Assembly (NCBI GenBank): GCA_902789555.1
Contig: CADAOF010000014.1
Span: 1 to 57,996 of the forward strand
Direction of reading: 5' to 3'
From: an uncultured Lachnospiraceae bacterium
Lineage (GTDB): Bacteria; Bacillota; Clostridia; Lachnospirales; Lachnospiraceae
DNA length: 57,996 bases
The notes under the pieces are model-generated. The model was not told where the DNA came from. It saw nothing but the letters and a program-made list of their open reading frames with translations, and searched no databases. Positions 1-57,996 of this stretch are shown here, one piece after another. Each line of letters opens with the position of its first letter. Positions within the stretch are counted from its first letter, which is position 1. Position numbers and translations under genes: made by a program.

Positions 1-2
1 CT

Positions 3-65
3 GACGGAGATGTCGCGGAGATCCGCCGGATGATCGACGATTACGGAAAGGAGACATCAAAATGA
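3..65 (+). CDS. C-terminal end of a BlaI/MecI-type repressor (partial)
   Basis: Only the last 20 codons are inside the window, ending in DDYGKETSK and a TGA that overlaps the start of the next gene in an ATGA junction. The charged helical tail (EIRRMIDDY) fits the dimerisation end of BlaI/MecI winged-helix repressors. The assignment rests mainly on the translationally coupled BlaR1-type gene downstream, because blaI-blaR1 is a standard pair in which the membrane protease relieves the repressor. The DNA-binding part lies outside the window. Confidence 0.55.
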   Translation, partial: DGDVAEIRRMIDDYGKETSK

Positions 66-2818
66 TCAGCAAAATGTTCCTGCAGGCGGTGAAGCTCTGC
101 CTTTCCGCCAGTATTGTAACGGGACTCGTGCTGCTGCTCCGTCTTGCCTTTAAAAAGGCGCCGAAGAGCCTTGTCTGCGCGCTGTGGATCCTCGTCGGGC
201 TGCGGCTCGTGATCCCGGCCATGCCTGCGAGCAAGGTCTCCGTGATCCCGGAGGCGGTCTCGGGCGGCGCTGCCGTAGAAGCGCTGGAAAAGCAGTACGT
301 GGAAGAAACGACGGTGATCCGTGAGGATCAGAACGAAGAACTCTATAAGCAGATCACCGCGCTGTATACAGAACTCCCGGTCTATCGGGAGGCAGGAACA
401 AGCTATGTGGTGGTCGCAGCGCCGGCTGCTCAGTCAGTTGCTCCGGCGGCCACGCAATCGGCTGCTTCGTCAGCAGCTCAGTCGGCGGCTCCTGCTCCGG
501 CAGCCACTCAGCCGGCTGCTTCAGCGGCCGCTGCTTACACGCCGCCGAAGACCTTCGGGGACAGCGTCGTTCCGACCCTTTCCGTTGTCTGGATCGTCGG
601 TATCGGCATCATGCTTCTGTATATGGCCGGGAGTTTTCTGACACTGCACAGACGCCTGCGCACGGCGGTCATCCGCGAAAAGGGCGTCTGGGAGAGCGAT
701 CAGATCAGCTCACCGTTCATTCTCGGGATCATCCGTCCCCGCATCTATCTTCCCATGTCGCTCAGTGAAGAGGAAAGGCAGTTCGTCCTGGAGCACGAGA
801 GAACGCACATCAGACGCGGCGATCAGATCTGGAAACCGCTCGGCTACTTTCTCCTGGCGGTCTACTGGTTCAATCCCCTGTTCTGGCTCGCGTATTTCCT
901 CCTCTGCCGTGATATCGAAAGCGCCTGCGACGAGCGCGTGATCAGGAGCGAGGGAACGGCTTACCGCAAGGCTTATTCCGAGACCCTGCTGAAGCTGAAC
1001 GTGCGGCAGAAGGCCGTCACGGCCTGCCCGCTTGCCTTCGCTGAAAACAGCGTGGGCGGCCGCATCCGCAGCATCCTGAACTATAAGAAGCCTGCGTTCT
1101 GGCTCGTCGTAACTGCGCTCGTGATCTCCGTCGTGGCTGCCGGCTGCGCCCTGACGGACCCGACGAAGAAGGAAACGCCCGCGCCGGAGAGCACGGAACA
1201 GACCGCAAGTGAAGCGTCGACGGAAGAAAGCACCGTGCCGGAAAGCACGGAGGCGGTGAGTACCGATCCTGCTGAAACGACCGAAGCTGTCCCGACACAG
1301 ACGGAGACTGAACCGGCACCCTCCGAGACAACTGAGAAATCATGGTACTTTGATATGCTGTACGCAAACCGCAAGGCGCTGGATGCTGATGAACTGAAAA
1401 AACTCGCTTCATTCTTGCAGAATGATTATCAGCCGCTTCCGTGGAGTTTCCTGGGCCAAGCCTTCCGTGATCCGTCGGAAATCGACGTTATCGACCTCTT
1501 CTATAATTGGACCGAAGAGCTTAGCGGAGAGGCGGAGCAGGAGGCGGCATGGAAAGCCGGACAATTGGAACACTTGCGCCTGGAGACGCAGAAGCGGACC
1601 GCCAAGGGCATGAATGAGGCTTTTCGCAAATATACCGGGAAGGACCTGACAAAGGAGCAGACCGACGCGTTCTCCAGATGGATCTATCTGCCGGAGTATG
1701 ACGCTTATTACAGTTTTCAAACAGACTCGAACCTTCCGGGGGTGGCGCTGGGCAGAGCGTGCCTTTTGAATAACGAAGACGCTGAGCTTCTTGGCCTCAA
1801 GGCCGGGGATGAACAATTGATCGCGCTGGAATGGACCGCGCTTAACAACGGGTCGGTTAAGCCTGCGGATGCCGGCATGCTGCTTCTTGTGCCTTTTGAA
1901 GATAGCTGGCAGATTACAGCGAACATCGTTTTTGGGGAACCCAGCACAGAAAGAACGGCGTGCACGACCGTGCTGCTGGAAGCCCCCATAAATGATGAAA
2001 AAACGGGCGTCATTTACGAAATCTTACCGGATCTTGAGAATCGGGGACCGACGGAATTTGCTGTCATCAACGAAAACGATATTCTGATTCTGGACATACA
2101 GGCTTCTCGTCTCCAACGCTACAAGGACGGCAAGTACTTCGAAACAATCAGCCTGCCGGATAAGTATTATCTCAGACTTTGTGTGATAGGGGAAACCGCC
2201 TATGTTCTGACGAGTGACTGTCTTCTGGAGATCGATCTGAACACGAAGAAACAAAGTATCATTTCTCTTCCTTTTGTTCAGAAAGAAGCCTCGGATTATA
2301 TGCTGACTCAGTATGCTGATAATATATTTGAGCAGAACGGAAAACTATATATCGTCACCCATGAGTTCGGCAGTTTCTGCCTGAATGAAGAAACACAAAA
2401 AGTGGAACCGGTGTCTGCGGATACAACGTATACAATCAACCGCAGTGAAGACGGAAAACCGATTTATGTGACCAAAGGAGACCGGAACTGGACGATCGAT
2501 ATCGATGTGGAGGGTTACTATGGAAATGTGATTGGTTTTGAGGACGACGTCTTGTATTTCTGGCTGCGTGATTCGTATCCTCGATATAATTTTCCAGACA
2601 TGTCGTGGGCACAGTATTGCCGCATTCTAAAGTGTGTCGCCGGTAAAGATGGTGCGGAGGAGAGTTTCGTGGATGTTTTCAATATGAGTTGGGGACTCTT
2701 TCCGTGGTGCTTTGGAAGGGTCGCCGGAGATGGATACGTCTATACTCTTGTCTTGTATAATCAGACTTTTGTTGTATACAAGCTGAATGTCGGCGCAGAG
2801 GATATCGTGAGCCCGTAA
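62..2818 (+). CDS. BlaR1/MecR1-type M56 membrane metallopeptidase with large extracytoplasmic sensor region
   Basis: 918 residues. The N-terminus has two membrane helices (about 8-28 and 36-52). An extracytoplasmic loop contains a low-complexity Ala/Gln/Ser/Pro stretch (about 120-165), followed by another helix (about 175-195). The zinc site HERTH is at 245-249, with the downstream helix ESACDER supplying the expected third ligand. A last helix (about 345-365) precedes a Thr/Glu/Pro-rich linker (370-425) and a soluble C-terminal region of about 490 residues. That region is not a recognisable penicillin-binding sensor: I see no SxxK/KTG set. Family knowledge: signal binding outside activates the protease, which inactivates a BlaI-type repressor; the overlapping upstream repressor tail supports this. 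The ligand is unknown. A terminator follows at 2852. Confidence 0.85.
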   Translation: MISKMFLQAVKLCLSASIVTGLVLLLRLAFKKAPKSLVCALWILVGLRLVIPAMPASKVSVIPEAVSGGAAVEALEKQYVEETTVIREDQNEELYKQITALYTELPVYREAGTSYVVVAAPAAQSVAPAATQSAASSAAQSAAPAPAATQPAASAAAAYTPPKTFGDSVVPTLSVVWIVGIGIMLLYMAGSFLTLHRRLRTAVIREKGVWESDQISSPFILGIIRPRIYLPMSLSEEERQFVLEHERTHIRRGDQIWKPLGYFLLAVYWFNPLFWLAYFLLCRDIESACDERVIRSEGTAYRKAYSETLLKLNVRQKAVTACPLAFAENSVGGRIRSILNYKKPAFWLVVTALVISVVAAGCALTDPTKKETPAPESTEQTASEASTEESTVPESTEAVSTDPAETTEAVPTQTETEPAPSETTEKSWYFDMLYANRKALDADELKKLASFLQNDYQPLPWSFLGQAFRDPSEIDVIDLFYNWTEELSGEAEQEAAWKAGQLEHLRLETQKRTAKGMNEAFRKYTGKDLTKEQTDAFSRWIYLPEYDAYYSFQTDSNLPGVALGRACLLNNEDAELLGLKAGDEQLIALEWTALNNGSVKPADAGMLLLVPFEDSWQITANIVFGEPSTERTACTTVLLEAPINDEKTGVIYEILPDLENRGPTEFAVINENDILILDIQASRLQRYKDGKYFETISLPDKYYLRLCVIGETAYVLTSDCLLEIDLNTKKQSIISLPFVQKEASDYMLTQYADNIFEQNGKLYIVTHEFGSFCLNEETQKVEPVSADTTYTINRSEDGKPIYVTKGDRNWTIDIDVEGYYGNVIGFEDDVLYFWLRDSYPRYNFPDMSWAQYCRILKCVAGKDGAEESFVDVFNMSWGLFPWCFGRVAGDGYVYTLVLYNQTFVVYKLNVGAEDIVSP

Positions 2819-2851
2819 GTACGGCAAATACATATGATTATCATGAACCGG

Positions 2852-2885
2852 AAAGGCGCGCCGCAGCTGCGGCGTGCCTTTTTAA
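2852..2885 (+). terminator. Rho-independent terminator after the M56 gene
   Basis: A GC-rich stem (AAGGCGCGCCGC / GCGGCGTGCCTT, with one mismatch) around AGCT is followed by a T run. It closes the blaI-blaR1-like unit. Confidence 0.8.
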
Positions 2886-2941
2886 ATTTTTACACAGGCT
2901 GCGCCTGTCATTGAAACTTTTGTGAAGTCCCTCCGCGATTG

Positions 2942-2970
2942 TTGAAATCTCAATTTTTTCTTGTTATAAT
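2942..2970 (+). promoter_or_regulatory. Sigma-A promoter for yhbY-nadD/yqeK-rsfS
   Basis: TTGAAA (2942-2947), a 17-bp spacer and TATAAT (2965-2970), with an extended -10 TG at 2962-2963. It lies 66 bp upstream of the yhbY start. Confidence 0.85.
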
Positions 2971-3035
2971 CGAATCGCTTGAAGAGATGCGGTGAGGGGA
3001 CGTACAGCCTCCGGGGATGCCGCAGAAAGGGAAAT

Positions 3036-3329
3036 ATGGCACTTAACAGCAAACAGCGCAGCGTACTGATCGGGCTGGCATCCAAGGAGGATGCCCTGTT
3101 TCAGGTGGGAAAAGCCGGGATCACCCCGGAAGTATGTGAAGCCGTTTCCGACGCCCTGGAAGCGCGGGAACTGGTGAAGATCAAATTTCTGAAAAACTGC
3201 TTCGACGACGTCAGGGAAGCGGGAGAGACCCTTTCGGGCCGCACCCGTTCGGAACTGGTCAAGGTGATCGGCCGGACGGCCATCCTGTACCGCCCGTCGA
3301 AAGAACATAAGAGGATCGAACTGCCGTGA
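3036..3329 (+). CDS. yhbY: YhbY/CRM-domain ribosome-associated RNA-binding protein
   Basis: 97 residues, a single CRM (CRS1-YhbY) domain: opening LNSKQRSVL, glycine turn QVGKAGIT, ELVKIKFLKN strand, and C-terminal VIGRTAILYRPS. YhbY proteins bind pre-50S ribosomal particles. I start at 3036 rather than further upstream because AGAAAGGG precedes this ATG and the earlier in-frame codons do not resemble the family. The stop overlaps the next gene's GTG (GTGA), so the two are translationally coupled. The order yhbY-nadD-yqeK-rsfS is conserved in Firmicutes. Confidence 0.92.
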   Translation: MALNSKQRSVLIGLASKEDALFQVGKAGITPEVCEAVSDALEARELVKIKFLKNCFDDVREAGETLSGRTRSELVKVIGRTAILYRPSKEHKRIELP

Positions 3330-4534
3330 CGGAGAAGACGGAAAAACACATAGCCGTCGTCGGCGGGACCTTCGATCCCATCCATTTTGCGCACCTTGAA
3401 CTGGGGCGGGCGGCGCTCCGCGCCATCGACCCGGACGAGGTCTGGTTCATGCCCTCCGGCTCGAACAACTACCGTTCGGTCCTGGGACGGCGCGCGGAAA
3501 AATATCACCGCGAGGCGATGGCAAGGCTTGCCCTTGCCGGTGAAGACGAACGCTTCCGCCTGTCGGACTGGGAACTGAGGGAACCCGGCTCCACCTATAC
3601 CTCCCGGACCTTCGCGGAACTGAACGCGATTTACCCGGACGTCACCTGGTACTACGTGGTCGGCGCAGATACCCTGAGCAGCCTCAAGTACTGGGAGGAG
3701 CCGGAACTTATCTGCAATTCGACTGTCCTGCTGGTCGCGGGGCGCGAGGAACAGGTCTCGGCGGCGGATACGCAGGAGGCGGCGGAAACGCTGCGCCGGA
3801 AGTACGGGGCGGACATCCGCTTCATTCCCTGGAACGACCGGCCGGTCTCGTCCACGAAGGTGCGGCAGAGCTTCGCCGACGGCAGCATCCGGGAGGAAGA
3901 CCTTCCGCACGGCGTTTACGATTACGCGGTGAAGCACCATCTGTACCGGATGCTCGATACCTTAAGCGACGAAGAAATGCTGGAACGGGCAGGGGCGACG
4001 CCGCAGGAATTTGCTTATTACGAACGGCTGAAGGCCGAACTGAAGCCCAGGCGCGTCAAGCACAGCCTCGGCGTCATGCACATGGCCATGCTGCTCGCGG
4101 ACGGCTACCGGAACGTTCCTCTTGAAAAGGCGAGGCTCGCCGGACTTCTGCATGACTGCGGCCGGCTCGCGGGTGCCCCGAACAACGCTCTCGGCCATGC
4201 GCCCGCAGGGGCGTTAAAGGCCCGCAGGGATTACGGCGTTGCGGACGAAGAGGTCCTTTCTGCCATCCGCTGGCATACGACCGGCCGCCCGGGCATGACC
4301 GAACTTGAAAAGATCATTTACGTGGCCGATTATATTGAGCCGTTCCGCGGGTCCATGGTGTATCTGGACAAAGCCCGCCGGATCGCCTATACGGACCTTG
4401 ACCGCGCCGTATTCTTCGCGGCGCAGAACACCGTGCGCTACCTCGAAGCGCGCGGCGAGGAGATCGACCCCATCACGCTGGACTGCATGGAATACTACCG
4501 GTCCGCGCTCGACAAAAAAGGAGTTTTCCGATGA
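3326..4534 (+). CDS. nadD: Fused nicotinate-nucleotide adenylyltransferase (NadD) and YqeK HD-domain Ap4A hydrolase
   Basis: 402 residues, GTG start. Residues 1-205 are NadD: GGTFDPIHFAHL is the nucleotidyltransferase signature (usually GHL, here AHL), FMPSG, and SSTKVRQ near its end. This part makes NaAD in NAD synthesis. Residues 212-402 are YqeK: KHSLGVMHMA, the LLHDCGR HD motif, AIRWHTTG and IIYVADYIEP metal/phosphate motifs. YqeK proteins hydrolyse Ap4A symmetrically to ADP. In Bacillus subtilis the two are adjacent separate genes; here one frame runs through both with no stop or new start. It is coupled to yhbY upstream and rsfS downstream by 4-bp overlaps. Confidence 0.93.
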   Translation: MTEKTEKHIAVVGGTFDPIHFAHLELGRAALRAIDPDEVWFMPSGSNNYRSVLGRRAEKYHREAMARLALAGEDERFRLSDWELREPGSTYTSRTFAELNAIYPDVTWYYVVGADTLSSLKYWEEPELICNSTVLLVAGREEQVSAADTQEAAETLRRKYGADIRFIPWNDRPVSSTKVRQSFADGSIREEDLPHGVYDYAVKHHLYRMLDTLSDEEMLERAGATPQEFAYYERLKAELKPRRVKHSLGVMHMAMLLADGYRNVPLEKARLAGLLHDCGRLAGAPNNALGHAPAGALKARRDYGVADEEVLSAIRWHTTGRPGMTELEKIIYVADYIEPFRGSMVYLDKARRIAYTDLDRAVFFAAQNTVRYLEARGEEIDPITLDCMEYYRSALDKKGVFR

Positions 4535-4908
4535 CGACAGACGAACTCATGAAAGCCGTATATAATGCCCTGACCGAAAAGCAGGGCAGGGACATCACCG
4601 TGATCGACATCCACGAGATCTCGACGCTGGCCGATTACTTCATCATCACGCACGGCAACAATACGCCTCACGTGGAAAGCCTGGTCGACTGCGTACAGGA
4701 GACCATGGATAAGGCGGGGGCCGTATGTAAGAGCGTGGAAGGCCTGCGCGGCGGACGCTGGGTCCTTCTGGACTACGGCGACATCGTCGTGAACGTCTTC
4801 TCGAAGGAAGACCGGATGTTCTACGATCTGGAAAGGATCTGGCGCGACGGCAAACTTGTTGACATTGGTGCGCCGAAGGCGGAAGCTTCCGAAGAGAAGA
4901 AGGACTGA
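4531..4908 (+). CDS. rsfS: Ribosomal silencing factor RsfS
   Basis: 125 residues, the usual length. The family core is visible: DYFIITHGNN, GLRGGRWVLLDYGDIVVNVFS and a C-terminal FYDLERIW. RsfS (Iojap/YbeB) binds uL14 on the 50S subunit and blocks subunit joining under starvation. The ATG overlaps the stop of nadD-yqeK (ATGA), so it belongs to the same operon. Confidence 0.95.
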   Translation: MTTDELMKAVYNALTEKQGRDITVIDIHEISTLADYFIITHGNNTPHVESLVDCVQETMDKAGAVCKSVEGLRGGRWVLLDYGDIVVNVFSKEDRMFYDLERIWRDGKLVDIGAPKAEASEEKKD

Positions 4909-4933
4909 ACGGCGCCCGGCGAAGGAGTTCGTA

Positions 4934-5329
4934 ATGGCAAAAAGCAAGAAAGACGCTGCGCCGAATGAACCGCTCTTCCCCTGGAGCATCCTCTTTTCGC
5001 GGAGCGGGCAGCTGCCTGCGGATCCGGACAGTACGGATGCCGCAGCGACAGGGGCGAAAAAGCGCCCCATGACCGAAAAGGAAGGACGCGCCGCCTTCAT
5101 CCTGTGGATCGTTTCAGGGCTCGTGCTGTGCATTCTGATCGCACTTTTCGCGATCTCCTGCGGGCAGGGCACGATTCCGGATGAGGAAAGTTCCCACAGC
5201 GGGATCTGGGTCGCGGCAGGCGCTGTCATCGTGATCGTCATCCTCGTCATTGCCGCCTTTGATTTCCGGAAAGCGTGGAAGGCGCAGGAGGACCAAAAGG
5301 CCGGTAAGAAGCCGGCGGCAAAAAAGTAA
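4934..5329 (+). CDS. Small two-helix membrane protein, function unknown
   Basis: 131 residues. A GAAGGAG ribosome binding site decides the ATG at 4934. The N-terminal 50 residues are soluble with FPWSILF near the start. Two hydrophobic helices at about 54-75 and 91-109 flank a short acidic loop (DEESSHS), and the tail is Lys/Ala-rich (KKPAAKK). It follows rsfS by 25 bp and precedes pspA by about 70 bp. I recognise no family. Its place before pspA could mean a membrane-stress partner, but that is inference from position only. Confidence 0.7.
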   Translation: MAKSKKDAAPNEPLFPWSILFSRSGQLPADPDSTDAAATGAKKRPMTEKEGRAAFILWIVSGLVLCILIALFAISCGQGTIPDEESSHSGIWVAAGAVIVIVILVIAAFDFRKAWKAQEDQKAGKKPAAKK

Positions 5330-5398
5330 AAGCAATCCGGGGAGCCCGGCTTCCCATTGCATAGAGACCAACCACAAAGGTAAAGGAGAACAAACAAG

Positions 5399-6097
5399 AT
5401 GAGCATTCTTTCCCGTTTCAAAGAGATCATTGCCTCGAACCTGAACGCCCTGCTGGATAAGGCAGAGGATCCGCAGAAGATGATCGAGCAGTATCTGAAG
5501 GAACTGACCGGCGACCTCGCGGAAGTCAAGCGCGAGACCGCTTCCGTGATGGCGGACGAAGCGAAGGCCAAGAGAAATCTGGTCGCCAACCAGGAAGAAG
5601 TCGTAAAGTATACGCAGCTGGCCAGAAAAGCCCTTGAAGCCGGCGACGAAGCCAACGCCAAGGTCTTCATCAAGAAGAAACAGAGCCTGGAAGAAGTCGG
5701 CGAGACCCTTCAGCAGGTATACGACGTTGCTGCCTCCAACAGCCAGAAGATGCGCCAGATGCACGACAAGCTGGTCAACGACCTGAACGAACTGCACACC
5801 CGCAAGGCTGCGATCGAAGCCAAGATCAAGATCGCCGAAGCGCAGAAGAAGGTCAACGAAGTTGCCGGCGCCAGCGCTGCGAACAAGGCCGAAGCCTCCC
5901 TGAATGCCTTTGCGCGCATGGAAGAGAAGGTCGACCACATGCTCGACGAAGCGAACGCCATGGCGGAACTTTCCATGGAACGCACCGACGATGCCATCGC
6001 CGCGGAAGCCAAGTACTACGAAGCCATCTCCAACAGCAAGGTGGATGCCGAGCTCGAAGCGATGAAGGCGGAACTGGGCCTTCTGGAAGGCAAATAA
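5399..6097 (+). CDS. pspA: PspA/IM30 (Vipp1) family membrane-protecting protein
   Basis: 232 residues, nearly all predicted helix and coiled coil. The start SILSRFKEIIASNLNALLDKAEDP is the family's amphipathic N-terminal helix, and long heptad regions follow, rich in Ala, Glu and Lys. PspA/IM30 proteins oligomerise on the inner membrane face and support membrane integrity under envelope stress. RBS AAAGGAG precedes the ATG. A strong terminator follows at 6113. No pspF-like regulator is seen. Confidence 0.9.
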   Translation: MSILSRFKEIIASNLNALLDKAEDPQKMIEQYLKELTGDLAEVKRETASVMADEAKAKRNLVANQEEVVKYTQLARKALEAGDEANAKVFIKKKQSLEEVGETLQQVYDVAASNSQKMRQMHDKLVNDLNELHTRKAAIEAKIKIAEAQKKVNEVAGASAANKAEASLNAFARMEEKVDHMLDEANAMAELSMERTDDAIAAEAKYYEAISNSKVDAELEAMKAELGLLEGK

Positions 6098-6112
6098 GCC
6101 GTTATTGCGAAA

Positions 6113-6152
6113 CGCCCTCCCTCTCGACAGGGGGAGGGCGGAAATTTTTTTA
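6113..6152 (+). terminator. Rho-independent terminator after pspA
   Basis: CGCCCTCCC and GGGAGGGCG form a strong stem with a CTCTCGACAGG-type loop, followed by GAAATTTTTTT. Confidence 0.85.
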
Positions 6153-6161
6153 AAATAACGC

Positions 6162-6190
6162 TTGCATTCCCGAAAGACGTGTTGTATAAT
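6162..6190 (+). promoter_or_regulatory. Promoter of tRNA-Gln
   Basis: TTGCAT (6162-6167), a 17-bp spacer and TATAAT (6185-6190); the tRNA begins 22 bp after the -10 box. Confidence 0.85.
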
Positions 6191-6211
6191 CGCACGTGCG
6201 TTGAAAAACAT

Positions 6212-6283
6212 AGCGCTATCGCCAAACGGTAAGGCAACGGACTCTGACTCCGTCATTTCAAGGTTCGAATCCTTGTAGCGCTG
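6212..6283 (+). tRNA. tRNA-Gln (anticodon CUG)
   Basis: Full cloverleaf: acceptor AGCGCTA/TAGCGCT, D arm GCC...GGC, anticodon stem ACGGA/TCCGT with loop CTCTGAC (anticodon CTG), T arm CAAGG-TTCGAAT-CCTTG, discriminator G. CCA is not encoded. The first pair is A1-U72 rather than the usual U1-A72 of bacterial tRNA-Gln. Confidence 0.95.
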
Positions 6284-6345
6284 CGAACGGGGGCCCTGTC
6301 GGAAGATAGAGCCTTTTCTTTTTAGGCAAAGGAGACATTTACGCC

Positions 6346-7188
6346 ATGTGGGAACTGGGAAAAACGACGCGGCTCACCGTCGATCATTTCACCGATAACG
6401 GCGCGTATCTGCGGCATGGGGACGATCTTTCGGAAAAGCCGGAGACCGTGCTGCTGCCGAACCGCTACATTCCCGAAGGAACGAAGACGGGCGACGTGCT
6501 TGAGGTCTTTCTGTACCGGGATTCCGAGGACCGTCCGATCGCGACGACGGATAAGCCCCTCATCGAAGCCGGAGGCTTCGCGCAGCTGAAAGTAAAGGCG
6601 GTCACTAAGATCGGCGCCTTCCTGGACTGGGGCCTGCCGAAGGATCTGTTCCTGCCCTATAAGGAGCAGCGCGGCGAGCTCGCGGCCGGGCAGAGTGTTT
6701 TCGTGACGCTTTACGTGGACAAGTCGGACCGGCTCTGCGCGAGCATGCACGCGGACCGCTTTTTCCGGAACGACCCGCCCTATGAGGAGGGCGACCGGGT
6801 GAAGGGGACCGTCTACGCCGTGAATCCGGAGATCGGCGCCTTCGTGGCGGTGGACGGGCTGTACTACGGCCTCATCCCGAAGCAGGAACTGTATGAAAAA
6901 CTGCGCGTCGGGGACGCTGTGGAGGCACGCGTCCTGAAAAAGCGGCCGGACGGCAAACTGAACCTGTCCCCCCGAAAAAAGGCCTATGCCCAGATGAAGA
7001 CCGATGCCGAGATCGTGATGGAGCATCTGGAAATGGCCGGCGGCATCCTGGGACTCGGCGACAAGAGCGACGCCGTGCTCATCAAGGCGGAGCTTTCCAT
7101 GAGCAAGAGCGCCTTCAAGCGTGCCGCGGGCGGCCTTCTGAAGGCCGGAAGGATCCGCGTGTACGATGACCGGATCGAGAAGGTCTGA
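6346..7188 (+). CDS. cvfB: CvfB/YitL-type S1-domain RNA-binding protein
   Basis: 280 residues, the typical CvfB length. It has consecutive S1-like domains (about 1-60, 68-130 with KIGAFLDWG, and 143-205 with EIGAFVAVDG) followed by a C-terminal winged-helix part (about 215-280, SMSKSAFKRAAGGLLKAGRI). CvfB binds RNA and affects virulence gene expression in Staphylococcus aureus; the general role is in RNA metabolism. RBS AAAGGAG lies 8 bp upstream. It may be read through from the tRNA-Gln promoter, because no separate promoter is obvious. Confidence 0.88.
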   Translation: MWELGKTTRLTVDHFTDNGAYLRHGDDLSEKPETVLLPNRYIPEGTKTGDVLEVFLYRDSEDRPIATTDKPLIEAGGFAQLKVKAVTKIGAFLDWGLPKDLFLPYKEQRGELAAGQSVFVTLYVDKSDRLCASMHADRFFRNDPPYEEGDRVKGTVYAVNPEIGAFVAVDGLYYGLIPKQELYEKLRVGDAVEARVLKKRPDGKLNLSPRKKAYAQMKTDAEIVMEHLEMAGGILGLGDKSDAVLIKAELSMSKSAFKRAAGGLLKAGRIRVYDDRIEKV

Positions 7189-7216
7189 GCGGGTTTCTAC
7201 CCTAAAATAAAAAGAC

Positions 7217-7245
7217 TTTTCATTTTGCGAAAAATCGTGTACAAT
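7217..7245 (+). promoter_or_regulatory. Probable promoter of ftsEX
   Basis: TTTTCA (7217-7222), 17 bp, TACAAT (7240-7245), in an AT-rich gap of 137 bp before ftsE. A second possible -10 (TATAAG, 7246-7251) overlaps it. Confidence 0.5.
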
Positions 7246-7325
7246 TATAAGTTGACGAATTGTCGATCGTCAGCGACCGGGCGGGAGAAGCCGCTCCGGA
7301 ATCCAGAAAACGGCAAAGGAACAGT

Positions 7326-8576
7326 ATGATCCAATTCCGACAAATCAGCAAACAGTACAACGACGGGGCGAAGACACTCGCCCTTGACGGCGTTGATCTG
7401 TCGATCCGTGACGGAGAATTCGTTTTCATCACGGGGGACAGCGGCGCCGGCAAGAGCACGCTCGTAAAGCTCCTCATGGGCATGGAAAAGCCGACCGCGG
7501 GAAGCATCATCGTGGACGGGGTGAACGTTGCCCAGCTGGAGCGCGGCAAACTGCCGCAGTACCGGAGGCGTTTCGGCTGCATCTACCAGGATTTCCAGCT
7601 GCTTTCGGACTTTACCGCCTATGACAACGTCGCGTTCGCGCAGCGCGTGATCGGAACGAAAGCGAAGAACATTAAGAAGCGCGTGCCCAGGGCACTTGCG
7701 GAAGTCGGTCTGGAAGAGAAGGCCAAGAGCTATCCTTCCCAGCTTTCCGGCGGTGAGCAGCAGCGGGTCGCGATCGCGAGGGCTCTCGTGAACGGTCCTC
7801 TGTACCTGATCGCAGACGAACCGACCGGCAATCTGGACAGAACGAATACCGACGAAGTCATGGCACTTCTGGAATCGGTCAACAATACCGGTACCACCGT
7901 GATCGTGATCACGCATGACGAACAGGTCGTGGAGCGCATGGGCAAGCGCGTGGTCGAGATGAAGAGCGGCCGTATCGCCTCGGACACCGCCTGGCTTGCC
8001 GCGGAGAAGGCTGCCGAGTCGGTGCAGCCCGTTCCGGACAACATCGAGCTGACCGCGCCCGCGCCTGCCGTGGAAGCGGCAAAGGCCGAGGAGGCGCCCG
8101 CCCCCAAGGCGGAACCGGAGCCGGAACCCGTTCCCGAACCCGAGCCCGAGGAAGATGAATCCTACGTCCAGGAGACGCTGGATCTCGGCCCGGCTCCCGG
8201 GGAGGAAGAGGAGATCGAACAGGTCGTCATGGACCTTGAAGCCATTACCCCGCCGCAGCCCGAACCGGAGGTCCTGCCCGAGCTGCCGCCCCTTGTGGTT
8301 CCGACCGTGGAACTGCCGGAGAGCGAATCGGCGAAGAAATCGAAACGGGTGTCCGAAGTGCTGAAGGGCTGGACGGCGCCTGTCGAGATCCTGGATACCG
8401 CTGCGGAAGAGGCTGCCGGAGACATTCTTTCCGAAGAAGCCGGGGCTTCCGAAGACCCTGCCGGGCCTGAAACTGCGGCCGGGGCCGAAACGGCTGAGGC
8501 AGAATCCCCGGAACCCGCGGCGGAAGCGGCTGAACTTCCGGAGGAGAAAAAGGAAGGAGGCGCCGAACATGCGTAA
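7326..8576 (+). CDS. ftsE: Cell-division ABC ATPase FtsE with an unusual acidic C-terminal tail
   Basis: 416 residues, against about 228 for typical FtsE. Core (1-222): Walker A GDSGAGKST with K43, Q-loop YQDF, signature LSGGEQQR (about 140-147), Walker B LIADEP with D164/E165, and switch VITHD. The tail (about 225-416) is Pro/Glu/Ala-rich and strongly acidic, with no fold I can recognise. FtsE pairs with FtsX to couple ATP hydrolysis at the septum to peptidoglycan hydrolase activation. The ATG at 7326 follows AAAGGA and matches the family N-terminus (IQFRQISKQY). The end overlaps ftsX by 8 bp. Confidence 0.93.
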   Translation: MIQFRQISKQYNDGAKTLALDGVDLSIRDGEFVFITGDSGAGKSTLVKLLMGMEKPTAGSIIVDGVNVAQLERGKLPQYRRRFGCIYQDFQLLSDFTAYDNVAFAQRVIGTKAKNIKKRVPRALAEVGLEEKAKSYPSQLSGGEQQRVAIARALVNGPLYLIADEPTGNLDRTNTDEVMALLESVNNTGTTVIVITHDEQVVERMGKRVVEMKSGRIASDTAWLAAEKAAESVQPVPDNIELTAPAPAVEAAKAEEAPAPKAEPEPEPVPEPEPEEDESYVQETLDLGPAPGEEEEIEQVVMDLEAITPPQPEPEVLPELPPLVVPTVELPESESAKKSKRVSEVLKGWTAPVEILDTAAEEAAGDILSEEAGASEDPAGPETAAGAETAEAESPEPAAEAAELPEEKKEGGAEHA

Positions 8577-9471
8577 CATCTTTTTTCTGATCGGCCGCGG
8601 CCTCCGCAACATCTTCAAGAATCCCATGACCTCGTTTTTCTCCCTGCTGATCATGGTGACCACGATCTTCCTATTCTGCGCGTCCTATGCGACGCTCATC
8701 AACATCCGGTCCGTGGTCAGGCAGGCGGAAGACAGCGTCGGCATCACGGTCTTCTTTAACGAAGGCCTGAGCGAAGCCGAGATCCGCCGGATCGGCGAAG
8801 GGATCGGCGCCCGGGAGGAAGTATCCCGCATGGTCTTCACTTCAGCAGAGGATGCCTGGGAGAATTTCAAGCAGATCTATTTCAAGGGCAACGAAGAACT
8901 GGCAGACGGTTTCATCGACGACAACCCGCTTGCCAATTCCGCCTCCTACGAGGTCTTCCTGGCACACATCGCCGACCAGCAGGATTTCGTAGAATATCTG
9001 GAAGGCCTTGACGGCGTCCGCAAGGTGAACGCCTCGAACCTTCTCGCTGAGGGACTGAGCAATCTCGGGCGGATCATCGAGTTCGTTACCGTCCTCGTGA
9101 TCGTGGTGCTGCTGGTCATTTCCGTCATGCTGATCAGCAATTCCGTTTCCGTCGCCATCGCGATGCGGAAGGATGAGATCCACATCATGCGCTACATCGG
9201 GGCAACGAACCGCTTCATCCGCTTCCCCTTCATTCTGGAAGGCGCAGTCATCGGCCTCGTCGGTGCAGCGATCCCGCTCGCCGTCGTCTGGTACTACTAT
9301 GACCCGGTCATTCATGACCTCAGCAAGCAGCTCATGGCTTTCGGAACGCTTCTGAACTTCCTGAAACGGGCCGAGGTCTTTAAGACGCTCCTGCCGGTTG
9401 CCCTGCTTCTCAGCATCGGCATTGGCATTGCAGGCAGTATTTTCTCGATGCGCCGGCACCTTAAGGCGTAG
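8569..9471 (+). CDS. ftsX: Cell-division protein FtsX
   Basis: 300 residues. Layout of FtsX: an N-terminal cytoplasmic segment and helix (about 21-43), an extracellular loop domain (about 50-155), then three membrane helices (about 168-190, 218-243 and 268-290). The conserved segment before helix 3 (MRKDEIHIMRYIGATNRFIR) is present. FtsX carries the signal from FtsE to an extracellular hydrolase or adaptor. AAGGAGG within ftsE serves as RBS. No EnvC/PcsB gene is adjacent; a coiled-coil hydrolase at 43525 is a candidate partner. Confidence 0.95.
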   Translation: MRNIFFLIGRGLRNIFKNPMTSFFSLLIMVTTIFLFCASYATLINIRSVVRQAEDSVGITVFFNEGLSEAEIRRIGEGIGAREEVSRMVFTSAEDAWENFKQIYFKGNEELADGFIDDNPLANSASYEVFLAHIADQQDFVEYLEGLDGVRKVNASNLLAEGLSNLGRIIEFVTVLVIVVLLVISVMLISNSVSVAIAMRKDEIHIMRYIGATNRFIRFPFILEGAVIGLVGAAIPLAVVWYYYDPVIHDLSKQLMAFGTLLNFLKRAEVFKTLLPVALLLSIGIGIAGSIFSMRRHLKA

Positions 9472-9483
9472 CAGGAGGAAAAG

Positions 9484-10770
9484 ATGGAAGAAAAAAATAA
9501 CGGCTTTTTTAAAGGCTTCTGGGTAGGCTTCGGTGTCTTCCTGATCTGTGCCGTCCTGATCGGCGGCGTGATGCTCATGCAGGGCATCAAAGGATTTGAA
9601 CGCTGGCGCGAGAGTCACGAAACGGAGGCTGTCCGTCCGACAAAGCCTTCGGATCCCGCGAAGCCCACGGACCCGGCAAAGCCGACCGAGCCTGCCGGTA
9701 CCGATGAAGCGGGCGACAATGCCGCTGCGGCCCTTCGGTTCGAAGAGGTCATGGACTACGTGGATAGCCATTTCGTCCTGGAGTATGACAAGGACGAGAT
9801 GATCAACCAGGCCCTGAAGGCCTACGTGGATGCTGCGGACGATCCCTATTCCGAGTATTTGACCGCCGAGGAATTCGCCAAGATGATGGAAGATACCAGC
9901 GGCAGCTACTGCGGCATCGGCGTGCAGATCCAGCAGAACATGGAGAACATGGAGACCACGGTCATCCAGGTCTTCACGAACGGTTCCGCGAAGGAACAGG
10001 GCATGAAGGCCGGCGACGTCATTGTCCGGATCGGCGATGAGGACGCCCGGGAAATGCCCATAGACGATATCGTGGACAGGGTGCGTGGCAAGGAAGGGAC
10101 CACCGTGGACGTTACGGTCTACCGCTCCTGGGAAGACCGGGAGATCACCTTCACGCTGACCCGCCGTCCCGTCGAAGTCGATACGGTCTATTACAGAATG
10201 CTGACCGATACGATCGCCTATCTGCAGCTGACGGAATTCGACGAAGTCTCCGCGGGGCAGATGGAAGCGGCACTGAAGGCACTGAAAAAGGAAGGCTGCA
10301 GACAGCTGGTCCTGGACCTTCGGAACAATCCCGGCGGGCTGCTTTCGAGCGTGCTCGACGTCGCGGACCTGTTCATTGAAAAGGACCTGCTGATCATGTC
10401 CATGGAGGACAAGGAAGGCCACGTTTACGAGTATTACAGCGAGAAAAAGCCTGTTTTTTCGGGCGACCTCACCGTTCTCGTGAACGGCAATTCCGCGAGT
10501 GCCTCGGAGGTGCTGACCGGCTGTCTGAAAGACCACGGGCGTGCGGTGATCATGGGCGAGAAGACCTTCGGCAAGGGCATCGTGCAGGGCTTCTTCACTC
10601 TGTCGGACGGTTCCGCGATCAAGCTAACCACGGAATACTATTCGACGCCTTCGGGCCAGTGCATCCACAAGATCGGGATCGAGCCGGACATTGCCGGCAC
10701 GGACGATCCGGCAACGGAAGACGTGGACGAGCTGCTGGAACAGGCGAAGGAATATCTGCAGAAGAAATAA
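9484..10770 (+). CDS. S41 carboxyl-terminal processing protease (CtpA/CtpB type)
   Basis: 428 residues. One N-terminal membrane helix (about 12-36) is followed by a Pro/Lys/Asp linker with repeated KP-(S/T)-DPAKP. A PDZ domain (about 135-220, GIGVQI...GMKAGDVIVRIG) precedes the S41 core. The catalytic set fits CtpB spacing: S339 in SASASE, K364 in GKG, Q368. These enzymes act outside the membrane and trim proteins at the C-terminus. It starts 12 bp after ftsX with CAGGAGG, so it is probably in the ftsEX operon, where it may process envelope proteins linked to division. Confidence 0.93.
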   Translation: MEEKNNGFFKGFWVGFGVFLICAVLIGGVMLMQGIKGFERWRESHETEAVRPTKPSDPAKPTDPAKPTEPAGTDEAGDNAAAALRFEEVMDYVDSHFVLEYDKDEMINQALKAYVDAADDPYSEYLTAEEFAKMMEDTSGSYCGIGVQIQQNMENMETTVIQVFTNGSAKEQGMKAGDVIVRIGDEDAREMPIDDIVDRVRGKEGTTVDVTVYRSWEDREITFTLTRRPVEVDTVYYRMLTDTIAYLQLTEFDEVSAGQMEAALKALKKEGCRQLVLDLRNNPGGLLSSVLDVADLFIEKDLLIMSMEDKEGHVYEYYSEKKPVFSGDLTVLVNGNSASASEVLTGCLKDHGRAVIMGEKTFGKGIVQGFFTLSDGSAIKLTTEYYSTPSGQCIHKIGIEPDIAGTDDPATEDVDELLEQAKEYLQKK

Positions 10771-10798
10771 GGCCGCCGGGCTTGCAGGAGGAAACGGC

Positions 10799-11050
10799 AT
10801 GATCTACGCATTTGATGCGGAAGTCTCCGCGCCGAAAGGGAAGCTTTCCCGGGAGGACCGCGGAGAGATCAGGGACTATATGGCTGAGGTGCGCGTGGAA
10901 GCGGCTGATTCCGACAAAGCCGTGAAGCTGCTGGCAAAGCAGCTCCAGGGCCGGCTCAGGGGCGAGGTCACGGGCGGCGAGGCCGTTATCGCCCTGCCGG
11001 ACTACGGCAGTGCGTGCACGGTAAAGGTCAGGGCACATGAAGAAACTTAA
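10799..11050 (+). CDS. Small protein of unknown function between ctp and holA
   Basis: 83 residues. The start at 10799 is fixed by CAGGAGG 7 bp upstream. The 3' end overlaps holA by 14 bp, which suggests a real coupled gene. The sequence is charged, with no membrane segment or cysteine motif, and reads like a compact alpha/beta fold (EVRVEAADSDKAVKLLAKQL, then GEAVIALPDY). I do not recognise a family. Confidence 0.6.
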   Translation: MIYAFDAEVSAPKGKLSREDRGEIRDYMAEVRVEAADSDKAVKLLAKQLQGRLRGEVTGGEAVIALPDYGSACTVKVRAHEET

Positions 11051-12014
11051 GTCGGACATCGAACTCGGCGCATTTGAGCCGGTCTACCTGCTGTACGGAC
11101 CCGAAGCGTATCTGAGACGCCGTCTCAAAGGGGCGCTTCGGGAGGCCGTCACGGGCGGAGATCCGATGAACTATACCTACAGAGAAGGCAGGGAGATCGT
11201 GGTTTCCGAGATCAGGGAGATCGCGGAGACCTTGCCTTTCTTTGCGGAGAGACGGCTGATCGTTCTGGAGAATTCGGGACTTTTCAAGAAGGGCGGCGAT
11301 GAGCTCGCAGCCTACGTCCCGGAGATCCCGGAGACGACGGTGATCGTCTTCGTGGAAGAGGAGGCCGACAGGCGCACGAAGCTTTTCAAGGCCGTCGACA
11401 AATGCGGCCACACGGTCGAGTGTACGCGCCGTTCCGAGGAGGAACTGAAAAAGTTCGCGCTGTCGTACTTTGCGAAGAACGGCCAGCGGATCACGGAGCA
11501 GGCAATGGAACTTTTCCTGGACCGCAGCGGCGACGACATGGGACATCTTGTCACGGAAATGGAGAAGCTTTCGGCCTATGCCGCCGGACGGGACATCCGG
11601 CCGGAGGACGTCCTCGCAATCACCTCGGTGACCGCGCAGAACCGCGTCTTTGAGATGCTGGACTGCATGCTGAGGCGCAAACCGCAGGCGGCGCTCGAGC
11701 GCTATGCCGAACTCACGGCGCTGCGGGAACCGCCCATGCGTATCCTCTACCTGATGACGCAGCAGATGAACCGCCTGCTGCAGGTGAAGGAGATGGACAA
11801 AGCGGGCTTCCGCCAGGACGGCATCGCGCAGAACCTGGGACTCCGCCCCTTTGCCGTGCGGCAGTATCTGCGCCAGGCGGCATCCTTCACTGAACAGGAA
11901 TTGCGGGCAGGGCTGGCAAAACTGTCGGAACTGGACTTTGCCGTGAAGAGTGGCAGGCTGTCCGATCAGATGGCGGTGGAACTGGTCCTTGCTGATTTCG
12001 GGAGATCGAAATAA
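11037..12014 (+). CDS. holA: DNA polymerase III delta subunit (clamp loader)
   Basis: 325 residues, normal length. The N-terminal part has the family YLLYGPEAYLRRRL motif, with the AAA-like fold lacking a Walker A as expected for delta. The middle holds EMEKLSAYA and the C-terminal collar domain has MRILYLMTQQMNRLLQVKEM. HolA opens the beta clamp for loading. The ATG lies inside the preceding small gene, and hflX begins directly after the stop. Confidence 0.93.
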   Translation: MKKLKSDIELGAFEPVYLLYGPEAYLRRRLKGALREAVTGGDPMNYTYREGREIVVSEIREIAETLPFFAERRLIVLENSGLFKKGGDELAAYVPEIPETTVIVFVEEEADRRTKLFKAVDKCGHTVECTRRSEEELKKFALSYFAKNGQRITEQAMELFLDRSGDDMGHLVTEMEKLSAYAAGRDIRPEDVLAITSVTAQNRVFEMLDCMLRRKPQAALERYAELTALREPPMRILYLMTQQMNRLLQVKEMDKAGFRQDGIAQNLGLRPFAVRQYLRQAASFTEQELRAGLAKLSELDFAVKSGRLSDQMAVELVLADFGRSK

Positions 12015-13265
12015 ATGATAGAAACCAAAGAACGGCCTGAGAAGGTCATCCTTGCTGCGGTGTCGGACAGGGACGCAGACAGCGCGCTCGCCTCGCTCGA
12101 AGAACTGGGAGCGCTGGCCGATACGGCCGGCGCCGAGGTGCTGGAACTTTTCCTGCAAACCCGCGAGCATCCGCATCCGGGAACCTATTTCGGGAGCGGC
12201 AAGCTGGAGGAACTGAAAGAACGCGTACGGGAACTGGAGGCGGACGGCGTCATCTGCGACGATGAACTGACGCCCGCCCAGATGAGGAACATCAGCAGCA
12301 TCCTGGACACGAAGGTGATGGACAGGACCCTCCTCATTCTGGACATTTTCGCGAAGCACGCGGCGACCCGCGAGGGCTGCATCCAGGTGGAACTCGCGCA
12401 GCTCAGGTACCGGGCGACCAGACTGACCGGAAGAGGTGCGAGTCTTTCAAGGCTCGGCGGCGGCATCGGAACGAGAGGCCCCGGCGAAAGCAAGCTGGAG
12501 ACCGACAGGCGGCGCATCCACGAGCGCATTTCCGTGCTGAAGGCAGAACTCGCGGACGTGGTGCAGCACCGTATGACGACGCGGGCGCAGCGCATGAAGA
12601 ATGCCGTTCCCGTGATCGCAGTGGTCGGCTATACGAACGCGGGGAAGTCCACCCTGCTGAACGCGCTGACGGGCTCGGACATCCTCGCGGAGGACAAACT
12701 CTTCGCGACCCTCGACCCGACGACCCGGAAACTGGTGCTGCCCGGTGCGCAGGAGGTCCTGCTTACCGACACGGTCGGCTTCATCAACAAGCTGCCGCAC
12801 GACCTGATCGACGCTTTCAAGAGCACGCTGGAAGAGGCGAAATACGCCGACATCCTGCTGCACGTCGTGGACGCGTCAGATCCGGAGATGCGCACCCATA
12901 TGGATACGGTCTACCGTACCCTGCATGACCTGCAGGTGGAAGATAAGCCTATCCTGACGGCGTTCAACAAGTGCGACATGCTGCCGGAGGGCGCCCTGCT
13001 CTACGACGGGCACGCCGACGATACCGTCCGCATTTCCGCGCTGCACGGGGACGGTCTGGACCGCCTGCAGGAACTCCTGCAGAGCCTGCTGCAGAAGCAG
13101 AAGGTCTGGATCGACCGCGTCTTTTCCTACGCGCAGGCCGGCGAAGCGGCGCGGGTACGGAAGTACGGACAGGTGCTCGAGGAAAGCTACGAAGAAGACG
13201 GGATCCACATCAAGGCCTACGTGCCGAAGGCACTGGCCGGAGAATTCCAGACGGCGCGGAAATGA
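12015..13265 (+). CDS. hflX: Ribosome-associated GTPase HflX
   Basis: 416 residues. The N-terminal HflX domain has HPGTYFGSGKLEEL and the conserved ELTPAQMRN; the glycine-rich linker has GGGIGTRGPGESKLETD. The G domain shows G1 GYTNAGKST, G3 DTVGF and G4 NKCD. HflX splits stalled 70S ribosomes and acts as a stress rescue factor. There is no gap to holA (the TAA is followed directly by ATG), so the genes are cotranscribed. Confidence 0.95.
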   Translation: MIETKERPEKVILAAVSDRDADSALASLEELGALADTAGAEVLELFLQTREHPHPGTYFGSGKLEELKERVRELEADGVICDDELTPAQMRNISSILDTKVMDRTLLILDIFAKHAATREGCIQVELAQLRYRATRLTGRGASLSRLGGGIGTRGPGESKLETDRRRIHERISVLKAELADVVQHRMTTRAQRMKNAVPVIAVVGYTNAGKSTLLNALTGSDILAEDKLFATLDPTTRKLVLPGAQEVLLTDTVGFINKLPHDLIDAFKSTLEEAKYADILLHVVDASDPEMRTHMDTVYRTLHDLQVEDKPILTAFNKCDMLPEGALLYDGHADDTVRISALHGDGLDRLQELLQSLLQKQKVWIDRVFSYAQAGEAARVRKYGQVLEESYEEDGIHIKAYVPKALAGEFQTARK

Positions 13266-13303
13266 CCGCGGCGCAGACAAATTTCTGACAAGGACAGGTG
13301 TAT

Positions 13304-14320
13304 ATGATGAAATATGCGATCTACGGCGCCGGCTCGCTCGGCACGGTGCTGGGTGCTTACATGACGAAAGCCGGCGTGCCGGTGGAACTGGTGAACCGAA
13401 ATAAGGCGCACGTGGAAGCCCTGCGCGAAAAGGGCGCGCACGTCGGCGGAACGATCGACATGACCGTCCCGGTGAAGGCGATCTTCCCGGACGAGATGGA
13501 AGGCATCTACGACGTGATCTTCCTGATGACCAAGCAGCTGCACAACCGCGAGGTGGTGGAAAAACTGCTGCCGTTCCTGGGCGAAAAGAGCGTTATCGTG
13601 ACGCTGCAGAACGGTATCCCCGAACCGCTGATCGCGGAGATCGCGGGGCCGCAGCGGACGATCGGCTGCGTCGTCGAATGGGGTGCGACCCTGGCGGCGC
13701 CGGGCGTCTGCGAACTGACTTCCGACCCGGACAGCATGTCGTTCCACATGGGACGGATGGAAGGGATCACGGATGAGCAGCTGGCTCTCGTCAAGTCCCT
13801 GCTGGAGACCATGTGCACGGTGGAGATCGAAGAGAATCTTCTGGGCGTGCGCTGGTCAAAACTTCTGATCAACGCAACGTTTTCCGGCTTCGGCACCGTG
13901 ATGGGCGGCCGCTTCGGCGACGTCGCGGAATCAAAGGAGGCAAGGCCTTACGTGCTTGCCTGCATGAAGGAATGCATGGACGTGGGGCGTGCCGCAGGCG
14001 CCGTTTTTGCACCGGTGCAGGGCAAGGACATCACGAAACTGTTCTATTACCGGAACGGTCTGAAGAAAGCCTTCGCTTCGTTCCTGCTGCCGATCGCGAT
14101 GAAGAAGCACCGCCTGATCGAACCGTCCATGCTGCAGGACATGAAGAAGGGAAAGCCCTGCGAGATCGACGCCATCAACGGCGTGGTCTGCGAGTGGGGC
14201 AGGAAGACGGGCGTCCCGACGCCGGTGAACGATCGGATCGTCGAGATCGTCAAGAAGGAACAGGCCGGCGAGCTGCCGCTCAGCAAGGAGAATCTGAAGC
14301 TGTTTTCAGATCTGAGATAG
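13304..14320 (+). CDS. 2-dehydropantoate 2-reductase family protein (PanE/ApbA-like)
   Basis: 338 residues. The N-terminal Rossmann fold starts YAIYGAGSLGTVLGAYMTKAG; KQLHN and the conserved QNGIPEP/N segment follow. The C-terminal helical ApbA_C domain has WSKLLINATFSG and a Lys/Glu pair in KKGKPCEIDAINGVV. Family members reduce ketopantoate with NADPH for pantothenate/CoA synthesis, but paralogues have other substrates. No panB/panC neighbours are present, so the substrate is open. I prefer the ATG at 13304, since AGGACAGG lies 5 bp upstream; 13307 is possible. Confidence 0.8.
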   Translation: MMKYAIYGAGSLGTVLGAYMTKAGVPVELVNRNKAHVEALREKGAHVGGTIDMTVPVKAIFPDEMEGIYDVIFLMTKQLHNREVVEKLLPFLGEKSVIVTLQNGIPEPLIAEIAGPQRTIGCVVEWGATLAAPGVCELTSDPDSMSFHMGRMEGITDEQLALVKSLLETMCTVEIEENLLGVRWSKLLINATFSGFGTVMGGRFGDVAESKEARPYVLACMKECMDVGRAAGAVFAPVQGKDITKLFYYRNGLKKAFASFLLPIAMKKHRLIEPSMLQDMKKGKPCEIDAINGVVCEWGRKTGVPTPVNDRIVEIVKKEQAGELPLSKENLKLFSDLR

Positions 14321-14374
14321 GCCTCGCAGCCGGGCAGAGCGGCAGCATTACTATAGAAAACAACGAGGTACGAC

Positions 14375-16189
<1,815 letters not shown>

Positions 16190-16195
16190 TTTCTT

Positions 16196-17344
16196 ATGAA
16201 GAAACCTCTGAGCATATACGTACACGTTCCGTTCTGCGCGCGGAAATGCCTGTACTGCGATTTTCCTTCGGCGCCGGGAACGCCGGAGGAGATCGCGGCT
16301 TATTTTCGTACGCTGCAGCAGGAGATCCGCTCCTTCGAGGCCCTGGGAAGCCTGCACGGCGTCCCGACGGTCTTTTTCGGCGGAGGTACGCCTTCGCTGG
16401 TCGATCCGAAATACATTCGCCAGGTACTGGACCTTCTGCGGTCCCTGTACCCCTTCGACGGGGACGCCGAGATCAGCCTGGAGGCCAATCCCGGCACGCT
16501 GACGAAGGAAAAACTGGACGCCTACCGGGAGATGGGCATCAACCGCCTGAGCCTGGGGCTCCAGTCCGTGCACGAAGACGAACTGAAGATCCTCGGCCGC
16601 ATCCACAGTTACGATGAGTTCCTGAAAAGCTATGAACTGGCGCGCGAAGCCGGCTTTGACAACATCAATGTCGACCTCATGAGCGCACTGCCGCGCCAGA
16701 CCATGGAAAAGTGGAAGAAGACGCTCGGGACCGTCGCGGATCTGGAGCCGGAGCACATCTCGGCCTACTCGCTGATCATTGAGGAGGGCACGCCCTTTGC
16801 CGGGACCTGGGGGACGCGCGAAGGCCGCATCTTCCTTCCCTCCGAGGAGACCGACCGCGAAATGTACCGCTGGACGAAGACGTTTCTTGAAGAGCGCGGC
16901 TACCGCCGCTATGAGATCTCGAACTACGCGAAGCCGGGACGCGAGTGCCGCCATAACCTGACCTACTGGACCGGCGGCGAATATGTCGGTTTCGGGCAGA
17001 GCGCGGCGTCCTATGTGGACGGCAGGCGCTTTCAGAACCCGGCAGGCAGGGAGGAATATCCGAAATACGCCCGCACCGCCTACGCGAACTTCAGGAAGAC
17101 GAGACCGCTCAGTCTGAAGGAACGCGAAGAGGAATACATGTTCCTGGGGCTGCGCACGGCGCGCGGTGTTTCCCGGGCGGAATTCCGGGAACGTTTCGGG
17201 GAGAGCTTCCCCGGGACCTACGAAAAGAAACTGCTGGATTACTGTCGGCAGGGCTTCATGGAAAAGGAAAATGACAGGATCCGCCTGACGGACAGGGGCA
17301 TTGATGTCAGCAACGTCATCATGGCGGACTTCCTGCAGGATTAG
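16196..17344 (+). CDS. hemW: HemW, radical-SAM heme chaperone
   Basis: 382 residues. The radical-SAM cluster motif CARKCLYCDF gives C14, C18 and C21. GGGTPS, the SLGLQSVHEDELKILGRIHS segment and the C-terminal HemN-like region (YWTGGEYVGFGQSAAS) mark HemW rather than the HemN oxidase. HemW proteins bind heme and deliver it; older annotations call it oxygen-independent coproporphyrinogen III oxidase. It is tightly linked to lepA upstream and to addB (8 bp) downstream. Confidence 0.92.
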   Translation: MKKPLSIYVHVPFCARKCLYCDFPSAPGTPEEIAAYFRTLQQEIRSFEALGSLHGVPTVFFGGGTPSLVDPKYIRQVLDLLRSLYPFDGDAEISLEANPGTLTKEKLDAYREMGINRLSLGLQSVHEDELKILGRIHSYDEFLKSYELAREAGFDNINVDLMSALPRQTMEKWKKTLGTVADLEPEHISAYSLIIEEGTPFAGTWGTREGRIFLPSEETDREMYRWTKTFLEERGYRRYEISNYAKPGRECRHNLTYWTGGEYVGFGQSAASYVDGRRFQNPAGREEYPKYARTAYANFRKTRPLSLKEREEEYMFLGLRTARGVSRAEFRERFGESFPGTYEKKLLDYCRQGFMEKENDRIRLTDRGIDVSNVIMADFLQD

Positions 17345-17352
17345 GAGGAGAG

Positions 17353-20300
17353 ATGCCAGTCGGTTTTCTGCTGGGTGCAAGCGGAAGCGGCAAATCTTCA
17401 GCGCTCCGGAATCTCGTGATCCGGAGGAGCCTTGCGGAACCGCTGTCCCGCCATATCGTCTTCGTACCGGAGCAGTCGACCTTTACGACGCAGCAGGCCT
17501 TTATCGCCGCCCACCCGCGGCAGGCCATGCTGAACATCGAGGTCATCAGCTTCGGGCATCTGGCGCGCCGCGTTTTCCGTGAATTTTCCGCGGAGAAGGC
17601 GAAGGTGCTGGATGAGAACGGAAAGCAGATGCTCCTCACCCTTGCGGCTGAGGACGTGAAAAAGGATCTGACGGTCTACGCAAAGCAGATAAGGCGGCCG
17701 GGCTTTCTCGCGAAGCTCGGGAGTCTCTTTGCCGAATGGGACATGAACGACATCTCCCCGGACCGGCTTCTGGAGATCGCGGGAGAAGCGGGGATAAGGC
17801 CTCTTCTGGCTGCCAAGCTGAAGGAACTGTCCCGGATCTACCGCGCCTTCAAAGCGCGTCTCGGAAACGGGACCGTGACGGCGGAGGAAACGCTGCCCAG
17901 GCTCCTCCGGCTCCTGCCGCGCTCGAACGCGGCGCGCGGCGCATATTTGTATTTCGACGGCTTTACCGGCTTTACCAGGGTGCAGTACCGGCTCATCACC
18001 GAACTGATCCGCAGGAGCCGGGAGAGCCTTTTTGTGTTTACGCTGCCGAAGGCAGAAGAGGGACAAGGCCGGAAAGCCGGCCGGGAACATCTGTTCCGCA
18101 TGAGCACCGAAGCCCTGGAAAAGATCAAAGGCTGTGCCGCGGATGCCGGCATGCCGCTCGGGAATATCCTCTGGGCAGAAGACGTTCCGTCGCCGGTGAG
18201 GCGTGCGGATGACCTCGCATTCCTGGAAAAACACCTGATGCGCTTCGGGAAGGAAACGTATCCGGAAGTGCCGCAGCACATCGAGGCCGTCGGCTGCCTG
18301 AACCTGCGCACGGAATGCCGCGCCGCGGTGCTGGAGGTCCTGCGGCTTGCCCGCGAGGAAGGCCTGAGGTGGCGCGAGATCGCGCTGACCGTGGGAGATA
18401 AGGAACGTTACGTCCCCGCTCTGGAGGAAGATCTGAAGGAAGCAGGGATCCCGTACTTTACCGACCGGCGCGCACCGCTCGGACGGCATCCCCTCATCCG
18501 TATGCTGGAAGCCGCGCTGGACGCGGTCACCGGCAATTACGAGCGTGACAGCGTGCTGCGATATCTGAAGAACGAATGCGGTCCGCTCACCCGTGAGGAG
18601 AGCGATGTTTTTGAAAACTACCTGCTGTCGGCGGGGATCCGCCGGGGTGCGTCGGGCAGAAATCCCATGACGGGGCCTTACGGCCGTCTTTCCCGCCTGC
18701 GCTACGAATCGGACGAAGCCTATGAAGCCCGCAGGGAGGAGACGCTTCCCCGAATGAATGCTCTCCGTGAACGCGCGCTCGGACCGCTGCAGAAACTGCA
18801 CGAAACCGTAGGCAGCCGCGGCAGCCGGAGCACCGGAGAAATGGCTGAAGCCGTTCTCGAATTTCTGGAATCGATCGGCGTCGGAGATAAGCTCGCGGCG
18901 CGTGCAGAGCGCTTCAGAGCGGCCGGGCAGAGCCGCGAGGCGGAGGAATGGGAGAAGGTCCTTGAGACCGTGAACGATTTCTTTACGCATATGAAGGAAC
19001 TGCTCGGCGGCATGCGCATGAGTGCGCAGGATTTCTGCCTGCTCGCGAAGACCGGCCTCGACAGCCTGAAACTGGGAAGCATCCCTGCGGAGCCGGACCA
19101 GCTGGTGATCGGCGACGTGCAGCGAAGCCGCTACAACGATATCAAGGCTCTTCTGGTCCTGGGCATGAACGACGGCGTCATCCCGAATACCGGCAGGAGC
19201 GGCGGGATCATTACCGACCGCGAACGCGTCCAGCTCGAAAAGTACGAGCCGGATCTCGGCTATACGGACGAACGCGCGCTTTTCGAAGAGCGTTTTTATG
19301 TCTACCGCCTGCTGACGAGGCCGTCCGAACGCCTGTATCTGAGTTTTTCGGAGAGCGGCGGCGACGGGAAGCCCATCGGCAGAAGCCCGGTCTTAAAAGA
19401 GATCGAGGAACTGTTCCCGAAACTGGAAGTCCGGTCGTTCGGCGAGATCTGCCGGAATGAGCCGCTGCGCGCAGTCGCCGGGAAGGAAACGGCAGCCCGG
19501 GCGCTGGCGGAACGGATCCGTCTGAGAAAGGGCGGCTGGGAAGAACTGTATGCGATGCTTCTGCAGTCGCCGGATTTTGCCGCGCGTCTGGGTAAGCTGG
19601 AACAAGGCGCGCTCCGCTATTACCGCCCGGTCCCCCTCACGCCGGAACAGGCCGAAGCCCTCTTCGGCACGGTGCTCCGCGGCAGTGTCACCCGCCTGGA
19701 ACGCTTTTCGGAGTGCCCGTACAGGCATTTCCTGCAGTACGGACTCGGCCTTGAGGAAAGAGACGAGATGTCCTGGGAGGCGGCTGACCACGGCACCTTC
19801 TTCCACAAGGTGATGGAGGTCATCCTCCGCAGCGTAAAAGAGAGCGGAAAACGCCTTAAGGACCTGAGCAGCGAAGAGAGAGAGGAACTGGTCCGGAAGG
19901 GCATCGGCGCCGCTGTCCGCGCCGGCAGCGATACCGAACTGCAGGACAAGGCGGACAGAGAATACCTGCTCGGCCGCTGGAAGGACCTCTTTGCGAGGCA
20001 GATCGGTGCGATGGCCGAAATGGAGGCTGACGACGGATTCCTGCCGGAAAGCTTTGAACTGCAGTTCGGCGGGGACGAGCTCGCGCTGGATCTCGGCGGA
20101 GGCCGCAGCATGCGGCTGAGCGGCCAGATCGACCGCCTGGACGTTTGGAAAAACGCCGGAACAGACTGGATCCGGGTCGTCGACTATAAAACTTCGGACC
20201 ACTCCCTTGACGGGACAAAGCTTCACGCAGGACTGCAGCTGCAGCTCTTCACCTACCTGAACGTGGCGGTCGCGAAGGCGCGCGCGGAAGGGAAGAACGC

Positions 20301-20754
20301 CATGCCCGGCGGGCTGTACTATGCCGTTCTGACGGACAAATGGACCGATAAGGACCTTGACGATCCCGAAAAACAGGAGCAGGCGCTGAATATGTGCTAC
20401 CGGCTGACCGGGCTGACGGCGCAGGAGGCAAAGAGTGTTACGCTGGACGCGGGTTTCGGCCAGTACGGCAGGATGAACGTGGTCAGGTCTTCCACGCTGG
20501 AAACGGTCGGCGCGTACGTCCGCGGCGAGGAGGTCCGGCTCGGCCGGGAGATCCTCGGCGGGAAGATCACGATTGCGCCTGCGGCTGAAGATGACGGGAA
20601 GGAAGGCGCCTGTAAGTTCTGCGATTTCCGGAGCATCTGCCGCTTTGACGAGCGGATCCCGGGCATGAAGGCGCGCATCCCGGACAAGCTTTCGATGGAG
20701 GAATTCTGTCAGGAAGTGACGGATGCCGCGAAAGGAAAGGAGGCAGCACGGTGA
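17353..20754 (+). CDS. addB: ATP-dependent helicase/nuclease subunit B (AddB)
   Basis: 1,133 residues. The N-terminal Walker A is GASGSGKSS. The C-terminal RecB-like nuclease has VVDYKTS near residue 942. The four Fe-S cysteines typical of AddB are present: one in SECPYRHF (about 789) and three in CKFCDFRSIC (about 1087-1096). AddB with AddA makes the AddAB helicase-nuclease that resects double-strand breaks to Chi sites. RBS TAGGAGGAG precedes the ATG. The stop overlaps the GTG start of addA (GTGA). Confidence 0.95.
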   Translation: MPVGFLLGASGSGKSSALRNLVIRRSLAEPLSRHIVFVPEQSTFTTQQAFIAAHPRQAMLNIEVISFGHLARRVFREFSAEKAKVLDENGKQMLLTLAAEDVKKDLTVYAKQIRRPGFLAKLGSLFAEWDMNDISPDRLLEIAGEAGIRPLLAAKLKELSRIYRAFKARLGNGTVTAEETLPRLLRLLPRSNAARGAYLYFDGFTGFTRVQYRLITELIRRSRESLFVFTLPKAEEGQGRKAGREHLFRMSTEALEKIKGCAADAGMPLGNILWAEDVPSPVRRADDLAFLEKHLMRFGKETYPEVPQHIEAVGCLNLRTECRAAVLEVLRLAREEGLRWREIALTVGDKERYVPALEEDLKEAGIPYFTDRRAPLGRHPLIRMLEAALDAVTGNYERDSVLRYLKNECGPLTREESDVFENYLLSAGIRRGASGRNPMTGPYGRLSRLRYESDEAYEARREETLPRMNALRERALGPLQKLHETVGSRGSRSTGEMAEAVLEFLESIGVGDKLAARAERFRAAGQSREAEEWEKVLETVNDFFTHMKELLGGMRMSAQDFCLLAKTGLDSLKLGSIPAEPDQLVIGDVQRSRYNDIKALLVLGMNDGVIPNTGRSGGIITDRERVQLEKYEPDLGYTDERALFEERFYVYRLLTRPSERLYLSFSESGGDGKPIGRSPVLKEIEELFPKLEVRSFGEICRNEPLRAVAGKETAARALAERIRLRKGGWEELYAMLLQSPDFAARLGKLEQGALRYYRPVPLTPEQAEALFGTVLRGSVTRLERFSECPYRHFLQYGLGLEERDEMSWEAADHGTFFHKVMEVILRSVKESGKRLKDLSSEEREELVRKGIGAAVRAGSDTELQDKADREYLLGRWKDLFARQIGAMAEMEADDGFLPESFELQFGGDELALDLGGGRSMRLSGQIDRLDVWKNAGTDWIRVVDYKTSDHSLDGTKLHAGLQLQLFTYLNVAVAKARAEGKNAMPGGLYYAVLTDKWTDKDLDDPEKQEQALNMCYRLTGLTAQEAKSVTLDAGFGQYGRMNVVRSSTLETVGAYVRGEEVRLGREILGGKITIAPAAEDDGKEGACKFCDFRSICRFDERIPGMKARIPDKLSMEEFCQEVTDAAKGKEAAR

Positions 20755-23700
20755 GTTTCGTTCCCAGTCCCATGCAGGAACAGGTCATCCGCCACAGGGG
20801 AGGCTCCCTGCTGGTGGCGGCAGCGGCAGGCAGCGGCAAGACGACGACCCTGATCGCACACGTGCTGGACCGCCTGAAGAAAAAAGAAGGCGATCTCCGC
20901 CGCATGATCATCGTGACCTATACGAACGCGGCGGCGGCCGAGATGCGGACCAAGCTGATCAGCGAGTTGAAGAAAGCCCTGGAAGCGGACCCGGATTCCC
21001 GGAATCTCCGCGAGCAGTCGGCGATCGCCCCGCAGACGCATATCTGCACGGTGGACAGCCTGTGCGGCTTCCTCGTGCGGAATTACTTTGACCGTCTGGA
21101 CATCTCGCCGGACATCCGGATCGCAGACAAGGCTGAACTTGTCCTGCTGAAGGATGACGTGCTGGACAGCCTTCTGGAGAAAAAATACATTGCGGCGGAC
21201 GAAGAGGACCTTCTGACGCTGCTTTCGGATTACTCGTCGGAAAAGGGCGACCGAAGCATCCGCGACATGGTGAAGAAACTTTACGATACCGCGCAGAACG
21301 CTCTCTATCCGGATGAGTGGCTGGCGGAAGCGGAAAAACCGCAGCCGGAGGAGGAAGACGCCTTCTGGGATCAGGAATGGGTCGCGGGCTGCGAGAGGCA
21401 CCTCCGGGAGAAACTGGAGTCCGTACGCGGCCGCATCCTCGGCCTGCAGCGGGAAGCGGTGACGAGCGAAGCACCGATGAAAGGTCAGTATGCCGGGATG
21501 TGTCAGAGCGACCTGGATCTGGTCGACGGCATCCTTCGGGAGGATCTTCGCGGAATGATGCTGCGGCTCGGGGGGAAGCTTGACTATGCCAAGAAACCGC
21601 AGCTGCGCAAGGGAAAGGCGACCGCCGAAGACGAGGAACTGGACGAGCGGATCAAGGATGTCCGCGGAAGCATCAAGGACGATATCGGAAAACTCCAGAC
21701 GCTGTACGGCAGCGCTTCCGCCCGCCAGTTCGAACTGGTCCGGATGGCGGAGCGGCCGAAGAAGGCGCTGATCAGACTCACCCGCGAGTTCGGCGAAGCC
21801 TTCCGGGCCGAGATGAAAAACCGCAACATCGCGGACTTCATCGACATCGAGCACCATGCGCTCGATCTTCTCATCGAAAGAGACGAAAACGGCGTGATGC
21901 GGCGTACGGCGCTCGCGAAGGAACTGGCAGCAGAATTTGACGAAATCATCGTTGACGAATATCAGGACATCAACAACGTGCAGGATGCCCTTCTTCATGC
22001 GCTCTCCGGCGAGGAGGACGGACGTCCGAACCTCTTCATGGTCGGCGACGTCAAGCAGAGCATCTACCGTTTCCGACGTGCGAACCCCGAGATCTTCCTG
22101 CAGAAATACAGGACCTTTGACGAAGCGGAAGGGGCGGCGCACAGGAAGATCGATCTCTCCGCCAACTACCGCTCGCGGAAGGAGGTCGTGGACGGCGTGA
22201 ACGACCTGTTCCGGCGGATCATGAACGAAGCTTTCGGCGGTATCAGTTACGACGAGAAGGCACAGCTGAACTTCGGCGCAAAAGGCTTTGACGAAAACGG
22301 TCACGTGCCGGAGGTCCTGCTGTGTGAAAGCACCGACAGCGCAGCCGAGGACCGTGCGGCCGAGGCCGGGCGGATCGGCAGGAAGATTCTGGAACTGACG
22401 GAAAAGGGCGTGCTGAACGACGGCGGTCCGGAAAAGACGCGGAAGATCGCCCTGAAGGACATTCAGATCCTGATGCGGACCATGACGGACGCGCGGATCT
22501 ACGTGGAGACGCTGGCCGGGATGGGCATTCCCGCCGCTGCTCCGTTAAAACACGGCTTTTACGATACGGAAGAGGTGCAGACTGTCCTGGCTCTTCTGAA
22601 AACGATCGATAATCCGAAGCAGGACGTTCCGCTGGCATCGGTCCTGCTCTCGCCCTTCGGCGGCTTTGACGACGGCAGCCTTGCGGACATCGCGGCCTTC
22701 GCGAAGAAGGAGGCGCCTGAAGCGAGGGGGCTGTATGACCGCCTCTGCGCGGTCCGGGAAAAGGCTCCGGAACGCTTCGGCAGAGTGGGGATCTTCCTGG
22801 AACAGTTGGACCGCTGGAGGGATCTTGCCGAGACCTGCTCCATCCCGGAACTGATCCATGCGCTCATGACCGAGAGCGGTTATGAGCTTTACCTCCGGGC
22901 GATGCCGGGCGGCATATCGAGGCTTGCCAATCTGGAGGCCCTGCTGGACAAGGCGGAAGCCTACGAAAACTCCAGCTACCGCGGCCTGTTCCAGTTCAAC
23001 CGCTATATTGAGAGCGTCATCGACCGCATCAGGGACGGGACAGACGAAGGCGAATCGGCACCGGTCCGCGACGATGACGACGTCGTACACGTGGATACGA
23101 TCCATTCGGCGAAGGGGCTGCAGTATCCGGTCGTCTTTCTGGCTGACGCGTCAAGGGATTTCAACCTCTCGGACGCGACCGGAAGCGTACTGATCCACGA
23201 GAAGGAAGGCATTGCGCTGGAAAGCCGCGACGGCAGGACAAGGCAGAAACTGAAAAACCTGCGCAAGATCTACGCAGCCGATCTGATCCGGGAGGAACTG
23301 AAGGCTGAGCAGCTGCGCCTGCTCTACGTTGCTCTGACCCGGGCGGAAGAATATCTGTTCATCTCCGGAACGGTGAAGGACGCGCGGAAATGGCGCGGCG
23401 GATACCGGGCGCTGGAGGGGGCAGAAGGCCCTCTGCCTTCTTATGCCGTGAAGAACGGCAGCAATTATCTCGACTGGATCCTGATGGCTGCCGCAGCAGG
23501 AATGCCGCACGTCAGGATCGTGCCGGAGACGGCAGGGGATCTTGCGGAACACGAAAGACGGAGCCTCGGTGCCGCGTTCGGCTGGGAAGAACTGCGGCAG
23601 AAGATGGAGTCCGTCCGCAGGGAGCCGCCCGCAATATCGAAAGAACTTGATAAACGCGTGAATTTCTGCTATCCTTATGAGGCGTTAGCCGGCGTCCGCG

Positions 23701-24377
23701 GGATCGTAACGGTCTCCGCATTAAAGCAGGCGGCGCAGGAGGATGCATCCGCGGACCCGCCGGAAGAAGGGCCGGCGGATGAACTGCCTGCCGTGAAACG
23801 GGAGCGCGGGGAAAACGCTCCGGAGGAAACAGCCGGCAGCAAAGAACGCCTTTCGGGCGCCGAGCGCGGCACCGTGTACCATAAGATCATGGAGCATCTC
23901 AGCATTGCGAAGCTTACTGACGTAGCCTCGGCAGCTGCGGAGATCGCCCGCATGAAGGACGAAGGGCTCCTGAGCGGGGATGAGGCAGCAGCCGTCAGCC
24001 CGGCGGAGATCACGGCTTTCTTCGGGACGGCGCTCGGAGAACGCGCCCGGCGGGCGGACGCGGAAGGGAGACTCTTCCGTGAACAACCTTTCATCCTGGG
24101 CGTTCCGCTGTCCGAGACCGATCCGGCGCACGAAGGCAGCCGCGAACGCATTCTCATCCAGGGCATCATCGACCTGTATTTTGAAGAAGACGGCAAACTG
24201 GTCCTTGCTGACTATAAGACCGACCGCGTCGCGAAAGCCGAGGATCTCATTCCGCACTACCGCACGCAGCTGCATTACTACCGCAAGGCGCTGGAGCAGG
24301 CGACGGGAATGACCGTTGCCGAAACATACATTTACAGTACTGTTCTGAAAGAAACGGTGCTGCTGCCCGGAACGTAA
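20751..24377 (+). CDS. addA: ATP-dependent helicase/nuclease subunit A (AddA)
   Basis: 1,208 residues, GTG start overlapping addB. UvrD-type SF1 helicase: Walker A AAAGSGKTTTL near residue 25, Walker B IIVDEYQDINN, motif III VGDVKQSIYRFR, motif IV NYRSR, motif V HSAKGLQYPVV, motif VI LLYVALTRAEE. The C-terminal nuclease has LADYKTDR (about 1153), followed by QLHYYRKAL. It is the 3'-5' motor and one of two nucleases of AddAB. The gene pair is complete and without frameshifts. Confidence 0.96.
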   Translation: MSFVPSPMQEQVIRHRGGSLLVAAAAGSGKTTTLIAHVLDRLKKKEGDLRRMIIVTYTNAAAAEMRTKLISELKKALEADPDSRNLREQSAIAPQTHICTVDSLCGFLVRNYFDRLDISPDIRIADKAELVLLKDDVLDSLLEKKYIAADEEDLLTLLSDYSSEKGDRSIRDMVKKLYDTAQNALYPDEWLAEAEKPQPEEEDAFWDQEWVAGCERHLREKLESVRGRILGLQREAVTSEAPMKGQYAGMCQSDLDLVDGILREDLRGMMLRLGGKLDYAKKPQLRKGKATAEDEELDERIKDVRGSIKDDIGKLQTLYGSASARQFELVRMAERPKKALIRLTREFGEAFRAEMKNRNIADFIDIEHHALDLLIERDENGVMRRTALAKELAAEFDEIIVDEYQDINNVQDALLHALSGEEDGRPNLFMVGDVKQSIYRFRRANPEIFLQKYRTFDEAEGAAHRKIDLSANYRSRKEVVDGVNDLFRRIMNEAFGGISYDEKAQLNFGAKGFDENGHVPEVLLCESTDSAAEDRAAEAGRIGRKILELTEKGVLNDGGPEKTRKIALKDIQILMRTMTDARIYVETLAGMGIPAAAPLKHGFYDTEEVQTVLALLKTIDNPKQDVPLASVLLSPFGGFDDGSLADIAAFAKKEAPEARGLYDRLCAVREKAPERFGRVGIFLEQLDRWRDLAETCSIPELIHALMTESGYELYLRAMPGGISRLANLEALLDKAEAYENSSYRGLFQFNRYIESVIDRIRDGTDEGESAPVRDDDDVVHVDTIHSAKGLQYPVVFLADASRDFNLSDATGSVLIHEKEGIALESRDGRTRQKLKNLRKIYAADLIREELKAEQLRLLYVALTRAEEYLFISGTVKDARKWRGGYRALEGAEGPLPSYAVKNGSNYLDWILMAAAAGMPHVRIVPETAGDLAEHERRSLGAAFGWEELRQKMESVRREPPAISKELDKRVNFCYPYEALAGVRGIVTVSALKQAAQEDASADPPEEGPADELPAVKRERGENAPEETAGSKERLSGAERGTVYHKIMEHLSIAKLTDVASAAAEIARMKDEGLLSGDEAAAVSPAEITAFFGTALGERARRADAEGRLFREQPFILGVPLSETDPAHEGSRERILIQGIIDLYFEEDGKLVLADYKTDRVAKAEDLIPHYRTQLHYYRKALEQATGMTVAETYIYSTVLKETVLLPGT

Positions 24378-24397
24378 ATTCTGAGGAAAGGGAAATC

Positions 24398-25441
24398 ATG
24401 GCGGAAGAGTTCGGAAAAAACCGCAACACCGGAACGGATGAAGACCTGCTGCGGCTGGATAACGAAGAGTATCCGGCGAAGCGGGAGGATCTCAGCGTGA
24501 CCGGTAAGCATAAAAGCTACAAAAAGAAGAAAAATAAGGCGATCTATCCGATCCTTATCGTTCTTCTTCTGTGCGTGATGGGCTACAGCGGCTATCAGAT
24601 CGCCGCAACGTTCATACGGGACCTGAAGGCGGATAAAGTCTACGAGAATATTGAGCATCAGTATCTCCTGGAAGACGATCCCACCGATATGCCGGTGCCG
24701 ACGGAGCCTTCACGGACGGAAACTTCTCCCTCGGAAACGTACGGTGAGCCGCAGAGTACCGAGGAGCCGGAGCAGCCGCAGGAGACCGAAGAGACCGCTT
24801 CCCTGATCACGGTGGAAGCTGATCCGGAAACAACAGCTCCGCCGGCCGTTCCGAAGACGACTGCTGCTCCGGTGGATCCGATGCGCATCCTGAACGTGAA
24901 CTTCACCAGCCTGAAAAAGGCGAACAGCGATGTCATCGCCTGGCTCCAGGGACTGGGCGGCCTCGTGAACTATCCTGTCGTGCAGGGCAGCGACAATGCC
25001 TACTACCTGACGCATCTGTTCGACCGCACCGGAAATGCCAACGGAACGCTGTTCGTTCACTGCGAAAACCGCTTCCTCCAGGATGACGTCACGTTCATTT
25101 TCGGCCATCACATGAGAAGCGGCAAGATGTTCGGCCACCTCACGGACTACGAATCGAGCACCTTCTATTACAATAATCCGATCATCAGGCTTTACACGCC
25201 GGAAAAGGTCTACACGCTGAAGATCTATGCCGTCGTGCGCGGCACCGGAACGGAGCAGATCACGCTGAACTATGCGGACGAAGCGGATTTCAACCGCGGC
25301 ATGCAGGCGTATGCCGGCCGCTCGCTGCATCCGGCATCGGTTCCCGTGTACTACGGAGACAAGATCGTATGCCTGTGCACCTGCTCCCGCCATATCGACG
25401 ACGGACGCTTCTTTATCTACTGCAAAGTGATGGATCCTTAA
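24398..25441 (+). CDS. Class B-type sortase with N-terminal anchor and long linker
   Basis: 347 residues. The cytoplasmic N-terminus is charged (KSYKKKKNK) and a membrane helix follows (about 48-68). A Pro/Glu/Thr-rich linker (90-160) leads to the sortase domain (about 165-347). Catalytic residues: H237 in FGHHM, C329 in CLCTCS, R337 in DDGRF. The VNYPVVQ and TLFVHC segments match class B sortases. Such enzymes cleave a C-terminal sorting signal and attach proteins to the wall or polymerise pili. No candidate substrate with an obvious LPxTG/NPQTN-type tail lies in the window. RBS GGAAAGGGAAATC precedes the start. Confidence 0.88.
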   Translation: MAEEFGKNRNTGTDEDLLRLDNEEYPAKREDLSVTGKHKSYKKKKNKAIYPILIVLLLCVMGYSGYQIAATFIRDLKADKVYENIEHQYLLEDDPTDMPVPTEPSRTETSPSETYGEPQSTEEPEQPQETEETASLITVEADPETTAPPAVPKTTAAPVDPMRILNVNFTSLKKANSDVIAWLQGLGGLVNYPVVQGSDNAYYLTHLFDRTGNANGTLFVHCENRFLQDDVTFIFGHHMRSGKMFGHLTDYESSTFYYNNPIIRLYTPEKVYTLKIYAVVRGTGTEQITLNYADEADFNRGMQAYAGRSLHPASVPVYYGDKIVCLCTCSRHIDDGRFFIYCKVMDP

Positions 25442-25443
25442 CC

Positions 25444-26820
25444 ATGAGCAAACAATACGACATCATGATCATCGGGGCAGGCCCCGGCGGCATATTCACG
25501 GCTTATGAACTGCTGCAGAAAAAACCAGGACTGAAGATCGCTGTGTTCGAGGCTGGCGGAAGGCTGGAAGAGCGCCGCTGCCCCATCGACGGCGATAAGG
25601 TAAAATCCTGCGTCCACTGCAAAACCTGTGCCATCATGAACGGCTTCGGCGGCGCCGGTGCTTTCTCGGACGGCAAGTACAACATCACGAACGATTTCGG
25701 CGGCACCCTCTACGAGCACATCGGAAAGACAAAGGCCACCGAACTGATGCAGTACGTGGATTCCATCAACATGGCAAACGGCGGCGCGGGCTCAAAACTC
25801 TACTCCACCGGCAGTACCTATATTAAAAAACTCTGCCTGCAGAACAAGCTTCACCTGCTGGACGCTTCCGTGCGGCATCTCGGCACCGACAAGAATTACG
25901 TGGTGCTGGGGAACCTGTTCGAGCAGCTGAAGGATAAGGTCGATTTCTTCTTCCACACCCCGGTCGAGAAGCTGGAAAAGACCGAAACGGGCTTCGCCGC
26001 GGTCGCAAAAGGAGAACGCCATGAGGCGCCGCGCTGCGTGGTCTCCGTAGGCCGCAGCGGCAGCAAGTGGATGGAATCTGCCTGCAGGGACCTTGGGATA
26101 AAGACCCGCTCGAACCGTGTGGACATCGGCCTGCGCGTGGAACTTCCTGCCGAGATCTTCTCTGAACTCACCGACGAGCTTTACGAGAGCAAGATCGTGT
26201 ACCGGACCGAAAAATACGGCGACCTGGTGCGGACCTTCTGCATGAATCCGCATGGTGTGGTGGTCAACGAGAACACGAACGGCATCGTGACCGTGAACGG
26301 CCACAGCTACGAGGATCCCGCCCTGCATACGCCGAACACCAACTTTGCCCTGCTCGTGGCGAAGCATTTCACCGAACCGTTCAACGATTCGACGGCCTAC
26401 GCGGAGAACATCGCGAAACTTTCCAACATGCTGGGGGGCGGTGTGATCGTGCAGCGCTTCGGCGACCTCGTGCAGGGACGGCGCTCGACGCCCGACCGCA
26501 TCCGCCAGAGCTTCACCGAGCCGACGCTTTCGGCAACGCCCGGCGACCTTTCCCTGGTCATGCCCAAGCGCATTCTCGACGGGATCATCGAGATGATCTA
26601 CGCTCTGGACAAGATCGCGCCCGGCACCGCGAACGACGAGACCCTGCTCTACGGCGTGGAGGTCAAGTTCTACAACATGGAAGTGGAGATCGACGAGAAC
26701 CTCGAGACCTGCCACAAGGGGCTGTACGTGATCGGCGACGGCAGCGGCGTGACGCACTCCCTGTCCCATGCCTCCGCAAGCGGCGTTTACGTCGCGCGGA
26801 AGATCGCAGAAGAGATCTGA
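25444..26820 (+). CDS. FAD-dependent dehydrogenase, COG2509-like
   Basis: 458 residues. The N-terminal dinucleotide motif GAGPGGIFTAYEL is followed by a cysteine-rich stretch (CPIDGDKVKSCVHCKTC). C-terminal features are VIGDGSGVTHSLSHASASG and a GI-type helix. These match the uncharacterised FAD dehydrogenase group COG2509; the substrate is unknown. The start at 25444 is 3 bp after the sortase stop, and the first residues SKQYDIMIIGAG fit the family. The cysteine pair/quartet could hold a disulfide or metal, which is inference. Confidence 0.82.
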   Translation: MSKQYDIMIIGAGPGGIFTAYELLQKKPGLKIAVFEAGGRLEERRCPIDGDKVKSCVHCKTCAIMNGFGGAGAFSDGKYNITNDFGGTLYEHIGKTKATELMQYVDSINMANGGAGSKLYSTGSTYIKKLCLQNKLHLLDASVRHLGTDKNYVVLGNLFEQLKDKVDFFFHTPVEKLEKTETGFAAVAKGERHEAPRCVVSVGRSGSKWMESACRDLGIKTRSNRVDIGLRVELPAEIFSELTDELYESKIVYRTEKYGDLVRTFCMNPHGVVVNENTNGIVTVNGHSYEDPALHTPNTNFALLVAKHFTEPFNDSTAYAENIAKLSNMLGGGVIVQRFGDLVQGRRSTPDRIRQSFTEPTLSATPGDLSLVMPKRILDGIIEMIYALDKIAPGTANDETLLYGVEVKFYNMEVEIDENLETCHKGLYVIGDGSGVTHSLSHASASGVYVARKIAEEI

Positions 26821-26879
26821 CGCGGCAAACGGGACATCTGTCCGTGAAATACGGACTGAGATAAAATTTTGTATACTGA

Positions 26880-26908
26880 CCGCGGACATGTTGCTCCGCG
26901 GTTTTTTT
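26880..26908 (+). terminator. Rho-independent terminator after the FAD dehydrogenase
   Basis: CCGCGG (26880-26885) pairs with CCGCGG (26896-26901), with a 10-nt loop and seven Ts. It overlaps the -35 region of the next promoter. Confidence 0.8.
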
Positions 26909-26918
26909 GTGCTATAAT
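26891..26918 (+). promoter_or_regulatory. Promoter of the LOG-tdh-kbl region
   Basis: Extended -10 TGCTATAAT (TATAAT at 26913-26918) with a weak TTGCTC -35 at 26891-26896, 16-bp spacer. The -35 lies inside the loop and distal arm of the preceding terminator. Confidence 0.65.
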
Positions 26919-27000
26919 GACGGGAGAGAACAGACGGAACGTATTCACATAAGGGCAGGTCCGGCCTGACGCGCCGCACGGCCCGTGAAAGGAGCGAATC

Positions 27001-27540
27001 ATGAAGGTTGCCGTATATTGCGGTTCGAAATGCGGAAACGATCCTGCCTTCCTGCAGGCGGCGAAGGACCTGGGCAGGTGGATCGGCGCGGGCGGGAACA
27101 CCCTGGTCTACGGCGGTGCGACCGACGGCCTGATGGGCGCAGTGGCAGACGCCGTGCTGGAAGCCGGCGGAGAGGTCATCGGCGTGATGACCACCATGCC
27201 GGAGATCCTGGAGAGAAAGCATCCCGGCCTGAAAAACTGCATGGTGGTGCCGAACCTCGGCGAAAGAAAACGCACCATGATGGAACTGGCTGACGCCTAT
27301 GTGGCGCTGCCCGGCGGTCCCGGGACCCTCGACGAGGTCTCGGACGTCATTTCCCTGGCGCGGCTGAAGGTCGACGACAAGCCGGTGATCCTGATGAACA
27401 TCAACGGTTATTACGAGCCGCTCAGAGAAGTGCTGCAGGCCATGGTCCGCGCGGAATTCATCAGCGCGGAGGAGATCGACGGCGTGCATTTCCTGGCGAC
27501 GGTAGAAGAAGCAGGAGAGGAACTGGGAAGGCGCGGCTGA
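27001..27540 (+). CDS. LOG-family nucleoside-5'-monophosphate phosphoribohydrolase
   Basis: 179 residues, typical for TIGR00730/LOG proteins. AVYCGSKCGNDP opens a Rossmann-like fold, GGATDGLMGAVADA follows, and the LOG signature LPGGPGTLDEV includes the conserved Glu. Family members release the base from cytokinin-type or other nucleotide monophosphates; in bacteria the physiological substrate is often unclear. AAAGGAGCG precedes the ATG. tdh begins 28 bp downstream. Confidence 0.88.
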   Translation: MKVAVYCGSKCGNDPAFLQAAKDLGRWIGAGGNTLVYGGATDGLMGAVADAVLEAGGEVIGVMTTMPEILERKHPGLKNCMVVPNLGERKRTMMELADAYVALPGGPGTLDEVSDVISLARLKVDDKPVILMNINGYYEPLREVLQAMVRAEFISAEEIDGVHFLATVEEAGEELGRRG

Positions 27541-27568
27541 GAGCTGCCCTTGCCCTGAAAGGAGACAT

Positions 27569-28606
27569 ATGGAGAAAATGATGGATGCCATCGTGAAGCC
27601 GGTGGCAGGCGTCGGACTTGAACTGAGAAGAGTTCCGGTACCGGTCCCCGGTCCGGGCGAGGTCCTGATCAAGGTCCACAAGACCGCGATCTGCGGGACG
27701 GACGTGCACATTTACAACTGGGATCCGTGGGCAGCGGAGCACATCAAGCCGCCGATGACGATCGGCCACGAATACGTGGGCGAGATCGCGGCGCTTGGCG
27801 CGGGCGTGACCGGTGTGGAAATCGGCCAGCGCGTTTCGGGCGAAGGCCACATCACCTGCCATCACTGCCGCAACTGCCACTCCGGCAACATCCAGTGGTG
27901 CAAGAATACGGTGAGCGTGGGCGTTGACCGCGACGGTGCGTTTGCGGAGTACGTGTGCATTCCCGAGACGAACCTGATCCTGATCGACGAGAGCCTTCCC
28001 GAGGACGTGGTGGCCTTCTTTGACGCCTTCGGCAATGCGACGCATACTGCCCTCATGTGGAATCTGGTGGGCGAAGACGTGCTGATCACCGGCGCAGGCC
28101 CCATCGGCATCATCGCGGCCGGCATCTGCAAGTACGCGGGCGCCCGCCGGGTCGTGATCACGGACTTAAACGACTACCGCCTGGGGCTTGCCCGGAAGAT
28201 GGGCGTGGACGCCGCAGTCAATACCGGCAGGGAAGAGCTGCAGGCAGTCATGAAGGAGCAGGGACTCGTCGAAGGCTTTGACGTAGGCCTTGAGATGTCC
28301 GGCTCCGGCGCGGCCTTCCGCCAGATGGTCAGCCTCATGCGGAACGGCGGCAAGATCTCGCTGCTCGGCCTCGGCAACAAGCCGATCGAACTGGACATGA
28401 ACCAGATCATCGGCAAGGGCTTAACGCTCCAGGGCATCTACGGCCGCAAGATGGACAACTGGCATCAGATGAGCTACATGGTGCAGGGCGGGCTGGATCT
28501 GACGCCCGTCATCACGCACCGTTTCCACTATACCGAATTCGAAGAAGGCTTCGCCGCCATGAACAGCGGGAACTCCGGCAAGGTCATCCTGGACTGGACG
28601 AAGTGA
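27569..28606 (+). CDS. tdh: L-threonine 3-dehydrogenase
   Basis: 345 residues, a zinc-dependent medium-chain dehydrogenase. The catalytic zinc site is ICGTDVHIYNWD and GHEYVGEI; the structural zinc is in CHHCRNCHSGNIQWC. The NAD-binding motif is TGAGPIGIIAAGI. The DVHIYNWD segment and total length match threonine dehydrogenases. It oxidises L-threonine to 2-amino-3-ketobutyrate, which Kbl downstream cleaves with CoA to glycine and acetyl-CoA, so the two form a catabolic unit. A dispersed palindromic repeat lies between them. Confidence 0.94.
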   Translation: MEKMMDAIVKPVAGVGLELRRVPVPVPGPGEVLIKVHKTAICGTDVHIYNWDPWAAEHIKPPMTIGHEYVGEIAALGAGVTGVEIGQRVSGEGHITCHHCRNCHSGNIQWCKNTVSVGVDRDGAFAEYVCIPETNLILIDESLPEDVVAFFDAFGNATHTALMWNLVGEDVLITGAGPIGIIAAGICKYAGARRVVITDLNDYRLGLARKMGVDAAVNTGREELQAVMKEQGLVEGFDVGLEMSGSGAAFRQMVSLMRNGGKISLLGLGNKPIELDMNQIIGKGLTLQGIYGRKMDNWHQMSYMVQGGLDLTPVITHRFHYTEFEEGFAAMNSGNSGKVILDWTK

Positions 28607-28613
28607 CACACAG

Positions 28614-28671
28614 TGTCATCCTGAGGAAGCCGCAGGCTGACGAAGGATCCTTCGCTGTGCTCAGGATGACA
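28614..28671 (+). repeat. Dispersed palindromic repeat, full copy, between tdh and kbl
   Basis: Outer arms TGTCATCCTGAG (28614-28625) and CTCAGGATGACA (28660-28671) are perfect reverse complements. An inner 14-bp palindrome CGAAGGATCCTTCG lies at 28641-28654. Partial copies of the right half occur at 35402 and 43415. It could fold as RNA between two cotranscribed genes. Confidence 0.85.
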
Positions 28672-28691
28672 GAGTGATGAAAGGAGACATA

Positions 28692-29879
28692 ATGAAAGCT
28701 GCACTGGAAAGCTATCTGAAGGAACTGGACGCGATCCGCGAGGCGGGGACCTGGCGTGAGGAACGCATCATCACCACGCCGCAGCGCGACGTGATCAATA
28801 CGACGAAGAAGGCGCATGTGGTCAACATGTGCGCGAACAACTATCTGGGCCTGGCGGATAACCCCGAGCTTATCGCGGCGGCGAAAGCGAGCTACGACCG
28901 CTGGGGCTTCGGCCTTTCCTCCGTCCGCTTCATCTGCGGCACGCAGGAGATCCACAAGGAACTGGAGCGCCGCATCGCGGATTTCGTGGGCACGGACGAC
29001 GCCATTCTGTACTCGTCCTGCTTTGACGCGAACGGCGGCCTTTTCGAAACGATCACCGGCCCGAACGACGCCATCATCTCCGACGAGCTGAATCACGCTT
29101 CGATCATCGACGGCGTGCGTCTTGCGAAGGCAAAACGCTATAAATACAAAAACAACAACATGGACGACCTGCGCGCGCAGCTGGAAGCCGCGAAGGCGGA
29201 CGGCTGCGAGAGGATCGTGATCGCGACGGACGGCGTCTTCTCCATGGACGGCTATATCGCGAACCTACAGGGCATCTGCGACCTTGCGGACGAATACGGC
29301 GCCCTCACGATGGTGGACGATTCCCATGCGGTGGGCTTCATGGGTGAGCACGGCCGCGGCACGCCGGAATTCTGCGGCGTCATGGGACGCGTGGACATCA
29401 TCACCGGCACCTTCGGCAAGGCCATGGGCGGCGCCTCCGGCGGCTATACCGCAGCCCGCCAGCCGATCGTGGACCTGCTCCGTCAGCGCTCCCGTCCGTA
29501 CCTCTTCTCCAATACTCTGGCCCCGGCCATCTGCGCCGCGACCATTAAGACCATCGACCTCCTGGAGGCGTCGACGGCTCTCCGCGACCGCGTGCACGAA
29601 AACGCCCGCTACTTCCGCGCGGAGATGGAAAAGCTCGGCTTCGACCTGCTGCCCGGCGAGCACCCGATCGTCCCGGTAATGCTGTACGACCCCAGAGTTG
29701 CGGCCGAATTCGCCCGCCGGATGCTCGACAAGGGCGTCTACGTGGTCGGATTCTGCTATCCCGTGGTGCCGAAGGGCAAGGACCGCATCCGCACCCAGAT
29801 CTCGGCCGGCCACACGAAGGAAGACCTCGATTTCGCGGTGAAATGCTTCGGCGAAGTGAAGAAGGAAATGGGACTGTAA
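28692..29879 (+). CDS. kbl: 2-amino-3-ketobutyrate CoA ligase (glycine C-acetyltransferase)
   Basis: 395 residues, a PLP-dependent alpha-oxoamine synthase. N-terminal [43 protein letters not shown] with the PLP-contacting Asp; Schiff-base lysine in [14 protein letters not shown]. The start at 28692 is set by AAAGGAGACATA just upstream, and [11 protein letters not shown] matches the family N-terminus. It completes threonine breakdown to glycine and acetyl-CoA with Tdh. The stop is followed immediately by the flavin reductase ATG. Confidence 0.95.
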
Positions 29880-30443
29880 ATGAAACGTGAACTGAAACCC
29901 GGCAACATGCTTTATCCGCTGCCGGCGGTGCTGGTTTCCTGCGGCGACGGAAAGGGCGTGCAGAACCTCCTTACTGTCGCCTGGGCCGGCACCGTCTGCT
30001 CGGACCCGCCCATGCTGAGCGTCAGCATCCGCAAGGACCGTTATTCGCATCAACTGATCGAAGAGAGCGGCGAGTTCGTGGTGAACCTCGTCTCGGCGGC
30101 GATCACGAAGGCCACCGATTACTGCGGCGTCCGCTCCGGCCGTGACGGCGATAAATGGAAGGCTTCGGGCCTTACCCCGGCGCAAGCGCCGAGCCTGGAG
30201 AAGGCGCCGGCTGTCGCCGAAAGCCCGGTCTGGATCGAATGCAAGGTCGACCGCATCCTGGAACTCGGTTCGCACGACATGTTCCTGGCGAAGGTCGTGG
30301 GCGTGCACGCCGACGAAGCCCTGTTTGAGGAAAACGGCAGACTGGATCTCGCGAAGGCGGACCTCATGGCCTACTCCCACGGCGAATACTTCCGCCTGGG
30401 AGAAAAAATCGGCACATTTGGCTGGTCGGTGAAGAGGAAATAG
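29880..30443 (+). CDS. Flavin reductase family protein (FMN-binding split barrel)
   Basis: 187 residues. NLLTVAWAGTVCSDPPMLSVSIRKDRYSH and ESGEFVVNL are the FMN-binding split-barrel hallmarks. The C-terminus is GEKIGTFGWSVKRK. The reaction partner is unknown; such proteins reduce flavins or act as small flavoprotein oxidoreductases. There is no spacer to kbl, so translation is likely coupled. A collapsed second copy of this gene, with similar downstream sequence, lies at 33734-33840. Confidence 0.87.
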   Translation: MKRELKPGNMLYPLPAVLVSCGDGKGVQNLLTVAWAGTVCSDPPMLSVSIRKDRYSHQLIEESGEFVVNLVSAAITKATDYCGVRSGRDGDKWKASGLTPAQAPSLEKAPAVAESPVWIECKVDRILELGSHDMFLAKVVGVHADEALFEENGRLDLAKADLMAYSHGEYFRLGEKIGTFGWSVKRK

Positions 30444-30513
30444 AAAAACAGGTGACAAAAGAAAAAAGTATTGAAGAAAGCGGCAGATGGAAGCGTGAAC
30501 GTCTGTCGTTTTC
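30399..30513 (+). repeat. Left direct-repeat copy (flavin reductase end plus terminator)
   Basis: The sequence encoding GEKIGTFGWSVKRK, then AACAGGTGACAAAAGAAA and AAGCGGCAGATGGAAGCGTGA, recurs with substitutions at 33796-33915. Confidence 0.8.
30480..30513 (+). terminator. Terminator of the tdh-kbl-flavin reductase unit
   Basis: GCGGCAGAT pairs, with G-U pairs, with GTCTGTCGT around AAGCGTGA, followed by TTTTCT. It is weaker than its GC-richer counterpart at 33880. Confidence 0.6.
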
Positions 30514-30658
30514 TAATGCCATAGATGTTAAGAAAATTAAGTATAATGCATATTTTTCTTTGCATTCTAAAGTTCTTTGCTTTATTCAAAACAGTTTATT
30601 TATTGGAAAGCGCTTCCTGCTAAACACAAAAACAATGAAGACAATCAGGTAAAATACG

Positions 30659-31219
30659 ATGAGACTCACTCCATTAATCCCATTAAATGATGAAGAAAGG
30701 GAATTATTAGAGAAAGTATATTTTAAGTATCGTAGCGCAATGTTCGCTGTTGCATTTTCCTGCCTTCATAATGATGCGGATGCAGAGGATATTGTCCATC
30801 AGGTGTTTCTGAAATTGGCACAGAAATATATATCAACAGTGAGAAAACTCCAAAGAGAAGAAACGTTACCCTATTATTTAATGACAATGACACGTAATGA
30901 GGCTTTAAGCCATCTGAGAAAGGCCAGTGTCAGGAAAGAGTCTATTGTTGATCCAATGGAATTGCCTGAAGCGAGCACAGCCAATGATCCTGTTTTAGAT
31001 GATATATGTGAATCCTTAGATACTTCTGAAATCGCTCAAGCAATAAATAGGATGGATGATATATATCGAAATGTTTTGTATCAGAGGTTTATCATGAATC
31101 TAACAATAAAGGAAATTGCTGATATTAACCACCTACCGATATCGACAGTAAAAGGTCGGCTGCAGCGCGCGAAGTGTTTGCTGTGGAGTTTAAGTAAGGA
31201 GAAAAATGATAATGAATGA
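30659..31219 (+). CDS. ECF-type sigma-70 factor
   Basis: 186 residues. Region 2 (about 20-92) includes DADAEDIVHQVFLKL and YLMTMTRNEALSHLRK. Region 4 (about 128-180) has LYQRFIMNLTIKEIADINHLPISTVKGRLQRAK, a helix-turn-helix. There is no region 1 or 3, as in ECF factors. It would direct RNA polymerase to a small set of promoters, probably including its own locus. Codon use is AT-rich (many ATA, TTA, AAA), unlike neighbours. The next gene, a membrane protein, overlaps by 14 bp, the usual sigma/anti-sigma arrangement. Upstream RBS is weak (CAGGT). Confidence 0.88.
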   Translation: MRLTPLIPLNDEERELLEKVYFKYRSAMFAVAFSCLHNDADAEDIVHQVFLKLAQKYISTVRKLQREETLPYYLMTMTRNEALSHLRKASVRKESIVDPMELPEASTANDPVLDDICESLDTSEIAQAINRMDDIYRNVLYQRFIMNLTIKEIADINHLPISTVKGRLQRAKCLLWSLSKEKNDNE

Positions 31220-31994
31220 CGAAATGATTAAAAGCGCTTTGAAAGAATCCATGATTCAGGAATATGCTGCTTTTCTTGACACAGAGGAACATGAGTTTTC
31301 CTCAAACTTTGAGAAAAAAATGTCGAGGATGTTTCGAAAAAGAAAAAGCACATGGTCTTTTGGCAGTGCTGGAGGAAAACGTCTGGGTATAGGAGCTATA
31401 TGCTTAATGCTACTGCTTACAGGCTCGTTTTTTCTGATGACAGAAGCAGGGAAAGAGTTTAGCTTGACATTTAAAAACCATTTGGAAGAGATGTTGGGAG
31501 TTCCATTGAATCAGCGTCATGCGGTCAAGGCAAACAATCGTATCATGAACTCCTTTGAGACTGATGAGAATGGTGTACAGATTTATCCGGATGATTTTGC
31601 AGGAACATATATTGACGGTGAACAGTTAATACTGTGTCTGAAAAAAGGAACCGGACCAGCTGTAGTGAACAAATATCTGGATATTACAGGTGCTGAAGCA
31701 AAGTATGTATCAATTAAAGAAGTAGACTATTCGCAGAACGAACTGCAGATTATTGCAGATTTACTGGCAGAAGAGTTAAGTGGGCAAGGCGTTACGATCT
31801 ATTCGTATGGAGTGGATGTCCCGAATAACGGCATTAGTTTTACGACAATGAAAGATAACGCAGAACAGATAAAAAACTTATCTCAGAAAGCATGTTCAAA
31901 TATCATTTGCAGTGTCGAAGTTAAAGAATCGCCGTCGTTGATGACAGATTATTATTTCGGCGAGACGCAACAATCAGTTCCCAATCATGATTAA
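31206..31994 (+). CDS. Probable membrane anti-sigma factor with extracytoplasmic domain
   Basis: 262 residues. A cytoplasmic N-terminus of about 60 residues (SNFEKKMSRMFRKRK) leads to one membrane helix (about 61-78), then an extracytoplasmic domain (80-262). The outer domain has IYPDDFAGTYIDGEQL, and its later part (YGVDVPNNGISFTTMKD) resembles, from memory, pro-domain or inhibitor-like segments seen in some clostridial secreted proteases; this is unverified. Role as anti-sigma is inferred from topology and the overlap with the sigma gene. RBS AAGGAG favours the ATG at 31206 (31212 possible). AT-rich codon use is shared with the sigma gene. Confidence 0.7.
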   Translation: MIMNDEMIKSALKESMIQEYAAFLDTEEHEFSSNFEKKMSRMFRKRKSTWSFGSAGGKRLGIGAICLMLLLTGSFFLMTEAGKEFSLTFKNHLEEMLGVPLNQRHAVKANNRIMNSFETDENGVQIYPDDFAGTYIDGEQLILCLKKGTGPAVVNKYLDITGAEAKYVSIKEVDYSQNELQIIADLLAEELSGQGVTIYSYGVDVPNNGISFTTMKDNAEQIKNLSQKACSNIICSVEVKESPSLMTDYYFGETQQSVPNHD

Positions 31995-32020
31995 TCTTCG
32001 ATGTCATTTTACCATTGAGG

Positions 32021-32043
32021 CTCAGCTCAATTGTGCTGCTGAG
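32021..32043. repeat. Inverted repeat in the gap before the cysteine protease gene
   Basis: CTCAGC and GCTGAG flank TCAATTGTGCT in the 198-bp gap. An A run rather than a T run follows, so it is not a + strand terminator. It may be an operator or mRNA structure for the protease gene. Confidence 0.4.
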
Positions 32044-32192
32044 TGAGAAAAAAATGTTTGTTCGAAGAAGGCTTTCTAAATCATGGTGCAATGCATGTCG
32101 CTAATAAAAGTTTTATAAGCGGATGCGGAGAATATCAAAAAACAAAGAAAGAGAGGTATGGAAGGAATGATTTGTTTCGAGGAGGATTACGG

Positions 32193-32768
32193 ATGAAAAA
32201 GGTCTGTGAACGAATGATGGTATTGATGCTGCTTCTATGCATGATAAGCGTAAGTGCATCCGCATATACGCCAATACCCAGCACATGTACTGGCTATACG
32301 TTCTACTCAACCGTTGAGCCGCAGGCACAGACAAAGTGGTGTTGGGTGGCCAGTGCATTGAACAGCGCAAAGAAAGAATATGCATCTGTCACAAAACAAC
32401 AGGGAAATGCAGTTTACATGATCAAGGGCGGATTAGTAAACGAGTACGGAACTGCGGCAGAAACAAGAACTGCAGCTAACTATTTTACGGATTATACAAA
32501 AAGCTTCTCTGTCTCGGGTGTGCTGTCATATAACTACATTTGCACATCGGTATATAATCAACATCCTATCATTCTTGGGGCTTCAAACGGGGTATCTGGC
32601 CACATGGTCATGATTCATGGATGGGGAATAAGTGAAACTAATCAGCAATTGGTTTTCTATTATGATCCATGGCCCACCATCGGATACCAATATTGCACCT
32701 ACGCTCAGTTGCTATCCGGGTCACAATTAGGTTATCCGTATGTTCAAAGCGTCCACATTCCGTACTAA
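32193..32768 (+). CDS. Small secreted papain-like cysteine protease (C39/C70 type)
   Basis: 191 residues. Signal peptide about 1-24 (hydrophobic VLMLLLCMISV, then SASA). The mature protein is about 167 residues with the papain-like order Gln-Cys-His-Asp: Q44 or Q46 in EPQAQTK, C50 in WCWVAS, H137 in GHMVMIHGW, D158 in YYDPW. WCWVAS is the signature of C39-like and AvrRpt2-type (C70) proteases. There is no long pro-region in the mature part, so control may come from a partner. GAGGAGG sets the ATG at 32193. It lies 198 bp after the anti-sigma gene and 11 bp before a secreted membrane-anchored gene. Substrate is unknown; an antagonistic or host-directed toxin is possible but not shown. Confidence 0.82.
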   Translation: MKKVCERMMVLMLLLCMISVSASAYTPIPSTCTGYTFYSTVEPQAQTKWCWVASALNSAKKEYASVTKQQGNAVYMIKGGLVNEYGTAAETRTAANYFTDYTKSFSVSGVLSYNYICTSVYNQHPIILGASNGVSGHMVMIHGWGISETNQQLVFYYDPWPTIGYQYCTYAQLLSGSQLGYPYVQSVHIPY

Positions 32769-32779
32769 GGAGGATTGAT

Positions 32780-33706
32780 ATGAAAAAAATGCTATTTGCA
32801 ATACTTGTTTGTGTCTTTGGCTTTTTCTCTTTCGTGCCGTCGGCCGGGGCGGAGGGCGGCCACGCAGACCGTGCCATCGAAAACGCGCTGGAACAGGTGA
32901 GGCAGATCGCGCCTGACCTGGAAAAGAGTACGAATGACTTCTTCGGCGACGCGAAGGATGCCTTGCCGGAAATGATGAAGCCGTCGGCGGCAGATTATGA
33001 CGGCGCTTTCAAGGTGATTCGGAAAAACGGCTATTTTGTGGAGACTTACCGGAAAAACGGCAGCTTCTCTTTTCTGCAGGACGCGGATGGGGAATACTGG
33101 CTGGTTCCTCTTTCTTACGGGGGAGAGAAACCGGCGGGCGACATCAGATTTATGGAGGAAAACGGCAAGCTGACCTTTGCCGGCGGCGGGCGCTTAACGG
33201 ATCCGGAATACTTTCCGTTTACTTACGAGCGTTTGTCGGAAAGCGTGAACCGGTCGGAACTGATCCGGAACGAGATCGACGAATTTCAGGTGGTGGAGAA
33301 CCTGCAATACAGGGTCTTTTATGCATATCTTCGCAGCGGCACGGAAGAATTCATTATCCCTCTGGATTCGCTCCTCTCGGAGGCCGGACTGATCAAGGAT
33401 ACCGTTTATGCGGCGGATGAATTCATCAGGAAGATAGATGAGTATTATGATGAAGAAACCGATGCGCAGAAGCGGCAGGAAGCCGCTGCCAAGGGGGAAT
33501 ACCTCTATGGCGGAGGCGTTCTTACCCGAGCGGAGACCCGCAGACTGAAAAAGGCTGCGGTGGCTCCGGAGGTCATTCTGCCTGCAGAGGCGAAGGCAAA
33601 CAGCCGTAACTTCATGCTCTGGATCATCGCCGCCCTGGCTGCTGCAGCGGCAGGATGCACGGTGCTGATCACAAGGAAGAGAACGAAACGTGATCCGCAG
33701 GGATAA
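32780..33706 (+). CDS. Secreted C-terminally anchored protein of unknown function
   Basis: 308 residues. Signal peptide 1-24 (FAILVCVFGFFSFVPSAGA). The extracytoplasmic region of about 250 residues has the run DADGEYWLVPLSYGG and EEFIIPLDSLL. A C-terminal helix (about 278-297) is followed by basic TRKRTKRDPQ, so the bulk faces outside. AAGGAGG overlaps the protease stop, implying one operon. Base composition changes inside the signal peptide: the first 15 or so codons are AT-rich like the protease, the rest has host-like GC-rich codons. Function unknown; an inhibitor, receptor or substrate of the protease would fit the position. Confidence 0.75.
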   Translation: MKKMLFAILVCVFGFFSFVPSAGAEGGHADRAIENALEQVRQIAPDLEKSTNDFFGDAKDALPEMMKPSAADYDGAFKVIRKNGYFVETYRKNGSFSFLQDADGEYWLVPLSYGGEKPAGDIRFMEENGKLTFAGGGRLTDPEYFPFTYERLSESVNRSELIRNEIDEFQVVENLQYRVFYAYLRSGTEEFIIPLDSLLSEAGLIKDTVYAADEFIRKIDEYYDEETDAQKRQEAAAKGEYLYGGGVLTRAETRRLKKAAVAPEVILPAEAKANSRNFMLWIIAALAAAAAGCTVLITRKRTKRDPQG

Positions 33707-33733
33707 GACAGCGTTCCTCTTTTACGGCGCCGC

Positions 33734-33840
33734 ATGAAGCGGACACCGGCAACAGGCGAGCATCTGACATCGCCTGGGCCGGAACGGTCAATTCAGGCGA
33801 AAGAATCGGAACCTTCGGCTGGTCGGTAAGGAAGAAATAA
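33734..33840 (+). pseudogene. Collapsed copy of the flavin reductase gene
   Basis: ATGAAGCGG...CCGGCAACA corresponds to the start of the gene at 29880; a segment reading AWAGTV follows, then after a jump GERIGTFGWSVRKK and TAA. In the intact protein these pieces are about 135 codons apart (AWAGTV near codon 35, GEKIGTFGWSV at 174). The remnant shows that a second flavin reductase copy once stood here and lost its middle. Confidence 0.8.
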
Positions 33841-33915
33841 AACATCCAGCGCAACAAAAGAAACAAAGTGTTGCAGAAAGCGGCAGATGGAAGCGTGACC
33901 ACCTGCCGCCTCTTT
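33796..33915 (+). repeat. Right direct-repeat copy
   Basis: Counterpart of 30399-30513: encodes GERIGTFGWSVRKK and a stop, then CAACAAAAGAAACAAAGTG and AAGCGGCAGATGGAAGCGTGA. The match extends beyond the coding end into the terminator. Confidence 0.8.
33880..33915 (+). terminator. Terminator following the flavin reductase remnant
   Basis: GCGGCAGATGG and CCACCTGCCGC form an 11-bp stem with one mismatch, then CTCTTT. It ends the protease operon transcript. Confidence 0.65.
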
Positions 33916-33952
33916 AATATGATCAATGCAGTACGATCAGGTTCAAACGGTG

Positions 33953-33981
33953 TTGACACAGGGGTATAATTATAATATAAT
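33953..33981 (+). promoter_or_regulatory. Strong promoter of brnTA
   Basis: Consensus TTGACA (33953-33958), 17 bp, TATAAT (33976-33981). The toxin start is 27 bp downstream with CGGAGGATCT as RBS. Confidence 0.9.
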
Positions 33982-33983
33982 TA
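33967..33983. promoter_or_regulatory. Palindromic operator over the brnTA -10 box
   Basis: TAATTATA-A-TATAATTA is a perfect palindrome with 8-bp arms around one base and covers the -10 hexamer. BrnA antitoxins are ribbon-helix-helix repressors of their own operon, so this is the likely BrnA site. Confidence 0.7.
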
Positions 33984-34007
33984 CTTTACATTGATCACGG
34001 AGGATCT

Positions 34008-34292
34008 ATGGTTTCGTTCGAGTGGGACGAGAGGAAGAACAGGACAAACATCCGCAAACACGGCATTGCTTTTGAAGAGGCAGCGACGGTCTTCTTTGAC
34101 GGGAATGCGATCCTGTTTGACGATCCGGAGCATTCCGGCCAGGAGGAACGGTTTCTGCTGCTTGGCATGAGCGCGGAAGCAAACGTGATGATCGTCTGCC
34201 ACTGCATCCGGCAGTCGGATACGGTCATCCGCATCATTTCTGCGAGAAGAGCGACGGAGAAAGAGGAACAGCGATATGCAGAAGGAATATGA
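34008..34292 (+). CDS. brnT: BrnT-family ribonuclease toxin
   Basis: 94 residues, usual length. FEWDERKNRTNIRKHGIAFEEAATVF is the BrnT opening; DDPEHSGQEERFLLLG and IRIISARRATEKEEQRY complete the RelE-like fold with its conserved His, Arg and Glu. BrnT cleaves RNA and stops translation until neutralised by BrnA. The 3' end overlaps brnA by 17 bp, the standard toxin-first BrnTA order. Confidence 0.92.
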   Translation: MVSFEWDERKNRTNIRKHGIAFEEAATVFFDGNAILFDDPEHSGQEERFLLLGMSAEANVMIVCHCIRQSDTVIRIISARRATEKEEQRYAEGI

Positions 34293-34503
34293 AATTGACA
34301 AATTAAATCCGCGCCCGAACCCGTACGCGAAAGAACTGAAAAAACAGGTAACGATCAAAATGTCTCCCGCGGTGATCGATTATTTCAAGCAGGAGTCCGT
34401 TGCCTGCGGCATTCCCTATCAGACGCTGATCAACCTGTATCTGGTCGACTGTGTCAGAGAAAAGAAAAAACTGACCATGACGTGGGGACCTAAAGAAGGT
34501 TAA
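34276..34503 (+). CDS. brnA: BrnA-family antitoxin
   Basis: 75 residues. RPNPYAKELKKQVTIKMSPAVIDYFKQESVACGIPYQTLINLYLVD is the ribbon-helix-helix region: a beta strand (QVTIKMS) and two helices that dimerise and bind DNA. BrnA neutralises BrnT and represses the operon. It is short (many BrnA have 80-100 residues) but has the full domain. The RBS lies within brnT. Confidence 0.88.
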   Translation: MQKEYEIDKLNPRPNPYAKELKKQVTIKMSPAVIDYFKQESVACGIPYQTLINLYLVDCVREKKKLTMTWGPKEG

Positions 34504-34560
34504 TGGGGACGCCGCTGAAATTACATATTATTTTCAGCTGAAGAAAAAGAATTTCTCCCC

Positions 34561-34590
34561 TTGACAGGCTCCGCCCGTGTGTGCTATAAA
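34561..34590 (+). promoter_or_regulatory. Promoter of tRNA-Trp inside an inverted repeat
   Basis: TTGACA (34561-34566), 18 bp, extended -10 TGCTATAAA (TATAAA at 34585-34590). Inverted repeat arms GCTCCGCCCG (34568-34577) and CGGGCGGAGC (34594-34603) flank the -10. Confidence 0.75.
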
Positions 34591-34607
34591 TATCGGGCGG
34601 AGCATTT

Positions 34608-34678
34608 AGGGGCATAGTTCAAGGGTAGAACAGTGGTCTCCAAAACCATCGATGAGAGTTCGAATCTTTCTGCCCCTG
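34608..34678 (+). tRNA. tRNA-Trp (anticodon CCA)
   Basis: Acceptor AGGGGCA/TGCCCCT, D arm GTTC...GAAC, anticodon loop CTCCAAA, T loop TTCGAAT, discriminator G. No encoded CCA. It closes the accessory block. Confidence 0.96.
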
Positions 34679-34710
34679 CTCGTTCAACATAGATGTTTAT
34701 CATAGATGAT

Positions 34711-34735
34711 GTCGGCGAAAGGCCGGCGTTTTTTT
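34711..34735 (+). terminator. Terminator of tRNA-Trp
   Basis: GTCGGC pairs with GCCGGC (one G-U) around GAAAG, followed by GTTTTTTT. Confidence 0.75.
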
Positions 34736-34781
34736 ATGCATTTTTCCCGCAGGGTCTCCGAGCATTTTGCACAGCCGCCTC

Positions 34782-34810
34782 TTTACGCCGCTGCATTTTT
34801 TTGCTATGAT
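34782..34810 (+). promoter_or_regulatory. Possible promoter of the small exporter gene
   Basis: TTTACG (34782-34787), 17 bp, extended -10 TGCTATGAT (34805-34810). The 80-bp leader holds GC-rich palindromes (GCGGATCCGC and CTGCGGTCCGCAG) just before the start codon. Confidence 0.45.
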
Positions 34811-34891
34811 ACCGGCAGCGCCCTGAAAAGAGCGCGAACTTAGATTAAGAAAAGGTGCGGATCCGCTGCCTGCGGTCCGCAGACGGATCAT

Positions 34892-35398
34892 ATGGGTGAA
34901 AAACTGTTAAACTGGTTCATGCAGGTCCTGACCGGGATGCCAAACTGGCTGATCGTGGGGATCGTTTCCATGGTGCCGCTCATCGAACTGCGCGGCGGCC
35001 TCATTGCGGCAGCGCTCCTCGGGATGCCGCTCTGGGAGGGCATCCTGTTCTGCCTCATCGGCAACATCATTCCGGTGCCCTTCATCCTGCTCTTCATCAC
35101 GCCGATCTTTAACTGGCTGAAGCGGACGCAGCTTTTCCGGCCGCTCGTGGAGAAGATCGAAGCGCGGTCGATGGGGAAGAGCGACAAGATCAAAAAGGCA
35201 GAGTTCTGGGGGCTCGTGCTCTTCGTGGGCATCCCGCTGCCGGGGACCGGCGCATGGACGGGCTCCCTCATTGCCTGCCTGCTGAACATCGACAAGAAAA
35301 AAGCATTCTGCGCCGTGATCATCGGGCTGCTGCTGGCAACGACGATCATGTGCATTTTTACCTACGGGATACCGGCCATCGTAGCGTCAATGAAGTAA
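34892..35398 (+). CDS. Small multidrug-export-like membrane protein (COG2426)
   Basis: 168 residues with about four hydrophobic segments. SMVPLIELRGGLIAAALLGMP near the N-terminus and LFVGIPLPGTGAWTGSLIA in the middle are the paired glycine/proline-rich motifs of COG2426 proteins. The middle is cytoplasmic and basic. The family is annotated as small multidrug export from weak evidence; its true substrate is unknown. The palindromic leader before the ATG leaves no clear Shine-Dalgarno, so the start is the family-based choice. A dispersed repeat follows the stop. Confidence 0.8.
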   Translation: MGEKLLNWFMQVLTGMPNWLIVGIVSMVPLIELRGGLIAAALLGMPLWEGILFCLIGNIIPVPFILLFITPIFNWLKRTQLFRPLVEKIEARSMGKSDKIKKAEFWGLVLFVGIPLPGTGAWTGSLIACLLNIDKKKAFCAVIIGLLLATTIMCIFTYGIPAIVASMK

Positions 35399-35401
35399 AA
35401 A

Positions 35402-35470
35402 GATCCTTCGCTGCGCTCAGGATGACAGGGAACGCTCAGGATGACAGGGTACGCTTTGGGTGACCAGGGA
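35402..35470 (+). repeat. Dispersed repeat, right-half copy with degenerate tandem units
   Basis: GATCCTTCGCTGCGCTCAGG with ATGACA (35402-35427) matches the right half of the element at 28614. Two decaying units follow: CGCTCAGGATGACAGGG and CGCTTTGGGTGACCAGGG. Confidence 0.8.
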
Positions 35471-35490
35471 AAACTAAGGAGTTTAAGACA

Positions 35491-37008
35491 ATGGCGATCA
35501 TGGAACGTCTGGAAGAATGTGACCGGATGTGCAGGGCGATCACGGATGCGCGCGTGTCCGATGCGGCGCAGCACGACTTAACGGGCCTGCTGCACCGGGA
35601 TCTGATGCAGTTCTGCGTCTATCTGTCGCTGCAGGACAGAAATTTCACTGCCGCGCAGCGCGGCTACGTCAGGGCCAATCTGGGCTATGACCTTTCCTAT
35701 ACCGACCGCACCGGCCTGTATGACAAGGTCGCGGTGGGCTACGCGGAAAAGCTTCCGACCTCGATGAAGTATTTCATCCTGGCGGATGCCAAGGGGAAGA
35801 TCCCGAACGACCCGTGGCAGAATAAGAAGACGGCCTACCTGATCGCGACCTACGAAGCGCTTGGCCGGGAATTCCTGGCCCTCAGCAGCGGCGATCCCGA
35901 CCAGGGCGCGGTCCAGGCGCTCACGGAATACATCCGCATGCTGGACAAGACGATCGAGGGCTACGGGCTGTTCCGGAACAAGAATATCAGGGTGACGCCC
36001 GGCAAAAGCAGCAGTGTGAAAATTACGCCCGGGAAGACGCCCGGCAAGACCGCGGGCTCTTCGTCCGGAACGGCGGTCCTTACCCCCGGAAGTTCCGGCG
36101 CGGTATCGGGCGGAAAGCCGGCAGCTGCCGTGAAACCGGCGGCCGAGAAGACCGGCGAGACGAATGCTTCCGATCTGTCCGAGGACCGTATCGACGAGAT
36201 CCTCGCTGAGCTCAATTCCCTGGTCGGGCTGGACGTCGTCAAGGAGGAGATCGAGAACCTCGTAAACCTTCTGCGCGTGCAGCAGATGCGGAAGGAACTG
36301 GGGCTTTCCAATGCGGGCACGTCCCGCCACATGGTGTTCTACGGCAACCCCGGCACCGGCAAGACCACGGTCGCGAGGCTCATCGCCGGCATCTACGGCG
36401 AGCTGGGGCTCCTGCCGACCGGGCAGCTGGTCGAAGTGGACCGGAGCGGCCTCGTCGGCGGCTACGTCGGGCAGACGGCCATCAAGACCAAGGAAGTCAT
36501 CGACCAGGCCGTCGGCGGCGTTCTGTTCGTGGACGAAGCTTATACCCTGACCCAGAACAAGGGACAGAACGACTTCGGCCCGGAGGCGGTCGAGACCATC
36601 CTGAAGGCGATGGAGGACTACCGCGACGAACTGGTGGTCATCGTGGCAGGGTACACGGAACTCATGAAAGATTTCCTGAAAACCAACCCGGGACTGACGT
36701 CGAGATTCAACTATTTCATAGAATTTCCCGATTATACGCCAGAAGAGCTCGTGGAGATCCTGAAGGTGATGTGCAAGAAGAACGAATATAAGCTCTCGGC
36801 GGAAGCGGAAGCGAGGGCGCTTGAGATCTTCACTGCCCGCTGCGAGAACAAGCCCGAGAACTTCGCGAATGCGCGCGAGGTCCGCAACTTCCTGGAGAAG
36901 GCGATGTTAAAGCACGCGGCGCGCGTGACAAAGCTCCCGAAGGAACAACGAACCAGGGAGGCGCTCACGACCCTCGAAGCGCCGGATGTTGAGATCAAAC
37001 TGCGGTAA
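35491..37008 (+). CDS. CbbX/SpoVK-type AAA+ ATPase with unknown N-terminal region
   Basis: 505 residues. The N-terminal region (about 1-165) is helical with no family I recognise. A Gly/Ser/Lys/Pro linker (about 170-220) contains repeated TPGK. The AAA+ module (about 228-490) has LNSLVGLDVVKEEI, Walker A GNPGTGKTT (285-293), Walker B VLFVDEAYTL (about 344-353) and the sensor/arginine-finger segment NPGLTSRFNYFIEFPDY. Relatives include SpoVK and the Rubisco activase CbbX; here the client is unknown. TAAGGAGT lies upstream. The gene stands alone after a dispersed repeat, 9 bp before the next flavoprotein gene. Confidence 0.85.
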   Translation: MAIMERLEECDRMCRAITDARVSDAAQHDLTGLLHRDLMQFCVYLSLQDRNFTAAQRGYVRANLGYDLSYTDRTGLYDKVAVGYAEKLPTSMKYFILADAKGKIPNDPWQNKKTAYLIATYEALGREFLALSSGDPDQGAVQALTEYIRMLDKTIEGYGLFRNKNIRVTPGKSSSVKITPGKTPGKTAGSSSGTAVLTPGSSGAVSGGKPAAAVKPAAEKTGETNASDLSEDRIDEILAELNSLVGLDVVKEEIENLVNLLRVQQMRKELGLSNAGTSRHMVFYGNPGTGKTTVARLIAGIYGELGLLPTGQLVEVDRSGLVGGYVGQTAIKTKEVIDQAVGGVLFVDEAYTLTQNKGQNDFGPEAVETILKAMEDYRDELVVIVAGYTELMKDFLKTNPGLTSRFNYFIEFPDYTPEELVEILKVMCKKNEYKLSAEAEARALEIFTARCENKPENFANAREVRNFLEKAMLKHAARVTKLPKEQRTREALTTLEAPDVEIKLR

Positions 37009-37017
37009 GGAGCAGCC

Positions 37018-38328
37018 ATGAGGATCATCGTCATCGGCGGAGGAGCCGCCGGCATGATGGCGGCAGCTGCTGCCGCCGAAGAAGGCGCCGAGGTCACGCT
37101 CCTTGAGAAAAACGACCGGCTCGGCAAGAAGATCTACATCACCGGCAAAGGCCGCTGCAACGTGACCAATGCCTGTGAGAGGGAAGAATTCTTCACGCAT
37201 ATCTTCCGCAATCCGCGCTTCCTGTATTCGGCCTTCGGACGCTTTTCGAACGAAGACATGGCCGCCTTCGTCGAGGCGCACGGCACCAGGCTGAAGACCG
37301 AGCGCGGGCAGCGCGTCTTTCCCGTGAGCGACCACGCCTCGGACATCATCAAGGCCCTGAAAAAGGCGCTGGATGAAGCCGGCGTCCGCGTCATCACCGG
37401 CGCACAAGCCGAAAAACTGCAGATGAAAAACGGCGCGGTCACAGGCGTCGTCTGCACCCTTGCGGACGAGACCGGAAAGGCGGTCAGGAAGACCCTGCAG
37501 GCGGACTGCGTGATCGTTGCGACGGGCGGGCTTTCCTACCCCGGGACCGGCTCGACCGGCGACGGCTACCGCTTTGCGGAGGAAGCCGGACACCGCGTCA
37601 CCCCACGGGAACCCTCGCTGGTCCCCCTGAACGCACGCTTTGAAAAACCGCTTTCCGACCGCTATTCACCGAAGAGCCTCATGGGGCTCTCGCTGAAAAA
37701 CGTGGGCATCCGCGTCGAACAGGGCGGCAGGAAGATCACGGAAGACTTCGGGGAAATGATGTTTACGCATTTCGGCGTGACCGGGCCGGTCATCCTCTCA
37801 GCTTCGGCGCTTCTCGGCGGCGTGCTGAAGGAGGAAACGGTCTCGGCGAAGGGACCGGTGGGGCTGCATCTCGACTTAAAACCGGCGCTTACGGAAGAAC
37901 AGCTGGAAGCGAGGTTTCTCAGGGAATCTGCCGGAAACGGCGCGAAGCAACTGGATACCTTCCTCGGCGGATGGCTCCCGAAGGCACTCATCCCCGTCGT
38001 GCTCGGACAGGCCGGGATCGGGGCAGCACAGAAGACCGGCACCGTGAAGAAGGAGCAGAGGGACGCCCTCATCAAGGCGCTTAAGGACCTGCCGCTCGCC
38101 ATCACCGGCCTGCGCGGCTATGAGGAAGCCGTAGTCACCCGCGGCGGTGTTGACGTAAAGGAGATCGACCCGAAGACCATGGCTTCAAAGAAGGTCCGGG
38201 GGCTGTACTTTGCGGGAGAGGTCCTTGATCTGGACGGGACCACCGGAGGCTTTAATCTGCAGATCGCCTGGTCGACCGGCCGTGCAGCCGGAAAAGGCGC
38301 TGCAGCTGCGGATAAGAAGGAGGAATGA
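37018..38328 (+). CDS. HI0933-family flavoprotein (NAD(P)/FAD-dependent oxidoreductase)
   Basis: 436 residues. N-terminal IIVIGGGAAGMMAAAAAAEEGAEV binds FAD; GRCNVTNAC is the HI0933 signature. ATGGLSYPGTGSTGDGYRFA and, at the C-terminus, GLYFAGEVLDLDGTTGGFNLQIAWSTG complete the family (BaiN/YhiN-like). Members include a clostridial bile-acid 3-dehydro-4-steroid reductase (BaiN), but most are uncharacterised. AAGGAGCAGCC precedes the ATG and cmk follows directly, as often in clostridia. Confidence 0.88.
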   Translation: MRIIVIGGGAAGMMAAAAAAEEGAEVTLLEKNDRLGKKIYITGKGRCNVTNACEREEFFTHIFRNPRFLYSAFGRFSNEDMAAFVEAHGTRLKTERGQRVFPVSDHASDIIKALKKALDEAGVRVITGAQAEKLQMKNGAVTGVVCTLADETGKAVRKTLQADCVIVATGGLSYPGTGSTGDGYRFAEEAGHRVTPREPSLVPLNARFEKPLSDRYSPKSLMGLSLKNVGIRVEQGGRKITEDFGEMMFTHFGVTGPVILSASALLGGVLKEETVSAKGPVGLHLDLKPALTEEQLEARFLRESAGNGAKQLDTFLGGWLPKALIPVVLGQAGIGAAQKTGTVKKEQRDALIKALKDLPLAITGLRGYEEAVVTRGGVDVKEIDPKTMASKKVRGLYFAGEVLDLDGTTGGFNLQIAWSTGRAAGKGAAAADKKEE

Positions 38329-38329
38329 C

Positions 38330-39016
38330 ATGAACAGGCATATTGCGATCGACGGGCCGGCGGGCTCCGGCAAGAGCACCATCGCAAAGATCGTCGCGGC
38401 GCGCCGCGGCCTCATTTACGTGGATACCGGCGCGATGTACCGGGCAATGGCGATCCATTTCCTCAGGCTCGGCCTTTCGGCTGACGACGAAGAGGGCATC
38501 ACGAAGGCCTGCGAAAGCGCGGATGTCACGATCGATTATGTTGACGGACAGCAGCAGGTGATCCTCTGCGGCGAGAACGTCACCCCGTATCTCAGGCAGG
38601 AGGAGACCGGCAAAATGGCCTCCGCGAGCTCCGTCTACGCAGCGGTCCGCACCAAGATGACCGTCCTGCAGCAGAAGCTCGCGGCAGAAAAGACCGTGGT
38701 CATGGACGGCCGCGACATCGGTACCGTGGTGCTGCCGGATGCTTTCCTGAAGGTCTACATGACCGCGTCGGCCGACGTCCGGGCGAAGCGCCGCTTTGAC
38801 GAACTTGTCGCGAAGGGTGAGAACCCCGATTTCGAGACCCTGAAAGCGGAGATCATCGAGAGAGATTACCGCGACAGTCACCGCGAGATCGCGCCGCTTC
38901 GTCAGGCGGAGGACGCCTTCCTTCTCGATACTTCGGACATGAGCATCGACATGGTGGCAGGGTATCTACTCGGCCTCTACGACGAGCGGAAAAATTTCTT
39001 TTTTCGCGGGGAATGA
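38330..39016 (+). CDS. cmk: Cytidylate kinase
   Basis: 228 residues. P-loop IDGPAGSGKST at the start, DTGAMYRAMAIHFL, the NMP-binding insert, MDGRDIGTVVLPDA and ERDYRDSHREIAPL, all hallmark Cmk segments. It phosphorylates CMP and dCMP. AAGGAGGAATGAC precedes the ATG. In many clostridia cmk is followed by ispH and rpsA; that order is kept here. Confidence 0.96.
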   Translation: MNRHIAIDGPAGSGKSTIAKIVAARRGLIYVDTGAMYRAMAIHFLRLGLSADDEEGITKACESADVTIDYVDGQQQVILCGENVTPYLRQEETGKMASASSVYAAVRTKMTVLQQKLAAEKTVVMDGRDIGTVVLPDAFLKVYMTASADVRAKRRFDELVAKGENPDFETLKAEIIERDYRDSHREIAPLRQAEDAFLLDTSDMSIDMVAGYLLGLYDERKNFFFRGE

Positions 39017-39023
39017 GAAGGGC

Positions 39024-39884
39024 ATGAAAGACAGCAATATTCGCGTGATCACGGCGGAGACCGCAGGCTTCTGCTTCGGCGTGGAGCGCGCGGTGAACCT
39101 GGTTTACGAACAGATCGCCTCCGGAAAGAAGCCGCTCTACACCTACGGCCCCATCATCCACAACGAGACCGTGGTCGGCGAGCTGGAGGAAAAAGGCGTG
39201 CGGATCCTGAACGGCCCCGCCGATCTGGAAAAGGCTGAGCCCGGGACCGTCGTCATCCGTTCGCACGGGACGACGCGCGCGGAGCAGGAACGCATGGAGG
39301 CGCTCGGCTTTGCCGTCGCGGACGCGACCTGTCCGTTCGTGAAAAAGATCCACCGCCTGGTGCAGGAGGCGGAAGAGCAGGGGAAACGCGTGATCATCAT
39401 CGGCGATCCTGCCCATCCGGAGGTCCGCGGTATCCGCGGATGGTGCCGCAGCGAGCCGCTGATTTTTGCGGAAGAAGGCGATGTTTTTCCCAATACCGCG
39501 GAAAATGAGTATTTTGCCGTCTCACAAACCACATTTAACCTGAAAAAATTCAAAAAAATCGTTGCAAAACTAAAAAAGAACGGTTATTATATTTCTGTTG
39601 TGAATACAATTTGCAATGCTACACAAAGACGCCAGTCGGAGGCGGAAGCGATCGCTTCTCAGGTCGACGCGATGATCGTCATCGGCGGGAGTCAAAGTTC
39701 AAACACCAGGAAGCTCTGCGAAATCTGCAGGGCTAATTGTGCCAAGACCTATTACATCCAGTCAGCAGCTGACTTGGGCAATCTCGGTTTTACACCTGTA
39801 CGTAGCGTGGGCATCACAGCAGGGGCTAGCACCCCAAAGAAAATCATTGAGGAGGTTCAATCTTATGTCAGAAATAAGCTTTGA
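39024..39884 (+). CDS. ispH: 4-hydroxy-3-methylbut-2-enyl diphosphate reductase
   Basis: 286 residues. Iron-sulfur cysteines: C17 in GFCFGVERAV, then ATCPFV and NTICNATQ. YTYGPIIHN, RSHGTT and GGSQSSNT are substrate-binding motifs. It makes IPP and DMAPP, the last step of the MEP isoprenoid pathway. The region 39520-39625 is sharply AT-rich compared with the rest of the gene, though the frame and motifs are intact. The 3' end overlaps rpsA by 20 bp in another frame; in some clostridia the two are fused. Confidence 0.95.
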   Translation: MKDSNIRVITAETAGFCFGVERAVNLVYEQIASGKKPLYTYGPIIHNETVVGELEEKGVRILNGPADLEKAEPGTVVIRSHGTTRAEQERMEALGFAVADATCPFVKKIHRLVQEAEEQGKRVIIIGDPAHPEVRGIRGWCRSEPLIFAEEGDVFPNTAENEYFAVSQTTFNLKKFKKIVAKLKKNGYYISVVNTICNATQRRQSEAEAIASQVDAMIVIGGSQSSNTRKLCEICRANCAKTYYIQSAADLGNLGFTPVRSVGITAGASTPKKIIEEVQSYVRNKL

Positions 39885-41058
39885 ACAAATGCTGGAAGAA
39901 GAAGGTTCCCTGAACCAGATACGTACGGGGGCCGTGGTAACGGGCACCGTTATCGGCGTTAAAGACAATGAGATCAACCTGAACATCGGCTACAAGGCCG
40001 ACGGCGTGATCACCAAGTCCGAATACACGAACGATGCCAATCTTGACCTGAAGGAAGCCGTCCATGTGGGCGACGAGATGAAGGTCAAAGTGCTGAAAGT
40101 CAACGACGGCGACGGCCAGGTGCTGCTGTCCTACAAGCGCCTTGCGCAGGACCGCGCGCTGGAAGCGCTGAATGAAGCCTGCGAGAGCGGCGAAGTCCTT
40201 CACGGAACAGTGTCGAATGCGACTACCGGCGGCCTGAGCGTGATGAAGGACGGCGTCCGCATCTTCATCCCGGCCAGCCTGGTCGGCGAGAACTTCGTCA
40301 AGGATCTGAGCAAGTTCGTCGGCGAAGACATCGAATTCAGACTGATCGAATGCAATCCCCGCAAGCGCCGCGTCATCGGCGACCGCAAGAGCATCCTGAA
40401 GGAACGCCGTGAAGCGGCCGAGAACGCGCTGTTCGAAAGCATTCAGGAAGGCATGATCGTGACCGGTACGGTGAAGAACCTGACCGATTTCGGTGCCTTC
40501 ATCGATATCGGCGGTGCCGACGGACTGCTGCACATCTCCGAGATGAGCTGGGGCCGTCTGGAACACCCGAAGAAGGTCTTCAAGGTTGGCCAGGAAGTGG
40601 AATGCTTCATCAAGTCCATTAAGGGCAAGAAGATCGGCCTGTCCATGAAGTTCCCGGATCAGAACCCGTGGCTGGACGCTGAAGAAAAATATGCCATCGG
40701 CAACGTCGTGACCGGCAAGGTCGCCCGCATGACAGATTTCGGCGCTTTCGTCGAGCTCGCCCCCGGCGTGGACGCTCTGCTGCATGTTTCCCAGATCGGT
40801 AAGGACCGCGTGAACAAGCCCAGCGACGTGCTGCAGCTCGGTCAGGAGATCGAAGCGAAGGTCGTTGAGTTCAACGGCGCTGACAAGAAGATCAGCATCT
40901 CCATCAAGGCTCTTGAGATGGACCGCCCCGCTGAAGAGAAGGCGACCATCGAAGTTCCCGAAGCCATCGCGGCTGCCGTGAAGGAAACGGAAAAAGCTGC
41001 TGCGGAGACCGCGGAAGAGGTCAAGGAAGCTGCCCCTGAGGCTGCTCCGGAAGCCTGA
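39865..41058 (+). CDS. rpsA: Ribosomal protein S1 (four S1 domains)
   Basis: 397 residues, typical of Firmicutes S1-type proteins, which are shorter than the six-domain E. coli S1. Four S1 domains at about 18-88, 104-170, 188-256 and 274-344. The clearest pair is TVKNLTDFGAFIDIGGADGLLHISEMSWG and the matching VARMTDFGAFVELAPGVDALLHVSQIG. An acidic Ala/Glu tail ends the protein. GAGGAGG, located inside ispH, sets the ATG at 39865. A strong terminator follows. Confidence 0.94.
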   Translation: MSEISFEQMLEEEGSLNQIRTGAVVTGTVIGVKDNEINLNIGYKADGVITKSEYTNDANLDLKEAVHVGDEMKVKVLKVNDGDGQVLLSYKRLAQDRALEALNEACESGEVLHGTVSNATTGGLSVMKDGVRIFIPASLVGENFVKDLSKFVGEDIEFRLIECNPRKRRVIGDRKSILKERREAAENALFESIQEGMIVTGTVKNLTDFGAFIDIGGADGLLHISEMSWGRLEHPKKVFKVGQEVECFIKSIKGKKIGLSMKFPDQNPWLDAEEKYAIGNVVTGKVARMTDFGAFVELAPGVDALLHVSQIGKDRVNKPSDVLQLGQEIEAKVVEFNGADKKISISIKALEMDRPAEEKATIEVPEAIAAAVKETEKAAAETAEEVKEAAPEAAPEA

Positions 41059-41077
41059 TCGCTTTTCCGAATCTGAG

Positions 41078-41111
41078 TCAGGGTCTGCTTCGCGCAGACC
41101 CTGATTTTTTT
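41078..41111 (+). terminator. Terminator after rpsA
   Basis: TCAGGGTCTGC and GCAGACCCTGA, 11 perfect pairs around TTCGC, then seven Ts. Confidence 0.92.
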
Positions 41112-41122
41112 GTAAATAATCA

Positions 41123-41151
41123 TTGATTTTTATGAGCTTATCAGTTACAAT
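41123..41151 (+). promoter_or_regulatory. Promoter of the 41182 gene
   Basis: TTGATT (41123-41128), 17 bp, TACAAT (41146-41151), 31 bp before the start codon, which has AAGGAGG upstream. Confidence 0.8.
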
Positions 41152-41181
41152 ACATAGGATTTTAGCCCAAGGAGGTTTTTC

Positions 41182-41910
41182 ATGAGACGAATACTCCGCA
41201 TCCTGCTGCCTTTGCTGGTGGTCGCGCTGGTAATAGTGGTTGCGCTGAGCAAGTGCAATCCGAATACCCCGATCGTCAGCAGCACTGATGTCAATGGGTC
41301 AACCGGCGGGACGAAGAATTCTTCCTCCGAAACGCAGACGGAACCGAGATCGACCGCGGAGGCGGTCACCATCGAGTTCAAGCCGACGATGACCGGTATC
41401 TACGTGGCGCGCGATGGAAGCATCCGCACCGCGGAGATCACCGAGTTCAGCAATGACGGTTTTGACCGGGACCGTTACGACACCGAGACGCTCCGTTCGT
41501 ACGTCACCGGCTGGGTCGACAGTTACAACAGCGCCAAGGGCAAAGCGTCCGTCCGCATCGAAACGATCGATGTCACTGACGGCATCGCGACCCTGATCTT
41601 ATACTACGACAGCCTGAATGCCTTCATCGATTTCCAGGGTGAGGATTTCGGCATTACTTCCCTCAGAGTGGGTACCGCTGAATTCGCTGCCCGCAACTTT
41701 GCCTTAAGCGGCCTTAAGGACACCGAAGGCAACACCGTAACGCCCATCGACGCCCTCCAGGACGAGGACGTGACCGTGGTCGCAGTCAGCGGCAATTCCC
41801 TCATTTCCTTTGCCGGCGAGGTGAAATTCCTGTCCGGTTCCCTGACCCTTGTCGACGCCAATACGGTGCGGGTCAGCAGCAAATCCGACACCTTCATCAT
41901 CTTCAAATAG
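41182..41910 (+). CDS. Membrane-anchored or secreted protein, function unknown
   Basis: 242 residues. An N-terminal hydrophobic helix (about 4-23) ends at SKCN. The residue before the cysteine is Lys, so it is not a standard lipobox and a signal anchor is more likely. A Ser/Thr/Gly linker (30-60) leads to an exported domain with GIYVARDGSIRTAEITEF and GIATLILYYDSLNAFIDFQG. I recall similar clostridial proteins annotated only as hypothetical lipoproteins. It has its own promoter and terminator. Confidence 0.75.
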   Translation: MRRILRILLPLLVVALVIVVALSKCNPNTPIVSSTDVNGSTGGTKNSSSETQTEPRSTAEAVTIEFKPTMTGIYVARDGSIRTAEITEFSNDGFDRDRYDTETLRSYVTGWVDSYNSAKGKASVRIETIDVTDGIATLILYYDSLNAFIDFQGEDFGITSLRVGTAEFAARNFALSGLKDTEGNTVTPIDALQDEDVTVVAVSGNSLISFAGEVKFLSGSLTLVDANTVRVSSKSDTFIIFK

Positions 41911-41934
41911 AGCATGCAGGCAGGGCCTGTGAAT

Positions 41935-41971
41935 GCGGGGGCGGCTTGCCGTTCCCGCTTTCCTCTTCTTA
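41935..41971 (+). terminator. Terminator between the 41182 gene and glyQS
   Basis: GCGGGGGCGG pairs with CCGTTCCCGC (two G-U) around a short loop; TTTCCTCTTCTT follows. The tail is C-interrupted, so part of the message may read through into glyQS, for which no separate promoter is obvious. Confidence 0.55.
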
Positions 41972-41998
41972 ATACTACCTGAAAAAGGAGCAGCAATT

Positions 41999-43393
41999 AT
42001 GGAAAAAACCATGGAAAAGATCGTCGCCCTGTGCAAGAACCGCGGGTTCATCTTCCCCGGATCGGAGATCTACGGCGGCCTCGCCAACACCTGGGACTAC
42101 GGCCCGCTCGGCGTGGAACTGAAGAACAACGTCAAGAAGGCCTGGTGGCAGAAATTCGTGCAGGAGAACCCTTACAACGTCGGCCTTGACGCCGCGATCC
42201 TCATGAATCCCATGACCTGGAAGGCGAGCGGCCATCTGGCCGGCTTTTCGGATCCACTCATGGACTGCCGGCAGTGCCACGAACGCTTCCGCGCGGACAA
42301 ACTGATCGAAGACTGGTGCGGCGAAAACGGCTTTGAACTGCCGAAGCCCATCGACGCTTTCTCCCAGGCGGAGATGAAGGCCTTCATCGAAGAGCACGCC
42401 ATCCCCTGCCCGACCTGCGGAAAGCACGATTTCACCGATATCCGTCAGTTCAACCTGATGTTCAAGACTTTCCAGGGGGTCACCGAAGACACGAAGAACA
42501 CCATCTATCTGCGGCCCGAAACGGCGCAGGGCATCTTCACCAACTTCGTGAACGTCCAGCGTACGACCCGGAAGAAAGTGCCTTTCGGCATCGGCCAGAT
42601 CGGCAAGTCCTTCCGCAACGAGATCACGCCCGGCAACTTCATTTTCCGTGTGCGCGAGTTTGAGCAGATGGAACTGGAATTTTTCTGCAAGCCCGGCACC
42701 GACCTGGAATGGTTTGACTACTGGAGAAACTTCTGCCACAACTGGCTGCTTTCCGTCGGTCTGAAGGACGAAGAGATCCGCCTGCGCGACCACGATCCCG
42801 AGGAGCTGGTATTCTACTCCAAGGCGACCACCGACTTCGAGTATCTGTTCCCCTTCGGCTGGGGCGAGCTCTGGGGCGTCGCAGACCGTACCGATTACGA
42901 CCTGACGCAGCATGCGAACACTTCCGGACAGGACCTTTCCTATTTCGATCCGGAGACGAACGAACGCTACCTGCCTTACGTCATTGAGCCTTCGCTCGGC
43001 GTGGAACGCACGGTGCTGGCGCTCCTCTGCGGTGCCTATGACGAGGAAGTCCTCGATGAGGCCAAGGGCGACGTCCGCACGGTCCTTCATTTCGCGCCGG
43101 CGATCGCGCCGGTCAAGATCGCGGTGCTGCCGCTTTCCAAGAAGCTGGCGGAACCGGCGGAGAAGATCTACAGTGAACTGTCCCGTGATTTCGTCTGCGA
43201 TTTCGACGTCACCGGCAACATCGGCAAGCGCTACCGCAGGGAAGATGAGATCGGCACGCCTTACTGCGTGACCTACGATTTTGACTCAGAAGAAGACCAT
43301 GCCGTGACCATCCGCGAGCGCGATACGATGGCACAGGTGCGCGTCCCCGTCGCGGAACTCAGGACCTGGTTTGCCGATAAGTTCAGACTGTAA
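41999..43393 (+). CDS. glyQS: Glycyl-tRNA synthetase, single-chain (class II alpha2 type)
   Basis: 464 residues, the homodimer type found in Firmicutes such as Staphylococcus and many clostridia. [23 protein letters not shown] opens the protein. [34 protein letters not shown] (motif 2) and [17 protein letters not shown] (motif 3) are class II catalytic segments; [11 protein letters not shown] and CPTCG form a zinc-binding insert. AAAGGAG lies upstream of 41999 (42008 is an alternative ATG). I looked for a T-box leader and saw none in the 88-bp gap. Confidence 0.95.
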
Positions 43394-43414
43394 GAAAGCA
43401 GGAGTGAGCGGAAA

Positions 43415-43512
43415 GATCCTTCGCTGCGCTCAGGATGACAGGGAAATCGCTCAGGATGACAGGGAAATCCCTCAGGATGACAGGGAAATCCCTCAGGATG
43501 ACAGGGAAGAAA
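43415..43512 (+). repeat. Dispersed repeat expanded into an exact 21-bp tandem array
   Basis: GATCCTTCGCTGCGCTCAGG with ATGACA (43415-43440) matches the copies at 28614 and 35402. Its end is repeated with a strict 21-bp period: CTCAGGATGACAGGGAA begins at 43429, 43450, 43471 and 43492. The period equals seven codons and leaves an open frame reading MTGKSLR, but the real gene start is downstream. Confidence 0.88.
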
Positions 43513-43524
43513 GGAGGGCCGGCC

Positions 43525-44919
43525 ATGCGGTCACGTTACGGATCGATACGGATACTTGCCGGGGCATTATGCCTCGTGATGCTGCTGTGCACGGCACTTC
43601 CCGCCGGTGCCCGGTCGGTATCCGACCTGGAAGGCGATATCTCCGACCAGGAAAAGAAGGAACAGGAAGCAAGAGCCGAAGCGGCTTATTACAGGGGCCT
43701 GTACGACGATCTGCAGACGGAACTTGACGAAGCAAACGCCGAGATCGAAACCATGTTTGACGAGATGCTGGAGCTTGGCAGGCAGATCGCGGAAGCCGAG
43801 GCGGAGATCGAACGCTATGCCCTGCAGCAGGAAGAGAACGAAAAGACGCTTGCCGAGCAGAAGGAAACGATGGCCAAGCGCATCCAGTACATGTACGAGC
43901 AGCAGACGAGTACATTCTGGGAAGTGCTGACGGGTGCCCATTCGCTTGCCGAAGTCATGAACAGCGCGGATTACATCCGCTCTCTGAGTGAGTACGACAG
44001 CAAGATGATGGAAAGCTACAAGGCGACTCTTGCGGAGACCGAGCAGCTGAAGGCAGAAAGCATCGCGAAAAAGGACGAGATCGTTGGGCTTCGCGACGAC
44101 CTGACCGTCAAGCAGACGGCCATGGCCGAGAAAGCCCAGGGCATCGTCGACAAGATGAACGATTTCCAGGAAAAGATCAGCGCTTCGGAAACGGCTGCGA
44201 ATACCTACGCTGCACAGGCGGCGCAGAAGAAATACGAACTGGAACAGCTGAAGCTGGCGATCCGGAAGGCCGCGGAAGAGGAAGCCCGGAGGAAGGCTGA
44301 AGAAGCCCGGAGGAAAGCGGAAGAGGAAGCCCGGAGGAAGGCAGAAGCCGCCGCAGCCGAAGCAGCTGCGAGAGCGGCAGAAGAAGCCCGGAAGAAAGCC
44401 GAAGAGGAAGCTGCGGCAGCCGCAGCGGCAGTAGCCGCGAGCAGCGGCAATACCGGCAGTACGGCAAATCAGCCTTCCGATCTTCGATGGGCGCTGAATG
44501 ATGCCCGCGGCGTCGGAAGCATCAATATCGATCCGAACGCGGTGAATCCCACCGGCCATACCAATCTGGAACTGCTGGCGGCGCTTCTCGAATGCGAGTG
44601 CGGCAGTCAGCCGTACGACGCGCAGGTCGCGGTGGCAAACGTGGTGTTTAACCGCATCCAGAGCCCGAAATGGCAGACCACGCTGTATGACGTCATCATG
44701 GGCAGAGGACAGTTTACCCCGGTCGACAACGGGACGCTGGCCATCTCCCTCGCGAAGGGCGCCCGGCAGATCTGCGTGAACATCGCAAGAGACTGCTTTA
44801 ACGGCGCGAGGGCACTCGACACCCGCTGGATGTATTTCTGTGATTTCAACGACTGGCGCAGGAATCCGAGGCGCTATACCGAATACCAGGTCCTCGGTGC
44901 GCATATTTTCTATTACTGA
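43525..44919 (+). CDS. Secreted coiled-coil protein with C-terminal SleB/CwlJ-type wall hydrolase domain
   Basis: 464 residues. Signal peptide about 1-29 (ILAGALCLVMLLCTALPAGA). A long coiled coil (about 32-300) resembles PcsB/CwlO/EnvC-type hydrolase activators and includes an Ala/Glu/Arg/Lys stretch with repeated EARRKAEE. The Hydrolase_2 domain (about 345-464) has LLAALLECECGSQPYDAQVAVANVV, with the likely catalytic Glu near 356, and ends in CDFNDW and GAHIFYY. The fold cleaves peptidoglycan as in spore-cortex SleB. AAGGAGGGCC sets the ATG at 43525. The coiled coil makes it a plausible FtsEX partner (inference). Confidence 0.88.
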   Translation: MRSRYGSIRILAGALCLVMLLCTALPAGARSVSDLEGDISDQEKKEQEARAEAAYYRGLYDDLQTELDEANAEIETMFDEMLELGRQIAEAEAEIERYALQQEENEKTLAEQKETMAKRIQYMYEQQTSTFWEVLTGAHSLAEVMNSADYIRSLSEYDSKMMESYKATLAETEQLKAESIAKKDEIVGLRDDLTVKQTAMAEKAQGIVDKMNDFQEKISASETAANTYAAQAAQKKYELEQLKLAIRKAAEEEARRKAEEARRKAEEEARRKAEAAAAEAAARAAEEARKKAEEEAAAAAAAVAASSGNTGSTANQPSDLRWALNDARGVGSINIDPNAVNPTGHTNLELLAALLECECGSQPYDAQVAVANVVFNRIQSPKWQTTLYDVIMGRGQFTPVDNGTLAISLAKGARQICVNIARDCFNGARALDTRWMYFCDFNDWRRNPRRYTEYQVLGAHIFYY

Positions 44920-44933
44920 GAGGCAGACGGAGC

Positions 44934-46328
44934 ATGAAGATCTATAACACTTTGAGCAGGACCAAGGAGGAATTCGTACCGATCGAACCCGGAAAGGTGC
45001 GGATGTACGTCTGCGGCCCCACGGTCTACAACCTGATCCATATCGGCAATGCCCGCCCCATGATCTTCTTTGATTCGGTGCGGCGCTACCTGGAATACAA
45101 GGGCTACGAAGTCAACTACGTCTCCAATTTCACCGACGTGGACGACAAGATCATCAAGGCCGCCAACGCCGAGGGCGTTGATTCCTCCGTCATTTCCGAA
45201 CGCTACATCGAAGAATGCAAGAAGGACATGGCCGGGATGGATGTCCGTCCCGCAACGACCCATCCGAAGGCGACCGAAGAGATCGGCGGCATGATCAAGA
45301 TGATCCGCCAGCTGATCGCGGAAGGCCACGCCTACGAAGTGAACGGTACGGTCTACTTCCGCGTGAGGAGCTTCAAGGAATACGGCAAGCTCTCCGGCAA
45401 GAACCTGGATGAGCTCGAAAGCGGCAGCCGCACGCTTCTCGTGACAGGTGAGGACGAGAAGGAAGATCCCATGGATTTCGTGCTGTGGAAGCCGAAAAAA
45501 GAGGGAGAACCTTTCTGGCGGAGCCCCTGGGGCGAAGGACGTCCGGGCTGGCACATCGAATGCTCGGTCATGTCGAAGAAGTATCTCGGCGAGGAGATCG
45601 ACATCCACGGCGGCGGCGAAGATCTGATCTTCCCGCACCACGAAAACGAGATCGCCCAGAGCGAAGCCTGCAGCGGCCATGTCTTTGCCCACTACTGGAT
45701 GCACAACGCCTTCCTGAACATCAACAACGTGAAGATGTCGAAATCCCTCGGCAATTTCCTGCTGGTCAGGGACATCTCGAAGCAGTACGACCTTTCGGTC
45801 CTGCGCTTCTTCATGCTGAGCGCGCACTACAGGAGCCCGCTGAACTTCAGCCCCGAACTGATGGAAGCTGCGAAGAACGGCCTGGACCGCATTCAGACCG
45901 CGATGGCGCGTTTGCGCGACGAAGCCGGGAAGGGCATTCCCGGTGCAGAATCGCAGCAGGAAAGAGCCGCGCGCGAAGCCTTCACCTACCGCTTTGAAGA
46001 GGCGATGGACGATGATTTCAATACCGCGGATGCCATCAGCGTGATCTTCGAGATGGTCAAGTACGCGAACACGCTTGAGCCGGAGAAGACGACGGCGGAG
46101 GGCTGGAATGCGCTGCGGCAGAATCTTCTGAAACTCGCGGACATCCTCGGCATCAGGGAGCCGGAAGAAACGATCCTGGACGCCGACATCGAAGCGCTCA
46201 TCGAAGAGCGCCAGGCAGCCCGTAAGGCGAAGAACTATGCGAGAGCTGACGAGATCCGGAAGGAACTGGCCGACCGCGGCATCCTTCTTGAAGACACCAA
46301 AGAGGGCGTCAAATGGAAGAGAAAGTAA
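44934..46328 (+). CDS. cysS: Cysteinyl-tRNA synthetase
   Basis: 464 residues. Zinc-site Cys and HIGH region [16 protein letters not shown] at the N-terminus; [10 protein letters not shown] and [30 protein letters not shown]. Class I synthetase, normal length. It is 14 bp after the hydrolase gene and overlaps mrnC by 16 bp, the conserved cysS-mrnC-rlmB order of Firmicutes. No T-box is seen upstream. Confidence 0.97.
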
Positions 46329-46741
46329 GAGAGATCTTCGGGATCACGGCACCTGACCTGCGTCAGGTGCCTGTTCTTACCCTGGCATACGTGGGAGATT
46401 CGGCCTACGACCTGATCCTGCGGACACTATTCGCGGAGACCACGATGCTGCACGGCAAGCCGCTGCACGGCCTGGTGCAGACCTACGTGACGGCGCGGAG
46501 CCAGGCCAGGATCGCCGACGGGCTGCAGGAAGAACTGACGGAAGAGGAACTTGCTGTTTACCGCCGCGGGCGGAACGCGAAGCCGGAAACGGTATCGAAG
46601 CACGCCAGCCTTGCCGAGTATCACAAGGCGACGGGGCTGGAGGCACTGATCGGCTATCTGTATCTGGACGGGCGGACGGACCGCGCCGTCAGTCTCATCA
46701 GAAAGGGCATGGCTTATGCAGAACAAGAGACCCGGGAATGA
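46313..46741 (+). CDS. mrnC: Mini-ribonuclease III
   Basis: 142 residues. An RNase III catalytic domain without the dsRNA-binding domain: LAYVGDSAYDLILR holds the conserved Asp, and YHKATGLEALIGYLYLDGR holds the Glu-containing second half. Mini-III matures 23S rRNA ends in Bacillus subtilis. It starts inside cysS and ends inside rlmB (26-bp overlap). Confidence 0.95.
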   Translation: MEEKVREIFGITAPDLRQVPVLTLAYVGDSAYDLILRTLFAETTMLHGKPLHGLVQTYVTARSQARIADGLQEELTEEELAVYRRGRNAKPETVSKHASLAEYHKATGLEALIGYLYLDGRTDRAVSLIRKGMAYAEQETRE

Positions 46742-47480
46742 CGATTCCCTCTCCCGCATTGAAGGGCGGAATGCCGTGCGGGAAGCCCTCCGGGCCGGAA
46801 AGACGGTGGAACGCCTGTACGTACAGGAGGGACTGACGGATCCCGCAGCGGTGTCGATCGTCACCGAAGCGCAGAAAAAAAATATCCAGGTCCGCTTCGT
46901 GAAAAAGGAGCGTCTGGATGAAATGTCGGAGACCGGTTCGCATCAGGGCGTGATCGCGTCGGTTTCAGCCTATGAATACGGTACGGTGGAGCAGATGCTG
47001 GCTGCCGCGGCGGAGAAAGGAGAGGATCCTTTCCTGATCCTGCTGGACGGCATTGAGGATCCGCACAACCTCGGGGCGATCCTTCGGACGGCGAATCTTG
47101 CCGGCGCGCACGGCGTCATCATTCCGAAGGACAGGGCGGTCGGCCTCACGGCGATCGCGGCGAAGACTTCGGCCGGTGCAGTGAACTACACGCCGGTCGC
47201 GCGGGTGACGAACCTGAACCGGACGATCAGGGAACTGAAGGAAAAGGGACTGTGGTTCGTGTGCGCGGATATGGACGGGGAAGTGATGTACCGCCAGAAC
47301 TTGAAGGGACCGATCGGGCTCGTGATCGGGAGTGAAGGAAACGGCGTTTCGCGTCTCGTGCGGGAAAGCTGCGACCTGGTGACCCGGATCCCCATGGACG
47401 GCGACATTGATTCGCTCAATGCCTCCGTTGCCGCCGGGGTTTTGGCCTTCGAAATCGTACGGCAAAGAAAATTTTCCTGA
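46716..47480 (+). CDS. rlmB: 23S rRNA 2'-O-ribose methyltransferase, RlmB/TrmH family
   Basis: 254 residues. The N-terminal substrate-binding domain starts IEGRNAVREALRAGKTVERLYV. The SPOUT domain has LLDGIEDPHNLGAILRTANLAGAHGVII, IGSEGNGVSRLVRESCD and the knot-forming IPMDGDIDSLNASVAAGVLAFEI. It methylates a 23S rRNA guanosine (G2251 in E. coli). It overlaps mrnC and ends 6 bp before the converging araC-like gene. Confidence 0.93.
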   Translation: MQNKRPGNDDSLSRIEGRNAVREALRAGKTVERLYVQEGLTDPAAVSIVTEAQKKNIQVRFVKKERLDEMSETGSHQGVIASVSAYEYGTVEQMLAAAAEKGEDPFLILLDGIEDPHNLGAILRTANLAGAHGVIIPKDRAVGLTAIAAKTSAGAVNYTPVARVTNLNRTIRELKEKGLWFVCADMDGEVMYRQNLKGPIGLVIGSEGNGVSRLVRESCDLVTRIPMDGDIDSLNASVAAGVLAFEIVRQRKFS

Positions 47481-47485
47481 GAATA

Positions 47486-48337
47486 TTACTCTAAGATGCC
47501 TTCCAGCTTTGCGGAGGGCTCTTTTTTTTCTGTCGGCGTTACGCCGAAGGTCTTGACGTAAGCCTTGGCGAAGGCAGAGTAGCTCCGGAAGCCGCAGGCG
47601 AAGCAGGCGTCGGTGGCACCCGTACCGGCGCGCAGCATTTCCCGCGCGGCGAGGAGGCGCTTTTCCGACTGGTACTGATGGATCGTCACGCCGACTTCCG
47701 CCTTGAAGCGGCGCATCATGTGGAACTTGCTGATGAAGAAGCGGTCTGCCAGATCGTCCACGGAAACGTCCTCGGAGAGGTGCTCGTCCACATAGCGCAG
47801 GATCTGCAGCATCTTGTCGTCCTTCGGGACCGGCGGCAGCGCTTCGCGGTAGAGGGTGCGGCCGATGGAGATGAGGATCCGGATGAGGTCCTCCCGCGCC
47901 GCGGTGTCGCTCCCGAACTCGGCGGACTTCAGTTCACGCTCACAGGAACGTGCCAGACCGAAAAGGTCGGAACCGGCGTTCGGCGACGGCCGGAGGACGT
48001 GCCCCTCCCGGCCGGAAAACAGCCCGGCAAGGTCCGTCCGCGGCGTGCCCGCCCGGTCCATGAATTCCTGGGAGATGAAGAAGATGATGCGCTCGTAGAC
48101 CCGGCCGGGCAGGAACTCCGTCTTGTGGGCGAAGCCCCGTCCCACGAGCACCACGTCTCCCGGCCGGAGCTCGTAGCGGCGCCCCTGGATCGTGTAGCTG
48201 CCGTCCCCCTCGATCAGCATCATGATTTTGTAAAAATCGTGATAGTGCAGTTCGGTGACGGCGCCCAGCGTGTCCCTGTTGTGGAACAGGCGGAATTCTT
48301 CCTGGAGATATCCTCTGCTTACGGCATTTTCTTCCAT
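47486..48337 (-). CDS. AraC-family regulator, divergent from the symporter gene
   Basis: 283 residues if the ATG giving MEENAVSRG is used (GGGAAGGA lies about 8 bp before it); an ATG 21 bp upstream is possible. The cupin-like N-terminal domain has ELHYHDFYKIMMLIEGDGSYTIQG and LRPGDVVLVGRG. Two helix-turn-helix motifs lie in the C-terminal 100 residues (LADRFFISKFHMMRRFKAEVG; ACFACGFRSYSAFAKAYVKTFG). It is the only clear minus-strand gene and probably controls the symporter at 48466. Its 3' end carries the rlmB terminator on the other strand. Confidence 0.9.
   Translation of the reverse strand: MEENAVSRGYLQEEFRLFHNRDTLGAVTELHYHDFYKIMMLIEGDGSYTIQGRRYELRPGDVVLVGRGFAHKTEFLPGRVYERIIFFISQEFMDRAGTPRTDLAGLFSGREGHVLRPSPNAGSDLFGLARSCERELKSAEFGSDTAAREDLIRILISIGRTLYREALPPVPKDDKMLQILRYVDEHLSEDVSVDDLADRFFISKFHMMRRFKAEVGVTIHQYQSEKRLLAAREMLRAGTGATDACFACGFRSYSAFAKAYVKTFGVTPTEKKEPSAKLEGILE
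47498..47529 (+). terminator. rlmB terminator embedded in the araC-like coding end
   Basis: GCCTTCC (47498-47504) pairs with GGAGGGC (47513-47519), followed by TCTTTTTTTT. The T run is read as Lys codons (EKKEP) in the minus-strand gene. Confidence 0.75.
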
Positions 48338-48362
48338 CTTGCGGTCCTTCCCGCGCATTACG

Positions 48363-48388
48363 TGCGCAAATATGGCAGTATTTGCGCA
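48363..48388. promoter_or_regulatory. 26-bp inverted repeat, probable operator
   Basis: TGCGCAAATA-TGGCAG-TATTTGCGCA: 10-bp perfect arms around 6 bp. It sits just downstream of the minus-strand -10 box, over the expected start of the araC-like transcript. Confidence 0.7.
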
Positions 48389-48389
48389 A

Positions 48390-48419
48390 ATTATAGCACG
48401 GAATGCGTTTTTTTTGCAA
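48390..48419 (-). promoter_or_regulatory. Promoter of the araC-like gene
   Basis: On the minus strand, TTGCAA (48419-48414), 18 bp, TATAAT (48395-48390). The 26-bp inverted repeat follows at once. Confidence 0.75.
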
Positions 48420-48436
48420 GCCGGATTGCATATACT
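48408..48436 (+). promoter_or_regulatory. Possible promoter of the symporter gene
   Basis: TATACT (48431-48436) has only a T-rich -35 at the correct 17-bp distance, as expected for a promoter that needs an activator. The region is shared with the divergent araC-like promoter. Confidence 0.45.
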
Positions 48437-48465
48437 GAGAAAAACGGCACAAGAGGAGGCTCAAA

Positions 48466-49707
48466 ATGGCTAAACAGAACAGTTTCTTCAAGAACTACGG
48501 ATTCCTGATCCTGATGCTGATCGGCATCGTCGCCGGCTGCATCGTCGGTGCGGTATGGCCCGGCGCCACCGCTCTGGAATGGCTCGGCACCATTTTCATC
48601 AACCTGATGTTCTGCGTGGTCGTGCCCATGGTCTTCTTCTCCATTTCCTCCGCGATCGCAAACATGAGCAATGCGAAGCGCGCCGGCAAGGTCATCAGCA
48701 CCACGGTCATCGTGTTCCTGTGCACCGCTGCCATCGCCGCCGTGATCATGTACGTGATCGTCAGAGTCTTCCCGATCTTCACCATGGCGCCTCAGTACGA
48801 GGAGTCGGAAGCGAGCGCCCTCGGCTTTTCGGACATGATCGTCAACTTCTTTACGAAACCTGACTTTCATGAACTCCTGAGCCGCCGCGCGATCCTGCCG
48901 CTCATCATCTTCGCGATCCTGTTCGGCTTCGGCGTGCAGCTTAACGGCGGTCCCGAGACCCGCACCGCGAAGTCTCTGGCGGACGTCACCAACGCTCTGA
49001 TGAAGACCGTCAAGATCATCACCTACTACGCCCCGATCGGCTTCTTCGGCTTCTTCGCAAGCCTCGTCGCGACCCATGGCAAGGACTTCATGACCAACTA
49101 TGCGACGGCCATCATCGTCTACTACGTGGTCTGCTTTGCCTATATGTTTGCCTTCTTCCCGCTGTATGCCAGGTTCGGCGGCGGCAAGGGTGCCGTGAAG
49201 ACCATGTTTGCCCACCTGTTCAAGCCTGCTGCGACCGCTTTCGGTACCTGCTCCTCCGTTGCGACGATCCCGACCAATATGGAAGCCTCCGAAGACACCG
49301 GCATCTCCAAGGAAGTCACTGACATCGTGCTGCCGATGGGCGCCACGATGCACATGGACGGCTCCGCGATGAGCGCGATCATCAAGGTCGCCTTCCTCTT
49401 TGCCCTGTTCAATCAGGACTTCAGCACCGGCCGTGCGATCCTCGCGATCATCGTCGCCGTGTTCAGCTCCGTTGCCATGAGCGGCATCCCGGGCGGCGGC
49501 GGCACCGGCGAACTCGTGCTCTGCACCATGTTCTTCCCTGAACACCTTTCCGTGGCCTTCCCCATCGCTCTTGCGATCGGCGACCTGGTCGACCCGCCCG
49601 CAACGATGGTCAACGCCGCCGGCGACTACGTAGCCAGCTACATCGTGTCCCGCTTCGTGGACGGCAAGGACTGGCTGCAGAAAAAGCTGGCGAAGAAAGA
49701 GAACTGA
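48466..49707 (+). CDS. Dicarboxylate/amino acid:cation symporter (DAACS/GltP family)
   Basis: 413 residues. About eight membrane helices and two hairpin loops. Family motifs: NLMFCVVVPMVFFSISSAI in helix 2, GTCSSVATIPTNME (hairpin 1 serine motif), MGATMHMDGSAM (helix 7, usually NMDGT) and GIPGGGGTGELVL followed by GDLVDPPATMVNAAGD (hairpin 2/helix 8). These proteins take up glutamate, aspartate or C4-dicarboxylates with Na+ or H+. Its exact substrate is not clear from sequence. GGAGGCTCAAA precedes the ATG; the divergent AraC gene is the probable regulator. Confidence 0.92.
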   Translation: MAKQNSFFKNYGFLILMLIGIVAGCIVGAVWPGATALEWLGTIFINLMFCVVVPMVFFSISSAIANMSNAKRAGKVISTTVIVFLCTAAIAAVIMYVIVRVFPIFTMAPQYEESEASALGFSDMIVNFFTKPDFHELLSRRAILPLIIFAILFGFGVQLNGGPETRTAKSLADVTNALMKTVKIITYYAPIGFFGFFASLVATHGKDFMTNYATAIIVYYVVCFAYMFAFFPLYARFGGGKGAVKTMFAHLFKPAATAFGTCSSVATIPTNMEASEDTGISKEVTDIVLPMGATMHMDGSAMSAIIKVAFLFALFNQDFSTGRAILAIIVAVFSSVAMSGIPGGGGTGELVLCTMFFPEHLSVAFPIALAIGDLVDPPATMVNAAGDYVASYIVSRFVDGKDWLQKKLAKKEN

Positions 49708-49727
49708 GAAATAATCAAAAAAACCTC

Positions 49728-49756
49728 TTGCAATCCCGGACGCAGGGTGCTATAAT
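49728..49756 (+). promoter_or_regulatory. Promoter of tRNA-Leu
   Basis: TTGCAA (49728-49733), 17 bp, extended -10 TGCTATAAT (TATAAT at 49751-49756). The leader to the tRNA is 35 bp. Confidence 0.85.
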
Positions 49757-49791
49757 GCCAAAAGTCTGCAGAAGACAGGTCGAAAGACCGT

Positions 49792-49874
49792 GCGGAAGTG
49801 CTGGAATTGGCAGACAGGCATGACTAAGGATCATGTGTTCGACGAACGTGAGGGTTCAAGTCCCTTCTTCCGCA
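49792..49874 (+). tRNA. tRNA-Leu (anticodon AAG)
   Basis: Class II tRNA: acceptor GCGGAAG/CTTCCGC, anticodon stem CATGA/TCATG with loop CTAAGGA (anticodon AAG), long variable arm GTTCG-A-CGAAC, T arm GAGGG-TTCAAGT-CCCTT, discriminator A. No encoded CCA. A34 is expected to be deaminated to inosine to read CUU/CUC/CUA. Confidence 0.94.
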
Positions 49875-49883
49875 GAAGAGGAG

Positions 49884-49912
49884 AGCGCTGTGCGAAAGCA
49901 CAGCGCTTTTTT
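49884..49912 (+). terminator. Terminator of tRNA-Leu
   Basis: AGCGCTGTGC and GCACAGCGCT, 10 perfect pairs around GAAA, then Ts. Confidence 0.92.
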
Positions 49913-50017
49913 GCTATCCAATGGCGTGCTTTTTCTGAATAGTTTCGCGTGAATAAACTTTATTGACGATAATGATCGGGAAATGAAAATTTATTTCCGA
50001 AAAGACCGCCGGAGTTT

Positions 50018-50030
50018 GTTGACCGTCAAC
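50018..50030. promoter_or_regulatory. Short palindrome upstream of the S8 protease gene
   Basis: GTTGAC-C-GTCAAC, 6-bp perfect arms. Its left arm contains TTGACC, which could also serve as a -35 box; TATAAT lies at 50046-50051 but the 21-bp spacing is too long, so the promoter is uncertain. Confidence 0.4.
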
Positions 50031-50142
50031 TGAAAAAGTGTTATTTATAATCACAGCACTTTATGCCTCCGGCTTGCCGCAGACAGATCGGAGACATTAC
50101 TTCATCACAGAAAAACGGGTGCGAAGAGGAAGAGAGAAGCGT

Positions 50143-53100
50143 ATGCGCAAAAACCTCAGAAAGATCTTATCCGTAACACTTGCCGCCGCTATGCTGCTTA
50201 CGCATGTGCAGTACAGCTATGCGGCCGGAGACGGCAGTGAAGCTGACTCTGCTGCTTCTCTGACAGAAGAGAGCAGAGCGCTTGAAATGGAACCCATGGA
50301 TCCGGCAAAGCTCGGCATCAAGAAGTTGGGGGAAGAAATAGCAGATGGCAGTGAAGCTGCCGACCCTGATCTGTCGGGCCTGACTCCGGACCTTTCCCTC
50401 GAAAAGACGGTGCGCGTCTCGATCTTCCTTGACGAAAAGTCGACGATCGACGCCGGCTTTGATACGAAAGGCATTGCCGAGAATAAAAGCGCTGCGGCTT
50501 ACCGTGATACGCTGAGAAAAAAACAGACGGATCTGACCGCGAAGATCGAGTCCGTGCTCGGTCACACTCTTGACGTGAAGTGGAATCTGACTCTGCTCAC
50601 GAACGCGATCTCGGCAAACGTCAAGGTCAAGGAGATCCCGCTCATCGAGCGGCTTGCCGGCGTGCGCAAGGTGGAGCTTGAAAAGCACTATGATGCGCCC
50701 GTCACGGAAGGCGACGCGCAGCCGCAGACGGCGAACACCAGCGAAAATATGGTCGGCGCTGTGAATGCCTGGTATCAGCTTGGCTATACCGGCGCGGGCA
50801 CCCGCATTGCCATTATCGATACCGGTCTGGATACGAATCATCAGAGCGTGGATGCAGATGCATTCAACCACGCGATCGAAGAGGTACGGGATGGCGGCAA
50901 GACCGTGGAACTGATGACTCAGATCTCGGCAGCGGTGGCTAACCAGTTAAACTCCAAATCCAGCAACTATATCAATGCCAAGATCCCTTACGCCTATAAC
51001 TACGTGGACGGCGGAACCAGAGTTGATCACCAGGACAGCGGCAGCAATCACGGCTCGCACGTTGCCGGTATTGCCGCGGCAAACAGATATATCAAGAGCG
51101 GCTCGAATTATGTGGACGCTGCCGGGACAGTCGGCGCCGTCGGCATGGCGCCGGATGCCCAGATCCTGGTCATGAAGGTCTTCAGTTCCAGCGGCGCTTC
51201 TGATTCCGATTACTTTGCCGCTCTGGAAGATGCGATCATTCTGGGCGCGGATGCGGCAAACCTCTCTCTGGGGTCCTCAGCTCCCGGCTGGACCTATGAC
51301 ACGGAATATCAGACGGTCCTGAATTCGTTCGTGAACAATAAGACCAACAACCATATGGTCATCTCCATCTCCGCAGGCAATTCCTATGCCGCCGATGATT
51401 TCGTCCCGAGCGGACATCTCTATGCGGAAGATGCCAGCTTCCATACCGGCGGCTCTCCCGGATCCTTCATCAACAGCCTGGGCGTCGCGGCAGCGCAGAA
51501 TACGCTGACCACAGGTACTCCGCTCATGTTCAACGGCGACCAGCAGGTGTTCTATGCGGAATCCACGGAAGACAGTGATGGAAACGCCTATTCGAACCCT
51601 GCGATAACGACGATCGCCGGCACATACAGCTACGTCTATATCGACGCGGTCGGCGCAGCTTCTGATTACAGTACGGTCAACAGCGCGGTCAGCCTTTCCG
51701 GCAAGATCGTGATCGTCAACCGGGGCAGCCTGAACTTTGCCGATAAAGGGAACAATGCCAAAAGCTACAGCCCGAAGGCCGTGATCATTGCCAACAATGC
51801 GGAAGGAACGATCCATATGGATCTTTCGGAATTTACCGGAACCTTCCCGATGGTCTCGATCCTGCTGAAAGATGCTCAGCAGATCAAGGAGAACAGTACA
51901 GTTAACACCGCGGGCGGCATTACTTATTACACCGGCAGCGTACAGGTGACGACGACGGAGGTTTCTACCGTAGCTGCCCGTGAAGATGCGGAGATCACCG
52001 ATTTCAGCTCCTGGGGCGTTCCCGGCTCGCTTATTATGAAGCCGGAGATCACCGCGCCCGGCGGCGATATCTATTCCATAAACGGTACGTCCAGTTCAGA
52101 TACCGGGAGCGGCACAGACAAATACGTCTCTTACTCCGGCACCTCCATGGCGGCACCGCATATTGCCGGCCTGGCAGCGGTACTGATGCAATATCTGAAA
52201 GAAAAGACACCGGCCAATACGGACCTGATGAACGGCTATAACCTGCGCGCTGTCGCGCAGAGCCTTCTGATGTCCACGGCGACGCCCATGATAAACAGCA
52301 ATGCTTATCTGTCCATCCTGCAGCAGGGCGCGGGCCTTGCGGAGGTGAGCAAGGCTATCGAAGCAAAGTCCGTGATCATGATGGACGAAGCCGGCCTTAC
52401 GACTTCGACCAAGGCGAATACCGACGGCAAGGTGAAGGTTGAGCTCGGCGATGACCCCGATAGAAAAGGCGAGTACGACTTCAGCTTCACCATCTACAAT
52501 ATTTCCGATAAGACGCTCACCTTCGAGCTTGCCACCGATCTGTTTACGCAGCGCATCGATAACGGCGATACCCTGTCACACAAAACGGTGCTTCTCCCTG
52601 AAGGCGGCGTAACTTACGCCTGGAACGGAACGGAACAGACCCCTTCCGGCCACGACGTGGACAAGGACGGCGATACCGATAATGCCGATGCGCAGGCAAT
52701 CCTCGATTTCTTAAGCGGCGAAAAAGCCGAAGAGGAAGTTGACCTTACCGTCGCCGATATGGACGGCGACGAGCTTGTTACCTCCCGTGACGCCTACCTG
52801 CTGATCGACTGGACGGCGGAAGAGCCCGAGGAGGGCTATACCATTGCCGCAGGAGAAAAGGCACAGGTTACGGTGCATATCAAGCTGACGGCTGCGCAGA
52901 AGGAAGCCCTGGAAAAAGAAGGCGGAGCCTACATCGAAGGATTCACCTACGCGACCTGCGTGACGGCAGACAAGGAAGGCGTAAGCTATGCGCACGAGCA
53001 CTCCATCCCGATCCTCGGCTACTACGGCAGCTGGACCGATCCGTCCATGTTCGATACGAACTCCTATACGGAAAGCCTGTACGGCAACGAGCAGGAGAAT

Positions 53101-56100
53101 TATTCCGGAAATGCCGCCGAAAGCACGAACTACATGCGTATCACCACGAACGGCACGCTGGCGAAGTTCTCCGGCAACCCGTATATTGTGGAGGAAGATG
53201 AGGAAGGCAATCCTGCTTTCCCTGAAGAACATCTTGCCATCCGCAACGACGCGAAGATCAATGACATTGCCTACAACTTGATCCGTTCGGCTGCCGGCAC
53301 CGGCTTTGCCATCAGCAAGCTGGATGCGGAGGGAAATATTGACAGGATCGTCAGTTCTGCCGTGACCGGTCAGTACGTGAACGGCTGCTGGTTCTATGTA
53401 AATCAGGGAACCTGGCAGGACACCATGACAAAAACGTATAACGTGGGCAAAGCCCTGAATGAATTCAACGGCCTTGCCGAAGGCGACCGCGTGCGTGTAG
53501 GATTCTACGCCATCCCTGAGTATTATCCGATGAAGGAAAGCGAGGACCTGACACAGGCTGAATCCGGCGAACTGGCTGATAAGACCATGTTCGAGGATAT
53601 CCTGAAGAACGGGCAGCTCGGCAAGGGTGCCTTCATGGGCTTTGACTTCACTATCGACGATACCGCACCGGAAGTGACGGACGCGACGATCAACGGTGAC
53701 ACGCTTTCCATCACGGCAAGCGACAACCAGGCTCTTGCCTACGTGGCCGTGGTATCGCTGGACGGCACGGTACAGTACGCGGAAGCCGCACCCGGAACGG
53801 AAACTTACACAGTCTCCTTTGATGCTGCCGACGCGATCGCGAACGCGCAGGGCTACGTTGCCGCCTTCGCCGGCGACTATGCCGGAAACGAAGCGGCCGT
53901 GGCCGTGAAGGTCAACAACAATACACATGTCGAAAAGACAGTGTACGTGCTGACGGATACGCTGGAAGCGGGAGAAGAGTACCTGATCGTGAGCCGCAAC
54001 ACGGCCGGGACGGGGTACGGACTGACATATACTACGCCTACGGGTTCTAACGCAACAACCGCAACAGCCACGACCTTTGCTCCGGCTGTTAAGGCGGGAA
54101 ATACTGATACCGGCAATAAGCCTTATATTGAGAGCAGTGATGTGCCAGATAACGGGGTATGGAAGGCGGCGTCGGGTGTTACATTGTCAAATGCCAGTGC
54201 CAATAAAACGTGGTATATTGGCCGCAGTAGTAGCAATTCATTAACTGTCGGAACAGCACCTAGGTATTCAAACTGGACCTACACAAATAATCGTTTAAGA
54301 TCAGGGACGTCTACACGTTATCTTTATTGTTCCGGCAACTCTTTTACTGTTGGAACAGCAACAACATCTGTCTACCTCTACGTCAAGACCACCATTACTT
54401 ATGAGGTGGATCCTTACAGCGTAATGTCCGTAACGGTCACGCCGAACACGCTGGAACTGTACAAGGGCAATACGGCAGCGCTGACGGCAAAGGTGGCTCC
54501 GCTTACGGCAAGCCCCCGCACCGTGACCTGGACCTCTTCCAACAATAGTGTTGCCACGGTCAATGAGAACGGTATCGTGACGGCGGTGGGCGCCGGGACG
54601 GCAACCATCCGCGCCACATCCACGGCGGACAGCACAAAGTACGGAGAATGTGCCGTTACCGTAGTGACGATCAATAAGGAACTCAGCGCAGCGATCTGGG
54701 ATGAGGTCGGTGACGTTTATTTCTCCTACTTCAATGCCAATAATCTTCCGACCTGGACGAAGCGGCACAATACCGCGGCGGGCGAGTACATTACGAGCGC
54801 GCTAATGGCGAGTACGTCGGCATTGTATGCGTCCACGAACGATCTGAGTGTATCCAATATCTTTACTGTTGACCGCACGAGTTATGCGCTGACAGAATTA
54901 GGTGAAAACTATGTGGTTGCGTTCGGCATGGCGCCTGTTGGCTCAAGCTTCGGCTCCGGCTACTATGTGTATGCTTTTGCCAAGTATCTGATCTTCGGCA
55001 ATCTTGAACCGGAAACAGACGAGAATCTGGGTACGTACAGCGGTTTTCCGTATGGCTTACTGGATCTGTCGACCACGGAAGTGGGCGAAGCGTATGCCGT
55101 TGCTATATGCATCAGAAACCGCAGCACAACCTCTGCCGGATACTATTTCTTGGATGAGAACGGCAAGATCTGGCAGACTAATCAGACATACAGCAGCACA
55201 AGCGGCATTTCCTTTGGCACGCCTACTCTGGTTTACGATACCGGCATTACGGCCGGCCTTCAGTACAACTCCATCTATTACGATGGAACGAATCTCTACT
55301 GGAGCCACCAGGAAGGAGAGTATGCAAAACTCTATATCCTGGCAAACGCGAACACGGCGGCAAGCCGGAAGTTCTACGATGCCGGCAACTTTGGCGACGG
55401 TGTGTGGCCGGCAGCTGGTCTGTATGTTGACGGCTCCATAGCGCCTACCTCCGTAGGCAGCGAAAACGAGACCATGGCGGCAGGAGAGGGCCTCACTGAC
55501 CTGAGTAAGCTGCAGATCAGCCGCGATGAACTCTTTACTGCGGATATTCAGGCCCGCTTTGCGGCGGAAGCTGACAACCTGAAAGCCGGGCAGGCTGCTG
55601 CGGAAAATGCGGCAGCAGAAACTGCTGCGGAAGCTCCTGCTGAAGAAGCCGCAGAACCGGTGCCGGTTGAAATTCCTGCTGATGAGACAGCAGAAACTTC
55701 GGCTGAAGCCGCCACGGAAGCTCCTGCGGATGAAACAGAAGAAGCCGATGGATCTGCTGCAGCCAATCAGACGGAAGAATTCGAGGCTGCCTCCGAGGAT
55801 AAGCCTGAAGCAGAGGCTCCTGCTGAGGAATGCGCTGAAGAACCTTCCGAAGACGAACTCCCTGAGGAGGACAGCACGGTTGAAGAACCTGCAGAAGAAC
55901 TCCCCGCGGAAGAGAACACAGAAGCCGCCGGTTCTGCTGACGATGAAACGGTCATGACCGAGCTTCCTCCGGAAATGACGGGCGGCCTCAATCTTGCCCG
56001 CATCACGCTTCGGAAGGAATTCATCACGGATGCTGCCGAGCCAAACGCAGCGGCGGTCGAGACCTCCGAGACCGAGCCCGGCACGGTGACCGTGACGCTC

Positions 56101-57117
56101 ACGGAAGAAAGCGCCGTGAACAACGGCCTGTATTCCATCGTTTATGATCCGGAATTCATGACCGTCAAGTCCAAGCAATCCCCGGCAGCGTACCAGTCCT
56201 TCGGCGATGACACGGAAAAAGGCGTCATTACCTTTGCCTTTGCCGATAAGACGGCTGTGGAGGCAGGAAGCGTCATTGCCACGATTACCTTCACGGTCAC
56301 GAGCTGCGAAGACATCGCGGACGGCATTGAAGTCATCACGCTTGAACGGAACGAAGCTGTTGACTTGAGCGATTCCCAGCTGTTTGACGTGACCGGCATC
56401 GGCCACGCCTGGGGCGAACCCACCTGGACCTGGACCGGAAACGAAACGGACGGCTATACGGCCGCCACGGCGACCTTCGTGTGCAAGCGTGACAGCGAAC
56501 ATACAAAGGAAGAAACCGCTTCTGTCAGCTACGAAGTGACCAAGGAACCCACAACGGAAGCCGAGGGCGAAGGTGCCTACACCGCCACGGTCACCGTGGA
56601 TGGAACAGAGTACACGGACGTGAAGGTAGTGACTCTGCCGAAATTGCCGGTCAACGGATACCATATCCTGGTTACTGACTACACCAAGGGCAAAGCCACG
56701 ACCAGTATAAACGCGGAACAGCTTTACAGCGGTGAGGTTTCATTTACAGTTGCTTGCAGCTCTGCCTGCGTTGTTGCAATCGATAACGGTGACGACACCT
56801 ACGAAAGATTGACCTGCACCACCACCGAGGCCGGCGAACATCAGTTTACGGTTACGGTCAGCGATGCGGATGTGAAGCTGGTAGTCGTAATTAAGGGAGA
56901 TGCGAACCTGAACGGGACGGTGACGGCAGTGGATGCCTCTATGACGGCACGAGAAGCGGCATTAAATCTGGCTGAAAAACCCGGTATTTTAAGTCCTGTT
57001 GCCAGACTGGCAGCTGATGTTATAATGATTGGCAGGATCACATCAGTCGATGCTTCTGTGATCGCCAGAGAAGCAGCTACTCAGCTGGCTGGTAACGAAA
57101 GCATCATGGAATGGTAA
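50143..57117 (+). CDS. Giant secreted subtilisin-like (S8) protease with cohesin-like and dockerin-like modules
   Basis: 2,324 residues. Signal peptide 1-27. Pro-region follows (about 85-195). S8 core: D226 in IIDTGLD, H303 in HGSHVAG, S668 in SGTSMAAPH, with a PA-like insert (about 489-556), as in lactocepin/C5a-peptidase relatives. After it: a dockerin-like EF-hand pair in an unusual internal place (838-890), Fn3-like regions, a module starting LEAGEEYLIVS (about 1275), BIG2 (1426-1506), a beta-propeller-like stretch (1511-1766), an acidic Glu/Ala/Pro linker (1816-1939), a cohesin-like domain (about 1975-2085), and a C-terminal degenerate dockerin (2252-2318, GDANLNGTVTAVDASMTARE). No LPxTG tail. 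GAAGAGGAAGAGAGAAG is the likely RBS. Role: extracellular proteolysis, probably held in a surface complex (inference). Confidence 0.9.
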   Translation: MRKNLRKILSVTLAAAMLLTHVQYSYAAGDGSEADSAASLTEESRALEMEPMDPAKLGIKKLGEEIADGSEAADPDLSGLTPDLSLEKTVRVSIFLDEKSTIDAGFDTKGIAENKSAAAYRDTLRKKQTDLTAKIESVLGHTLDVKWNLTLLTNAISANVKVKEIPLIERLAGVRKVELEKHYDAPVTEGDAQPQTANTSENMVGAVNAWYQLGYTGAGTRIAIIDTGLDTNHQSVDADAFNHAIEEVRDGGKTVELMTQISAAVANQLNSKSSNYINAKIPYAYNYVDGGTRVDHQDSGSNHGSHVAGIAAANRYIKSGSNYVDAAGTVGAVGMAPDAQILVMKVFSSSGASDSDYFAALEDAIILGADAANLSLGSSAPGWTYDTEYQTVLNSFVNNKTNNHMVISISAGNSYAADDFVPSGHLYAEDASFHTGGSPGSFINSLGVAAAQNTLTTGTPLMFNGDQQVFYAESTEDSDGNAYSNPAITTIAGTYSYVYIDAVGAASDYSTVNSAVSLSGKIVIVNRGSLNFADKGNNAKSYSPKAVIIANNAEGTIHMDLSEFTGTFPMVSILLKDAQQIKENSTVNTAGGITYYTGSVQVTTTEVSTVAAREDAEITDFSSWGVPGSLIMKPEITAPGGDIYSINGTSSSDTGSGTDKYVSYSGTSMAAPHIAGLAAVLMQYLKEKTPANTDLMNGYNLRAVAQSLLMSTATPMINSNAYLSILQQGAGLAEVSKAIEAKSVIMMDEAGLTTSTKANTDGKVKVELGDDPDRKGEYDFSFTIYNISDKTLTFELATDLFTQRIDNGDTLSHKTVLLPEGGVTYAWNGTEQTPSGHDVDKDGDTDNADAQAILDFLSGEKAEEEVDLTVADMDGDELVTSRDAYLLIDWTAEEPEEGYTIAAGEKAQVTVHIKLTAAQKEALEKEGGAYIEGFTYATCVTADKEGVSYAHEHSIPILGYYGSWTDPSMFDTNSYTESLYGNEQENYSGNAAESTNYMRITTNGTLAKFSGNPYIVEEDEEGNPAFPEEHLAIRNDAKINDIAYNLIRSAAGTGFAISKLDAEGNIDRIVSSAVTGQYVNGCWFYVNQGTWQDTMTKTYNVGKALNEFNGLAEGDRVRVGFYAIPEYYPMKESEDLTQAESGELADKTMFEDILKNGQLGKGAFMGFDFTIDDTAPEVTDATINGDTLSITASDNQALAYVAVVSLDGTVQYAEAAPGTETYTVSFDAADAIANAQGYVAAFAGDYAGNEAAVAVKVNNNTHVEKTVYVLTDTLEAGEEYLIVSRNTAGTGYGLTYTTPTGSNATTATATTFAPAVKAGNTDTGNKPYIESSDVPDNGVWKAASGVTLSNASANKTWYIGRSSSNSLTVGTAPRYSNWTYTNNRLRSGTSTRYLYCSGNSFTVGTATTSVYLYVKTTITYEVDPYSVMSVTVTPNTLELYKGNTAALTAKVAPLTASPRTVTWTSSNNSVATVNENGIVTAVGAGTATIRATSTADSTKYGECAVTVVTINKELSAAIWDEVGDVYFSYFNANNLPTWTKRHNTAAGEYITSALMASTSALYASTNDLSVSNIFTVDRTSYALTELGENYVVAFGMAPVGSSFGSGYYVYAFAKYLIFGNLEPETDENLGTYSGFPYGLLDLSTTEVGEAYAVAICIRNRSTTSAGYYFLDENGKIWQTNQTYSSTSGISFGTPTLVYDTGITAGLQYNSIYYDGTNLYWSHQEGEYAKLYILANANTAASRKFYDAGNFGDGVWPAAGLYVDGSIAPTSVGSENETMAAGEGLTDLSKLQISRDELFTADIQARFAAEADNLKAGQAAAENAAAETAAEAPAEEAAEPVPVEIPADETAETSAEAATEAPADETEEADGSAAANQTEEFEAASEDKPEAEAPAEECAEEPSEDELPEEDSTVEEPAEELPAEENTEAAGSADDETVMTELPPEMTGGLNLARITLRKEFITDAAEPNAAAVETSETEPGTVTVTLTEESAVNNGLYSIVYDPEFMTVKSKQSPAAYQSFGDDTEKGVITFAFADKTAVEAGSVIATITFTVTSCEDIADGIEVITLERNEAVDLSDSQLFDVTGIGHAWGEPTWTWTGNETDGYTAATATFVCKRDSEHTKEETASVSYEVTKEPTTEAEGEGAYTATVTVDGTEYTDVKVVTLPKLPVNGYHILVTDYTKGKATTSINAEQLYSGEVSFTVACSSACVVAIDNGDDTYERLTCTTTEAGEHQFTVTVSDADVKLVVVIKGDANLNGTVTAVDASMTAREAALNLAEKPGILSPVARLAADVIMIGRITSVDASVIAREAATQLAGNESIMEW

Positions 57118-57126
57118 AAGGCCTCG

Positions 57127-57158
57127 TTGCAATCGTTTTGGAATTGTGATACTATAAT
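57127..57158 (+). promoter_or_regulatory. Possible promoter of the last gene
   Basis: TATAAT (57153-57158) lies 26 bp before the ATG. The best -35, TTGCAA (57127-57132), has a long 20-bp spacer. No terminator separates the two genes, so cotranscription is also possible. Confidence 0.4.
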
Positions 57159-57183
57159 TATATTTCTGAAAAAGGAGTGGGTC

Positions 57184-57996
57184 ATGAAGATTCGAAGACT
57201 ATTAGCCGGTCTGCTTGCCTTTGCTATGGTCCTGACTTCCTCAGGATTCAAGGGAAACGTTAAAGCGGCGGATGAAGCACTTAAGCTTGGAGCGACCAGA
57301 AACGAAGATGTTCTTACAGTTAAAATGCTGGCAAATGCCGACTTGAATATGGCTGGCGGACAGTTTGTCGTAAGGTATGATAAAGCTGTGTTTACGTTCT
57401 CTTCAGCCAGTTCGGTCATTTCCAACCCTGTAGTAACAGATGACGCCGTTGTTCTTTATAGCGGCGATGGGGTGGATATTGCTGCCGGCAACGCAATTGC
57501 GGAGCTTACTTTCTCTTGCGCAGGCGGTGAAGGCATTCAGAAGAACACAGAATATGTTTTCACTGTTGTTTTCAGTGAGGCGTATAACGGATCGTTTGCC
57601 ATGTTCGACTGGGCTGAAGACTCATTCTCCTGCACATATATTGAGAAAGAGTTTACGGTAACCTTTGATGCTGACGGCGGCACACCCGTTCCGGAGGCTC
57701 AGAAAGTAGAAGAAAACGGTACAGCGGCGAAGCCGGAAACCGATCCTGAGAAGGAAGGCTACACCTTCAAGGGCTGGCAGCTGAACGGCGTGGACTATGA
57801 CTTTGACACTCCTGTGACCGGAAATATCGAACTGAAGGCCGCATGGGAGATCAACAAGTACACGATAACGTTTGACAGCAACGGCGGCAGCGAAGTGGCT
57901 GCGCAGACCGTGGAACACGGCTCGAAAGCGACTGAGCCCACTGCCCCGACCAAGGAAGGCTACACCTTCAAGGGCTGGCAGCTGGACGGCAAGGAC
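57184..57996 (+). CDS. Secreted protein with cohesin-like domain and InlB/Flg_new repeats (runs off the window)
   Basis: 271 codons to the window edge, no stop. Signal peptide about 1-29 (LLAGLLAFAMVLTSSG...NVKA). Residues about 33-150 look like a cohesin fold: VLTVKMLANADLNMAGGQFVVRYDKAVF, GDGVDIAAGNAIAELTFSC. Then come InlB/Flg_new-type repeats of 67 residues beginning FTVTFDADGGTPVP and YTITFDSNGGSEV, each containing EGYTFKGWQL. AAAAGGAGTGGGTC precedes the ATG. It lies 66 bp after the dockerin-bearing protease and may be its binding partner. The C-terminus, which would show the anchoring mode, is outside. Confidence 0.82.
   Translation, partial: MKIRRLLAGLLAFAMVLTSSGFKGNVKAADEALKLGATRNEDVLTVKMLANADLNMAGGQFVVRYDKAVFTFSSASSVISNPVVTDDAVVLYSGDGVDIAAGNAIAELTFSCAGGEGIQKNTEYVFTVVFSEAYNGSFAMFDWAEDSFSCTYIEKEFTVTFDADGGTPVPEAQKVEENGTAAKPETDPEKEGYTFKGWQLNGVDYDFDTPVTGNIELKAAWEINKYTITFDSNGGSEVAAQTVEHGSKATEPTAPTKEGYTFKGWQLDGKD
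57751..57984 (+). repeat. Coding direct repeat in the InlB/Flg_new modules
   Basis: A 33-bp stretch starting AAGGAAGGCTACACCTTCAA at 57751-57783 recurs without change at 57952-57984, 201 bp (67 codons) apart. The rest of each repeat unit has diverged, so this is recent copying or conversion of the KEGYTFKGWQL segment. Confidence 0.85.

Follow-up and report, generated by a model that had tools for sequence, protein, structure and literature searches.

The window, which is the whole 57,996-nucleotide stretch of uncultured Lachnospiraceae DNA analysed here, contains four genes on the forward strand encoding an ECF sigma factor, a putative anti-sigma factor, a secreted cysteine protease, and a membrane-anchored partner of the protease (Table 1). 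The initial annotation had described four same-strand genes, and all four open reading frames (ORFs) were found at the places it gave. The putative anti-sigma gene overlaps the sigma gene by 14 nt, the anti-sigma and protease genes are separated by 198 nt, and the partner gene starts 11 nt past the protease stop codon. A search of the window for known RNA families found only tRNAs at the gathering threshold, and a candidate structured leader RNA upstream of the protease gene was discarded (z, -0.30). A cre (CcpA) box was also discarded, since matches with at most one mismatch numbered 13 in the window, compared with 20.75 expected.

Table 1. Positions of genes and sequence features at the locus
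Feature	Position	Strand	Basis
ECF sigma factor, 186 aa	30659..31219	+	Pfam region 2 and region 4_2; TIGR02937
Putative anti-sigma factor, 262 aa, one membrane helix	31206..31994	+	Overlap with sigma gene, helix, N-terminal similarity
Membrane helix of putative anti-sigma factor, residues ~60-78	31383..31439	+	Read from sequence
Outer domain of putative anti-sigma factor, residues 107-241	31524..31928	+	blastp, neighbour reading, alignment, profile comparison
Secreted C39/C70-like cysteine protease, 191 aa	32193..32768	+	Alignments, Pfam scans, PDB profile matches
Catalytic codons of protease: C50, H137, D158	32340-32342, 32601-32603, 32664-32666	+	Alignments
Membrane-anchored partner, 308 aa: signal peptide, ectodomain, C-terminal helix	32780..33706	+	HMM match, identity with L218
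Signal-peptide part of partner	32780..32845	+	Drop in identity with L218
GGG in juxtamembrane linker of partner, residues 244-246	33509..33517	+	Sequence
C-terminal membrane helix of partner, from residue 280	33617..33682	+	Hydropathy
Imperfect direct repeat, copy 1: 3' end of flavin reductase gene and beyond	30399..30508	+	Families D1 (72%) and D2 (83%)
Imperfect direct repeat, copy 2: 3' of partner	33796..33908	+	Repeat search
cre-like box 5' of sigma, 1 mismatch	30604..30618	+	Match to cre consensus; such matches no commoner in the window than by chance

The ECF sigma assignment made initially was borne out, with matches to sigma-70 region 2 (PF04542, E = 7e-9) and region 4_2 (PF08281, E = 2e-9) that exceed the Pfam cut-offs and a TIGR02937 score of 71.2 bits (cut-off, 42.9). 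A paralogue at another locus of the same genome (L021) is 48% identical. The putative anti-sigma factor, in which a single hydrophobic helix was recognized by eye, matched no Pfam or NCBIfam model at E ≤ 1. Its putative identity is based on gene position, the helix, and the similarity of its N-terminal part to proteins of loci L021, L033, L034, and L024, each of which adjoins a sigma gene. The counterparts in L021 and L024 bear DUF4367 outer domains. The window protein resembles the DUF4367 proteins found beside ECF sigma genes in the same bacterial family in gene arrangement and N-terminal sequence, but it contains a possibly prodomain-like outer domain instead of DUF4367.

Blastp and neighbour reading revealed that, within this genome, the outer domain recurs in M56/BlaR1-type receptors and before a trypsin-like domain; the member that precedes the latter is found at locus L020, where the trypsin-like domain itself falls just below the Pfam cut-off. 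An hhalign comparison of the outer domain with six full-length prodomains yielded a score of 29.5 (E = 5.6e-4; probability, 30%), compared with a best score of 14.7 among 60 column shuffles, and the score with all 10 prodomain rows before cleaning was 10.9. In a PF02983 scan, 1 of 11 outer-domain members matched at an E value of 0.016, which is no better than the unrelated DUF4899 (0.0074), and PF02983 was not matched at E ≤ 0.01 anywhere in the bacterium's own genome. The profile comparison suggests that the outer domain resembles the prodomain of alpha-lytic protease, a built-in inhibitor of serine proteases, and the domain is a possible protease sensor. The pairing of an ECF sigma factor with a membrane anti-sigma factor, here putative, is shared with the sigma V/RsiV system, in which, according to the available part of the source, RsiV binds lysozyme directly on the extracellular side, after which two successive proteolytic cleavages destroy it (PMC9044953). 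Unlike RsiV, the window protein has an outer domain that may resemble a serine-protease prodomain and matched no known Pfam anti-sigma domain.

The protease has a signal peptide, seen by eye, and contains C50, H137, and D158. The Cys, His, and Asp residues are invariant in all 19 aligned proteins (window included), and the Gln ahead of the catalytic Cys (Q44) is kept in at least 90% of them. As judged from these alignments, the window protein is a predicted papain-like protease with a Cys-His-Asp triad and a Gln before the Cys. Its score against Peptidase_C70 (PF12385) was 13.1 bits (E = 0.09), below the curated cut-off of 19, and it had no match to Peptidase_C39_2 (PF13529) at E ≤ 1. At E ≤ 0.01, 16 of the 19 aligned proteins, the window protein not being one of them, matched PF12385, and 15 of 19 matched PF13529. 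The C39/C70-type papain-like protease proposed at the outset is supported by the invariant triad and the PF12385 matches, and the catalytically dead relatives that would have spoken against the four-gene proposal were not encountered, the residues being intact in the aligned relatives. The long pro-region was likewise correctly described as missing, with the catalytic Cys located at residues 41 to 59 in 18 of the 21 proteases measured (window included). Comparison of the protease profile with PDB profiles returned partial matches to a CdiA chain (E = 6e-5), AvrRpt2 (0.002), and 1y4h/1pxv (0.008), the last of which we take to be staphopain. Three protease relatives contain choline-binding or similar repeats N-terminal of the catalytic domain, which indicates that surface attachment is used in the protease family. 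A contig search with the window protease alone as the query confirmed no relative.

The partner contains a signal peptide recognized by eye and a C-terminal helix recognized by hydropathy, and its family was not recognized by Pfam or NCBIfam. The best match among PDB profiles had an E value of 0.08, with no known inhibitor matched by sequence, and the partner did not show the similarity that would place it with staphostatin, Spi, or other solved inhibitor families. The predicted model of the window partner was poor (pLDDT, 53), and a Foldseek search with the model of a relative's partner gave no match at E ≤ 0.001 (best, 0.18). A common origin of the partner and the outer domain of the putative anti-sigma factor was considered and dropped (hhalign probability, 0.1%). 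Members of the partner family are nonetheless recognizable from one another: when the tested member was withheld from the HMM, its ectodomain by itself was still recovered (E < 0.01) in 19 of 23 tests, from which L078, a copy of L077, was excluded, and the window ectodomain matched the HMM of the other partners with an E value of 7.2e-13.

In 24 of the 32 protease loci read, including the window, the protease gene is directly followed on its own strand by a partner gene, which was assigned by position and topology. These loci include both L077 and L078, which are in one genome, with the repeats L083, L086, and L087 (of L024, L025, and L071) uncounted. The eight loci without a downstream partner are L072, L073, L074, L079 (a contig end), L100 (gene not resolved), L139, L201, and L232, the last having a shortened partner gene with stops upstream of the protease. 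Genes were resolved in 4 of the 14 actinobacterial C70 loci tried, none of which had a partner by eye; the count including these is 24 of 36. Outside the locus count are nine further protease places from a 397-genome draw, the other actinobacterial loci, L163, and L164. In 18 pairs for which spacing was measured, the gap between the protease and partner genes is between -11 and 48 nt. Divergence of proteases and partners is correlated in 20 pairs (r = 0.80; 0 of 5,000 permutations), but the correlation falls to an r of 0.31 (6 of 5,000 permutations) with three close relatives removed. The proposed functional tie between the protease and its anchored neighbour is supported by the recurrence of the pair. 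Searches of phages gave no match, and those of plasmids (1 record plus 5) and viral contigs (two) gave only distant matches, the former to C39/C70 proteins; two further searches gave none, and spread by phages or plasmids was dropped as an explanation.

The core of the system is this two-gene module of protease and partner rather than its link to a sigma factor. With an HMM built from eight sigma factors, those of the five positive loci included, by which other ECF types could be missed, an ECF gene was found in the flanks read at 5 of the 24 paired loci (once on the opposite strand) and near 1 of 15 lone partners (L233). One pair (in two copies, L077/L078) adjoins agr-type quorum genes, as recognized by eye, and some of the other paired loci have no recognized regulator at all. 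Sigma control therefore looks like an add-on and was dropped as a defining feature. The four-gene unit that had been proposed holds in part: the order sigma, anti-sigma-like gene, protease, and partner on one strand recurs in L024 with other genes interspersed, and in L068 and L069 with intervening genes and damaged protease genes, but ECF genes are rare near the pairs and the partner occurs alone in a sister species. A two-box promoter comparison between the regions upstream of the sigma and protease genes gave 18 matches, compared with 0 to 14 in six shuffled controls, and the matches shown are A-rich; a sigma promoter shared by the two regions was dropped as a candidate, and no sigma-dependent promoter could be established upstream of 32193. 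A GTCTCCTTTT element that is present at paralogous sigma loci is not exactly matched anywhere in the window.

The pair in the window is a mosaic, in which an AT-rich block is fused to a GC-richer partner gene at the signal-peptide boundary. The sigma, anti-sigma, and protease genes have a GC content of 37 to 44% (GC3, 0.34 to 0.45) within surrounding DNA of about 60% GC, and the mature part of the partner has a GC content of 55% (GC3, 0.66). In the sister species (genome G307, locus L218), the flavin reductase gene is followed by the partner gene; the sigma, anti-sigma, and protease genes are absent, and the G307 genome has no protease match at E ≤ 1e-5. The window partner shares 93.5% nucleotide identity with that of L218 over 975 nt, with 63% identity in the first 60 nt and 88 to 100% in later 60-nt blocks, and the alignment places a predicted recombination junction near 32840-32846, the signal-peptide boundary of the partner. 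The presence of the partner alone at the same sister locus indicates that the partner is not merely one component of a four-gene system, and the AT-rich block is probably foreign. Ahead of the partner gene in the sister species, a site matches the cre consensus exactly. It is conceivable, albeit somewhat unlikely, that the trio and the partner are neighbours mainly by recombination, with the sigma factor controlling other genes and the pair being a conventional locus for a surface protease that is driven from a separate promoter. The low frequency of ECF genes near pairs, the 198-nt gap before the protease, the lack of an established promoter motif shared by the sigma and protease upstream regions, and a GC3 gap between protease and partner of 0.19, compared with ≤0.08 in 16 of the 18 pairs measured, would fit such a history. 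However, the recurrence of the gene order in L024, L068, and L069 argues against it.

Several known systems resemble the pair in part. AvrRpt2, a plant-pathogen effector of the Peptidase_C70 family, has the same catalytic order, but the window protease falls below the family cut-off and carries a Sec-type signal peptide. According to the available part of the source, Cpe1 is a papain-like protease with a Cys-His-Asp triad that is related to ComA and LahT and cleaves at Gly-Gly; in Cpe1-type proteases the immunity gene is usually downstream, and those surveyed are tied to T6SS or CDI, with putative immunity proteins of 79 to 239 aa (PMC12136450). The window pair resembles Cpe1/Cpi1 in its papain-like triad, its downstream partner gene, and the partial match of its profile to a CdiA chain, but differs in the Sec-type signal peptide and in an anchored partner that lies outside the cell and has no detectable similarity to solved proteins. 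No T6SS or CDI carrier was recognized by eye among the neighbours read in paired loci. Adjacent inhibitors are also described, in the accessible sections of another source, for SpeB/Spi, staphopain/staphostatin, and Bacteroides fragilis Bfp/Bfi; in B. fragilis, two of four genes are on large insertions, and the Bfi proteins are small (116 to 138 aa) and staphostatin-like; protection of the producer is the role ascribed to the inhibitors (PMC2873492). These systems share with the window a cysteine protease gene with an adjoining inhibitor-like gene. However, their proteases belong to families C10 and C47 and that of the window is C39/C70-like, the window partner lacks staphostatin sequence likeness, and those sections of the source describe no ECF sigma link (PMC2873492).

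The best explanation of the whole, held tentatively and at a little short of even chances, is that the pair forms the unit, with the partner as a tethered inhibitor or immunity protein and the sigma/anti-sigma genes as a switch. A C39/C70-type protease would be secreted without a silencing pro-region, and the partner, held by one C-terminal helix with its domain predicted to lie outside the cell, would most likely bind and stop its cognate protease, sparing the producer's own surface. Relatives without the protease may retain the partner as a defence against the enzyme of a neighbour. The Gly-Gly that often precedes the membrane helix may be a feature recognized by the protease active site, as proposed from the Gly-Gly cleavage of the superfamily's characterised proteases. 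The AT-rich block, probably foreign, would have become fused to a partner gene whose composition differs. The outer domain of the putative anti-sigma factor would meet a ligand, perhaps a protease, and the factor would then be destroyed by intramembrane proteolysis, by which the protease is probably switched on.

Partners without an adjacent protease are common. Such lone partners were found in 9 of the 15 partner-bearing genomes, the window's own included, among 299 family genomes searched, and none of these nine is among the 20 protease-positive genomes of the 397-genome draw, which likely covers all nine. The protease HMM had no match at E ≤ 1e-3 in any of the 15 lone-partner loci, all of which were scanned; the partners of L194 and L195 were included in the topology and Gly-Gly reading. 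Within the same genus, genome G310 contains a protease and a contig-cut partner; genome G303 has no protease match, and its partner is clearly similar but lacks an evident C-terminal helix. Lone partners would equally fit a surface protein of older function that was later cut by the protease.

The main rival to inhibition, which we regard as unlikely, is that the partner is a substrate, cut by the protease at the juxtamembrane Gly-Gly, with the shed ectodomain as the real effector or signal. Among 20 paired partners whose C-terminal helix is real, 15 have Gly-Gly in the 60-residue stretch preceding that helix (shuffling expectation, 5.0 with 21 counted; L025 was left out for lacking such a helix), and the frequency of Gly-Gly in the remaining ectodomain is 0.15 per 60 residues in paired partners and 0.37 in lone ones. 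This enrichment, the adjacency of the pair, and the cleavage of Cpe1, ComA, and LahT at Gly-Gly, as given in the available part of the source (PMC12136450), are consistent with shedding. However, Gly-Gly also precedes the helix in 6 of 14 lone partners (L233 left out likewise), a marginal difference (Fisher p = 0.08), and is missing from 5 of the 20 paired ones; Gly-Gly-rich linkers ahead of membrane helices may be merely flexible, and several genomes keep the partner without an adjacent protease. It is quite improbable that the partner activates the protease, helps it fold, or tethers it to the cell surface in place of the missing pro-region, as the absence of a pro-region in 18 of 21 proteases, the close spacing of the genes, and the repeats of three relatives might suggest, since lone partners would then be purposeless and the 4 of 14 actinobacterial C70 loci with resolved genes had no partner by eye.

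The tethered-inhibitor reading can be carried further, although the extension is distinctly speculative. The prodomain-like fold may be an exchangeable decoy sensor of extracellular proteases; the cell would release its own papain-like protease in turn, and kin and neighbours would carry a new tethered immunity family with or without the enzyme. The candidate sensor domain is common to the putative anti-sigma factor, to receptors of the BlaR1 type, and to a trypsin-like protein; if it is a decoy prodomain, proteases could be guessed to be what a set of orphan receptors senses. The locus exists both with and without the protease block among sister species, which provides a natural experiment, and whether the partner, whose family is new to Pfam and NCBIfam, is an inhibitor or a substrate is readily testable. 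The analysis defines a pair of a secreted protease and an anchored partner that occurs in many Clostridia.

The four same-strand genes described in the initial annotation (30659 to 33706) were borne out and encode an ECF sigma factor, a putative anti-sigma factor whose gene overlaps the sigma gene by 14 nt and whose product has a single membrane helix, a secreted papain-like protease, and a partner that combines a signal peptide with a C-terminal helix and starts 11 nt past the protease. The sigma, anti-sigma, and protease genes are AT-rich (GC3 of 0.34, 0.38, and 0.45, versus 0.79 to 0.84 in three neighboring genes measured), and for the mature region of the fourth protein, GC3 is 0.66. The window also carries a BrnT/BrnA toxin-antitoxin pair, immediately upstream of which lies a perfect match to TTGACA-17-TATAAT; the pair is missing from the same locus of the sister species (L218, genome G307).

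Genomes were searched with the window protease sequence and then with a profile. Matches were found in 6 of 299 family genomes at 1e-3, in 20 of 397 at 1e-5, and in 8 of 391 genomes across the class at E values of ≤1e-12, with the own genome counted each time. Named relatives are from Candidatus Scybalocola faecipullorum (contig of G126, which shares its family with the genome of the window; Lachnospiraceae, Clostridia, per NCBI), Criibacterium bergeronii, Butyribacter intestini, Clostridium frigidicarnis, and a Ruminococcus metagenome-assembled genome; actinobacterial loci made up the majority of the 80 loci kept in the scan that gave these relatives, and loci L024 and L083 are identical. In an alignment of 19 proteins, including that of the window, the invariant residues include W49, C50, W51, H137, D158, and P159. 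Peptidase_C70 was matched by 16 and Peptidase_C39_2 by 15 of the 19 at E values of ≤0.01, with the window protease itself under the cutoff for both. Partial matches of the protease profile to solved structures included a CdiA chain (E value, 6e-5), AvrRpt2 (0.002), and the staphopain cysteine proteases 1y4h/1pxv (0.008). The catalytic cysteine lies at residues 41 to 59 in 18 of 21 proteases measured, which indicates that these lack a pro-region; the other three carry additional N-terminal repeats. In L072, a C39/C70-like domain forms the C terminus of an apparent RHS-type protein that is interrupted where the contig ends, an arrangement of the polymorphic-toxin kind.

The next same-strand gene encodes a partner-type protein in 24 of the 32 protease loci with neighbors read. 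The window partner is only 13 to 25% identical to other members, and the family is nevertheless real: when each member was left out of the HMM used to test it, the ectodomain alone, without signal peptide and helix, was found at E values of <0.01 in 19 of 23 partners (window, 7e-13). The four that failed were L081, L082, L151, and the contig-cut L230, the first three of which had full-length E values of 3e-8, 0.0014, and 0.0043. Among 19 partners, no Pfam family matched more than one member at E values of ≤0.1, and the commonest NCBIfam match was ExtJ (4 of 19; best E value, 0.001), located at the signal peptide in the one member shown. The partner profile matched no solved protein under an E value of 0.08, and a relative's partner model (mean pLDDT, 73; 77 to 91 over most of the ectodomain) had no significant PDB match. 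In G491, the pair is duplicated on one contig (L077 and L078, 14.6 kb apart) with identical protease genes. Small secreted proteins without a Pfam or NCBIfam family recur near the pair (L024, L068, L075, L084, and L085); at these loci, the one that follows the partner seems by eye to be conserved. Matrixin-like metalloprotease genes (HExxHxxG by eye) adjoin either a sigma/anti-sigma pair or a papain-like protease.

The partner profile was present in 15 of 299 family genomes (own counted), 6 with the pair and 9 without an adjacent protease, and none of these 9 belongs to the 20 protease-positive genomes. In the sister locus, the flavin reductase is followed directly by the partner gene (93.5% identical over 975 nt); sigma, anti-sigma, and protease genes are all absent, and no protease match was found in that genome at E values of ≤1e-5. 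Four other genus members (L217, L219, L220, and L221) lack partner and protease at this locus, and neither profile matches their genomes at that threshold; for L222, nothing beyond the reductase and a tRNA match was recovered. Identity of the window partner gene to L218 is 63% over the first 60 nt and 88 to 100% in each later block, which places a junction where the signal peptide ends, and the part that encodes this peptide has a low GC content like the protease. Adjacency brought about by recombination is one of the main rivals to the inhibitor reading given below. Protease and partner GC3 differ by ≤0.08 in 16 of 18 pairs measured, the exceptions being the window (0.19) and L070 (0.23), a second mosaic-looking pair (protease, 0.34; partner, 0.57). 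Most simply, an AT-rich cassette that came in would have recombined with a partner gene already present; a deletion in the sister may be the explanation instead. One genome (G134) carries two tandem partner genes without a protease, each with a GGVPL motif in its linker.

Gly-Gly occurs within 60 residues ahead of the helix in 15 of 20 paired partners with a real helix (5.0 expected after shuffling each linker, for 21 counted; 0.15 per 60 residues in the remaining ectodomain) and in 6 of 14 lone partners (3.5 expected; 0.37 per 60 residues elsewhere), a difference in frequency that is not significant (Fisher P = 0.08). Gly-Gly is the Cpe1 cut site in GyrB and ParE and is also cleaved by ComA and LahT (PMC12136450), so the partner Gly-Gly may either be a site of cleavage or belong to an inhibitory loop that resembles a substrate. 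Two further main rivals hold that the partner is a shed substrate or that it is a tether or activator of the protease.

For 5 of the 24 paired loci (window, L024, L068, L069, and L025, where it is on the opposite strand) and 1 of 15 lone-partner loci, the examined flanks, some of them short, include an ECF sigma gene. Genes of the agr quorum type, named by eye, lie near L077, L078, and the partner-less L074. Upstream of paralogous sigma operons, the candidate promoter of that ECF group (table) lacks its second box in the L021 copy at 6922. Residues 107 to 241 of the putative anti-sigma factor form an outer domain that also occurs in L030, another anti-sigma-like protein, and in proteins of the own genome (table), where BlaI-like repressor genes (by eye) lie directly upstream of both receptors and the trypsin-like protein has His, Asp, and Ser motifs that seem intact by eye. 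The outer-domain profile aligned with actinobacterial alpha-lytic-protease prodomains over 109 columns with an hhalign score of 29.5 (10.9 before four bad prodomain rows were dropped), versus ≤14.7 in 60 column shuffles and 9.8 to 12.2 for reversed and three unrelated controls; the Pfam prodomain model did not pick out the domain. This resemblance is a good lead, not proof. RsiV, which binds lysozyme and is subsequently cut (PMC9044953), serves as the precedent for an anti-sigma factor that senses an enzyme.

Coordinates of features at the locus and in related loci
Feature	Position	Context
BrnT/BrnA pair	window 33953-34503	between second repeat copy and tRNA gene
M56/BlaR1-type receptors, same outer domain	L018:404-3532; L019:5753-8320	own genome, C31 and C11
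Trypsin-like protein, same domain N-terminal, at prodomain position	L020:4845-6011	own genome, C5
Candidate ECF-group promoter, GTCTCCTTTT, 9-10 nt, TCTTGTTT	L021 (6834, 6922); L033 (5994); L034 (6297)	upstream of paralogous sigma operons
C39/C70-like domain, C-terminal in apparent RHS-type protein	L072:4479-5222	G097
Small secreted proteins	L024:2220-2591, 4169-4753	near pair
Matrixin-like genes	L030:4853-5131; L069:3531-4076; L081:130-702	
Tandem partner genes	L189:2494-4635	G134

By title or abstract start, no description of the whole combination was found among the matches listed, most subscription journals being outside this scope. The known analogues are Cpe1/Cpi1, SpeB/Spi, staphopain/staphostatin, and Bfp/Bfi, and in the portions of their accounts available, neither such an anchored partner nor a prodomain-like anti-sigma factor is described. 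The reading that we tentatively prefer, at slightly short of an even chance, is that the protease would be secreted unguarded while a membrane-tethered cognate inhibitor, the partner, would shield the producer from its own enzyme, and that relatives would retain this inhibitor by itself as lone immunity.
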